Shown piece by piece: positions 1 through 40,711 of a stretch of DNA of 40,711 nt (positions are counted from its first letter, which is position 1; every line of letters begins with the position of its first letter). Where the stretch lies: the IMG/VR virus record IMGVR_UViG_3300005613_000152, positions 1 to 40,711 of that record; one strand, written 5' to 3'. Source of the DNA: a virus. The notes under the pieces are model-generated. The model searched no databases, was not told the origin of the DNA, and saw only the letters and a list, made by a program, of their open reading frames with translations. Made by a program: the position numbers and the translations under genes.

Positions 1-2590
1 GAAATCGAACATTACCATCTGTGCTGCCAGAGAGTCTTAAGATATCGCCTTCCGTGGGGCCACGATACACTTCAAGTGGAACTTGAGGGCTCGTAGTGCC
101 AATCCCTACTCGCTGTGAGGCGTCGATGTAAAGCGCTGCAACGGAGCTTGTGCCGTTAAATTGAACAAGCGAAATAGGACCGTAACTTGTGTTATTTCTA
201 CTGAAAAAAGTGCTGGTTCCATTTGAGTTATATATTTGCGCATATTGATTAGTCCCATCAGAGTCTTCAAGTCTGATCTGTGGGTTACTGGCTGAAAGAT
301 GAAGAGTAGTCGCAGGCGAACTAGTCCCTATGCCTACGAGCCCTGCGGACGTGATGCGCATTGCCTCACTAAAAGCAACACTTGCGTCTGCAGTTCCAGT
401 GCCTGCATAATACCAAATATGATTTCCATCGTTTTGATCGTAACGAGTTGCGTGTGCCGAGCTAGCAATGTACTTCCAGCCAGCAGCAGCGTGATAGGCG
501 TTGCTTGCAAATCCATTGCGGTCCTCATCTCCGGCTGCCCTGCCAAAGACACAACCTCCTTTGCCAAATTGAATTGCAAAGTATTGCCCAGACTCCCAGG
601 CTTTGGTTGTAGTTCCTACACCAATACTTCCAGTCGAATCGATGTATAGACGCTGAACACCATTAGTTGCTACCGCTACTTGATCCGCACCAGGCGAATA
701 AATACCTGTGTTTAGATCGCCAGAAACAAATAGACCAGGAGCTGCTGCAGTGCCAGAAATAATACCAAAGGCACCTGTCATAGTGTCTCCAGTTTTACTA
801 ACAATATCGCCTGTAGCAGTTACACCATCTTGCCAACTAGAACCGTTATAAATTCTAATTTTGTTATCAGTTGTATTAAAAACAAGATCACCAACATCAA
901 GACTAGTAGTTGGATCAGAAGCAGCAATACGATAAACGTTTGCAAAAGTATTTACGTCGGTAATATTTGTAGCAACAGTAGATACATCAGCAATATTTGT
1001 ACCAACAGTATTTACATCAGAAATATTTGTAGCAACAGTTTCAATTTCACTAACAGGTTCATTTAAATCATCAGCAACTGTTTGAACATCAGAAACATTA
1101 GTAGCAACAGTTGTGACGTCGCTAGAAATGCCAGCAACAGTAGTTACTTCAGTTGCTTTAGGAACAAGGCGATGGAACGTATAGGTATGCAGTGTTGAAG
1201 TGGTCTCAACAAGAACACCAAAACCAGAAGCAAGTACAGTAGATCCACAACCATTAATAGTTACGGTATTAGCACCTGCACCATTAGCAATAGTTACAAC
1301 ACCAGCAACGGGAGTACGGGTTGTGACAATTTGTTTGACGCTAATAATAGTTCCAGCATCAGGAGGAACGTTAATATCTGGGTTATAAGTTGGAAAACTG
1401 GTTTCATTTGCAATAGGAACAAAACCACCAACATCATCAACTAGATCAACAATACGAGCATCAATAGCAGCAGTTGTTGCAATATAGCTATCGCTACCAG
1501 ACCAAGTATCGCCACTTGAAATAGTTTCGCTGCTGTCTTGGCGGAAATAACGAGCGTCAGTAGCTGCTGTAGTAAAAAAATCTGTATCAGCAGTAGTGTG
1601 GCCGCTTTGTTCTGCAGCAGTAACAATTGTTGCACTGTTTAGTTTTGTAGAATCAACAGCGCCAGAGCCAATTTTTGTAGCAGTAACAGCACCAGAAGCT
1701 ATCTTTCCTTCAGTTACAGCACCATCGTTAATTTTTGCTGTTGTTACGTTACCGTCAAGAATTTTTGCAGTAGTAACGTTTGCATCAAGAATTTTTGCAG
1801 TAGTAACAGCGTTATTAGCTAAGTCACCAGCAACAATTGTGCCGTCAGCAATTTTGGCGCTAGTAACAGCATCATTAGCAAGTTTGGCAGTAGTAACGTT
1901 ACCGTCCAAAATTTTGGCAGTAGTTACAGCATCGTTATTAATCTTTGCAGTAGTAACGTTGCTATCGGTAATTTTTGCAGTAGTTACTGCGTCATCAGCA
2001 AGCTCAGCAGTATCAATGGCACCGTTAGTAACGGCAATAGTAATTTGACCAGTAGAGGGCGTGTCATCGCTGATTGTAATTGCGTTACCAGCAATAACGT
2101 CATCAGTTAATGTGTCAGCAGTTTTTTCATCAATGCGAGCATCAATACCTGCTGTAGTAGCAGCGTGAGCATCATCAGATACCCACGTTTCACTACCACC
2201 AATAAAACCAGCAAGAGCACTAAGATCACCAGTACCAGTGGTCAAACCACCGTAAGTATCAGAAAACTCTTGTAGAGCAAAACGGTTTTGTTTATCTGAA
2301 TTGTTAAGGTCTTGAGCTGTAAGAGTAGAACCAGCAGTAAAACTAACAGTTGCATCAGCAATGTCAGTGGTACGAGCAATAACAACAGTTGCGTTGCTTA
2401 CTGGACTGTTGAGAACAATTGCAGTACCAGCAGCGTTATAAGTGTAATCAGTAGTAATAGTTTGAAGTACACCGTTAACAGTGACTGCAATGTCAGACTG
2501 TCTCAAATATTCAATGGCATCACCATTGCTATTTGTAAGTGCAAAAGTAGTACCTGAAGCACTGGTATAAGTGATTGATGCGTAAGCCAT
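1..2590 (-). CDS. Tail fibre protein (T7 gp17-like), 3' end outside window
   Basis: The frame is open from ATG at 2590 to base 1 with no stop, giving at least 863 residues, so the C-terminus is missing. The N-terminus (MAYASITYTSASGTTF) and the following 120 residues have the look of the T7 tail-fibre attachment domain that docks to the tail tube. Two repeat blocks follow (VTTAKI-type and TVATN-type), then shaft motifs typical of cyanophage fibres (GIGTSSPATTLHLSASNP, VGIGTTSPQVPLEVY). It would bind the host surface. The start lies directly after the stop of the preceding gene, with GGAG 5 nt upstream. Family and position after gp16 are convincing; the receptor cannot be inferred. Confidence 0.9.
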   Translation of the reverse strand, partial: MAYASITYTSASGTTFALTNSNGDAIEYLRQSDIAVTVNGVLQTITTDYTYNAAGTAIVLNSPVSNATVVIARTTDIADATVSFTAGSTLTAQDLNNSDKQNRFALQEFSDTYGGLTTGTGDLSALAGFIGGSETWVSDDAHAATTAGIDARIDEKTADTLTDDVIAGNAITISDDTPSTGQITIAVTNGAIDTAELADDAVTTAKITDSNVTTAKINNDAVTTAKILDGNVTTAKLANDAVTSAKIADGTIVAGDLANNAVTTAKILDANVTTAKILDGNVTTAKINDGAVTEGKIASGAVTATKIGSGAVDSTKLNSATIVTAAEQSGHTTADTDFFTTAATDARYFRQDSSETISSGDTWSGSDSYIATTAAIDARIVDLVDDVGGFVPIANETSFPTYNPDINVPPDAGTIISVKQIVTTRTPVAGVVTIANGAGANTVTINGCGSTVLASGFGVLVETTSTLHTYTFHRLVPKATEVTTVAGISSDVTTVATNVSDVQTVADDLNEPVSEIETVATNISDVNTVGTNIADVSTVATNITDVNTFANVYRIAASDPTTSLDVGDLVFNTTDNKIRIYNGSSWQDGVTATGDIVSKTGDTMTGAFGIISGTAAAPGLFVSGDLNTGIYSPGADQVAVATNGVQRLYIDSTGSIGVGTTTKAWESGQYFAIQFGKGGCVFGRAAGDEDRNGFASNAYHAAAGWKYIASSAHATRYDQNDGNHIWYYAGTGTADASVAFSEAMRITSAGLVGIGTSSPATTLHLSASNPQIRLEDSDGTNQYAQIYNSNGTSTFFSRNNTSYGPISLVQFNGTSSVAALYIDASQRVGIGTTSPQVPLEVYRGPTEGDILRLSGSTDGNVRF
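940..1155 (-). repeat. In-gene 10-residue repeats of the tail fibre (TVATNI-DVN)
   Basis: The translated fibre contains about six copies of a roughly 10-residue unit TVATNxxDVx. Copies are degenerate, and TVADD and TVGTN variants occur. Such units in phage fibres form elongated trimeric coiled or beta-helical shafts. At DNA level the unit is a 30-bp imperfect tandem repeat. Confidence 0.75.
1640..2015 (-). repeat. In-gene VTTAKI repeats of the tail fibre
   Basis: About thirteen copies of an 8-residue unit such as DAVTTAKI, NVTTAKIL and AVTSAKIA lie in tandem, giving a roughly 24-bp imperfect repeat at DNA level. Units alternate between DDAVTTAKI and DGNVTTAKI forms. This repeat type is common in marine phage tail fibres. 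It is prone to recombination, so copy number could vary between strains. Confidence 0.8.
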
Positions 2591-5500
2591 TTACTCTCCA
2601 GTCAGACGTTTTTGTTTAATAAGCTGTTTGAGATCATCGGGAGCTTGATATTGTGGCGTCTCTCCGCTAGGAAGTTCACCAGCAAGAAATTGCTCCTTAG
2701 CGATACTAATGAGTCTATCAACTTCACCTTTAAGAATTACTTTTCTCATGCTGTTATCTCGGTCCCAATTGGCTCCTTTACCAACTTGAACAGTGAACAT
2801 ACTTGTTTGTTTAAAAGGTGAATCAACACTAGGGTAGCTTTGATAAAGATCACTTTCAATAAGATCTTTAAGGTAACCATGGACACCTTTATAAGTTTTA
2901 CCGTTAGCAATGTGGTAATACTCAAAATCAGAATTAAGAAAATGATTAAAACGATTCAAAATTGAATCATTAATAGTTACACCATCGCTTTGGAACAAAG
3001 TAGTTCTAGGTGGTGAGATCAAGTTATAAACCATTTCTTTTGCTACCACATCATCCTCAAGCTTGTCAGGAAACGCCCAGTAACGTCCCAGTACGGCTTG
3101 TACTGGATACCATTTACCAGCGTGGTTAGCGTTGACGGTTTCACCTGGCTTGCCGTACCACAGAGCCTTACGAGAAGCCTCACGGAACCCAGGATCACCG
3201 CTAATGGTAGAAGCAAAAGCATCAGCCAAAGCACCAACTCCGGTGTATTCTGCGGCCATACCAAAGGTCCCAAGAGACGTGTCTAGCAAATTATTAAATA
3301 GGTTTTCTTGAGTTTCACCAATGGTTTTACCTTGTTCGTAAAAACCTTTAGCTGAGTAACGAGTACCAGGGCTTGCAGGTTTACGAGGATCAAAACCTTG
3401 GGTAACAACCTTTCTAAGGTTGAGATAAGGGTCCCCAACTTTTGCTACAGATTCAGCAAGAATTTTCTGGAACCTAGTGGCATCACCTTGGCTTGCAGAT
3501 TGAAGAGCTTTGTTAATTCGTTCAAAACCAGCAAGAGCAGGAACTTCAAGAATAGTGCTAGCAAGAGAAGCAACACCAAGAGCAATCAAACTTGACGTGT
3601 CTTTACCAGGAGCAAATTCTTGTAGATCTCGGATATTTGCTTGTAACGCAAGAGTATTACCCAAAAGAGGCAAGTAACGATACGGAATCATCAAATTGCC
3701 AACTTTAATCGTGTAAGAATCCCTTACTCCTGTTGTTTCTCGGTAGGTATTTTCAAGTCCACCAACAATATCTTGGTTACCGTCTCGTACAAGGAACCAA
3801 GCCATAGCGTTAATACCAACAGACAACGCCAAAGCTCCTTGAGCACGATTACGCACTGCTGGATCGTTACTGAAATATTTACTTTCAAAATCAATAATGT
3901 TTTTACGCCAATCAGAAGGAAGACGATCTAACACCTGTTCAGGAAGTGCTTTTACTCCAAGACGAGCAACATCAATAGCAGCTTGAGCCATTTCACCGCC
4001 GTAAGAAATCATCACAGCACGTTTAATACCGTTAATAGGCGAAACAAGGAACGGGAACACATCCCGACCAAACAAAGCAAGAGCTTGATTTTCACTTTTT
4101 CTAAGTTTGTTTACAGCTTCTTCTACGTTTTTAAAAGGTCCAGTAAGCTCTTCAGTTAGGTTTACTGCTCGTGTAGTTTGAAGAATTTGATTATCAAGAA
4201 CAGAATAACCAACAGTTTTTTGATCAAAACCAACCTTAATAGGTTGATACATTTCTGAAACTTCTTTATTTAATCGTTTTGTAATTTCTTCTCCACGTTG
4301 CTCAGCTTTAATAATGCCTTGAGAAATCATTTCATCAACTTCAATGTTGACTCTTGCTCTAGCACTTGCGTTAGCAAAAAGAGCAGTAGATAGCTCATCA
4401 GCAGTAGCAGAAAGTTGACCAAAAATAGTAAGGTTTACATTTTCACCACTTGGGTAATAACTTTTTTTACCAACACCAACCTTTCTAAGAGCAGTAGTAG
4501 TTCCACCAAGAATGTATTTACCAATAGGACCACGTTTATCCCAAGCTTCACCAGGCATGAAGTAATCGTGGAATACTTTTGTAAACACACGAGTTTTATT
4601 AATTACATCAAATAGTTGTTCGTTATCTTCGCTACGCTCCATGACGTAGTTCATAAATGGAATTTTGACTTGTTTTGCTGCAAGGTCTTGAGAGATTGCT
4701 TCTTCACGCCTCAAGCCTCCACTACGACGCAACTCATAAGCATTAGAAGCAGCTTGAGCTGGGTCTGTAATTGCTTTGCCATAGACAAAACGGTTATAGG
4801 TAGCATCAAGAGCTTCGCCAATTGCAAAACGAAGTTGCAATAAAGTTTCTTGTGACAAACGAGCTTGATCAAGAGTTTCTTTAGCGAATTCAGATTTACC
4901 TAACCATTTAGCCATACGACCAGTAATTTGACCGCTTACAGCTTGACCAGTGATTTCAAGGGCTGTTTCAGGAATACCTTGAATAGGAATAGAAGCAACA
5001 GTTGCTGGGTTACTAAGAGGAGAACCAATCTGCAAATTTGCAAGAACTGAATCAGAAGTAACTGTCAAAGCGTTCAATTTATCCAAATCTCCGTTAGCTT
5101 CATAAACTTTTTCAATCAAAGCCTCCATGCCAGTAAGTTCTTCTTCAGTTAGATCTTCACCTTTTTTAACTTTTTCAAAGAACTGACCAATACGTTGATC
5201 AAACTCAACACGAGAATTTTGTGCTTCTTTACTTAGAGAAGATGTAAATTCATCAACATTTCCCATTGAAGCTAGTTGTTTGTTCAGTTCATCAAATAGA
5301 ACTTTTGGATCACGTACATCAAACCTCACTCGAGCTGTTTTTGAAAATTGCCTCAAAGCGTTACCAACGCCATAAAACAACTCATTAAGAGCAGAAGCAT
5401 TAAGAGTAAACAGTTTGAACTGAGTAGCAAATTCTTCAAGAGCAGTAGCACGATCAAGACCTTCTACTTCTTCACCACGAAGGATCTTTCTAAAATCACG

Positions 5501-8200
5501 AGCAGCAGCAAGAGTCTTGGCTGCGTTACTGTCCAGCGTCGCAACTGGAACCATAATTTTATTGAGGTTATCTTGGATGTCTTTTCCAAATTTACGTGAT
5601 TCAATAAAAGCAGCAGCCATACGTAGCTCAGTATTACCGTCACCGATAAAAGAACTCAAAGTACGGATAGCTTTTGCGTATTGAGCAGGAAGAATTTTCT
5701 TACGTTTAATACCTTCAAAAACAGCAGCAATAGCAGGAGCGTTTTCAAAATCAGTTACATATTTACGAGCGTTAGTGTTGAAAATTTTAAGTGCAGCATC
5801 AGCAGCATCTTCACTACCAGTTTTCTCATAAATACGAGTCCATTCTGCAAGTTTGTCAGCTTCTTGTTGGCTAAACTCTTCAAGCGTTTGAATTGTTTCA
5901 GCAGGATCTTGGCTAATACCAAGTTCTCGTTTTGTTTGAGCAATAGCTTTTTCTGCAGAAATACCAACATCAGTACCAGGAGTACTTTCAGCCAAAGCGC
6001 GACGTTGTTGTAGCTCATCAGTATCAACAACAACTTCTCCTTGATCTGTTTTAGTGACAGGAAAAACGTTTTCCACAGGTGCTGCAGCTTTGGGCTCTAG
6101 CATCGCTTCAGAGGCCTCTCCAGAGAGCTGCTCACGTACCTGCTGTGGAACCGCTGCTTCTGTGTCTTCCAGCAGTCCAGGAGGCAGTTCAGGATAAATA
6201 GGAGCAAGACCTCCGTTATCAATTACCTTGTTGTGAATTTCATCAACCTGTTTAATTACAGTTTGAACAAATTCAGGATTAAGGTTTCTAGATACAGAAG
6301 CTTGTTCAGCAGCGTTAAGGATGTCTTTTAGCTGACGATAAGCCTCACCAAAAGGACCAGGAAGGTTGTAATTAGTATCGATCTCATCAAGACGATTTTC
6401 CCTAAACAGTTGAGCGTTTTTAGCTTCAAGATACCCAGCTCGTTCTGCATCTAGCTCATCCAAAGCGTTGATCAAAATACGAGCATCGTTCAAAGCGTTA
6501 GTAAACGGAACAGTGTCTGTTACGACACCAAGAGCTGCTTTTTCAATTTCAGCAGCTTTTCCAGCACGTTGCAGTTGAACGTTTTCTAACTGCCGTACCT
6601 TTAGTTCAAGTGCTTGAAGTTCTTGAAGCTCCCTAGCAGCCTCAGTGACTTTACGAAGTTTTGTAGCGTTTTTACTGCGTCGTTTACCTGTACCAGTGCT
6701 TTTCTTAATCCACTCAGGATCAAGCCTCATCTCGGTTTCGTAAGCATTGAGACGTGCTTGGATCAAATCACGTTTAGCTGCGATTTCTTCTGTAGTGCCT
6801 ACGCTGAGCTTTTTCTTGAGTAGTTCGCTTTGTTTTGCGACAGTCTCAAGATCAGCGGTTACATCAGGAATATCTGCAAGTTCTTTATCAAGGCGTTGAA
6901 GATTAGGAGTGAACTCTTTTTGCTTTTTTAGATAAGACTCAGCACCAGCCCTCATACCAAACGCAACGTTTGCTACGTTTTCATCAATTTTGTTATGAAG
7001 ACGAGCTGTAACGTTACCAATATTTTCTTCAAGAACAACGTTTGCTTTATTTACAACTTCAGTTTCAATCTCTACCCTTGCTTCAGGAGTGATTTCTTGA
7101 ACAGCTTCATCAATAGCTTTTTGTGTTGTAGTACCGCTATTAATCTTTTTAAGGGCAATATTTGCAGCTTTAAAAAGACCACGAAGACCAATAATTGCTG
7201 CTGTTCCTTCTGCTGTGTTTTTAAGCAGCTCCATTGAGAAGTTAAACTCTTCATCAGTATTTGCCATCAAAGCTTGCATAGCAGCAATACGTTGTTCTTC
7301 AGTTTGAAGTTCACGTACTTTCTTTAGTTCAGCTTGAAGTGCAGCAGGAGCTTCAGGCATGAAAAATACTGCATCCTGAATAGCTTCAGGAACAAGATCT
7401 TTCAACACAAAAGAAACACCACTTTTAAGACCTTGTTGAATATTGCGGTCTTTAATGATTTGCCTAATGCCAGGAGCAGTTTGTACTGTTGCGTTAACAA
7501 GACGTGGAGCTTTAATAAGTCTTGTTACACCAGCATCAAAACCAACAGAAGAAAGAACAGCAGAAGAAAACCTGCCAACAGCAGATTTTGGTTTTACTTC
7601 TTTTTCTACAAATTCACTATCATCACTAAACAACGGACCAATAATAGGAGTGCTTGGTTTAATACCGTAACTAAAACCTTGAGGATCTTTACCAGTACGT
7701 TGCAAAGCGTCTAGAGCTGCTTCAGCTTGTTTTGCTTTTTTAAGTTCTTCTTCTTTATCGCGTTGAAGGTTGCCAGTAGTCATGTTGCCAAGAAGGCTCA
7801 TTTTTGCGCCATCTTGAGTTACTGCTGAGGCCATCTCACCAGCAGCAATAGGATCGTTTACGATCTTCCGTACCGCATCACGAGCAACCCTAGGAGCTTC
7901 CTGTCCAAGAGTTGTTGTTTTCTCTTTTTGTCCTTCAACAGTAGGAACTTTTATATCAGCAACAGTACGAACCGTGTTGTAAATAGGGTTTGTAGCACGA
8001 GCATAGGAATCAAGTTTGCCAAGAACATCTTGAACAAAACCACTTGCGCTTTTTTGCTTTACTGGTTTTTGTTGAGGTTTAGCCGAAGCTTTAGGCGCTG
8101 CAGGGGAAACTTGTCCCCACTCTTCTTGATATCGCCTATTTGCTTCTTCTTGGTTTTCAATAAATACTGATTGGCCGTTACGAAGGGGGATATAAGGCAT
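2591..8200 (-). CDS. Internal virion protein, gp16-like (ejectosome)
   Basis: This 1869-residue protein sits between the gp15-like protein and the tail fibre, exactly where T7 gene 16 lies. T7 gp16 has about 1318 residues, so this one is much longer. The sequence is Ala/Glu/Lys rich and largely helical, with long predicted coiled-coil stretches around residues 350-650 and 700-1000. A more hydrophobic, glycine-containing C-terminal third (for example LVSPINGIKRAVMISYGG) may contact membrane. I do not see the lytic transglycosylase signature of T7 gp16; the wall-degrading domain seems to sit in the upstream gp15-like protein. The start ATG follows a hairpin. Assignment rests on position, size and composition. 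Confidence 0.82.
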   Translation of the reverse strand: MPYIPLRNGQSVFIENQEEANRRYQEEWGQVSPAAPKASAKPQQKPVKQKSASGFVQDVLGKLDSYARATNPIYNTVRTVADIKVPTVEGQKEKTTTLGQEAPRVARDAVRKIVNDPIAAGEMASAVTQDGAKMSLLGNMTTGNLQRDKEEELKKAKQAEAALDALQRTGKDPQGFSYGIKPSTPIIGPLFSDDSEFVEKEVKPKSAVGRFSSAVLSSVGFDAGVTRLIKAPRLVNATVQTAPGIRQIIKDRNIQQGLKSGVSFVLKDLVPEAIQDAVFFMPEAPAALQAELKKVRELQTEEQRIAAMQALMANTDEEFNFSMELLKNTAEGTAAIIGLRGLFKAANIALKKINSGTTTQKAIDEAVQEITPEARVEIETEVVNKANVVLEENIGNVTARLHNKIDENVANVAFGMRAGAESYLKKQKEFTPNLQRLDKELADIPDVTADLETVAKQSELLKKKLSVGTTEEIAAKRDLIQARLNAYETEMRLDPEWIKKSTGTGKRRSKNATKLRKVTEAARELQELQALELKVRQLENVQLQRAGKAAEIEKAALGVVTDTVPFTNALNDARILINALDELDAERAGYLEAKNAQLFRENRLDEIDTNYNLPGPFGEAYRQLKDILNAAEQASVSRNLNPEFVQTVIKQVDEIHNKVIDNGGLAPIYPELPPGLLEDTEAAVPQQVREQLSGEASEAMLEPKAAAPVENVFPVTKTDQGEVVVDTDELQQRRALAESTPGTDVGISAEKAIAQTKRELGISQDPAETIQTLEEFSQQEADKLAEWTRIYEKTGSEDAADAALKIFNTNARKYVTDFENAPAIAAVFEGIKRKKILPAQYAKAIRTLSSFIGDGNTELRMAAAFIESRKFGKDIQDNLNKIMVPVATLDSNAAKTLAAARDFRKILRGEEVEGLDRATALEEFATQFKLFTLNASALNELFYGVGNALRQFSKTARVRFDVRDPKVLFDELNKQLASMGNVDEFTSSLSKEAQNSRVEFDQRIGQFFEKVKKGEDLTEEELTGMEALIEKVYEANGDLDKLNALTVTSDSVLANLQIGSPLSNPATVASIPIQGIPETALEITGQAVSGQITGRMAKWLGKSEFAKETLDQARLSQETLLQLRFAIGEALDATYNRFVYGKAITDPAQAASNAYELRRSGGLRREEAISQDLAAKQVKIPFMNYVMERSEDNEQLFDVINKTRVFTKVFHDYFMPGEAWDKRGPIGKYILGGTTTALRKVGVGKKSYYPSGENVNLTIFGQLSATADELSTALFANASARARVNIEVDEMISQGIIKAEQRGEEITKRLNKEVSEMYQPIKVGFDQKTVGYSVLDNQILQTTRAVNLTEELTGPFKNVEEAVNKLRKSENQALALFGRDVFPFLVSPINGIKRAVMISYGGEMAQAAIDVARLGVKALPEQVLDRLPSDWRKNIIDFESKYFSNDPAVRNRAQGALALSVGINAMAWFLVRDGNQDIVGGLENTYRETTGVRDSYTIKVGNLMIPYRYLPLLGNTLALQANIRDLQEFAPGKDTSSLIALGVASLASTILEVPALAGFERINKALQSASQGDATRFQKILAESVAKVGDPYLNLRKVVTQGFDPRKPASPGTRYSAKGFYEQGKTIGETQENLFNNLLDTSLGTFGMAAEYTGVGALADAFASTISGDPGFREASRKALWYGKPGETVNANHAGKWYPVQAVLGRYWAFPDKLEDDVVAKEMVYNLISPPRTTLFQSDGVTINDSILNRFNHFLNSDFEYYHIANGKTYKGVHGYLKDLIESDLYQSYPSVDSPFKQTSMFTVQVGKGANWDRDNSMRKVILKGEVDRLISIAKEQFLAGELPSGETPQYQAPDDLKQLIKQKRLTGE

Positions 8201-8232
8201 TTGAGGAAGTAGATAAAATCCGCTTCCTCCAA
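8201..8232 (-). promoter_or_regulatory. Hairpin directly upstream of the gp16-like start codon
   Basis: On the minus strand the arms TTGGAGGAAG and CTTCCTCAA pair over nine bases with one bulged G, around a 13-nt AT-rich loop. The ATG follows immediately. The only good Shine-Dalgarno core (GGAGG) is in the 5' arm, about 25 nt from the ATG. Folding would bring it close or hide it. A role in translation control is inferred. Confidence 0.45.
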
Positions 8233-8256
8233 ACTAATGGATATAACTGAAAATTG

Positions 8257-10998
8257 CTATCTAGTGCCTTTAAACAGCGGCAAGTAAGCACGACGGACAA
8301 AAGTGTTTTGAACTTCTTGAGAGTATTGATGTTGATGAAAAGCACCTGCAGGACGGTAAAGCTGAATGTGAACATGACCGTTATCACCAGCTCCAGTGCC
8401 TGAATATCCTGGACGACTGTCAGAAGGTCCTACACCGTCTCCAGATTTACCAATCGGCATACCACGCTGAATCCGTTGTCCAGGTTTGTAATACAACGAA
8501 GCTAGGTGTGCAATACGAACAAGATCTCCCTTTTTATACCCAGGACCATTTGAATCAGCTCGGATAACCATCGCCAAACCAAAACCACCTTCACGTCCAG
8601 CAGAAACAATTTGACCACTAAACGGAGCAGGCACTGGGTTAGAAATTTGACCACCTTGACGTTCAATAACAAAATCAACAGCTCTGTTGGAAGAGTGTCC
8701 GTGATGCCAATTTGTAATAACAATGCTTGTATCTTGTGGTTTTACACCACCTCCACCGTTAGCTGGTCTAGTGCTGGCTTGTATCTTTTTAGCGTTTTCG
8801 TTAAAAACAGGAGGAACATTACCGTTGAAGAACCTATTAGCTTGCAGTTTTACAAGTTCTTCTGTGGTAATTTTTCCGTTAAAAGCACGTTGCAAATTAG
8901 CAAGACTTCTACGAGTACTTTGACTAAGTTTTGAGGTATCACCAGTTTGCAAAACAGAGTTAATTTCACCAATTTCAGTTTGATTTAAAACGTAATTACT
9001 ACGAAGATAATCACGCATTTTTGTTGTGTTTTGTCCAAAATAAGTGGAAGCAACAGAAGCAAAAGCTCTGCGGTTATCAGTGTCGTTAATTTTGATATCC
9101 CAAGGTTTAGAAACACCACCACCTTGAGCAGAGTTATCAAAACCTAACGGTGGGCCTGCAGACTGAGCACCTGTAGTGGTGTTGTAATAAGAATCAATGT
9201 TGTTATATTCATTCCTGTCATAAAAAGCAGCTTGAGCCCGATTTAGTATTTCAAACTGAACATTTGGATCAGCAATATTTTGTCCGTTATTTTTAGCCTT
9301 TTGAAGTTCTTGCATAATAAACGCATCTGCTTCTGCTCTAAGGCGTGGAGAAGCTTGAAGCACTGCGTTATTAAGGCTATCTCTAGCAATTTTAGGGATC
9401 TCACCTTTTAGTTTTACGTTGTTTTGATACTCAGGGTCTTTTGCAAAATTAGCTTTAAGACCTTTAACAAGTTCAGTAACAATGCTTTTCTTAGCAGATT
9501 GAAAATCAACATCACCAGCGTTGCGGCTAGCTTTTGCAAATTCAGTGATAGCAAAACCAAGAACGTTAGTTCCTTCAAGACGTTGCTGTAGTTCTGGAGG
9601 TAGTTCAGTTTCACCTTTATTAATACGTTCCAAAACTTCTGCTTTAAGCAAAGCCTCATCACCAGGACTAAGCTCTTTGTATTGATACGGATAGATTTTG
9701 TCTACACGATCATTAGCTTCAGAAAGAGAAACACCCTCAGGAAGAAGACCAGATCGTGCTGCTTCAAGGTTTACAGATTTAGCAAGGGCTCGTTGCTCTG
9801 TAATTTGAGCTTCGGTAGGAGTTGGGTTATTGGCGTAAAAATTAACAGAATCAGTAGTAAGAGTACGCTCCCATTCACGTTTGGCCCTAGTAATATTTCG
9901 TTCAATAGACGCAGCAAAAATTTCGCTACGTTTTACGGCTTGAACAGCACCAGCCTCAATAATTGATTGTAATGTTTCACCTTTTTCATTACGGAGAGTT
10001 AATACAGGCAAACCATCTTTAGTGGTGATGTTTTTAAAGGAATTTACAATGTTTGTAAACCCATAAGTTTCGCCAATATCGTTATAAGTATCGCCGTCAT
10101 TATCAATAAATAACCGCCCCATTTCACTAAACAAAACGTTGTGAAACTCTTTTTCTGAGTAACCACGCATGTTTACAAAATAGTTATAAGCATCGTTATA
10201 ACCACTCTGCAGTTGTTGCTGCCCAAGGATCATCCCCTCTTTTGATCCAATGGAACCTTTAATTAATTGAGCACCAAGGTTTACACCACCATAAAATTTA
10301 TCAATTGTTGTTTGACGATCAGTTAGTACTTTGCGTTGATACGTTTTTTGAATGATCTCATTTTTAAGATCAACAAGAACGTTACTAACAAGAGGATCAA
10401 CTTTTGCAGATCTAAAAGCACTAGGAACATCTGCATAAGGTTTCATCAACTCCTGAGTCTTAACCGCCAAAGCTGCAGCACGCTCTGGTTCAGGAAGTTC
10501 TGCAAGTTTATCTGAGTTTTGTTTGCCCCAATTAGCAAGCTCTACAGCTACAGATTTACCAGCATTTGTAGCTTTAGTGTCGTAGTAAAAGTAATTAACC
10601 CAAGGGTTTCTAAGGATGTTTTGTCGTGCTAGTTCAGGTTGATTGCTTTCTCTGAGAACTCTTGTATCTTTTGCGTTATCAAGTGAATCTTGATATGCCC
10701 GCGTTTCAGAAGAAAGTAAATTTATGGCTTCTTGTTTCTTTTGCTCTTTATAGTTTTCAAAAACAATTTTTTGAGTTTGATCAAAAACACCACCATCGCT
10801 AAGGAACTTCTCAATACTTCTAAGACGCTGTTCAGTGGCTGTATCAGGCTGAAACTGTCTACCGTATAGAAGTTGCCCACCAACCCTTTGAGGAGCCTGT
10901 GCTGGAGCTGCAGGAGCAGGAAGAGCTACGGGTTGCTCTGGCGTCGCTACAAGATCCCGTACTTGACGTTGAGGGGTAATTCCAAAGCTACTGGTCAT
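8257..10998 (-). CDS. Internal virion protein, gp15-like, with C-terminal M23/LytM peptidase domain
   Basis: This 913-residue protein holds the gp15 slot of the ejection complex. Residues 1-740 are helical and Gln/Asn/Ala rich with no recognised domain. Roughly 758-890 looks like a lysostaphin-type (M23) zinc endopeptidase: GHSSNRAVDF gives His768 and Asp775, RIAHLAS gives His831, and NGHVHIQLY gives His875 and His877, with the GxxGxSGDGVGPS-type loop between. The role would be local peptidoglycan cutting during DNA injection. I chose ATG at 10998, which follows the previous stop in the string TGATCATG; an in-frame TTG lies 6 nt earlier. The domain call is from motifs only. Confidence 0.83.
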   Translation of the reverse strand: MTSSFGITPQRQVRDLVATPEQPVALPAPAAPAQAPQRVGGQLLYGRQFQPDTATEQRLRSIEKFLSDGGVFDQTQKIVFENYKEQKKQEAINLLSSETRAYQDSLDNAKDTRVLRESNQPELARQNILRNPWVNYFYYDTKATNAGKSVAVELANWGKQNSDKLAELPEPERAAALAVKTQELMKPYADVPSAFRSAKVDPLVSNVLVDLKNEIIQKTYQRKVLTDRQTTIDKFYGGVNLGAQLIKGSIGSKEGMILGQQQLQSGYNDAYNYFVNMRGYSEKEFHNVLFSEMGRLFIDNDGDTYNDIGETYGFTNIVNSFKNITTKDGLPVLTLRNEKGETLQSIIEAGAVQAVKRSEIFAASIERNITRAKREWERTLTTDSVNFYANNPTPTEAQITEQRALAKSVNLEAARSGLLPEGVSLSEANDRVDKIYPYQYKELSPGDEALLKAEVLERINKGETELPPELQQRLEGTNVLGFAITEFAKASRNAGDVDFQSAKKSIVTELVKGLKANFAKDPEYQNNVKLKGEIPKIARDSLNNAVLQASPRLRAEADAFIMQELQKAKNNGQNIADPNVQFEILNRAQAAFYDRNEYNNIDSYYNTTTGAQSAGPPLGFDNSAQGGGVSKPWDIKINDTDNRRAFASVASTYFGQNTTKMRDYLRSNYVLNQTEIGEINSVLQTGDTSKLSQSTRRSLANLQRAFNGKITTEELVKLQANRFFNGNVPPVFNENAKKIQASTRPANGGGGVKPQDTSIVITNWHHGHSSNRAVDFVIERQGGQISNPVPAPFSGQIVSAGREGGFGLAMVIRADSNGPGYKKGDLVRIAHLASLYYKPGQRIQRGMPIGKSGDGVGPSDSRPGYSGTGAGDNGHVHIQLYRPAGAFHQHQYSQEVQNTFVRRAYLPLFKGTR

Positions 10999-11000
10999 GA

Positions 11001-11999
11001 TCAAACACTCGTTGGGTTAGGAGGTTGCATTGCTTGATAATTATTAAAGGCGTCTATAGCAATAGATCCAAGTTCAATACCAAGCGAAGTTGGACTAGGA
11101 CCTGAGACTGGTGCAGGTTCAACTGCAGTAATAGGTAGCGGAGCAAGAGGCTTAACTGGATCAGCCACAGGTTGTGGTGTGTAGTAACGAACCTGTCTGA
11201 CTTGATTTTCCCTCGCTACGTTAGCTGCTTCACCAGCTTTAATCTTATCTGCAATCCTAAATTTAGTAGTAATTTGACGATTGCTAAGATTTGCTAAATA
11301 TTGTTGATCGTATTGATTCTTAAGACGTTCAACAGTTCTACCAGCTTGACCACGAGAAGCTACTTTTGCTGCTTTGGCTTCAGCTTGAATACGCAAATTA
11401 TCTAGTTCAATAGTGTCTTTTGCTTCTTCTTCATAAAAACGAGCATCTAGATCAGCAAGTTGTTTAGCAAAATTATCTGCAGCAGCAATAGCAACATCAC
11501 TTTTATATTGAGCCTGTTGACGCTCAAGCATTAGTTCATATTGCCTACGCCGTTCAACATAATCAGTTTGACGATAATAAGAATCAAGTTGATATTGATA
11601 ATCACGTAAATTTTGCTGACTCTGGTTAGCGTATTGAGTCCAAAATTGCTTTTGTTGTTCTGCTGTTTGACGAGCTGCTTCTGCCTGTTCAAATTGCTGA
11701 CGATCAGTAGCAGTAAAAGCCTTTAAAGCAGCATCAGCCATATTCAAAATAGATGGCAAACTAAAAAGACCTTTACCAGCTTGTACTGGTTTAACATCTG
11801 CTGGATTATTAGTTGTAGGAGGTACAAAAAAGTTTTTATTGAGATCAAACTGATTGATATCAATACCTAATCCAGAATCAAATCCAAAACCAGCTTCAAA
11901 AGGAATTGGATCTAAAACTGAAAAATCAAAAGGAGTTACATCATACCTAGGAATATCAAGACCTAGGTTTGTGTTCATCCCAAAAGCAAAACTGTCCAT
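11001..11999 (-). CDS. Internal virion protein, gp14-like
   Basis: This 332-residue protein lies between tail tubular protein B and the gp15-like protein, as T7 gp14 does (196 residues in T7). After a Phe/Asp-rich N-terminal 80 residues, positions 95-200 are a Gln/Ala/Arg coiled coil. A conserved-looking stretch RGQAGRTVERLKNQYDQQY is typical of gp14-type proteins from cyanopodoviruses. A Pro-rich C-terminus ends in QAMQPPNPTSV. In T7, gp14 forms the outer-membrane channel of the ejection machine. Its ATG shares one base with the preceding stop (TAATG). Confidence 0.8.
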   Translation of the reverse strand: MDSFAFGMNTNLGLDIPRYDVTPFDFSVLDPIPFEAGFGFDSGLGIDINQFDLNKNFFVPPTTNNPADVKPVQAGKGLFSLPSILNMADAALKAFTATDRQQFEQAEAARQTAEQQKQFWTQYANQSQQNLRDYQYQLDSYYRQTDYVERRRQYELMLERQQAQYKSDVAIAAADNFAKQLADLDARFYEEEAKDTIELDNLRIQAEAKAAKVASRGQAGRTVERLKNQYDQQYLANLSNRQITTKFRIADKIKAGEAANVARENQVRQVRYYTPQPVADPVKPLAPLPITAVEPAPVSGPSPTSLGIELGSIAIDAFNNYQAMQPPNPTSV

Positions 12000-14900
12000 T
12001 AACCGTACTTCCTCGCAACGTCAAAATACAATCCAGTCCACTCAAGAGCAATGAACTTAGCCTGATCAATACTATTGTTTACTAGCTCTACTGTAACTTG
12101 GTCATTCTTACTTTGGATATAAGCTCTAAATTTTGCTTCTTCAAATGGTTCCTCTTCACTAATGACAATGTTTCCATTTAAAGGATCTCTACGGTCAAAT
12201 TGATACGTAACTTTATCCCTGTAATAAGGGGTAACCTCTACTGTGAAATAACGCGCATCGTTATAGTAAACATCCAAATACCGCAACTGAAGACGACCAG
12301 TGCGGTTACCAATGAAAGTGTTATCGGTAGCTGTTCTGCTGTAAGGCATGAGTTGAGGCGGCCTAAAAGTAAACGCATATTGCTCACCAAAGACCCAAGA
12401 GCTACTTGAAAAATCCCCAAGACTATCGCAAACAAAACTTGTAACACCAGCAGGAACAGCGTTAGCCACAACCCAACGCTTTTGAGATTCTGTGTTATCT
12501 GTTGAATCAACTTTGATAACAACAAATTGACTTGTGTTAACTGTTCTATACGGCAGATTAACTGTAGTTTTGTTTGTTGCTGCGTCATAACTAAACGTTA
12601 CAGAACCCAAATCAGTTGTAATAGAACTAGACAACTGACGATCTAGCAAATACAAATCACCTGCTTCTTGTGGTGGTCTAGAAGCGTTAAGACCTTCTAG
12701 GTAAAATTCAGCAGTGCCATCGTTGTCATACTCAACAAGTTTATACAGAGTACCTTCAACAAAATCACACCAATGGATTTGTTTGTTAGGGAAAGTCCAT
12801 TTATGCCAAGCGTTTTGCCTGTTAGTTAAAGAACCACCTGAGGTTTCCCAGAAAAACTGGTAAACATACAAAGCGTCTGGATCGTCGCTACTAAGAGCAA
12901 CTAGATATTGATCAGTACGGCTAACAGAAAGAGAGTCAAGATTTTTAGGGATGTATTTAGGTACTGTTTCTGTAATAACAGCAGTTTGACCAAGGTTAAT
13001 ACCAACAGTGCGGTCAGTAGTAATAAAAGTATGAAGACCAGTAAAGTCTCCCTCTTTAACAGGAAAAATTACTTGTGGTCCAACTTGTTCTGGTTTAACT
13101 CTTGGTTCCATACTGATGGAACTAATACGACCAACAGAAGCTGTTTCAGGGCTAAACGTAACGTTGTCACCAGAGTAAAGACGGAACTGGTTTTCATTAG
13201 AAAACAGCACAAGTTCATCTTGTTGCTGCAACGCATAGTTCAAAACAGCAACGTCGTTACTAACAGCGGTAAGGTCAATAGGATCGCTGTCTACAACTTG
13301 AAGTGCTGACTGCTGCCAAAAATTGTAATAAGAACCAGACTCGCTAAGAATGACGTTTTCACCACTAACAAACCCAAGACGGTTTTTAAAAAACACTAAG
13401 TCGTTAATCGTGCTTTCTACAAACGAAGGTCCAGGTAGTTCATCCTCATCACCAGCGAGGCGTTCAACCCAACCAGGAATATCAAAAGATACAGTGCTGT
13501 CGGTATAAGTAGAACCACTAAACGGTTGAAACGAGAACCGAATCAAACCGTCAGCGTTTCTGTAATAGATAAAAGCGTGAGGCATTGTGTTGTCATCAAT
13601 CTTCCCTCTAGTACCCCATCCACTGCTTTCTTCCCAAACACCACGACCGTAGTCGCCGTTAGTAGTCGTGTTCTCTGCGTTGAACTTCAAGTAATAAGAA
13701 CTTTGGTCTTCACCACCAGTAGGAGCTACAAGGACTGTATAACCTTCCCAAGAGGCGCTAGGAAGCTCAGTAATACTTGTCACTTGATTGGTAAAACCAT
13801 CCATCAAAGTATTGCCTCTAGCGTCAGCAGCAACAATACTTGTGATGTAACGGCTACCACTGGTAAGACCAATCAAAATTTGAGAATCTTGTACTTCAAA
13901 CGTAAGTTCGTTGTGGATATCAACCTGATCAAGACCGTGACCAATAGTTAAAGTTGTAGATCCGTTTGCTGTAGCGTTTACAGCAGTACCAGATTCATTG
14001 ACAAGAGTAAAAGTTAAAGCAGTTACGTTTACAGTCCCAATAAAAGTATTAGCTGGAATACCTGTACCAGTAATACGTTCTCCACCGTGAACTTTGACAA
14101 TATCAGCAGAAGTAACACTAGTAATAGTACTGCTGCCTATTGAAGTACTACCTGTAACAGTATCTGTATAACTAACAAGACGAGAGGCAATATCAGCAGA
14201 ACTAACGACGTTTGGGTTGCCAGAAGAATCAGTAAGAGAAGGAGTTAGGTAATGTCCAGAAATTTCATCACCATTATCAAGAGTAATGTGAACACTATAT
14301 TCAGTATCGTAATCAACAAATTTAACGTTGACCTGCGCTTTAGTAGCCCTGTAGTTAGAGCTAATAGATGAGATATTAAATCGTGTTAAAACTTCAGTGC
14401 TGTCATATTCAACTTTTTTTTGAATGTTTGTAATAAACACATAATCCTGAAACGACGTAGCTCTGAACCGATCACGAGCACGACCAGAACCACGAAAATA
14501 TTCAAGATTAGTAGAAGTAATATTTGTAAAGGATTGTTCTACAGGAATAACCGTAGGAAGAATACCGCTAATTGGCTCTACGTTAGATACACCAGTAACA
14601 AACGTATAATTTGATTCAATTGTCAGCGTTGCTGATCCAGTAGAAGTAGCGTTTTGATTAAGAGTAATACGTGAACCAGCAACATCAATATCAACAATTA
14701 CAGTTCCAGATGGAATACCACTACCAGTTACTTCAGCACCAATAAACAGATCTGTCATAGAGCTGACAGAAGTAACAACAGCAGAACCAGTAGTTAGTGT
14801 TCCTGTTTTAGAAACAGTCCTACTATCATCAACTACCATCAAAATAAATCGTTCTGCTGTACTTCGGTTATAAACAAACAGCCAAGCTTCATCCCATTTG

Positions 14901-15115
14901 ATTGGTGTAGTTAAAGAAAGACCACCAGCATTTTTTGTAAGAGTATCAATACGTTTTACAGGGACAGATCCAAGACGTTTTTTGAGACCTTCAACTAGAT
15001 CACAATTAGCGTTTTCAAGTACTTTGGCAAAACCAGGCAGCACAAAACTGTCAGCTTGTTGGTTTACTCCTTTATTGAGAGGGCCAATAATTTGGCTAAA
15101 AAGTTCTCTAGACAT
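11999..15115 (-). CDS. Tail tubular protein B (gp12-like, nozzle)
   Basis: This 1038-residue protein starts MSRELFSQIIGPLNKGVNQQ, a typical gp12 N-terminus (gluing of six copies to form the tail nozzle). T7 gp12 has 794 residues. The extra length is largely two related beta-rich insertions at about residues 98-168 and 318-393, each with a TGSGIP/TGTGIP turn and an SATLTI/STTLTI end. The core shows VEYDSTEVLTRFN and VFFKNRLGFVSGENV, motifs I associate with this family. It overlaps its neighbours by one base on both sides, so it is translationally coupled. Confidence 0.93.
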   Translation of the reverse strand: MSRELFSQIIGPLNKGVNQQADSFVLPGFAKVLENANCDLVEGLKKRLGSVPVKRIDTLTKNAGGLSLTTPIKWDEAWLFVYNRSTAERFILMVVDDSRTVSKTGTLTTGSAVVTSVSSMTDLFIGAEVTGSGIPSGTVIVDIDVAGSRITLNQNATSTGSATLTIESNYTFVTGVSNVEPISGILPTVIPVEQSFTNITSTNLEYFRGSGRARDRFRATSFQDYVFITNIQKKVEYDSTEVLTRFNISSISSNYRATKAQVNVKFVDYDTEYSVHITLDNGDEISGHYLTPSLTDSSGNPNVVSSADIASRLVSYTDTVTGSTSIGSSTITSVTSADIVKVHGGERITGTGIPANTFIGTVNVTALTFTLVNESGTAVNATANGSTTLTIGHGLDQVDIHNELTFEVQDSQILIGLTSGSRYITSIVAADARGNTLMDGFTNQVTSITELPSASWEGYTVLVAPTGGEDQSSYYLKFNAENTTTNGDYGRGVWEESSGWGTRGKIDDNTMPHAFIYYRNADGLIRFSFQPFSGSTYTDSTVSFDIPGWVERLAGDEDELPGPSFVESTINDLVFFKNRLGFVSGENVILSESGSYYNFWQQSALQVVDSDPIDLTAVSNDVAVLNYALQQQDELVLFSNENQFRLYSGDNVTFSPETASVGRISSISMEPRVKPEQVGPQVIFPVKEGDFTGLHTFITTDRTVGINLGQTAVITETVPKYIPKNLDSLSVSRTDQYLVALSSDDPDALYVYQFFWETSGGSLTNRQNAWHKWTFPNKQIHWCDFVEGTLYKLVEYDNDGTAEFYLEGLNASRPPQEAGDLYLLDRQLSSSITTDLGSVTFSYDAATNKTTVNLPYRTVNTSQFVVIKVDSTDNTESQKRWVVANAVPAGVTSFVCDSLGDFSSSSWVFGEQYAFTFRPPQLMPYSRTATDNTFIGNRTGRLQLRYLDVYYNDARYFTVEVTPYYRDKVTYQFDRRDPLNGNIVISEEEPFEEAKFRAYIQSKNDQVTVELVNNSIDQAKFIALEWTGLYFDVARKYG

Positions 15116-15753
15116 TAGCGGCTCAAGATGTCAGGACCAAAAATAGTAGTAACACGGCCACCATATTTATCATCAGGACCGCTAATAAAGTTATAATTTT
15201 GTGCCATATCTTCAGTACGTTTCAGGATTTGCAAAGCGTTTTGCTCATCTTCTTGAGTATAAGTTTCAAGACTTGCAGATGTAACAGCTCGGTTTGCAAA
15301 GATCCGTCCAGCACGAATCATAATATAACGACGACCTGTTTCTGGAATGCTATCCCAATCAAGCTCTTCTACAATTTCTGCAATTAAATCACTAGTATTA
15401 CCAGTCATAGAAACACCAAGACTGGATCTCAAATCGTATGTATTTTTAACGCGATCAAAAAGCCGCAAACCACGAAGAACAAATCTTTGAGACGGATACG
15501 AAAGAGGGTTGAACCGTACTGCAAGGGTGTTAGCAGGTAGTTGGGATTGACCTGTATTAGCGTCCAAAGGAATGGAATCATAAAGCATTGTGTTCCAAGA
15601 CCAGCCAGCACCTTGAACTTCACGGCTGATCTCATCAAGAGTACGCTCTGCCAGACTAGCGTCTCCAGTTAGAGGTGGGTTAAGAGAGTTAATAGGAGCT
15701 TCACCAATGATTGAAAGAAGCGTATTAACTGCGTTGAGTTTAGAAGTCGCCAT
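15115..15753 (-). CDS. Tail tubular protein A (gp11-like, adaptor)
   Basis: The 212-residue length is close to T7 gp11 (196). The N-terminus MATSKLNAVNTLLSIIGEAPINSL and the later GWSWNTM segment are hallmark features of the family. The protein forms the ring linking portal to the nozzle. It is the first gene after the terminator that follows the capsid gene, and its stop overlaps the gp12-like start (TAATG). Confidence 0.95.
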   Translation of the reverse strand: MATSKLNAVNTLLSIIGEAPINSLNPPLTGDASLAERTLDEISREVQGAGWSWNTMLYDSIPLDANTGQSQLPANTLAVRFNPLSYPSQRFVLRGLRLFDRVKNTYDLRSSLGVSMTGNTSDLIAEIVEELDWDSIPETGRRYIMIRAGRIFANRAVTSASLETYTQEDEQNALQILKRTEDMAQNYNFISGPDDKYGGRVTTIFGPDILSR

Positions 15754-15762
15754 TATTGCAAT

Positions 15763-15792
15763 AAAAAGGGGGGAAACATTTCTGCTTCCCCC
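15763..15792 (-). terminator. Intrinsic terminator after the major capsid gene
   Basis: On the minus strand GGGGGAA and TTTCCCCCC form a 7-8 bp stem around a loop of about ten bases, followed at once by TTTTT. It lies 30 nt beyond the capsid stop and 10 nt before the gp11-like ATG. This is the position of T-phi in T7, a partial terminator that makes capsid mRNA more abundant than tail mRNA. Confidence 0.85.
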
Positions 15793-15822
15793 ATTGTATT
15801 GGTAATTAACTGAAAGTAATTA

Positions 15823-17235
15823 TCAATAAGGATTGCCGTCGCTCAGCAGGCTCACGCAGCACTCAGGACGAAGAATGCCGTGACCCACAGCGTAAGAGGC
15901 AACCATCATGGTGCTTTGAGTCATAGCCTTGTACTCAGCACCAGTCATCTGCATAGAGACGTCTTTCAGAGCCACAGTACCGACAGCTTCTTTGGTGAAG
16001 CACAGACCAAAGCAATTAGCGATGGAGCTGGTGTTACCCTGCTCATCCTGCCAATAGTCGTTATAGCCAGCAGCAGCTTGACCGTCAGAACCGTCCCGAC
16101 CATTTACGTAGTTAGGACGCTCACCACGGGTAGTAGCAGCTTGGTTGCTCAGACCAGCATAAGTCTGGTTAGAGGTATAGCTGTTAATACCAAGGTGGTT
16201 AGAGGTCATCAGGCGGAAACCAGCGACAGAAGCCACACGGTTATCAGCAATGGAGCCGTTACGAGCATCACCCCCGTTAAAGTCCACATTGATTGCGCGA
16301 TCCGAAGAAAGCACATCATAGTAGGCACCAGGGCTCAGAACGCACACACGACCTTCTTTAGGAGCATCTTTTTCGTCAAGAGCTTGGCAAGCCTTGAACA
16401 GATTCTCAACAATCAGATCGCCACGAGCGTTACGGTCAGAAGCACCGTCAAGGTCAATACCCGTATAAGAAGTACCACCAGGCATAGAGTTCAGAACGAA
16501 CAGACGCTCACCAACAGTGAACGTAGCGCTAGAACCAGTACCGATAGAACCGATGGGGTTGATGACGAAAGTAGCAGCACCGTTGGTAGGAGCAGTGGTG
16601 ATCACACCGTAAGCACCAGAATCTTCGCCGTAAACAACTTCACCCACACCCCAGTAGCTAAGCTCAGCCGTAGCAAAGTTAGCGCTCATGGTGATGGTGT
16701 TAGTGCTGACGGAAGCATAAGTACCACCAGCCAGTTGGAACCGCTTAGAATCCCAATCCTTTACTCGACCATCAGACTCAGAAGCAGCCAGAAGGGTACG
16801 AGCAAGACGCTGATCAAAAGCCCGAGCCAGGGCGCGTCCCAGCTCAGTGGAATAGATCGAGCGCACATCCCAATGAAGTTTTGCTTCATCAAGATCATAG
16901 ATAGAAGCATCGGCAATCAGCAGATCATCAATAGTAATGATCTTTTCACCGATCATGCCTTTGTTACCTTGACCAGTGATCCAATCACCAGGACGATGGT
17001 AACGGCTAGAGAAACGACCAGTAATGGGGAAGCTAGCAGACTTACCAGAAGTAATACTGCGCTTCATAGTGAGATCTTTGAAAATCGTCTCACGGTTAAA
17101 GGTAGTCAGAACCTCACCAGAGAAAATTTTCAGGAAGTTAGCGTTTTCACGCTCATAATTACCGGCGGCAGAATTAGCGTTATATTGAACGCCGTTAATA
17201 CTACCCAACCGGCCGATAGATGCAAAATCAGGCAT
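15823..17235 (-). CDS. Major capsid protein (gp10-like, HK97 fold)
   Basis: The 470-residue protein shows T7-like capsid motifs: an N-terminal arm with YERENANFLKIFSGEVLTTF, then SGKSASFPITGR, then PGAYYDVLSSDRAIN. T7 gp10A has 345 residues. An extra beta-rich segment at about 162-252 (Gly/Ala/Thr rich) and a looser insertion near 345-410 account for the difference and may decorate the capsid surface. The gene is visibly GC-richer with C-ending codons compared with its neighbours, as expected for the most highly translated gene; this codon bias also creates a long spurious antisense frame. Confidence 0.95.
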   Translation of the reverse strand: MPDFASIGRLGSINGVQYNANSAAGNYERENANFLKIFSGEVLTTFNRETIFKDLTMKRSITSGKSASFPITGRFSSRYHRPGDWITGQGNKGMIGEKIITIDDLLIADASIYDLDEAKLHWDVRSIYSTELGRALARAFDQRLARTLLAASESDGRVKDWDSKRFQLAGGTYASVSTNTITMSANFATAELSYWGVGEVVYGEDSGAYGVITTAPTNGAATFVINPIGSIGTGSSATFTVGERLFVLNSMPGGTSYTGIDLDGASDRNARGDLIVENLFKACQALDEKDAPKEGRVCVLSPGAYYDVLSSDRAINVDFNGGDARNGSIADNRVASVAGFRLMTSNHLGINSYTSNQTYAGLSNQAATTRGERPNYVNGRDGSDGQAAAGYNDYWQDEQGNTSSIANCFGLCFTKEAVGTVALKDVSMQMTGAEYKAMTQSTMMVASYAVGHGILRPECCVSLLSDGNPY

Positions 17236-17280
17236 CGGTATAAAGTTGGTAAAAGTTTACGTGCGCTCGTATATCACTGT

Positions 17281-17303
17281 TGTTATCGCCGCAGCGGCAA
17301 CAA
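17281..17303 (-). promoter_or_regulatory. Hairpin in the scaffold-capsid leader
   Basis: The 92-nt gap before the capsid ATG contains TGTTGCCG-CTG-CGGC plus TAACA, a short GC-rich stem extendable by TGTT/AACA across a GAT bulge. No T-run follows, so it is not a clear terminator. An mRNA processing or stability element for the capsid message is possible. Confidence 0.35.
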
Positions 17304-17327
17304 TACATACGTTCGCTTATTTAAATA

Positions 17328-17963
17328 TTAACCCCTAGGACCAAGAACGTCGCTACGAACGAGTTTATCTTGTACATCTTGGGTATAAGCAGTGTCCTTC
17401 AAATAACGAGGATCACTCATTGCTTCCATTACTTCCTGAGTAGAACGAAATACATCGTTGCTATTTGCAGAAAGTTTCCCACCTAGAAGTTCAGGTTCAG
17501 ATCCTGTGTTGTCTTGGTAAGCGTAATGAAGAGATTGCAAAGCGTTACGTGCTCGATAATAATCACCGCTATTTACTTCGCGGTTGTAAGCATCAAGTTC
17601 AGCTTGATCAAGATTTTGTTTAGCCCACTCTTGGACAGAAGTAAACTCTTCTGAACCACCAATGCTTTCAACAATAGTAATTTCTTGCTCTTCGGAAAGA
17701 ACAGAAACCTCTTCTTGTTGTTGTTGATCTTCAGGTTGTTGAGTTTCTTCGGTATTGTCAGCAACTTGATTGTTTTGACTACCAAGTTTTTTCTCAAGTT
17801 CTTGATAAGCCTTAAGAAGATCATCAGCAGATTTAAACTTGCCGCCAATTAGCTCTTCATTTTGTTGCTCTTCTTGTTGCTGATCTTCATTAATAGTTTG
17901 AAGATCTTGCTCGTTATAAGGTCCAGTCTCTTGAGACAGAACGTTGTCAGCAATAACTTCCAT
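17328..17963 (-). CDS. Capsid assembly (scaffolding) protein, gp9-like
   Basis: This 211-residue acidic, Glu/Gln-rich protein lies between portal and capsid genes, the gene 9 position. The motif GGKFKSADDLLKAYQELEKKLG near residues 40-60 is characteristic of podoviral scaffolds. A long EEQQ/QQQEE low-complexity region and a C-terminal basic tail (VRSDVLGPRG), likely to contact capsid protein, fit as well. I chose ATG at 17963, just after the preceding stop (TGATCATG, the same junction as gp14/gp15), over a TTG 6 nt upstream. Confidence 0.88.
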   Translation of the reverse strand: MEVIADNVLSQETGPYNEQDLQTINEDQQQEEQQNEELIGGKFKSADDLLKAYQELEKKLGSQNNQVADNTEETQQPEDQQQQEEVSVLSEEQEITIVESIGGSEEFTSVQEWAKQNLDQAELDAYNREVNSGDYYRARNALQSLHYAYQDNTGSEPELLGGKLSANSNDVFRSTQEVMEAMSDPRYLKDTAYTQDVQDKLVRSDVLGPRG

Positions 17964-17965
17964 GA

Positions 17966-18160
17966 TCAACCAATACGAACGGTCAGATCAGGATAAACCC
18001 AAACAGGTCGTTTATTGCGAGCTGCAGTTACATATTGCTCATAAACAGCAGGCTTTTCTTTCTTAAGTCGATTGATGAGTTCATCCATCTTTGACTTAGG
18101 TGCCTCTTCATTTTTAGCCAGGGGTTCCGGCTGCTTCTTGGGTTGTGCGGATTGAGTCAT
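17966..18160 (-). CDS. Small basic protein between portal and scaffold
   Basis: A 64-residue frame starts at an ATG inside the 3' end of the portal gene (47-nt overlap) and stops 2 nt before the scaffold ATG. It is Lys/Pro rich (QPKKQPEPLAK) with a C-terminal PVWVYPDLTVRIG segment. An upstream in-frame ATG at 18220 is possible but deeper in the portal gene. I do not recognise the family. The tight stop/start spacing supports it being real. Confidence 0.6.
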   Translation of the reverse strand: MTQSAQPKKQPEPLAKNEEAPKSKMDELINRLKKEKPAVYEQYVTAARNKRPVWVYPDLTVRIG

Positions 18161-19700
18161 TTTCAGCTTTAACAAGTGCGGCTTGTTTGGCTGGATCGTT
18201 ATTAGGATCCTGCATAGCAAGCTGTTGCTGCATCATCATAGCTTGTTGTTGCTCTTCTGCCATGAGTTGTTCCTCAGACTTAATAAGCTTATAAGTATCA
18301 AGACCATCCGAGGCAGCAAGTCTAGTAATCAGCTCGCGGCTATTAACATAACGTGCCATGACCTCTGGGCCAAGTGTTCCAGCAATCGTTTGAAGAAACT
18401 CAATAAGTTTAATCTTGTCATTACCTCGACCAAGAGCATCGAGACCTGTAGTGATCTGAGGTTTGACAATATCTTTAGGCAGTTTAGGAAGGCGACCTTG
18501 ACGCTCCATGAGAGCCATCTTCCTGTTAACAAGAGGCAACTGAAGCTCAACACTAAGAATTGAATAAATACCACCAAGACCTGCTTCAAGTTCCTGTGCA
18601 ACCATTTTGATTTCTTCTGCTGTAACGCGATCACGTCCAGAAGTCCCAGCTTGAATTGCACTGTTTAGCAAAAACGAAAAGCTAAGCCGTTGTTCGATAC
18701 GAGCAATAGTATTTAAAGCAACCGTAAGATCAGCTTGCTTTTGCATTTGCAGCGGAGCCACATCATTTGGGTTACCTGCAACAATTGAGCCGTTGGAAGC
18801 CCTAGCAAGTGCATCAGGTCGAGTAGTGCCGTTTGGATTACAAAGAAAGATAATCTTTGCTGCTGCTGCAGAACCCTCAACAATTGCTTTTGAAAGATAC
18901 TCAAGGCTTTTAAGATCTCCAAGAAGTTCCTCAACATAACCACGGCCATAGCTTTCATGAGCTACTCGGAACATCCTCAAAGGAATCCAAGGGCTTTTCT
19001 CAATAGGAACAGAACCTTTCTTTCCTACTTGTTTTCCGTAAGCTTCTTGATACCAATTACATTTGTTCTTTTCATAATCCCACTGAACGTAGGTATAAAG
19101 AAACACACTTTTATCTGCAAATTTTCCGTCAACAGTTTTTGGTGCAGTACCATCTGGTAGCAAATCAGGATCTACTTCTTCTCGTACAACTACTTCAAGA
19201 ATGTTTCCTTCTGGATCCCTATTAACAACAAAAGACTTAAGTGGATAAACCCTTGTGCCGTTTTCTGCAACGTACAACAAAGCGTTACCACCAATAATTA
19301 GGTGCTTTAAAGCTTCAAACAAAGCAGTGCGATCACCAGACTCCTCAATGTCCCGCATTACGGAACGTTCCATCAAAGCAAGCTGTTGATCAAATTGAGA
19401 TTGAAGTTCTTTGTAATTATCTAGTTCTTTTTGAAGCTTCATATCGTCTACAGAAAGACGAAAGAAAGCTTGATTGGGTGGTAGCAAAGCAATCAGTAAT
19501 TTGCTAGCAAGATTATTAACACCACGAGCACCAAGACCTTGGTAAGTAGTTTGAATCTTGGTGTAAAAATTTTTACCTGTACTCCTATCGTTATCGGTAA
19601 TAAGAGTCGGCAAGGTGTATTTACTACACTCGATAGCACGATCTAGATACGTAGATTTTTCAGGCTCAAGAGCCGAGTATCGAGCTGCTGCTTTAGACAT
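18114..19700 (-). CDS. Portal (head-tail connector) protein, gp8-like
   Basis: The 528 residues match T7 gp8 (536) in size and position. Family-like segments include YSALEPEKSTYLDRAIECSK at the N-terminus, TKIQTTYQGLGARGVNNLASKL near residue 50 and RDRVTAEEIKMVAQELEAGLGG near residue 360. The protein forms the dodecameric ring through which DNA is packaged and ejected. It overlaps the upstream coiled-coil gene by 8 nt. Confidence 0.95.
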   Translation of the reverse strand: MSKAAARYSALEPEKSTYLDRAIECSKYTLPTLITDNDRSTGKNFYTKIQTTYQGLGARGVNNLASKLLIALLPPNQAFFRLSVDDMKLQKELDNYKELQSQFDQQLALMERSVMRDIEESGDRTALFEALKHLIIGGNALLYVAENGTRVYPLKSFVVNRDPEGNILEVVVREEVDPDLLPDGTAPKTVDGKFADKSVFLYTYVQWDYEKNKCNWYQEAYGKQVGKKGSVPIEKSPWIPLRMFRVAHESYGRGYVEELLGDLKSLEYLSKAIVEGSAAAAKIIFLCNPNGTTRPDALARASNGSIVAGNPNDVAPLQMQKQADLTVALNTIARIEQRLSFSFLLNSAIQAGTSGRDRVTAEEIKMVAQELEAGLGGIYSILSVELQLPLVNRKMALMERQGRLPKLPKDIVKPQITTGLDALGRGNDKIKLIEFLQTIAGTLGPEVMARYVNSRELITRLAASDGLDTYKLIKSEEQLMAEEQQQAMMMQQQLAMQDPNNDPAKQAALVKAENDSIRTTQEAAGTPG

Positions 19701-20370
19701 TTAGACCACCAAGTTGTGTACCAGTAGAAACAGTTTTACCACCAGGAGTACCACCACCGCCAATAGCAAGAGCAGAACCCAGGGAAACACCAGTACGCAT
19801 TGAAGCTGGAGTACCTACCCGACGCCTCACACGTTGAGTAACTGGCGGTGTAGCTTGCTGCTGCATTTGAATAGAACTTTGAAGCTGTCGCTGTTGTAAA
19901 GCAAGTTGAGAAGAGGCTTTAGCTTGAGCAATTTGCTTTTGAGATAAAGCTTTTGATTGAGCAATTTGTTGTTCAGCAAGCTGTTGTGCTTGTGAAATTT
20001 GAGCTTCAGAAGCAGCTCGGGATTGAGCAAGCTGAGCTTCAGAAGATGCTTTTGCTTGCTCTAGTTGACGTTGAGAAGCAACCCTAGCTGATTCTGTTTG
20101 TTGCTGAATAGACAGTGTGCGACTGCGGAGAGCTTCAAGTTCTTTTTGAGAAGCTGCAGATTGTTGAGCAAGAGAAGATCGCATCTGCTCCTGAGCTTTA
20201 ATTGCTGCAGATCGAGTAGCTTCTGCCTGTTTAATAGCAGCTTGAGTGCTTGCCTTTTGAATCTTTTTAGTTTCTTTAAACTGCGATGCTTGCTGTTCAC
20301 GCGCTTTATATGCGGAATAAGCACCAAGACCAGCGGTGGCAAGACTAACAATTGCGTTAAGCCAATTCAT
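19693..20370 (-). CDS. Gln/Ala/Ser-rich coiled-coil protein with GGLNV end (gp7-region virion protein?)
   Basis: The 225 residues begin with a short hydrophobic segment (MNWLNAIVSLATAGLGAYSAY), then a long coiled coil at 25-165 built from repeats like QAKASSEAQLAQSRAASEAQ. An Arg/Gly tail ends GTQLGGLNV. The neighbour at 20536-21291 has the same plan and ends TPTGLNI. T7 gp7.3, encoded just before the portal, also ends GGGINI after a basic Gly/Ser tail and is an ejected tail protein. I infer a gp7.3-like role; the coiled-coil DNA repeats could also evolve rapidly. Confidence 0.7.
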   Translation of the reverse strand: MNWLNAIVSLATAGLGAYSAYKAREQQASQFKETKKIQKASTQAAIKQAEATRSAAIKAQEQMRSSLAQQSAASQKELEALRSRTLSIQQQTESARVASQRQLEQAKASSEAQLAQSRAASEAQISQAQQLAEQQIAQSKALSQKQIAQAKASSQLALQQRQLQSSIQMQQQATPPVTQRVRRRVGTPASMRTGVSLGSALAIGGGGTPGGKTVSTGTQLGGLNV

Positions 20371-20539
20371 ACTTGCTCTCCTCTTGCAACTTAAATTGCT
20401 CTTTTAAATGCCTTACAACAGAAACTTGTCCAGCATTAAACCAAATAAGCTTCTCATCCATACTAAGATCAGGAGCTTTATCTGGATACATCTGTTCTAA
20501 ATATTCAATAATATCAGGATCAATGTAAGGTTTATTCAT
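20357..20539 (-). CDS. Conserved small phage protein (YIDPDIIEYLEQMYPD)
   Basis: A 60-residue acidic protein lies between the two coiled-coil genes, overlapping the first by 4 nt (ATGA) and the second by 14 nt. Its opening PYIDPDIIEYLEQMYPDKAPDL resembles a small conserved podovirus protein found just before the portal gene. Function unknown; the overlaps and sequence character make it a likely real gene. Confidence 0.75.
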   Translation of the reverse strand: MNKPYIDPDIIEYLEQMYPDKAPDLSMDEKLIWFNAGQVSVVRHLKEQFKLQEESKYELA

Positions 20540-21291
20540 ATATTTAATCCTGTAGGAGTAATTGAACCAGGTGCAGTACCAGAATAGCCACCAACAGGAG
20601 CACCAACAGTAAGACGAGTTCTAGAAACCCTTGGCTGTCCTACAGGAGTTTTAGGTCTTTCTGCAGAAGTACGCATCTGCTCAGGAGAAGAAACTTTTTC
20701 CTTTAAAGCAGAAGTTGCTGAAACTTGTTGTGCTGTTTTAGCTGCTGTTTGTTGACGTTTAGAAATTAGCTCAGCTTGCTGTGTAGCGGCTTCAATTTTT
20801 TGAACAGTTTCCCGTTCAGTAGCTGCAATTTCAGCAAGAGTCTTTTCTTCGTAAGCTTTTTGTTCTGCAACGACTTGTTTTGCGTAAGCATCTTGAGCTG
20901 CTGCTGCTTGTTGAGCTGTAGATTGAACACTCAAAAACGCTTTTTGTGCTGCTTCTACTTCTGCTGTAGACCTAGCAATAGCTTCTTGTGTAAGCCTTTG
21001 TTGCTGAGCAATTTCTTGAGCATATAACTGTTCTTGACGAGTTAATTCTTGTTGAATTAAACCGCCGTAATAATTCTCAAATTTTTGAGCTTCTTGATAA
21101 TAAACAGAGCCAAGGTTTTGACCACTACCAGTGAGAACTAAATTTTTAAAAGGATTAATAATTCGAGGATCATTAGCCTTTAAACGTCCAGCATCTTCGC
21201 CAAACTTACTTCTTGCCCAATTCATATAAGAAGGAAAGAAAGTTTGTCTAGCGTATTGATCAATTAAAGATTCTCTGGTAGGAAAAGCCAT
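20536..21291 (-). CDS. Second Gln/Ala-rich coiled-coil protein with TGLNI end
   Basis: The 251 residues comprise a folded-looking N-terminal 75 (RESLIDQYARQTFFPSYMNWARSKFG), a coiled coil at about 80-200, and a basic tail VSRTRLTVGAPVGG ending TPTGLNI. The tail resembles that of T7 gp7.3. It follows the RNR R2 gene by 18 nt and is likely the first gene of the virion block. Role as tail-assembly or ejected protein is inferred from position and tail. Confidence 0.7.
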   Translation of the reverse strand: MAFPTRESLIDQYARQTFFPSYMNWARSKFGEDAGRLKANDPRIINPFKNLVLTGSGQNLGSVYYQEAQKFENYYGGLIQQELTRQEQLYAQEIAQQQRLTQEAIARSTAEVEAAQKAFLSVQSTAQQAAAAQDAYAKQVVAEQKAYEEKTLAEIAATERETVQKIEAATQQAELISKRQQTAAKTAQQVSATSALKEKVSSPEQMRTSAERPKTPVGQPRVSRTRLTVGAPVGGYSGTAPGSITPTGLNI

Positions 21292-21309
21292 GGCTCTGTT
21301 TGTTCTTTA

Positions 21310-22026
21310 TTAAGCGTAGCTTGGTAGATCAGAATTACTCATTTCAAAAAACGCAGGCATACGAGCCCGTTGAGTTTCAATAAGACCCTCAGCACGTCCT
21401 GCATACATCAAACTGTCGCTTTGATCCAACCAAAACTGACGATCAAGATGTTTGTCTTCTGATTTACCAAGAGGTTGCATCACCCAATTAATAGTTGCTT
21501 TGCGGAGCTTATCAAGAGAAGGACTGACAGTAAGCCCCAACTCACGACAAACAAGGCTATTGGTAGCAACGTGAACTTGTTCATCACGGCTAATGTCTGC
21601 TGATACCGTTCTCAGTCCGCTGTCTCCACAGAAGCGAAAGAACGGGAGGAGAACAAAGAAGATAGCTCTCTCAGCCACCATTGCTTTGAGTACGGTGTGG
21701 TCTGGATGAGCGATCCAAGCTTCTTTAAGGCGTCGTGCTTCCTCTTCAGCTTGTGGGTCAACACCCAATGCTGCTGCTGCATATCCGAGAGCTGTGTCAT
21801 GTTTTTCCTCATCTTTGATGTTTGACAAAAGAACTTCACGCGATGCTTCAGGAACTTCAGATTTAAGAGCTTCGTTAATAAATTCTCCAACAGGAAGCTC
21901 AAGTTGACGAAGAGCCAAAGCGCGATAAAGCGTTTCTTCTGCTCCTTCTTTGAGCTTGCCTTTGGTTTGTTTAACAGGAGTCCAGGTACGTTTCCGGGAA
22001 AGAAGTTTTTGATACGGGTTCATCAT
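21310..22026 (-). CDS. nrdB: Ribonucleotide reductase small subunit (R2/NrdB-like), short form
   Basis: A 238-residue ferritin-like helical protein, much shorter than E. coli R2 (375). Two ExxH pairs are present: E73/H76 in DEEKH and E149/H152 in RDEQVH. With E119 (AERAIFF) and E43 or E48 they supply a dimetal site. The position four residues after H76, where E. coli has the radical Tyr122, is Leu80; the nearest tyrosine is Tyr82. It is coupled to R1 by ATGA. Two in-frame ATGs at 22026/22023 fit best; one at 22041 would overlap R1 more. Confidence 0.8.
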   Translation of the reverse strand: MMNPYQKLLSRKRTWTPVKQTKGKLKEGAEETLYRALALRQLELPVGEFINEALKSEVPEASREVLLSNIKDEEKHDTALGYAAAALGVDPQAEEEARRLKEAWIAHPDHTVLKAMVAERAIFFVLLPFFRFCGDSGLRTVSADISRDEQVHVATNSLVCRELGLTVSPSLDKLRKATINWVMQPLGKSEDKHLDRQFWLDQSDSLMYAGRAEGLIETQRARMPAFFEMSNSDLPSYA

Positions 22027-23420
22027 TCGGCACAATCGCATTGAGGTCCAACACTTTCCCCCGCAAGAATTTGACTCAGATAATCATCAACATTTACATC
22101 CTTTAAAGCGGCGTAAGCGTCTGTTTTATCCTGAGTATCTGACATTACTTGAAGTGAGTAATACAAACTTTTCAGGGGGGAGTTAATCCATCGTGCCATA
22201 AATTGACGGTCCATTGTTGTCATATCTGACCACCAATTCATAGAAATTGCGTGAGCTTTTTCTGTGCTATCCATGAGTCGTTGCCACTCACAATTAAGCT
22301 CAAAAAATACATCCCAACCAACTTCTTCTGCTGTCTCACATTTGGGATTGAACTTATAACTTTGCACTCCCAAAGTAGAACTATCACGATCTACTTCTCT
22401 GCTAATAGGTGGAGAAATCTCAGGTGCTGTAGTAAACCCCTCACGATCCACATAACGATAAGCACAGGAGGCTGTAGGAGCCACGGTAAAGGCTCGTGAC
22501 ATCTTGTACTCATCAGCCACCTTAGAGGCCTCTTGGAAGCCATCGTAGAGGGCTTTGGCGAGCTGCTCTGCTTTGGTATCCAAAGAGCCAACACCAAGAT
22601 TTTGACGACGCAAAGCCGCTACAAACTCTTCATATTTAATACCTTCAATAGCCAAAAGATTGGCAAGACCAAGAACACCAAGACCAACTTGATTATCTTT
22701 TCGTGTGTAAATACCAGATTCATTTACACCTGTCTTTTTATAAAGCTCACAAAGAAACTTCATGCCATCAACAAAAGCTTTAGAAATGTCTTTAATTTCT
22801 GTAATGCCAAGGTTGACGTGAGTAAGCAAACAAGTATCACGAGATTTCAAAAGAATCTCTTGACACACATTGGAATAAATTCGTTCGCCGTTTTTGTCGT
22901 ATTGCTTTTTAACAATCCAAACATCACCCTTGCGGGCAGCATCCATAATTGCAGCTAGTTTATCTGGCTCGTTAATAACGTTTGAATCCACGTTGACACA
23001 GCGCTTAATCCAAGGAATCCGAGCACGATCGTAATTAACAAACTCCAAAATGTCAGGATGATCTGCGTCAAGATGAGCGACAATTGCACCATTGCGGTAA
23101 GTACCACCACGACGAAGAATCTCATTAAATTTGGAATAAATCTCCATAAACCCACAAGGCCCAGAAGCAATCATTCCGTGCTTATTTTCTGTTCCTTTTG
23201 CACGAAGCTTTGAAAGGTGAATAGCTACACCTGCTCCGTAACGAAGAGCCTTACTAGCAAATTGCCAAGAACCTTCAAGACCATCAGGATTTTCATCCAT
23301 TGTGTCTTCAACTACAAAAACTGTGCAGCTAACTGGGTAGCGGCGTGTCGGGTTTTTGATCCAGCTCTCCACTCGGCCCGTCATTGCAATTGCTGGATTG
23401 AGCGATTCTTTGTTCTTCAT
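22023..23420 (-). CDS. nrdA: Ribonucleotide reductase large subunit (R1/NrdA-like), minimal class I
   Basis: At 465 residues it is far shorter than E. coli NrdA (761) and lacks an ATP cone. Active-site features are visible: Cys in YPVSCTVF (E. coli C225), Cys and Glu in SNVCQEI (C439, E441), Cys before LLTHVNLG (C462), the APTASCAYR phosphate loop, paired tyrosines in KSLYYSLQ (Y730/Y731) and a C-terminal CDC for re-reduction. The tyrosine pair argues for class I, working with the adjacent R2, rather than the monomeric class II enzyme of many marine podoviruses. It makes dNDPs for phage DNA. A second in-frame ATG at 23384 is an alternative start. Confidence 0.88.
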   Translation of the reverse strand: MKNKESLNPAIAMTGRVESWIKNPTRRYPVSCTVFVVEDTMDENPDGLEGSWQFASKALRYGAGVAIHLSKLRAKGTENKHGMIASGPCGFMEIYSKFNEILRRGGTYRNGAIVAHLDADHPDILEFVNYDRARIPWIKRCVNVDSNVINEPDKLAAIMDAARKGDVWIVKKQYDKNGERIYSNVCQEILLKSRDTCLLTHVNLGITEIKDISKAFVDGMKFLCELYKKTGVNESGIYTRKDNQVGLGVLGLANLLAIEGIKYEEFVAALRRQNLGVGSLDTKAEQLAKALYDGFQEASKVADEYKMSRAFTVAPTASCAYRYVDREGFTTAPEISPPISREVDRDSSTLGVQSYKFNPKCETAEEVGWDVFFELNCEWQRLMDSTEKAHAISMNWWSDMTTMDRQFMARWINSPLKSLYYSLQVMSDTQDKTDAYAALKDVNVDDYLSQILAGESVGPQCDCAE

Positions 23421-23634
23421 TTTTTAATGCGTTTTCAATTGCGGTGGTTACAAATTCTTCCCAATCTTCATGGGATAAAAGATTGAGAGGTTCTAGCTCT
23501 GGATGCTCATTGGTATCCCAATAAAAGGTAATACCTAGATCTCCATTTTCGTCTTCGGTTTCATCGCAAACACCATAAACAAACTGCCAAGCTTCTTTAG
23601 GTATTTGAAAAACGATGCTTTCATAGTTTTTCAT
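23329..23634 (-). CDS. Hypothetical acidic protein upstream of R1
   Basis: The 101-residue frame starts 4 nt inside the MazG gene end (ATGA-type junction) and overlaps the R1 start by about 90 nt. Residues 1-75 are acidic and look folded (IPKEAWQFVYGVCDETEDENG); the last 25 are low complexity and coincide with the R1 overlap, as though the original stop had been lost. I do not recognise the family. Confidence 0.65.
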   Translation of the reverse strand: MKNYESIVFQIPKEAWQFVYGVCDETEDENGDLGITFYWDTNEHPELEPLNLLSHEDWEEFVTTAIENALKNEEQRIAQSSNCNDGPSGELDQKPDTPLPS

Positions 23635-23966
23635 AAATCAGTCAAATTTGGTGGTTCGTAATTTGGGCCTTTTTGAACTTTTCCGTTCTTTTTAACAAAC
23701 GGAAGTTTTGAATAATTTGAAGTAGCTATCCTTTGGAACGCTTCATCAGGGTCAACATCTAAAGAATGAAGAAGCCCATAAACAACCCACAAAACATCAC
23801 AAGCTTCTTTAATTACTTGTGGTCTTGTTTCGTGCTCCCAAGCGTGAAGGAGTTCATAAAACTCTTCTTCCACAAAAGTTAGCTGTTGATCAGGATCTGG
23901 ATTTTTGATCTGATCAGCTTCAATCATCCAATTTTTGACTGTTGTTGAGTTGGAACTCGGATTCAT
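23631..23966 (-). CDS. mazG: MazG-like nucleoside triphosphate pyrophosphohydrolase
   Basis: A helical protein with the all-alpha NTP-pyrophosphatase signature: an EEEFYELLHAWE helix and KEACDVLWVVYGLL, supplying the acidic Mg-binding residues (ExxE and ExxD). The tail KVQKGPNYEPPNL is typical of phage MazG-like proteins. It would hydrolyse (d)NTPs or (p)ppGpp-like nucleotides, and in cyanophages is thought to adjust host nucleotide pools. Start uncertain: ATGs at 23966 (111 aa, chosen) and 23927 (98 aa) are both plausible. It clusters with RNR and DUF3310. Confidence 0.85.
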   Translation of the reverse strand: MNPSSNSTTVKNWMIEADQIKNPDPDQQLTFVEEEFYELLHAWEHETRPQVIKEACDVLWVVYGLLHSLDVDPDEAFQRIATSNYSKLPFVKKNGKVQKGPNYEPPNLTDL

Positions 23967-24228
23967 CTGATTCAAGAATTGCTTTGTAAATTCTGCTGTT
24001 GTTTGTTTTGTTTTCGTATTCCTCAGTGCGTTTAATGAGGCGTTCGAGATACCACTTTGCTTTTTTAAGATCTTCACAACCGTTTTTGTGTTGATACCTA
24101 GTTACGTATTTAATTACGTTTCCTTCTAAAAAATCAAAAGCGTGGCTTTCAATGTAATCAATACATTCAATTACTCCTTCGTCAAAGGCGTAGTGGTGTG
24201 GGTTGATGGGATCTGAAGTGGAGTCCAT
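23920..24228 (-). CDS. DUF3310 family protein
   Basis: The 102 residues contain the DUF3310 pattern PINPHHY..GVIECIDYIES, FLEGNVIKYVTRY and EDLKKAKWYLERLI. The family is widespread in phages and usually sits with nucleotide-metabolism or replication genes; biochemical role unclear. It overlaps the exonuclease end by 58 nt and the MazG-like start. The C-terminal 25 residues are Asn/Ser/Glu rich. Confidence 0.9.
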   Translation of the reverse strand: MDSTSDPINPHHYAFDEGVIECIDYIESHAFDFLEGNVIKYVTRYQHKNGCEDLKKAKWYLERLIKRTEEYENKTNNSRIYKAILESDESEFQLNNSQKLDD

Positions 24229-24950
24229 AGTTGCAATTCATTAAAGGTGTACTCAGTGTTTCGGAGGATTCGGGCAAGACGAGCTTGAACCAAAGCATAA
24301 GACTCGCTAAGGTTCTTCTTTTTGTACTGTTCTTTTACAGTTCTCCATGCGGAAGATTCTGTAAAGTCTTTTTCTGTAATGAGCTTTTCCGCTGTTTTTG
24401 GTCCAATCCCAGGACAACCAGGATAGCCATCAGTGGAATCGCCGGTAAGAATCTGACGATAAAAATAGACATCAGCTTGAAGTTGAGAAATGTTATAAAT
24501 ACTACCTTCGTTATCCAAATGGAGACCTGGAATTTGTTGAAGATCTTTATCGCCAGACCAAATCACAGTTTCATCTGAAAACCTAGTACCTAAAACACCC
24601 AAAACATCATCTCCTTCTAGGTCATACCAGCACTCTGAGGGATACGTTTGTTCCGCCCAAGTTCTAGTTGTTGAAAACCCAACAGGTTTACGACGGTGAT
24701 AACTCACTCTGTTTCCTTTGTAAGTGGGATCAACTTTTTTACGAAAGTTTGTTTCCGCTGTCCAACACAGGGTTACTTTGTTAGCTTTAGCTTGCTTCTT
24801 TTTGTGTTCAAGAAGATCAGTAAACATAAGCTTTGCTTCTTTTAAAGGAAGATGCGTCGTAATGGTGTCTGGGCACCATTCAATTTCAACTTCGCAGCTA
24901 GCTACCGTTTGATACAGCAGCATATCTGCATCAAGCAGCAGCCAAGTCAT
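24171..24950 (-). CDS. 5'-3' exonuclease, T7 gp6-like (FEN family)
   Basis: The 259 residues start MTWLLLDADML, whose first Asp begins the FEN metal site. Further acidic clusters are in DLEGDDVLG and IWSGDKDLQQIPG, and a helix-hairpin-helix lies in GYPGCPGIGPKTAEKL, which grips duplex DNA. T7 gp6 removes primers and degrades host DNA. The start is fixed by a strong GGAGGT 4 nt before ATG at 24950; an ATG at 24974 has no such site. It lies next to PolA and endonuclease VII. Confidence 0.93.
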   Translation of the reverse strand: MTWLLLDADMLLYQTVASCEVEIEWCPDTITTHLPLKEAKLMFTDLLEHKKKQAKANKVTLCWTAETNFRKKVDPTYKGNRVSYHRRKPVGFSTTRTWAEQTYPSECWYDLEGDDVLGVLGTRFSDETVIWSGDKDLQQIPGLHLDNEGSIYNISQLQADVYFYRQILTGDSTDGYPGCPGIGPKTAEKLITEKDFTESSAWRTVKEQYKKKNLSESYALVQARLARILRNTEYTFNELQLWTPLQIPSTHTTTPLTKE

Positions 24951-25347
24951 TAGTACCTCCGTGTTGGTGTGCATTAAGCATATTCTTTCGTTCTAAGTAG
25001 TCCAGAGCTTTTAGGACACCTTCTGTATTGTCACCAAGCTTTCCCAAAGCAACGTTGCAATCGCTACAAAGCCAGCCTCTGAACTGCTGTGTTTTATGGC
25101 AATGATCCAAAACTAATTTTTTAACCTTTCCGCAACATTCGCATGTACTGTCTTTTGGTGGAGGGTTTTGTTTTCGTAATTTCTTCCGATTTTTACTGTT
25201 TAAATTGTTACAAATTTTGCAATGAGGATAAAACCCATCTGCCTTTTGCTTGTCTCTACTAAAAGCAGTTGAGGGTTTTTCTTGCTCACAAATAGTACAA
25301 GTTTTAGTGGCACTCTGCCCAATTATTTCCGATTTTGTATTCAGCAT
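24931..25347 (-). CDS. Recombination endonuclease VII (HNH/His-Me finger)
   Basis: From ATG at 25347 the protein has 138 residues. The C-terminal half has the endonuclease VII pattern: CECC zinc ligands, LVLDHCHKTQQFRGWLC with catalytic DH.H, then CSDCN. An N-terminal zinc-ribbon-like pair (CTIC and CKIC) precedes it. The T4 enzyme (gp49) resolves Holliday junctions and branched DNA before packaging. The window also encodes a T7-type endonuclease I, so two junction nucleases coexist. The start overlaps the polymerase end by 44 nt and no good Shine-Dalgarno is visible. Confidence 0.85.
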   Translation of the reverse strand: MLNTKSEIIGQSATKTCTICEQEKPSTAFSRDKQKADGFYPHCKICNNLNSKNRKKLRKQNPPPKDSTCECCGKVKKLVLDHCHKTQQFRGWLCSDCNVALGKLGDNTEGVLKALDYLERKNMLNAHQHGGTNDLAAA

Positions 25348-27064
25348 CGACTTTAATTCGTAATCCAAGAGATTCTCCTGCCAAGGCAGCAGCTTCAACT
25401 GCGAGACTTCCAAGTCGTTCTGCATGGTCTTCAACAACTGAAAATTGAATTTCGTCATGAACGTGAGCAAGAAAATTCCAATCTTTGTCGTAAATCAAAC
25501 CAAATTGTTCAATCAACTCAAAACATTTGATATACCAAACTTTTGATATCAACGCTCCTGCTGATTGCAACAAAAAATTAAGAGAACTATGTGACGATCT
25601 AATCTGTATTTTTCTGCCATCTAAAGCTTTAACAAAACCTTCGCGTTCTGCTTTCTCGTTTACTCGTTTTGTTAACTCACCGAGAGCAGGCATGTTTTTA
25701 AAGTATCGCTGCTTTAACTTGGCTCCATTTTGATTTGTGATAGTACCTAGTTTTTCGGCACCAGCTCCATACATCAAAGCGTAGAAAAATGTCTTTGCTT
25801 GATCTCTAGTTTCAAGACCAGCAGCTTTTTGATTTGCTGTATGAATGTCACCATTCAAAACTTCATCAGCAAATTTACCGTCGTCAAACGGCCAAAGGTA
25901 ATGAGCTAAACATCTTGCCTCAATACCGCTGAGGTCCACGCCAACCTGTTTGCGTTTCTTCCGTAACCGACCCCTCGGTTGATCATCAGGTACAAACAAA
26001 GCTCGGCACTCCGGTCCCAGGACTGACCTGACAGCAGGAACCTGGGCCATGTTGGGGCTGACGTGGCTACAGCGAGCGGTGGCACAACCAACCGTGATCA
26101 CACTGCCGTGAATACGATTGTCACGCTCAACTAGCTTCAACCAAGCATTGTTACCAGTGCTCAGTTGTCCTAGTCGTTTTTGAAGCGTGAGGTATGAAAC
26201 AAAATCCTCAGCTCCAGGAATCTTCTCCAGAATTTTTTCATCAACCTTGGGTTTACCAGTGTCAGTGAAATCCTTTGGCTGCCAATCCAAATAATTCTGA
26301 AGCACCCAAGCAATGTGATCTCGTGAGTTCGGATTTAGTTCCGAAAGACGAGACATAGCTGCGTTAGCTACGTACCCCCGTTTCACATTATCTTTCTTGG
26401 GAGTGAAGATACCTCCGTCAACAAACGGGAACCGTTGTCGCAAGCGTTCGTTGAGAGTATTTAGTTGTTCGTTAATCAAGGCTTCCAATTTGAGTGCCCC
26501 TTGAACATCAAACGGAAACCCTGATTGTTCTTGTTTTGAAATGAGACTTGCAAATCCCATCTCAAGATCTACGGCACAAGGGATGCTTTCGATTTTCGGT
26601 TGCAACCGATGCCATAGCTTAACGTTTAATTCAACATCACAGACGCAACGCTCAACCAGTTCATCAGATAGCACACTGAAGTCAGACAAATCAGCGTGTC
26701 GTTTGGTATGACCTAAACGAAACCCATACGCTTCAAGGCTGTGACGACCATAAAGCTGTATCGGCATACCAACCCACTTCTTTTTAAAATCCAAATCCAA
26801 AACATTTGGATACAACATTCGACACAAAATTAAAGTGTCAATTAATTTTCCTTTTGGTTTGAATTTTGGATAAACCTTTTGAATAGCTGGTATGTCGTAC
26901 TGAATAATGTTGTGACCAATTAAAACATCAGCAGATTCAAGCATAGAAATCCAATGCTTAGGATCTCTATAAAGCACAGTCTCTTTGTTGTTTGAAATAG
27001 CACAGCAATGAATTTTAGTAATGTCTCTGATTTTTAAAGCATCAGTTTCAACATCAAATGTCAT
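25304..27064 (-). CDS. DNA polymerase, family A with 3'-5' exonuclease (T7 gp5-like)
   Basis: From ATG at 27064 (MTFDVETDAL) the 586 residues carry all motifs. Exo I D4/E6, Exo II N52/D57 in GHNIIQYD and Exo III D143 mark the proofreading domain. Motif A is VGVDLSGIEAR (D377), motif B RDQAKTFFYALMYG (R420, K424, Y428, Y432) and motif C HVHDEIQ (D537). The residue matching E. coli 762 and T7 Tyr526 is Tyr428. The upstream in-frame extension to 27202 overlaps another gene, and ATG 27064 overlaps its stop, so the shorter start is preferred. Confidence 0.96.
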   Translation of the reverse strand: MTFDVETDALKIRDITKIHCCAISNNKETVLYRDPKHWISMLESADVLIGHNIIQYDIPAIQKVYPKFKPKGKLIDTLILCRMLYPNVLDLDFKKKWVGMPIQLYGRHSLEAYGFRLGHTKRHADLSDFSVLSDELVERCVCDVELNVKLWHRLQPKIESIPCAVDLEMGFASLISKQEQSGFPFDVQGALKLEALINEQLNTLNERLRQRFPFVDGGIFTPKKDNVKRGYVANAAMSRLSELNPNSRDHIAWVLQNYLDWQPKDFTDTGKPKVDEKILEKIPGAEDFVSYLTLQKRLGQLSTGNNAWLKLVERDNRIHGSVITVGCATARCSHVSPNMAQVPAVRSVLGPECRALFVPDDQPRGRLRKKRKQVGVDLSGIEARCLAHYLWPFDDGKFADEVLNGDIHTANQKAAGLETRDQAKTFFYALMYGAGAEKLGTITNQNGAKLKQRYFKNMPALGELTKRVNEKAEREGFVKALDGRKIQIRSSHSSLNFLLQSAGALISKVWYIKCFELIEQFGLIYDKDWNFLAHVHDEIQFSVVEDHAERLGSLAVEAAALAGESLGLRIKVDAEYKIGNNWAECH

Positions 27065-27218
27065 CACTGAGGTGGTAGCTGATTCCTGATTCTTCGCAAT
27101 AATCGAGGAACTCATCAAGTTGTTCGTTCTTGATGGTGTAACAGAAGTCATTGGACTTGAAGAAAGGTTTGCAAGATAACTTGCCACGTTCAGAAGCAGC
27201 AAGAATAGAAAGCTTCAA
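27054..27218 (-). CDS. Small protein with TTG start between primase and polymerase
   Basis: The 54-residue product (KLSILAASERGKLSCKPFF, then an acidic C-terminal half ending GISYHLSDDI) follows the primase stop by 25 nt. No ATG exists at a sensible place. A TTG at 27218 has AGGAGG 9 nt upstream, a strong site, while an ATG at 27269 lies inside the primase gene without such a site. Its stop overlaps the polymerase ATG, suggesting coupling. Function unknown. Confidence 0.65.
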   Translation of the reverse strand: MKLSILAASERGKLSCKPFFKSNDFCYTIKNEQLDEFLDYCEESGISYHLSDDI

Positions 27219-27243
27219 AGTATTCAGCCTCCTGATGTGAACA

Positions 27244-28884
27244 TCAAAAGTCGGTCTCAAAAGAATCATCTACCTTCGGTTGTTTTTGATTGTTAGTGCT
27301 TTTAAGCTCCAACATTCTGCCTGTATTTTCGTCATACTTTACAGTTCCAGCGACTCCACACCATCCTGTAAACCGATTCTTAAGCACTCGTACTGTTGTA
27401 GCAGTACTAGTTTCTGTAGCCTGTTGATCTCGTTCGAGGCCAATACAAACATCACTAAGTTGAGGGATGCTATGGCTGCCACGAAGCTGACTAAGACTAG
27501 TTTGTGCACCGTTTTCATGACCTCGATCTCCTTGTGGTCTACGAAGGTGAGATACAAGTAACATTCCACAATTTGTTTCTTCAACAAAACTGCGTAGTTT
27601 TGTCATCGTTTGGTCAATAGCTCTTCTCTCATCTCCTTGATCCAAACCAGACACCAAAATCGAAAGGTGATCGAAAATAATCCAATTACAACCACAACCA
27701 GAAACCAAATGACGTATCCGATTAAGAAGAACGGTAGGGTCAAGAGAGCCAAAGTGGTCATACAGAAATAACCTGCCGGTCCCAAGTGTTTTTTCAAATG
27801 CTTCTTTAATTTGCTCGTCACTGAAATAGCCTCGATCAATGTGTACAGGGTAATTAAGCTCCATCCCAACAAAACGTCGAGCAGTGCGACGTATATTTTC
27901 CTCCAAAGCAACGTAACCAACCGTTTCTTCTTGCCGTACAAGTAAGTCATAAGCCACTTCAGAAACAAAAGTACTTTTACCAATACCAGTACCAGCAGTA
28001 ATGGTAATTAATTCGCCTTTACGTAATCCATAAAGTTTCTCATTAAGGAAACTATATGGATACTCAACACTTTCAACTTTTGGATCTTCAAGTACAGCCT
28101 TTAACAAAGTACTGCCACTAACAATCCCATCAGGTTCATATTCTGTAGCTGTCCAAACCATCTGCATGATGGCTTTGTTATTGCCGTCTACAAGGGCTTC
28201 AGAGGCGTCTTTATAACCCTCAATGATTCCTACCTTACCTTTGCGTGGTGGAAGCAGTTGAACGGCCTTCTTAGCCGCTTTCTGACCGTGCTCATCGTTG
28301 TCAAAACACAAGATCACCTCTTCAAATTTCAAAAGCCAATCGAGATTTGCTCGTACAGATTTTTCTGCAGAGTCAGCACCATTCGATAACGACACGCACG
28401 GCCATGTTTTCCTGATTGCTGCATAGGATAAGCAATCGTATTCACCCTCAAAGATAACGAGCAGTTTTCCTCCGTTACTCCATTTCTCTTGACCCAGAAA
28501 TGTATGATCAGGATTGGAACCGTGTTGAATAAATTGCTTGTTCGGTTTACGAATTTTGTACCCAGTGAGTCGTCGCTCCTTGTCGTATATCGGCCAAAAG
28601 TAAGCTTCGGAGTCCCCGTATGTACTTTTAAAGTAACCGAAAAATTGCGAGGTTTCTTTAGGTATTTTGCGAGATTGAATCTCTTGATACGCACCAAGAA
28701 TCGGTTCAATCTCATGGCTTTCAATAGGTTGTGGTTTGGTCATTGGAAAAGATGAAGAACTTTGAGCTGAAACGTGATAGTGACAACTAGGCGTAAAGCA
28801 GTGTTGACCACCATCGTCATACAAAGCAACGTTGTCGCGTGAACCACATTGCGGGCAACTCAGTCTTCCGACAACGCGAGACAT
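27244..28884 (-). CDS. DNA primase-helicase (T7 gp4-like)
   Basis: The 546 residues match T7 gp4 (566). An N-terminal zinc-binding domain has C10, C13, C29 and C34. TOPRIM primase motifs are VIFEGEYD (E146) and CFDNDEHG near 195. The ring helicase has Walker A GTGIGKST at 298-305 and a Walker B-like IIFDH. It ends ETDF, an acidic tail that in T7 contacts the polymerase. ATG 28884 has GGAGGT 6 nt upstream, and that site lies inside a strong hairpin followed by five T, described separately. Confidence 0.96.
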   Translation of the reverse strand: MSRVVGRLSCPQCGSRDNVALYDDGGQHCFTPSCHYHVSAQSSSSFPMTKPQPIESHEIEPILGAYQEIQSRKIPKETSQFFGYFKSTYGDSEAYFWPIYDKERRLTGYKIRKPNKQFIQHGSNPDHTFLGQEKWSNGGKLLVIFEGEYDCLSYAAIRKTWPCVSLSNGADSAEKSVRANLDWLLKFEEVILCFDNDEHGQKAAKKAVQLLPPRKGKVGIIEGYKDASEALVDGNNKAIMQMVWTATEYEPDGIVSGSTLLKAVLEDPKVESVEYPYSFLNEKLYGLRKGELITITAGTGIGKSTFVSEVAYDLLVRQEETVGYVALEENIRRTARRFVGMELNYPVHIDRGYFSDEQIKEAFEKTLGTGRLFLYDHFGSLDPTVLLNRIRHLVSGCGCNWIIFDHLSILVSGLDQGDERRAIDQTMTKLRSFVEETNCGMLLVSHLRRPQGDRGHENGAQTSLSQLRGSHSIPQLSDVCIGLERDQQATETSTATTVRVLKNRFTGWCGVAGTVKYDENTGRMLELKSTNNQKQPKVDDSFETDF

Positions 28885-28920
28885 AAAAAGACCTCCAAAG
28901 GAACGAATCCCCTGGAGGTC
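28885..28920 (-). terminator. Terminator-like hairpin that contains the primase Shine-Dalgarno
   Basis: On the minus strand GACCTCCA and TGGAGGTC pair perfectly over 8 bp. The stem continues through two G-U pairs, GGA/TCC and a UUCG-type loop, making about 13 bp. TTTTT follows, then immediately the primase ATG. The 3' arm is the GGAGGT ribosome site. It therefore looks like an intrinsic terminator and an RBS-blocking stem at once. Confidence 0.85.
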
Positions 28921-28946
28921 AGTTGTCCTTCATCTGTCCGACTGAA

Positions 28947-29342
28947 TCATAGCAGAACCCAGTCTTGTGGCAATGAAGGACCCTCACACCAAGGGACATT
29001 GTACTTCTCACACCAACCCGCATAGTCCATGCGTCCACCTTTTTGTAGCTTTTGATACGGTTTCTGCAACACCATTCGTAAGTCAACATCAGGATGCTGC
29101 TCACGAAATAGTTTGATCAGTCTCCGATCCTCAGCATCAAAATAACCTTTGACCTCAAGAACAACTCCGTTACCAAGAACAAAGTCAGGTGTGTAACTAC
29201 GAGGAATTACAAGATCAAACTTGCGTTGTTCATACTCCCAATACACACCGTTGTTCGTAAGATCTTTAGCTACTTTGCTTTCAAAACCCGATCGAAATCC
29301 ATCAGTTTGACGTTTACCGTACTTATGAAATCGTCGGGTCAT
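28947..29342 (-). CDS. Endonuclease I, Holliday-junction resolvase (T7 gp3-like)
   Basis: The 131 residues (T7 gp3 149) carry the PD-(D/E)XK site: E21 in GFESKVA, E36, D53 in SYTPDFVL, and E63/K65 in VLEVKGYF. The T7 enzyme cuts branched DNA and degrades host chromosome. It follows the SSB by 5 nt and precedes the terminator-like hairpin before primase, the same order as T7 genes 2.5-3-4. Confidence 0.95.
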   Translation of the reverse strand: MTRRFHKYGKRQTDGFRSGFESKVAKDLTNNGVYWEYEQRKFDLVIPRSYTPDFVLGNGVVLEVKGYFDAEDRRLIKLFREQHPDVDLRMVLQKPYQKLQKGGRMDYAGWCEKYNVPWCEGPSLPQDWVLL

Positions 29343-29347
29343 ACTCT

Positions 29348-29908
29348 TTAGAAATCAGGGTCTCCGTCAGAGACAGTAGCAAGTTCTTCAACTTTTGGTG
29401 AGCCCTGTTTAAAGCCTTGTTGTTTCGTGAACATTTTGCTCACATCAAACCCACCGCTGTCTCGACCTTTGGTGGTTATAACCTCAACGATCTGTATACC
29501 CACTGGACGCAGCCTCAGACCGCCCTTAGGAGCCCTCTTGGGGTGGAACGTAGGCTCAGCGTGAACAATGACCTTAGAGCCGCTTCTAACGATCAAATCC
29601 TGGGCTAGAGGCTCAAGGTCAGAATCCACAACAGGAAACGGAAACTCACCATACGAAACCTTTGCAGTCAGTTTCACCAAAGCAGAACCATCGTTGCTCA
29701 TTTCAAACGGTGCATCAAAAAAACTCCTACGACCCGTGGCGTGAGCAAACCACTCACAAGCCCTGTCGTACTCAAGAGAAATCTTCTCAATAAGCTCCTC
29801 TGCTTCTTTTACAAGGACCTTCAACCGAAAATCAGTTGGCTCGTTGTTGTACGTCGGTGCTTCATAAAAGCTCGGGATGTACCCAGTCAGCTCTCCTTGA
29901 ATCTGCAT
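29348..29908 (-). CDS. Single-stranded DNA-binding protein (T7 gp2.5-like)
   Basis: The 186 residues have the length and position of T7 gp2.5 (232). The acidic C-terminus ends TVSDGDPDF; a terminal aromatic after acids is the gp2.5 signature that binds polymerase and primase-helicase. The middle (LVKLTAKVSYGEFPFPVVDS) fits the OB fold with PVGIQIVEV as a strand. No obvious Shine-Dalgarno precedes the ATG. It begins the replication block after the plus-strand gene and a 230-nt regulatory gap. Confidence 0.88.
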   Translation of the reverse strand: MQIQGELTGYIPSFYEAPTYNNEPTDFRLKVLVKEAEELIEKISLEYDRACEWFAHATGRRSFFDAPFEMSNDGSALVKLTAKVSYGEFPFPVVDSDLEPLAQDLIVRSGSKVIVHAEPTFHPKRAPKGGLRLRPVGIQIVEVITTKGRDSGGFDVSKMFTKQQGFKQGSPKVEELATVSDGDPDF

Positions 29909-29974
29909 TGTGGTAAAGACCAGATGTGGACCACCAAAAGGTAGTCACAGGGTTACACCAAAGCTAGTCCTAAG

Positions 29975-30136
29975 GGACACCTGTTTAAGTGTCCACCTTC
30001 GGTCACCGTTAAAAGGCCCTCTCATTATGCTTATTAAGAATTGGTTTTAAACCAGTTTTAGACAGTCCTTGAAAAGACTGTTTCTAACTAGTTTTTAACT
30101 GTTCTCTTATTGTTCTTTTAAGACCTTTAAAACAGT
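29975..30136. promoter_or_regulatory. Intergenic regulatory region: hairpins and ACTGTTT motifs
   Basis: This gap between the SSB start (minus) and a plus-strand ORF has a perfect GGACAC/GTGTCC stem (29975-29994) with loop CTGTTTAA, a palindrome TGGTTTTAAACCA near 30042, and ACTGTTTC (30077) and ACTGTTC (30098) spaced 21 nt apart. The inverse, AAACAGT, ends at 30136. ACAGTC/GACTGT near 30062-30082 can also pair. The same ACTGTTT pairs occur upstream of the gene at 34092. Divergent promoters are likely but no clean sigma70 promoter is seen. Confidence 0.5.
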
Positions 30137-30350
30137 GTACACAGCAGAAGCTACTGATGATGATTTCTTTGATCCAGACAAAACTAATTACAACAAAACA
30201 CTTTTGATCAATGTTGAAGAATTCATTGAAGAGTATGAGTACGCTCAAGACGAATACAAAAAAGCCAAAGCAGACCACGACAAAATCTATTGGGATGGAT
30301 ACCTCATGGCTCTTGAAAAGGTTTCTGGAGATATCTTGATTGATGTTTAA
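30135..30350 (+). CDS. Small acidic plus-strand protein
   Basis: A 71-residue frame starts at GTG (30135). It is rich in Asp, Glu, Lys and Tyr (KTLLINVEEFIEEYEYAQDEYKKAKADHD). It runs against the main transcription direction and its TAA interlocks with the stop of the minus-strand gene at 30347. No Shine-Dalgarno is visible. Composition resembles small phage early proteins. Function unknown. Confidence 0.55.
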   Translation: MYTAEATDDDFFDPDKTNYNKTLLINVEEFIEEYEYAQDEYKKAKADHDKIYWDGYLMALEKVSGDILIDV

Positions 30351-30694
30351 GATTCACCGTCGTAATACAACGGTTCAACTTCTCCATCTTCATTAATGAA
30401 AAAGCATTTACTGTCTCTAATTTTTTGATAATCGTTTTCAAGTAAATCAGCAAAACTACTAACTAATGATTGACACATTCCTGCTTCAAGGACTGCTTTG
30501 TGTAGGTCTGACTGAGCCTGTGCAACAGACATCACTTCCTCTTGATCTAGATCTTCATCAATATCAAGAAATTCAACAGCTTGTTGAGCCCTCTGTTCTA
30601 AAACTTTCATGCGAGCCATCAACAGCGGAATATACTGAGCAGCTACTTTCTTTAAAGGCCCGTAAAACTTTTCCTTAGGGTTTGTAGTCATCAT
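30347..30694 (-). CDS. Hypothetical helical protein
   Basis: About 115 residues, helical and acidic, with an N-terminal KFYGPLKKVAAQYIPLLMARMKVLEQRAQQAVEF-type helix region and a C-terminal NEDGEVEPLYYDGES. The string TTGATGATGACT offers TTG 30697, ATG 30694 and ATG 30691 as starts; AGGAG lies 10-16 nt upstream. It is downstream of the repeat-bearing regulatory region and the terminator at 30895. No family recognised. Confidence 0.65.
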   Translation of the reverse strand: MMTTNPKEKFYGPLKKVAAQYIPLLMARMKVLEQRAQQAVEFLDIDEDLDQEEVMSVAQAQSDLHKAVLEAGMCQSLVSSFADLLENDYQKIRDSKCFFINEDGEVEPLYYDGES

Positions 30695-30772
30695 CAAGGC
30701 TTAAGTACTCCTGTCGTTCAGTTTAAATGGTGTGACTCGTGGTGACCCGTGGCAATCGTGATAGTAGTTCAT

Positions 30773-30887
30773 TATTGATTCCTGTTCTCAATTAGTAAAG
30801 ACCGAACATCTGTATTACAGTTCAGGTGTATTACAGTACATAAGTACTAATACCTAGTAGTTGCTATTGATTCTTGTTATCAATAAG
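30773..30887. repeat. Direct repeats with internal dyads upstream of the 30694 gene
   Basis: Two 23-bp copies at 30773-30795 and 30865-30887 (92 nt apart) differ at three or four positions. Each contains an inverted ATTGA...TCAAT. Between them TGTATTACAGT occurs twice (30811-30821 and 30827-30837, 16 nt apart). The whole lies in a 340-nt stretch whose only other contents are the terminator and the 29-aa ORF. It looks like a cluster of protein-binding sites. Confidence 0.55.
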
Positions 30888-30894
30888 AATAAAT

Positions 30895-30927
30895 AAAAAA
30901 AAAGACCCTAATTAAAGGGCCTTTTTA
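30895..30927. terminator. Bidirectional intrinsic terminator
   Basis: AGACCCT (30903-30909) pairs with AGGGCCT (30916-30922). On the minus strand the stem is AGGCCCT/AGGGTCT with one G-U, followed by nine T; on the plus strand CCTTTTT follows. The flanking A and T runs lengthen the stem. It ends the operon containing the DUF7227-like gene and the 29-aa ORF. Confidence 0.85.
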
Positions 30928-30938
30928 ATGACAATCAA

Positions 30939-31028
30939 TTAGCGGGAATGGAGAGCAGCAAGTGTAAAGATAACGACAGGCAGAGAGAATAAACAAAAAG
31001 CAAACAGTAGATTAATGAATTTGTACAT
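30939..31028 (-). CDS. 29-aa hydrophobic (single TM) peptide
   Basis: An ORF starts at ATG 31028, 10 nt after the stop of the DUF7227-like gene, and stops just before the terminator. The product begins MYKFINLLFAFCLFSL and is hydrophobic from about residue 4 to 26, ending HSR, so one membrane helix. Its placement as last gene of an operon supports expression. It could be a small inhibitor or membrane effector; no homologue recognised. Confidence 0.55.
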   Translation of the reverse strand: MYKFINLLFAFCLFSLPVVIFTLAALHSR

Positions 31029-31038
31029 TTAATTTTCA

Positions 31039-31752
31039 TTAATGTTTCTTAAAAGCAATAACAAACTTACGATTAGCCTTTGCACATAACCCGCAAGTTT
31101 CACACTTAGCAGTGTCCGTGTATTGTTCAGGGCAAGGGATAACTTTAACTGGATTGTTTAAATCTTGAGAATCGGCAATCATTAGCGGTCGTTTGTTTTC
31201 TTTAATCGCGTTAACTGCTAACTCGAACACTGTTGAATCAGTGATCACTACATCGAAACCGTTTCTGTAACGATCGACAGCACTTTCTACGGTTTCGGTT
31301 GAAACATTGATAACAAACTTAGGGCCACTAAACCTAAGGATTGTGTTGCTGTTAGCGTCACCGTAGCGATTGTCAGTGTGTAAATGAGTGTAGGTGTAAA
31401 ACTTAAGGTCAGCATTAACAGCCGCGCATTGTAATTTGTCGAGTTTTTCTGTATCAATTAACCGCCAAGTTTCGCCTTCATAATGTGAAACATAGGGAAG
31501 ATCTCCGCTCACATTATGACGGAACATAGTCCCTGGTTTTAGTGACTCAACCTGATTACAGAAAGCGTCAAAGTCTACGCCTCTCTCTCCTTTGGTTACC
31601 TTTGACCAGTGCCAAGACTGCGGCCCTCGTTTGGCGTAGCAATCGTGATATAGAGGGCAAGAAACGGAGCAAGTGTCAGCGCTAGAAGTCGAGGAAGCTA
31701 TCTTCCCTAATTTCTTGTTACTTGTTTTCTTTGAAAGATGGAAAGTCGACAT
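31039..31752 (-). CDS. Cysteine-rich DUF7227-like phage protein
   Basis: The 237 residues include an N-terminal SADTCSVSCPLYHDCYAKRGP (C28, C32, C38), followed by SWHWSKVTKGERG. A C-terminal cluster is CPEQYTDTAKCETCGLCAKANR. The pattern resembles a phage family annotated DUF7227. The Cys clusters suggest metal or Fe-S binding, but no activity is known to me. The middle has alternating beta and helix (KFVINVSTETVESAVDRYRNGFDVVITDS). It belongs to the early operon between the origin-like region and the terminator at 30895. Confidence 0.75.
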   Translation of the reverse strand: MSTFHLSKKTSNKKLGKIASSTSSADTCSVSCPLYHDCYAKRGPQSWHWSKVTKGERGVDFDAFCNQVESLKPGTMFRHNVSGDLPYVSHYEGETWRLIDTEKLDKLQCAAVNADLKFYTYTHLHTDNRYGDANSNTILRFSGPKFVINVSTETVESAVDRYRNGFDVVITDSTVFELAVNAIKENKRPLMIADSQDLNNPVKVIPCPEQYTDTAKCETCGLCAKANRKFVIAFKKH

Positions 31753-31790
31753 AATCAGAAAGAAGGAACAATTCGTAGAAAAGTATTTTC

Positions 31791-31815
31791 ACGCTCACTA
31801 ATAAGCAGCGAGCGT
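31791..31815 (-). promoter_or_regulatory. Hairpin in the leader of the DUF7227-like gene
   Basis: On the minus strand ACGCTCGCT pairs with AGTGAGCGT (9 bp, one G-U) around a 7-nt loop GCTTATT, 38 nt before the ATG. No T-run follows, so it is more likely an mRNA-structure or processing signal than a terminator. Confidence 0.5.
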
Positions 31816-31853
31816 AGAAGTTGCGCCGATCAATTCACAGTAAACTTCAAATT

Positions 31854-32015
31854 TCAATCAAAATATCCGAGAAAGTTTTCTTTTCTGTTGTTTCTGTATT
31901 CAATTTTGAAGCGTTGAAAATCGTCATAATCAGAAAGAAGAAACAAGTCATAAAGGTCTAAATCTCTCTCATAGTTAGAGAGAAGGCGATCGTAATAACC
32001 GTCGAAACTATTCAT
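31854..32015 (-). CDS. 53-aa Tyr/Asp-rich protein
   Basis: ATG at 32015 overlaps the preceding stop as ATGA, and the frame runs 53 codons. The product begins MNSFDGYYDRLLSNYERDLD and is unusually rich in Tyr, Asp, Leu and Arg, ending NFLGYFD. The stop/start overlap is the main support. Function unknown; size and early location suggest a host-takeover protein. Confidence 0.6.
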   Translation of the reverse strand: MNSFDGYYDRLLSNYERDLDLYDLFLLSDYDDFQRFKIEYRNNRKENFLGYFD

Positions 32016-32434
32016 GCAATAACACCAAAGAAACTAGAGGCTTCCTTTTGAAAGCTTTTAAGAGCTTTGTTTGCAATGCGACGCACACTAAACCTGGGAA
32101 GTCTTGGTTCTTTCTTTTCGTTAATTACAACCGTATTAATTTCCCTGGATTGTTCAATCATCCAAGCAACAGAACCAATAGAAAAAGAGCAAGCTCTAAA
32201 GTTGTAACGAAGATGACAAATAATCTCTTTGTTTGGTGTAATTAATCGAACAGAACAACCAGGAACAGAAGGAAAAGAACCAAAGAACTTAACCGCTTTG
32301 TCTAAGTTGTCGAATACTGCGAGGGTTGAATAATGGTCTTTCTGTCGAGGACCCTTTAATTGGAAGGCATAGGCCTCTGTAAGAGCCTCTGAAAGAGTTA
32401 GAGGGTAATCAGCTAGGAGTTTCGATTGAGGCAT
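32012..32434 (-). CDS. Hypothetical early protein
   Basis: From ATG 32434 the product is 140 residues (MPQSKLLADYPLTLSEALTEAY). A GTG at 32497 would add 21 residues but includes a GACGGC/GCCGTC hairpin (32461-32480), so the ATG is preferred. The middle (DNLDKAVKFFGSFPSVPGCSVRLI) looks like an alpha-beta fold; the end is basic. It is the first gene downstream of the DnaA-box and dyad region, so is probably expressed early. Confidence 0.6.
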   Translation of the reverse strand: MPQSKLLADYPLTLSEALTEAYAFQLKGPRQKDHYSTLAVFDNLDKAVKFFGSFPSVPGCSVRLITPNKEIICHLRYNFRACSFSIGSVAWMIEQSREINTVVINEKKEPRLPRFSVRRIANKALKSFQKEASSFFGVIA

Positions 32435-32550
32435 GTTGTAGAGGTTCAGAGAAGGGACTGAGACGGCTTTAATTGGCCGTCGATGGAATGATTGCACGGA
32501 TTCGGGACGGAGCTAGAGGTTTGTTGTAAAGCTTCACAAATCTCTGAGCC

Positions 32551-32571
32551 TGTGGAAAAACCTGTGGAAAA
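32551..32571 (-). promoter_or_regulatory. Tandem DnaA-box-like sites (TTTTCCACA x2)
   Basis: The minus strand reads TTTTCCACA at 32571-32563 and again at 32559-32551, a 12-nt period, both followed by GG. TTTTCCACA is the cyanobacterial DnaA-box consensus. They sit in a 380-nt non-coding region with three dyads, upstream of the early genes. This may be a host-DnaA-dependent replication start or a DnaA-controlled promoter. Confidence 0.55.
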
Positions 32572-32594
32572 AGTTGGGGAAGCGCTCGCGTGTG

Positions 32595-32700
32595 TATGCG
32601 TGTAGAAGCATAAACACACAAACCCCTAGATATGCTTTAAAACGCATAAAAACATAAACATGCGTCAATGCTTGCCAGCAAATATGCTCCTAGACGCATA
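32595..32700. repeat. Three dyads TATGC-N8-GCATA
   Basis: TATGC, eight variable bases and GCATA occur at 32595-32612, 32631-32648 and 32683-32700. Arms and spacer length are identical while spacer sequences differ (GTGTAGAA, TTTAAAAC, TCCTAGAC). That pattern suggests binding by a dimeric protein or an iteron-like element. Starts are 36 and 52 nt apart. The rest of the 32498-32880 gap shows no gene. Confidence 0.7.
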
Positions 32701-32882
32701 GCAGCATTTGCAAACGATTCTCAATAGCTATAAGCGGCCTAAATGGACCCTGGAGGGGGGCAGTGGGGGCGGTCCTAACGCTAACTAGTGCTCAAAAATG
32801 CGAAGTAAAAATATTTGACCGCATCAACACCGTCTTTAAACCCCTCTGAGACCCCTCTAGAAGCCTCTACAAGGCCGTTCTT

Positions 32883-33098
32883 TTACTTCTTAGACCTATT
32901 AGTACTCTTAGACGTAATAGACAGGTTAGAAAGCCTATTATCCCTAGGGTTACCGTTTTTATGATCAACGTCTTTACCAGCTACGTTTTTACCAGCATTT
33001 ACAAGTTTTCTACGAGCTTTATTTCTACTACTTCTGTTAGCCCGTTGTTCAGGTTTTGAGTGGTAGTTATCGTATTCTTTGCGGTAATTACGAGACAT
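32883..33098 (-). CDS. Small HNH-motif protein
   Basis: The 71 residues are strongly basic. The C-terminal half has DVDHKNGNPRDNRLSNLSI, the HNH core DH...N...N, and the N-terminus MSRNYRKEYDNYHSKPEQRANRSSRNKARRKL resembles a family of small phage HNH proteins. It follows ThyX by 6 nt. It may be a free-standing nuclease or a packaging-related nicking factor; no zinc cysteines are present. Confidence 0.8.
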   Translation of the reverse strand: MSRNYRKEYDNYHSKPEQRANRSSRNKARRKLVNAGKNVAGKDVDHKNGNPRDNRLSNLSITSKSTNRSKK

Positions 33099-33104
33099 TT
33101 AGGT

Positions 33105-33737
33105 TTACCAATCAAGAGCTTTACTAATCATAGGAAATTGTTGTTTAAATATTTCTTTAGCTTGAAGAGCAATTCTTATGTGTTCTAGTTGAGTCCCATT
33201 TTGAGACCTTAGATCTATGTAATGAATCCAAGATCTAATAGTTCCTGCCATGTAAAGACGGCTAGGAGAAGCGAGAGGAAGGATATCTCTAGCTGTTTCT
33301 TTAGCTACACCAGAGCTAACCATTTCTCTATAGAGGTCTAGAGATTCTTCAAAAAGGTAATTAATACGTCTGTAAAACAGTTGAGTTTGATCAGGGGATA
33401 AATCATCAACAGAATTTTGTCTGTTGGTTAGATCTTGTCTACGGAGATGAGGAGTAACTGGATATCCCAACTCTTTGATATCTGCATAGCGTTGACTAAA
33501 TTCTTGAAAACTAAAACTTCTGTGACGAAGTATTTGTTGAGCAATAGATCTAGTTGTATTGATCTCTAGCACTAGATGACACATCTCAAAAGGAGACCAG
33601 TGTTTATGTTTAATGAGGTATTTAATTAATCGTTCTGATGCGTCTCCTTTTAGTTGATTATTAGGATTACTAACCCTAGCCATATAAACAATAAGTTCTT
33701 CTGCTTTAGGAGTGCTAGTAACCAGCTTAACGGTCAT
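33105..33737 (-). CDS. thyX: FAD-dependent thymidylate synthase ThyX
   Basis: The 210 residues contain the ThyX signature RHRX7S as RHRSFSFQEFS (R71 to S81), followed by QRY. The N-terminal ARVSNPNNQLK and C-terminal RLYMAGTIRSWIHYIDLRSQNGTQ-type stretch also fit. It makes dTMP from dUMP using methylene-THF, FAD and NADPH, complementing RNR and MazG encoded downstream. It is the first minus-strand gene after the 330-nt regulatory region. Confidence 0.97.
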   Translation of the reverse strand: MTVKLVTSTPKAEELIVYMARVSNPNNQLKGDASERLIKYLIKHKHWSPFEMCHLVLEINTTRSIAQQILRHRSFSFQEFSQRYADIKELGYPVTPHLRRQDLTNRQNSVDDLSPDQTQLFYRRINYLFEESLDLYREMVSSGVAKETARDILPLASPSRLYMAGTIRSWIHYIDLRSQNGTQLEHIRIALQAKEIFKQQFPMISKALDW

Positions 33738-33798
33738 TAGGAGTGGTTTAGAGGCTTAAGCAGTATAGGGTATAACTGTTGGTACTACTGTACTAATT

Positions 33799-33925
33799 AC
33801 TGTTTATATATTTAAACACTGTTTAGTGGTCTTTAAAGAACAGAAAGAAACTAATAAAAGAACAATTTAAAACTTTCTTTTCAAGGACCATTTAATACTG
33901 TTTAAAACAGGTCTTTAACTGTTTA
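33799..33925 (+). repeat. Four ACTGTTTA motifs in AT-rich regulatory region
   Basis: ACTGTTTA occurs at 33799, 33818, 33897 and 33918, that is, two pairs spaced 19 and 21 nt. Several sit in palindromes (AAACACTGTTT, CTGTTTAAAACAG). The region is the divergent gap between ThyX (minus) and the small gene at 34092 (plus). Related motifs lie before the plus gene at 30135. Confidence 0.55.
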
Positions 33926-33988
33926 AATACCGTATTTATATTTAGATCCTACTCAAGGTTTTTCTTTTGTCAAGCCTTTTACTAGCGA

Positions 33989-34067
33989 GCGTAAGCCCCT
34001 AAAGGGCCACTTTTAAAACTGGCTGTTTTTGCGTAAACCCCAAAGGGGCTTGCTTTAAGGTGCGTAA
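33989..34067. promoter_or_regulatory. Two tandem hairpins with GCGTAA repeats
   Basis: GCCC-CTAAA-GGGC (33995-34007) and CCCC-AAA-GGGG (34038-34048) are each preceded by GCGTAA; a third GCGTAA is at 34062. On the minus strand the second stem extends to AAGCCCC/GGGGTTT. Neither is followed by a T-run. They precede the plus-strand ORF at 34092, or lie far upstream of ThyX. Confidence 0.5.
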
Positions 34068-34091
34068 GTCTTGTTTAACTACAGCATCCGT

Positions 34092-34262
34092 ATGAACTGG
34101 TCTCACCACGCAGGAACTTGGAGTATTGAAGTTGTTGTATCAAACAATACATATTGGGGTTTAGTTAAAGAGGCTGCTGAAGTAGAGCAAAGCCCTGAAG
34201 AGTACTTAGCTGATTTAGCTGACTCTTTGGTTAAAACGTTTGACTACGAAAAACAACAATGA
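34092..34262 (+). CDS. Small plus-strand protein
   Basis: A 56-residue frame from ATG 34092 (MNWSHHAGTWSIEVVVSN), with an upstream in-frame TTG at 34071. The C-terminal half (EVEQSPEEYLADLADSLVKTF) looks like an acidic amphipathic helix. It is one of few genes opposing the main direction, and shares the ACTGTTTA upstream pattern with the other one. Function unknown. The stop overlaps a 9-codon ATG frame beginning MTDQHP. The 168 nt from here to the terminase stop hold no gene I can support. Confidence 0.5.
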   Translation: MNWSHHAGTWSIEVVVSNNTYWGLVKEAAEVEQSPEEYLADLADSLVKTFDYEKQQ

Positions 34263-34430
34263 CTGACCAACACCCGTCGCGCCTTTGAATCAATTCCTGA
34301 CCATTCGTAGCGAAACCCACTTTTACTTGTTTTCTTAATAAACATTAATTATTAGAAATCCAAGTAACCGCTTTTTTACTAACACCGTCCTAAAAGCCTC
34401 TCTAAGGCCCCTGTAGCCCCTTTTAGACCT

Positions 34431-36188
34431 CTACATACTCGACAACCAGTTAGAGCCCCCTGTAGAGGCTCCTAGGGCCTTCTGAAGGTCTTCTAAGCTC
34501 TGAGCGTATCCAATAGCGTCAATAGAGAGTCCGTTATCACCCTGAATAAACTTACGTTCCAACTCCCACTGTTCAGCAAATCTTGAATCCATAGCTTTCT
34601 TTTCGGTAAGGGCCATGGATTCAGTAAAGTACTGAACTGCCATAGCTAAAGCATCTAAACGGTCATCATGCTTGATGGAATTTTTGTCTTTGGTTATGCG
34701 GGTAAGTTGCCAAAAGAGCTGGTATTGAGATCTAGTTTCGCTTGGATAAATTTCAGTAGATTTAAAATCCTCAGTGATTACGTCAGTATCAACCATCAAC
34801 CTGTGTTGATTAAGAACAGGTTCAAGCGTGTCAATAATTCTCAACTCTTTTTGTTTTGTGTGTCGGACCTCTTCGACAGAGCAGGGGTAAATTACACCGA
34901 GGTAACGCTTAAGGAGTTCCGAGAACATACCCAAGCCGAGATTACTTTCAACAAGTATTTGTTTGACCTTGTACTCTTTTGCGATGAGGGTAAGTTTTTT
35001 AAGGTTACTTTCGCTGTAACCACCTCTCAAACCACCAGAAGCAAGAAGAAAGAGGTTTCCGTTCAAATAAGCGACTACTGCGTACCCGAGTTCATCAGAA
35101 CCCCGTCCAGAAGGGTCTATGGACAGTACAACTCCGGTGTATTCAAGAAACTCAGAACCGATTTGGGCAGGCTTGTAAAACAAGTCTCCGTGAAGACCGA
35201 CAGATGGTAGATCTAGAGCTTTATCACCGTTAGCAAGCCACACAACTTTATCTGGACCTCGTTCACGGTTAAGACGAAACACACAAAGGTCACGAAGTTT
35301 TAATGGATAACGTTCTTCATCACTAAGGCTGATATCCAGCAAAAACTGAAGGTTAAACGTTGATCTACCAATAGAAAGCTGTCTAGCTTCCAGTTCTTCC
35401 CAACCAAAACGACGAGGATCAACTGGGTGTCCAGCAAGAGTTTTATCGTTTTCTAGATCTGACAGTAGTTTTGGAGCAAGCCGACTTCCGTAGTAATTGG
35501 TAAGTTTCTTTTGAGACGGATAAAGAGCAGGCCAAATACGACAGGAATAACCAGCTAGTTCAAGTTTTGCGTAAATAGAGTCTTGAGTATGTGGAGTACC
35601 AAGAAACACAATTTCTCCACCAGGTTTAATAACGGAATCAAATTCTTTAATTGATTCACGTAATTTGTCTCTAATAAGTTGAGTTTCACAGGACTGAGGG
35701 GTTTCTACATCATCAGCAACGATGAGGTCTGCACGAGAGCCCGTGATTTGCCCGAAAATGCCGCTAGAACGCACGGAAGGGCTTTGATCGGGTTTAGCCC
35801 CATAAACGTCAAAAGCGACCTTAGAGAAGCGCTGAGTGTCGCTAGGGAATAGATCTTTAACCATGAACCAGTTCCGCAGCAAATCGTGACAAAATACAGA
35901 AAACGCATCAGCACGATCTTGAGCTGCAGAGATCACCAAGACCTTACAATCAGGGTCTCTACGAAGCCTCCAAAGGACGTAGCCAGCCGTTAGGAACGAT
36001 TTACCACAACCCCTATAGGCCATGATGATTCGCCGTTCAGGGCCGTTTTGGAGGTAATCAGCAAGTTGATATTGAACAGGTGTAGGGCTAGGTAATCGAA
36101 GGTAATGCCACAGATGCGTAGCAAAAACAGGAAACGAAGCTACAGCCTCTTGAATTAATTTTTCAGTTTGTTTATTGGTTCTTGGCAC
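34431..36188 (-). CDS. Terminase large subunit (T7 gp19-like)
   Basis: The 585 residues equal T7 gp19 (586). The ATPase has Walker A AYRGCGKS (57-64) and Walker B LIVADDVE (155-162). The nuclease half has LSIDPSGRGSDELG with its metal Asp and a late KHDDRLDALAMAV. It pumps DNA into the prohead and cuts concatemers. In T7 it is almost the last gene; here it is followed by the early region, so the map is circularly permuted relative to T7. Confidence 0.97.
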   Translation of the reverse strand: MPRTNKQTEKLIQEAVASFPVFATHLWHYLRLPSPTPVQYQLADYLQNGPERRIIMAYRGCGKSFLTAGYVLWRLRRDPDCKVLVISAAQDRADAFSVFCHDLLRNWFMVKDLFPSDTQRFSKVAFDVYGAKPDQSPSVRSSGIFGQITGSRADLIVADDVETPQSCETQLIRDKLRESIKEFDSVIKPGGEIVFLGTPHTQDSIYAKLELAGYSCRIWPALYPSQKKLTNYYGSRLAPKLLSDLENDKTLAGHPVDPRRFGWEELEARQLSIGRSTFNLQFLLDISLSDEERYPLKLRDLCVFRLNRERGPDKVVWLANGDKALDLPSVGLHGDLFYKPAQIGSEFLEYTGVVLSIDPSGRGSDELGYAVVAYLNGNLFLLASGGLRGGYSESNLKKLTLIAKEYKVKQILVESNLGLGMFSELLKRYLGVIYPCSVEEVRHTKQKELRIIDTLEPVLNQHRLMVDTDVITEDFKSTEIYPSETRSQYQLFWQLTRITKDKNSIKHDDRLDALAMAVQYFTESMALTEKKAMDSRFAEQWELERKFIQGDNGLSIDAIGYAQSLEDLQKALGASTGGSNWLSSM

Positions 36189-36372
36189 TGCTAGCCCATT
36201 TAAATACTTGACTTAAGTTATTCTGCAACACGAAATTCATTTTTATGAATTGATACGTGAGATCTTCTAATTTTTCACGAGGAGCATTAGGAAGTTCTCG
36301 TTTCATGCGTTCTAAGCGCAGTTGTTGCTCAATTGAGAGTTCCAAATTGGGCATAGGAGGGAGTTCATCCAT
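36172..36372 (-). CDS. Small helical protein, possible NblA-like adaptor
   Basis: The 66 residues have MDELPPMPNLELSIEQQLRL then a second helix ending QVFKWASSA. NblA (about 60 residues, two helices) typically reads LSLEQQF near the start and ends ..LLKHKW; it targets phycobilisomes to Clp protease and is known from several cyanophages. The ELSIEQQ match, length and K-W end are suggestive, not decisive. It overlaps the terminase start by 17 nt, so an unrelated packaging accessory is the main alternative. Confidence 0.5.
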   Translation of the reverse strand: MDELPPMPNLELSIEQQLRLERMKRELPNAPREKLEDLTYQFIKMNFVLQNNLSQVFKWASSAKNQ

Positions 36373-36704
36373 TGATCAATCATCCATTCGCGTTTAGCAG
36401 AATAATGCTCTTGATCTCGATACCACAACCTCCAATTTTCACTTCCTTTATCTTGGTTACAACTAATACAAGCTGGAACAATATTTGTAGCTAAATCTTG
36501 TCCTCCTTTAGTTTTGGGGTGAATGTGATCAAGAGTTAAAGCGTTACTTTTTACACCGCAATAAGCACATTTACATCCAAAAGCGTTTTTGATTCCTTGT
36601 TTCCAAGCTCTGACTGCATCACGTCGTTGAAGGGATTGAAGATTCGCCATAGCTGCATCAGGCGTCAAATAGACAAAATCCCCAGCAGGCGATTGGATCA
36701 CCAT
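36312..36704 (-). CDS. HNH endonuclease
   Basis: The 130 residues have the full HNH motif: CAYCG, LTLDHIHPKTKGGQD, then NIVPACISCNQDKGS, with two CxxC zinc pairs. Located between small and large terminase genes, it fits the HNH proteins that work with terminases in cos-type packaging, though a homing nuclease is possible. The last 20 residues overlap the next gene by 61 nt. Confidence 0.9.
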   Translation of the reverse strand: MVIQSPAGDFVYLTPDAAMANLQSLQRRDAVRAWKQGIKNAFGCKCAYCGVKSNALTLDHIHPKTKGGQDLATNIVPACISCNQDKGSENWRLWYRDQEHYSAKREWMIDQWMNSLLCPIWNSQLSNNCA

Positions 36705-36743
36705 ACCGGGGACTTTGCTTGGTACATATAGGAATTGGAGTTC

Positions 36744-37016
36744 CTACACACCAATATAAGACCTAACTTTCTTCAAATCGACTTCTGGCAAAGCAGAAAT
36801 CATTTCAGAAATAGCAGAAATATCACCACCATTAAGAGCAGTAATACCTTGATCTTTAAGGAACTTAATTGCGTTAGCAAGATCAGATGCTTTTACATCG
36901 TCACGATTAAGTTGATCAATAAGTTTAGTTGCTACCAAACGGTGAAGACTAAAAAGATCGTCTTCAGAAGCAAGACCTTCAGTTTTATTTAGAGACTTTT
37001 TTGGAGAAGCTGCCAT
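36744..37016 (-). CDS. Terminase small subunit (T7 gp18-like)
   Basis: The 90 residues match T7 gp18 (89). The central LHRLVATKLIDQLNRDDVKASDLANAIKFL-type region and the following LKDQGI are typical of this DNA-maturase subunit, which recognises DNA and activates the large subunit. It overlaps the upstream 54-aa TM gene by 32 nt, as gp17.5 and gp18 are adjacent in T7. Confidence 0.88.
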   Translation of the reverse strand: MAASPKKSLNKTEGLASEDDLFSLHRLVATKLIDQLNRDDVKASDLANAIKFLKDQGITALNGGDISAISEMISALPEVDLKKVRSYIGV

Positions 37017-37149
37017 AGAGAACTCGGAACGCTTTCAACATCAATTGTACGAGGCTATTCTCTTTAAGTTTGGAAGCACCGATCAGCTCTGACAGAACAA
37101 AAGCCAGAGACCACAGAGCAGCCTGAACAGTAGGGTCAGAAAAATCCAT
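36985..37149 (-). CDS. 54-aa single-TM protein, candidate holin (gp17.5-like)
   Basis: The frame starts at ATG 37149, 2 nt after the endolysin stop, and ends inside the small-terminase gene. The product MDFSDPTVQAALWSLAFVLS... has one hydrophobic helix at about 9-26 and a basic C-terminus (LYGSFSKKVSK). Position between endolysin and small terminase equals that of T7 holin gp17.5. Holin function is inferred from topology and place. Confidence 0.65.
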   Translation of the reverse strand: MDFSDPTVQAALWSLAFVLSELIGASKLKENSLVQLMLKAFRVLYGSFSKKVSK

Positions 37150-37151
37150 GA

Positions 37152-37859
37152 TTAATTAATACAAGTTTGACTACGTTCCCAATAATAGATCCGATCTTGG
37201 ATACCGTTGAGGCCTCCGTTTAGCCTCCTAGTAGCACTATACACATCTCCAGTTTTACAAATATTTAAATAATCGTTATCAACAAGCCATTTATAAGCAC
37301 AAAGAAACGGATAAATATTAGCTGTATAGTCCGTACCAAGTTTCATAATTTTCTCATCTGGAGTACCACGTTTGGTCATCCAATTTGAAAAATTCTGATG
37401 ATTTGCACGACCTGTCAGTTGAATAGGGCCGCAGCCACGAAATTTAGGACCGTCACCGGGATAAATATTTCCAATATCTTTTCTTCCTTCTAAATAATAT
37501 CCAGGATCAATTTCTTTCATATAAACAAATCCAGCGCTTTCATGCGCCATCTGAGCAATCAACATGCGTCGTGCTGTAAGGTCTTTATTAAATCCAGTAG
37601 CATCTAGCAACGATTGAAGATCATCTAGAAACGCATCATCAAAACTTTTAGCAGAATGCCCCGTAAGCTTAGCGAGCATCTCAGCGGTAACTTGATATTT
37701 AACGTAATTTGGATGTTGTTTAGGTCCGCTACGCCAAAGCTGAGCAAATTTTTCAAGAGTTCCAGGAGGAATTTGATCTTGAAGAAAATCTAGAGCATAG
37801 TCTTGATGTGGCTTTTCGTTGTAATACTTAGCTACATTACGAAGAGAGATGTCGGCCAT
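37152..37859 (-). CDS. Endolysin, GH19 chitinase/lysozyme-like
   Basis: The 235 residues contain IAQMAHESAGF with the probable catalytic Glu, and the family-type FRGCGPIQLTGRANHQNFSNW. GH19-like phage lysins usually read RGRGPIQLTG, so Cys in place of the second Arg is unusual. The C-terminus (TRRLNGGLNGIQDRIYYWE) also matches. It hydrolyses peptidoglycan for lysis. No signal peptide is visible, so a holin is needed, and TM proteins flank it on both sides. AGGA precedes the ATG. Confidence 0.92.
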   Translation of the reverse strand: MADISLRNVAKYYNEKPHQDYALDFLQDQIPPGTLEKFAQLWRSGPKQHPNYVKYQVTAEMLAKLTGHSAKSFDDAFLDDLQSLLDATGFNKDLTARRMLIAQMAHESAGFVYMKEIDPGYYLEGRKDIGNIYPGDGPKFRGCGPIQLTGRANHQNFSNWMTKRGTPDEKIMKLGTDYTANIYPFLCAYKWLVDNDYLNICKTGDVYSATRRLNGGLNGIQDRIYYWERSQTCIN

Positions 37860-38085
37860 TTAAAAGGATCCTGTCTAATTTTTCATCAATCCGTTGAATT
37901 TGTTGTTCCAACCGATCAATCATAGGCATTAACTCGTCCTTTCTAACAAATTCTTTGTTAAGAATTACTTCTAACCGATCAACACGACGATCAACAGATT
38001 CAAATCGTTTGTGGGACCAAGTAAAAACACCACCACCAATACTGGCAGCACCTAAAATTACTGACAAGATGAAAGACGGTTCCAT
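37837..38085 (-). CDS. TM plus coiled-coil protein (holin or spanin candidate)
   Basis: The 82 residues begin MEPSFILSVILGAASIGGGVF, one membrane helix, followed by a heptad-rich coiled coil (RRVDRLEVIL ... RLEQQIQRIDEKLDRIL). That plan fits either a small holin of the XhlA-like type or an Rz-like spanin, which must reach the outer membrane. It overlaps the endolysin start by 23 nt, so it belongs to the lysis cassette. Confidence 0.72.
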   Translation of the reverse strand: MEPSFILSVILGAASIGGGVFTWSHKRFESVDRRVDRLEVILNKEFVRKDELMPMIDRLEQQIQRIDEKLDRILLNGRHLSS

Positions 38086-38087
38086 AA

Positions 38088-38267
38088 TTAAGACTTTCCG
38101 AAACCCTGCTTCATTTTGTAAGCCAAACGAGTTCCTTGAACGTCAATTGATCCTGGACGATAATTATGACCCTTTGGTAGCGGCTTAGTGGTGCCACCAG
38201 TGTCAGGAAGGCTAGGACCAGAACCAGGCTTACCTTTTTTGTAACCTTTAATTTCAAATGAAGGCAT
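38088..38267 (-). CDS. 59-aa Gly/Lys/Pro-rich protein
   Basis: The ORF from ATG 38267 to TAA 38088 encodes MPSFEIKGYKKGKPGSGPSL ... ending KMKQGFGKS. It is basic with little hydrophobic core. It stops 2 nt before the TM/coiled-coil gene and starts 2 nt after the next one, so it fits a continuous small-gene run. Function unknown; small basic virion-associated proteins look like this. Confidence 0.65.
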   Translation of the reverse strand: MPSFEIKGYKKGKPGSGPSLPDTGGTTKPLPKGHNYRPGSIDVQGTRLAYKMKQGFGKS

Positions 38268-38269
38268 AA

Positions 38270-38377
38270 TTATTTACCTTTAGATGGGACACAATTAGGG
38301 ACATTTTTGCCACCTTTCTTTTTCATACCAACCATTTCATAACCCTTCCAACAGGGTCCTTTCTTTTTAGCGGCCAT
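38270..38377 (-). CDS. 35-aa conserved basic phage protein (GPCWKGYEMVGMKKK)
   Basis: The frame MAAKKKGPCWKGYEMVGMKK... ends VPNCVPSKGK. The CWKGYxxVGMKKKGG..VPNCVP pattern recurs in many podoviruses as a tiny basic protein with two Cys near lysis or tail genes. Function unknown. Flanked by 2-4 nt gaps from its neighbours. Confidence 0.75.
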   Translation of the reverse strand: MAAKKKGPCWKGYEMVGMKKKGGKNVPNCVPSKGK

Positions 38378-38381
38378 AAAA

Positions 38382-38504
38382 TTACTTTGTTTTGTATCCT
38401 TTTTTCATTTTGCCACTTTTATTGCTATGTTTGGCAAATTGTTCAGCAACCTTTGGCTTTTTAGCATAAAGGTACTTACGTTGTTTTTCGGATTTAAAAG
38501 GCAC
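38382..38504 (-). CDS. 40-aa conserved basic phage protein with GTG start
   Basis: From GTG 38504 the product is MPFKSEKQRKYLYAKKPKVA... ending MKKGYKTK. The MPFKSEKQRxYLxAxxP motif is common in small phage proteins of unknown role. No ATG is available at the conserved start, so GTG is the start. It diverges from the plus-strand ORF whose ATG is 2 nt away. Confidence 0.75.
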   Translation of the reverse strand: MPFKSEKQRKYLYAKKPKVAEQFAKHSNKSGKMKKGYKTK

Positions 38505-38505
38505 A

Positions 38506-38745
38506 ATGAAACCTGTAAAAGATTTACTTCAACAGCTTATTCAATACTTTATTAATTGGCTAGTAACGTTTTGGCGTGAAGCAAAAACTACAGCAAATTT
38601 AAATGAAGAAATACGTAAATATAAAGAAGCGACTGAAGAGTTAGATCCCCAGCCGCAACCAGAATTTAAAGAAAATGGCGTTTTTGGTCAGGATGGTTGG
38701 TACATCCAATTAACAAACCCTGTAGTTACCAAGGAACACCAGTAG
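38506..38745 (+). CDS. Plus-strand 79-aa protein, amphipathic N-terminus
   Basis: The frame opens MKPVKDLLQQLIQYFINWLV, a helix rich in aromatic and aliphatic residues that could be membrane-associated. A charged middle (LNEEIRKYKEATEELDPQPQPEF) follows, then FGQDGWYIQLTNPVV. The last few codons lie antisense to the broken 101-aa-type gene remnant, so its original C-terminus may have been altered. It is AT-rich like the phage core. Confidence 0.5.
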   Translation: MKPVKDLLQQLIQYFINWLVTFWREAKTTANLNEEIRKYKEATEELDPQPQPEFKENGVFGQDGWYIQLTNPVVTKEHQ

Positions 38746-38797
38746 CTTTAGTTGGTGCTAATTTTTCGTTAATTTGAGCATCAAGTGCTGTACCAAT
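38726..38797 (-). pseudogene. C-terminal remnant of a second copy of the 101-aa protein
   Basis: Minus-strand translation gives IGTALDAQINEKLAPTKATGVPW then TAA. This aligns with the last residues of the intact gene at 38892-39197 (IETALQAQLDEKHSPTKAAG..). Similarity stops abruptly upstream of IGTAL. The remnant is AT-rich in codon choice while the intact copy is GC-rich, so they are diverged homologues and not a recent duplicate. Confidence 0.8.
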
Positions 38798-38808
38798 CCT
38801 GATCCTTA

Positions 38809-38874
38809 TTAAAGGTTGTCGGGTTTGCCTTTAATAGCCGCTGTTCTAATTAAAGGATCGGTGCCTGCAGCGGC
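38809..38874 (-). pseudogene. C-terminal fragment of an unidentified gene
   Basis: A frame open only between TAG and TAA reads AAAGTDPLIRTAAIKGKPDN plus one more residue, with no start codon. Its AAIKGKPDNL ending looks like a real phage protein C-terminus. It lies between the intact 101-aa gene and the remnant above, at the GC transition. I read it as the tail of a gene whose front was removed by recombination. Confidence 0.5.
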
Positions 38875-38891
38875 CTACGCTTCAGTTTAAC

Positions 38892-39197
38892 TCAGCTCCA
38901 CGGCACACCAGCAGCTTTGGTTGGCGAGTGCTTCTCGTCGAGCTGCGCTTGGAGTGCGGTTTCGATTTCAGCAACTTTTTCGTCACCAAACTTATCCTTG
39001 ATCCAACTGACCACCATGTCTTCGGTCAGGTCATCAAAGGGGATAAGGCTGTCGGGACGCTCCAGGCCGATGCTGCCATAAGCGCCTGCAGAGTAAGTAC
39101 CGTCCTCTGCATTAACGGTGTAATGGGCATTGTAGACGAACCCATCAGCGGTTTCCCGCTCTAGGTTGGCAATCGCCCAGGTGAATGTGGTGGTCAT
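38892..39197 (-). CDS. Cyanophage-type conserved protein (101 aa), intact copy
   Basis: The product starts MTTTFTWAIANLERETADGF, followed by VYNAHYTVNAEDGTYSAGAYG and a helical C-terminus ending TKAAGVPWS. It resembles small beta-sandwich-like proteins common in cyanophage genomes (I believe DUF7936). Function unknown. It is GC-rich, lies 45 nt downstream of the integrase, and has a broken AT-rich homologue 95 nt further on. Confidence 0.8.
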   Translation of the reverse strand: MTTTFTWAIANLERETADGFVYNAHYTVNAEDGTYSAGAYGSIGLERPDSLIPFDDLTEDMVVSWIKDKFGDEKVAEIETALQAQLDEKHSPTKAAGVPWS

Positions 39198-39242
39198 GAG
39201 AAAAATGAACCTATTGACAGTGTATTAGAAAAACAAGCGGTG

Positions 39243-40097
39243 TCATAGTTCGGGTATCTCGTATTCTTGCGTGCTGTTGCAGTAATGCTTGAAGATCACT
39301 TCGCTAGTGTTCCCGGCCCACGCCGCAACCTGTGGTACTGGTATACCAGCCTCGATCCAGCGACTGATCGCTGTGTGGCGGCAGTCGTAGGGGCGATAAA
39401 CGTGAGACACCAGTTCGGCTTTATGCAAAACTTGCATCTTGCGCCTGAAATAACTTTGGAACGCAAGCCTGTCCCAAGGAAAGATGTAGTCGCCGTCTTT
39501 CGGCAACTGATCGAGAATTGCTTGACATTTTACGTTCAGCGGCACCCATCGTTTCTTGTTGGTTTTTGTGCTGTTTTTCAGGCCATGAGTAAGTGTGTAG
39601 TTTTGATGGACAAGAATCTTGTTCTCCCTGATGTCTTTCCACATCAACGCCCGCACCTCTCCAGTCCGCATTGCGGTCTGAAGCATAAATTCGGTGTACC
39701 AAGACCAGTTGACGGTGCGATAGGTCATTTTCGCTTCAAGGGCGCATAGAACCAGCGCGACCTCGTTGCGTGGAATCACGATAATTTCTTCATCCTTCTG
39801 TGGCGCTTTTGGCATCTTGAAGCTGGCCAGCGGATTGCGCTGCAGGTAAGCCACATCTTCTTGGGCCGCCCACTTGTACATCGTCTTGGTGTACATGGCT
39901 ACGCGCCTTGCTGATAGCACAGGTTTTTCGCCAAGGATCCAAATCATGATCTTCCTGGCTTGCTCGATGTCCTGAACTGGGCAGCGCCGCAGCCATTTCG
40001 TTACTTGTCGGTAGTCAGACGTAAGGCTTGTAGGGCAAAGGGATATGGAGCGCTCTTGGAGAAAGGCGTCCCAGAGTTCGCTAAGCGTTGTAGGCAT
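39243..40097 (-). CDS. int: Tyrosine recombinase / phage integrase
   Basis: From ATG 40097 the protein has 284 residues. An N-terminal SAM-like DNA-binding domain spans about 1-100. The catalytic domain has R144 (TAMRTGEVRAL), a Lys in TNKKRWVPL, R240 and H241 in YDCRHT, and the nucleophile Y272 in FKHY. The usual first His of HxxR is Tyr237 and the LGH His is Asn263 (WAGN), variants seen in phage integrases. The longer frame to 40148 would start inside the promoter, so ATG 40097 is preferred. It is GC-rich compared with the phage core. Confidence 0.93.
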   Translation of the reverse strand: MPTTLSELWDAFLQERSISLCPTSLTSDYRQVTKWLRRCPVQDIEQARKIMIWILGEKPVLSARRVAMYTKTMYKWAAQEDVAYLQRNPLASFKMPKAPQKDEEIIVIPRNEVALVLCALEAKMTYRTVNWSWYTEFMLQTAMRTGEVRALMWKDIRENKILVHQNYTLTHGLKNSTKTNKKRWVPLNVKCQAILDQLPKDGDYIFPWDRLAFQSYFRRKMQVLHKAELVSHVYRPYDCRHTAISRWIEAGIPVPQVAAWAGNTSEVIFKHYCNSTQEYEIPEL

Positions 40098-40119
40098 TAC
40101 AAAAAGTAAAGGAGCCAGC

Positions 40120-40148
40120 ACACTACAACGCCAGCTCTGTGTTGTCAA
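40120..40148 (-). promoter_or_regulatory. Sigma70-like promoter of the integrase
   Basis: On the minus strand TTGACA (40148-40143), 17 nt, then TAGTGT (40125-40120). The -35 is perfect, the -10 matches TATAAT at three positions. Transcription would begin about 40113, giving a 16-nt leader before ATG 40097. Confidence 0.55.
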
Positions 40149-40204
40149 GCACGTATAGTAACGTCAAAGACTACTGAGCATCTCTTCAAAACCGCCCGCG
40201 CCCG

Positions 40205-40390
40205 ATGAAACAAACAATTATCGCCACACTTGTCATCACACTTTCTACAGCCGTTTGGATTGGATTGCTTCACGCATCGAACAACAAGCTGGAACAGCGG
40301 TGCCAAGACCAAGGTGGCTCTGTGATCTCTCGCCCAGGTCAACCTAGTTTCTGTCTAACACCGCCTCTAGCAAAATCTACCGATGTATAA
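40205..40390 (+). CDS. Small membrane/secreted protein
   Basis: The 61 residues begin MKQTIIATLVITLSTAVWIGLL, a signal peptide or membrane anchor. A hydrophilic tail follows with two cysteines (LEQRCQDQGGSV and PSFCLTPP) that could form a disulfide. It diverges from the integrase promoter. It could be a host gene, a superinfection-exclusion factor or a toxin-like peptide; sequence alone does not decide. After it, 65 nt to the next ORF show nothing. Confidence 0.55.
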   Translation: MKQTIIATLVITLSTAVWIGLLHASNNKLEQRCQDQGGSVISRPGQPSFCLTPPLAKSTDV

Positions 40391-40455
40391 GCCACAAGGG
40401 CTATACATGCTTAGATTTGCCTAGACGATCCCCGCCCCACTAGTGACGTGGATTT

Positions 40456-40605
40456 CTAGCTGTCAGCAAGGTGCTTCATGCCTTCGTCGTTGTTGGCGTA
40501 AAGATCGTCCAAAGCTGCAATAGCTCCTGCCTCGCCAACCTCATGCTGATTGCTCAGGTCAAGGCTGGCTTCGCAGTATTCCTTCCAGGCGGTGGTGTCA
40601 GACAT
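40456..40605 (-). CDS. 49-aa acidic protein
   Basis: From ATG 40605 to TAG 40456 the product reads MSDTTAWKEYCEASLDLSNQ ... ending GMKHLADS. It is acidic and likely all-helical. GC-rich codon use matches the integrase segment. It follows the partial gene at the window edge by 23 nt in the same direction. No family recognised. Confidence 0.55.
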   Translation of the reverse strand: MSDTTAWKEYCEASLDLSNQHEVGEAGAIAALDDLYANNDEGMKHLADS

Positions 40606-40628
40606 AGAAGAGCAAGTGACTAAGAAGC

Positions 40629-40711
40629 TCAGCCAATCTTGATGCCGCCATCGGCACTCATAGTGATGCTGGCTCCACCCGTCATCTTGATCGAGCCGCC
40701 TTCTTTCATCT
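40629..40711 (-). CDS. C-terminal end of a gene running off the window
   Basis: The last 26 codons read MKEGGSIKMTGGASITMSAD ... GIKIG and stop. The alternating Gly/Thr/Ser/Ile pattern is typical of beta-helical tips of phage tail-spike or baseplate proteins. The Met at 40709 could be internal or the true start; the frame is open to the edge. Identity cannot be fixed. Confidence 0.5.
   Translation of the reverse strand, partial: MKEGGSIKMTGGASITMSADGGIKIG

Follow-up and report, generated by a model that had tools for sequence, protein, structure and literature searches.

The window analysed here covers an entire virus record (40,711 bases), a metagenomic contig that contains most of the genome of a P-RSP2-like cyanopodovirus. 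This podovirus has probably taken in an integrase/DUF7936 block of the cyanosiphovirus type through a microhomology join inside its own DUF7936 gene. The block would be flanked on one side by the lysis/packaging genes and on the other by the tail-fibre region, which is expected past the right end of the record and should resume at its left end. A recombination join with capture of an integration module from a GC-rich relative had been proposed as one possibility in the initial annotation. Such a join, with a cyanophage lineage of higher GC as the source, is supported by two gene scraps at the join, a step in GC and GC3, and separate relatives on the two sides.

Podovirus Backbone

The left 38.7 kb belong to a T7-type podovirus with genes for terminase, tail tube, portal, capsid, primase/helicase, DNA polymerase, ribonucleotide reductase, and ThyX, of which the tail-tube and capsid genes were named from position and gene order. 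Two genes serve as reference points:

34431..36188, minus strand: T7-type terminase large subunit (Pfam Terminase-T7_RNaseH-like), P-RSP2-like marker of the podovirus backbone
38506..38745, plus strand: podovirus gene of 79 aa, after which no further backbone gene is intact up to the join; 40 P-RSP2-like loci have a homologue at the corresponding position

The closest isolate for the terminase is Prochlorococcus phage P-RSP2 with 85.5% amino acid identity, followed by the next best record with 53%; among metagenomic contigs, identity reaches 93% (L162). P-RSP2 has been placed as an outlier clade of the cyanopodoviruses, beside MPP-A, -B, and -C (PMC9860041). Unlike clade MPP-C of that study, the window contains a DNA polymerase gene (DNA_pol_A match at 25304-27202, E=3e-41). 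After circular permutation, gene set and gene order of the backbone are similar to those of P-RSP2, except that neither the integrase gene (int) nor the DUF7936 gene of the window finds a match there. Due to this permuted P-RSP2-like order, the two ends of the window should lie close to each other in the tail-fibre region.

In case of the window endolysin gene (37152-37859), the first approximately 47 residues are common to relatives and the remainder is swapped for other catalytic domains (glucosaminidase or C39), so that domains are shuffled in the lysis gene among P-RSP2-like phages.

Two Sets of Relatives and a Composition Step

Positions 36001-38713 (approximately 36.0-38.7 kb) align with P-RSP2-like contigs at 73-83% identity, and positions 38892-40711 align with contigs carrying the integrase module, the best of which is L009 with 94%. 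No locus aligning with both sides was found among the strongest matches listed. L009 is a cyanophage contig with int, DUF7936, a gene of 110 aa, a holin-like gene, and a full-length endolysin gene with Pfam Glucosaminidase and Peptidase_C39_2 matches.

The identity to L009 is graded. A single difference occurs in 39601-40711, the last 1.1 kb thus being 99.9% identical, about 20 differences occur in the 3' part of int (39243-39600), and DUF7936 is about 75% identical in DNA and 81% in amino acids. This gradient may have been produced by a second, recent exchange or by an assembly join near 39.6 kb, and the join at 38.8 kb is independent of it.

The GC counts of the initial annotation, made by hand on single lines, proved fully correct, with 19/60 in 38521-38580 and 37/60 in 39301-39360, and the composition break which it had read from them was confirmed, with 51.2% GC in 38892-40711 versus 41.0% in 1-38700. 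None of the 369 windows of equal length to the left of the block reaches 51.2%; the highest value, 48.1%, lies near the major capsid gene. GC3 amounts to 0.61 for DUF7936 and 0.62 for int versus 0.23-0.45 for podovirus genes. Of the two profiles suggested in the initial annotation, GC separates the halves but GC-normalised tetranucleotide usage does not (rank 32 of 62), so that the evidence for a foreign origin comes from GC and the relatives and not from word usage.

The Right-Hand Block: DUF7936 and int

The block contains the following features upstream of the join:

38892..39197, minus strand: DUF7936, GC-rich intact copy of 101 aa (PF25590, phrog_7802)
39243..40097, minus strand: tyrosine integrase of 284 aa, intact frame (PF00589, PHROG integrase)
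40120..40148, minus strand: sigma-70-like promoter before int, TTGACA-N17-TAGTGT, located by pattern
40156..40173, minus strand: linker of class TTTGAC, TAGTCTTTGACGTTACTA, last before int
40441..40458, minus strand: degenerate linker of class CACGTC, TAGAAATCCACGTCACTA, missed by the strict pattern and assigned by eye
40456..40605, minus strand: small phage gene of 49 aa between two linkers, with a homologue of 79% nucleotide identity in KBS-S-2A
40603..40622, minus strand: linker of class ACTTGC, TAGTCACTTGCTCTTCTATG

DUF7936 matches its profile PF25590 with E=1.6e-36 and 125.6 bits (curated cut-off 27). Besides L009, its closest relatives are found in KBS-S-2A (88% amino acid identity) and S-H1 (85%). 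The predicted structure (mean pLDDT 94.8) has a fold of three strands and two helices; it gave no match to the PDB at E<=0.001 and, in a viral library, matched DUF7936 proteins and unnamed viral proteins. The family is not named in any paper of the literature searched. In cultured podoviruses and siphoviruses its gene always lies between the tail-fibre and the lysis genes, which suggests a putative role in either.

For int, the catalytic-domain match to PF00589 (E=4e-14, 53.2 bits, curated cut-off 27.1) covers positions 22-170 of 172, and the motifs MRTGEVR, CRHTAI, AWAGN, and KHY were read by eye near residues 143, 239, 259, and 271. Sequences similar to TTGACA...TAGTGT precede several related int genes. 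The integrase is 99% identical in amino acids to that of L009, 78% to that of S-LBS1, and 68% to those of L066 and L067, and it also occurs in many viral contigs. In L066 and L067 it is located directly before DUF7936, and L067 additionally carries a different T7-type terminase (43%), which places integrases of this kind in more than one podovirus lineage.

In nearly all loci int is situated 18-90 bp upstream of DUF7936, except for four loci at 754-781 bp. In a DUF7936 tree built on few columns, its presence changes 19 times by parsimony, and at least 8 of these changes are forced by supported branches. The near-identical phages L008 (9393-11512) and L009 (57-3305) differ in that only L009 carries int and its neighbouring small genes; over 1.5 kb downstream they share 99.7% identity. 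Upstream, L008 contains siphovirus-type genes including a long central tail protein, and from this gene content it is presumably a siphovirus. Going by these comparisons, int comes and goes just upstream of DUF7936. It was found in none of the 40 P-RSP2-like loci fetched with the 38506 gene, some contigs of which end near that gene.

Among cultured relatives, the freshwater cyanosiphovirus S-LBS1 resembles the window in that DUF7936 directly follows int, but it differs in its GC content of 60% and in a DUF7936 of only 57% identity. It also has a second, partial DUF7936, which is an identical tandem duplication, whereas the second copy of the window is a diverged remnant. This duplication (L161, 7130-7384) is an exact repeat of approximately 127 bp over the DUF7936 3' end beside the integrase gene, either a recent duplication or an assembly artefact. 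KBS-S-2A shares the 49-aa gene upstream of DUF7936 but lacks int between the two, its homology to the window restarting approximately 10 nt past the int stop codon.

Judged from its gene family, int likely offers the option of integration into a host genome, provided that it works. An attP/attB pair or an integrated copy was not found: 38400-40711 contains no tRNA, Rfam family, or repeat signal, and a search of 84,980 species genomes, which reaches close relatives only, matched int at one locus, on a short MAG contig. Lysogeny of picocyanobacteria is a known puzzle in marine as well as freshwater systems, since their phages carry integrase genes and prophages are rare, and for S-LBS1 putative attachment sites and no evidence of integration were reported (PMC6157547). 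A podovirus with an integrase from another phage type would represent one route by which int spreads, without implying established lysogeny.

Structure of the Join

Read along the minus strand, int comes first, followed by the intact DUF7936, which ends at 38892, then by 31 nt, an endolysin piece of 79 nt, and 65 nt of a podovirus-type DUF7936 3' end:

38861..38891, minus strand: 31 nt outside the L009 matches, which stop at L009 position 2105 and restart at 3331
38782..38860, minus strand: 79 nt from within a donor endolysin gene of the glucosaminidase and peptidase C39 type, with a stop codon
38782..38790, minus strand: 9-nt overlap of the two alignments, CAGCACTTG, common to both fragments, presumed crossover point
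38726..38790, minus strand: 65-nt AT-rich DUF7936 remnant, the 3' end of the podovirus's own gene

An AT-rich C-terminal remnant of the 101-aa protein, as described in the initial annotation, is present and reads TALDAQINEKLAPTKATGVPW up to its stop versus TALQAQLDEKHSPTKAAGVPWS up to the stop of the intact copy. It matches L171 at 50 of 65 positions (77%), L262 at 81.5% over 65 nt, and other podovirus loci at 75-77%. Since DUF7936 adjoins the 38506 gene in 16 of the 40 loci fetched with that gene, the scrap is the resident copy. In these relatives, the resident DUF7936 is located roughly 100 nt farther from the 38506 homologue than is the remnant in the window.

The initial annotation had also noticed another gene tail. 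A gene fragment is indeed located there, at 38782-38860, but it had been read on the plus strand by mistake. It is no tail but comes from the interior of an endolysin gene on the minus strand and reads LEQRLLKANPTTFNKDQDWYST, directly preceded by a stop. It is 91% identical over 79 nt to L009 3331-3409 (E=5e-27), and its stop codon lies at a point where L009 reads through. The adjacent 31 nt stand where L009 has approximately 1.2 kb with the 110-aa gene, the holin-like gene, and the start of the endolysin gene.

The simplest account of these observations is a single microhomology-mediated join plus deletions. The incoming DNA would have run from int through DUF7936 into part of the endolysin gene and would have been joined inside the resident DUF7936 at the 9 nt common to this gene and the donor endolysin gene. 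The intact DUF7936 would then be that of the donor, and the resident DUF7936 and the donor endolysin gene would have been left as scraps. The donor lysis genes would have lost approximately 1.2 kb, and the spacer behind the 38506 gene would be gone as well. The sequences themselves show the two origins, both scraps, the 9-nt overlap, and the lack of int in the relatives sampled; the podovirus as the recipient, the microhomology joining, and the order of events are what we infer from this arrangement. Capture via a shared gene, as assumed in the initial annotation, applies insofar as the DUF7936 genes of both parents meet at the join, but a clean homologous exchange within DUF7936 does not, with endolysin and DUF7936 joined at 9 nt and deletions on both sides.

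Two other sources of this arrangement were considered and rejected. A tandem duplication of DUF7936 does not fit a remnant that matches podovirus copies, the duplication in S-LBS1 being an exact tandem repeat. Use of the DUF7936 3' end as an integration site was rejected in view of the lack of flanking repeats and an interval of only about 100 nt between remnant and intact copy.

Alternative Explanations

Ordinary gene-level mosaicism, in which the window is just one more combination in a zone between tail fibre and lysis genes that is hypervariable in many cyanophages, is in agreement with the frequent changes of int beside DUF7936 and with the swapping of small genes between related phages at the linkers of this zone. 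It is a more general wording of the same event, and by itself it leaves the two gene scraps and the crossing between phage types unexplained. As a sufficient account we consider it rather unlikely, although it is compatible with the capture of the block, and our confidence in the one need not come at the expense of the other.

The main rival is an assembly or amplification chimera, in which podovirus and cyanosiphovirus contigs of one metagenome were joined artificially. The record is metagenomic, the near-identical last 1.1 kb belong to a contig of another phage (L009), and a search of other contigs, from which near-identical records may have been left out, gave no second contig or genome with the join at 38.8 kb. 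However, the sequence at the join departs from a perfect overlap between two known genomes: the donor piece is 91% and the recipient piece 77-82% identical to its relatives, and there are 31 extra nt and a deletion. The stop codon in the endolysin scrap likewise speaks against a chimera, as does the 9-nt overlap, since the k-mers used by assemblers are normally longer. Taken together, an artificial join seems improbable.

A prophage edge, with phage DNA on the left and host chromosome on the right, would account for a composition step with an integrase gene at the boundary, but this suggestion of the initial annotation is very hard to maintain, as both sides are of phage type, the right-hand genes are phage genes that recur in numerous viral contigs and isolates, neither a host gene nor a tRNA or an attachment repeat was found, and the species genomes contributed only the one int locus mentioned above.

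Linkers Upstream of int and DUF7936

With capture of the block as the preferred explanation, the join taken by itself illustrates phage mosaicism neatly. Of all findings, a series of ordered linkers most deserves to be followed up and may matter more than the join. The spacers between the small genes upstream of int or DUF7936 contain TAGTC-X6, often followed by ACTA. Linkers were also observed upstream of DUF7936 in L008, L009, L083, L110, L135, and many other loci, and, partly in variant forms, in the isolates S-LBS1 (CCCTTC, then TTTGAC), KBS-S-2A, S-CBP3, and S-RIP1. In 2.58 Mb, the sense strand contains TAGTCACCTTC 65 times and the opposite strand contains it once, and 142 of 149 such linker sites in DUF7936 loci are located within 2 kb upstream of DUF7936.

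The X6 classes follow a fixed order. In a first set of loci, CTACTC precedes ACCTTC in 24:0 cases, ATTCCC and ATTACC precede ACCTTC in 11:0 cases each, and CTACTC precedes ATTCCC in 7:0. For a second set of loci, fetched by the linker pattern alone, the corresponding counts are 30:0 (CTACTC before ACCTTC), 8:0 (ATTCCC before ACCTTC), 24:0 (ATTACC before ACCTTC), and 7:0 (CTACTC before ATTCCC). The two sets overlap, some contigs being present in both under different locus ids, and due to the relatedness of the loci the counts are not independent trials. In the second set, DUF7936 was found downstream in 118 of 194 cases; 25 end within 1.5 kb and 51 are without a match. One locus of this set has TTTGAC ahead of ATTCCC and ACCTTC, and thus the rule is imperfect.

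Homology between phages tends to break at the linkers. Of 93 site pairs that have the right flank in common, 69 lose homology on the left within 5 nt of the linker, and of 145 pairs with a common left flank, 135 lose it on the right within this distance, in an ungapped measure in which some ends may be indels. Full four-gamete squares at linkers were not found. Short conserved boundary sequences as recombination points are an established concept in phage mosaicism (PMC3029335). The linkers are similar in being short conserved sequences at gene junctions where phage homology breaks, and differ in occurring as several classes per genome, in fixed order and almost always with one copy each. As far as we found, such a fixed order of distinct linker classes is not described in the open-access literature.

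A tentative reading, which we put forward with some reserve, is that the stretch from tail fibre to DUF7936 represents an ordered plug-in board in many cyanophages, with exchange at matching linkers. Small genes would occupy linker-bounded slots, each X6 class marking one position, in the order CTACTC, then ATTACC/ATTCCC/CCCTTC, then ACCTTC, and finally ACTTGC/CACGTC/TTTGAC, and distinct classes within a genome would prevent deletion between slots. The integrase gene would be a mobile filler of the last slot before DUF7936, able to cross between siphoviruses and podoviruses as in the window. The linkers may act through short homology or a site-specific recombinase, or they may mark gene borders for another reason. 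If the order holds, the linkers would explain in specific, testable terms how the tail-fibre region, which governs host range, acquires its mosaic structure.

Promoters for a T7-family RNA polymerase are a less likely reading of the linkers. CTACTCACTA resembles the T7 promoter core; several classes per genome in fixed order, and start codons that often follow within a few nt, argue against it. Inverted-repeat core sites of a recombinase were rejected: TAGT-N7-ACTA is enriched upstream of DUF7936, but its commonest class, GTTCTCC, is conserved tail-fibre coding sequence. In L083, a tRNA-like sequence was seen by eye between two linkers around 9880-9950, just upstream of int.
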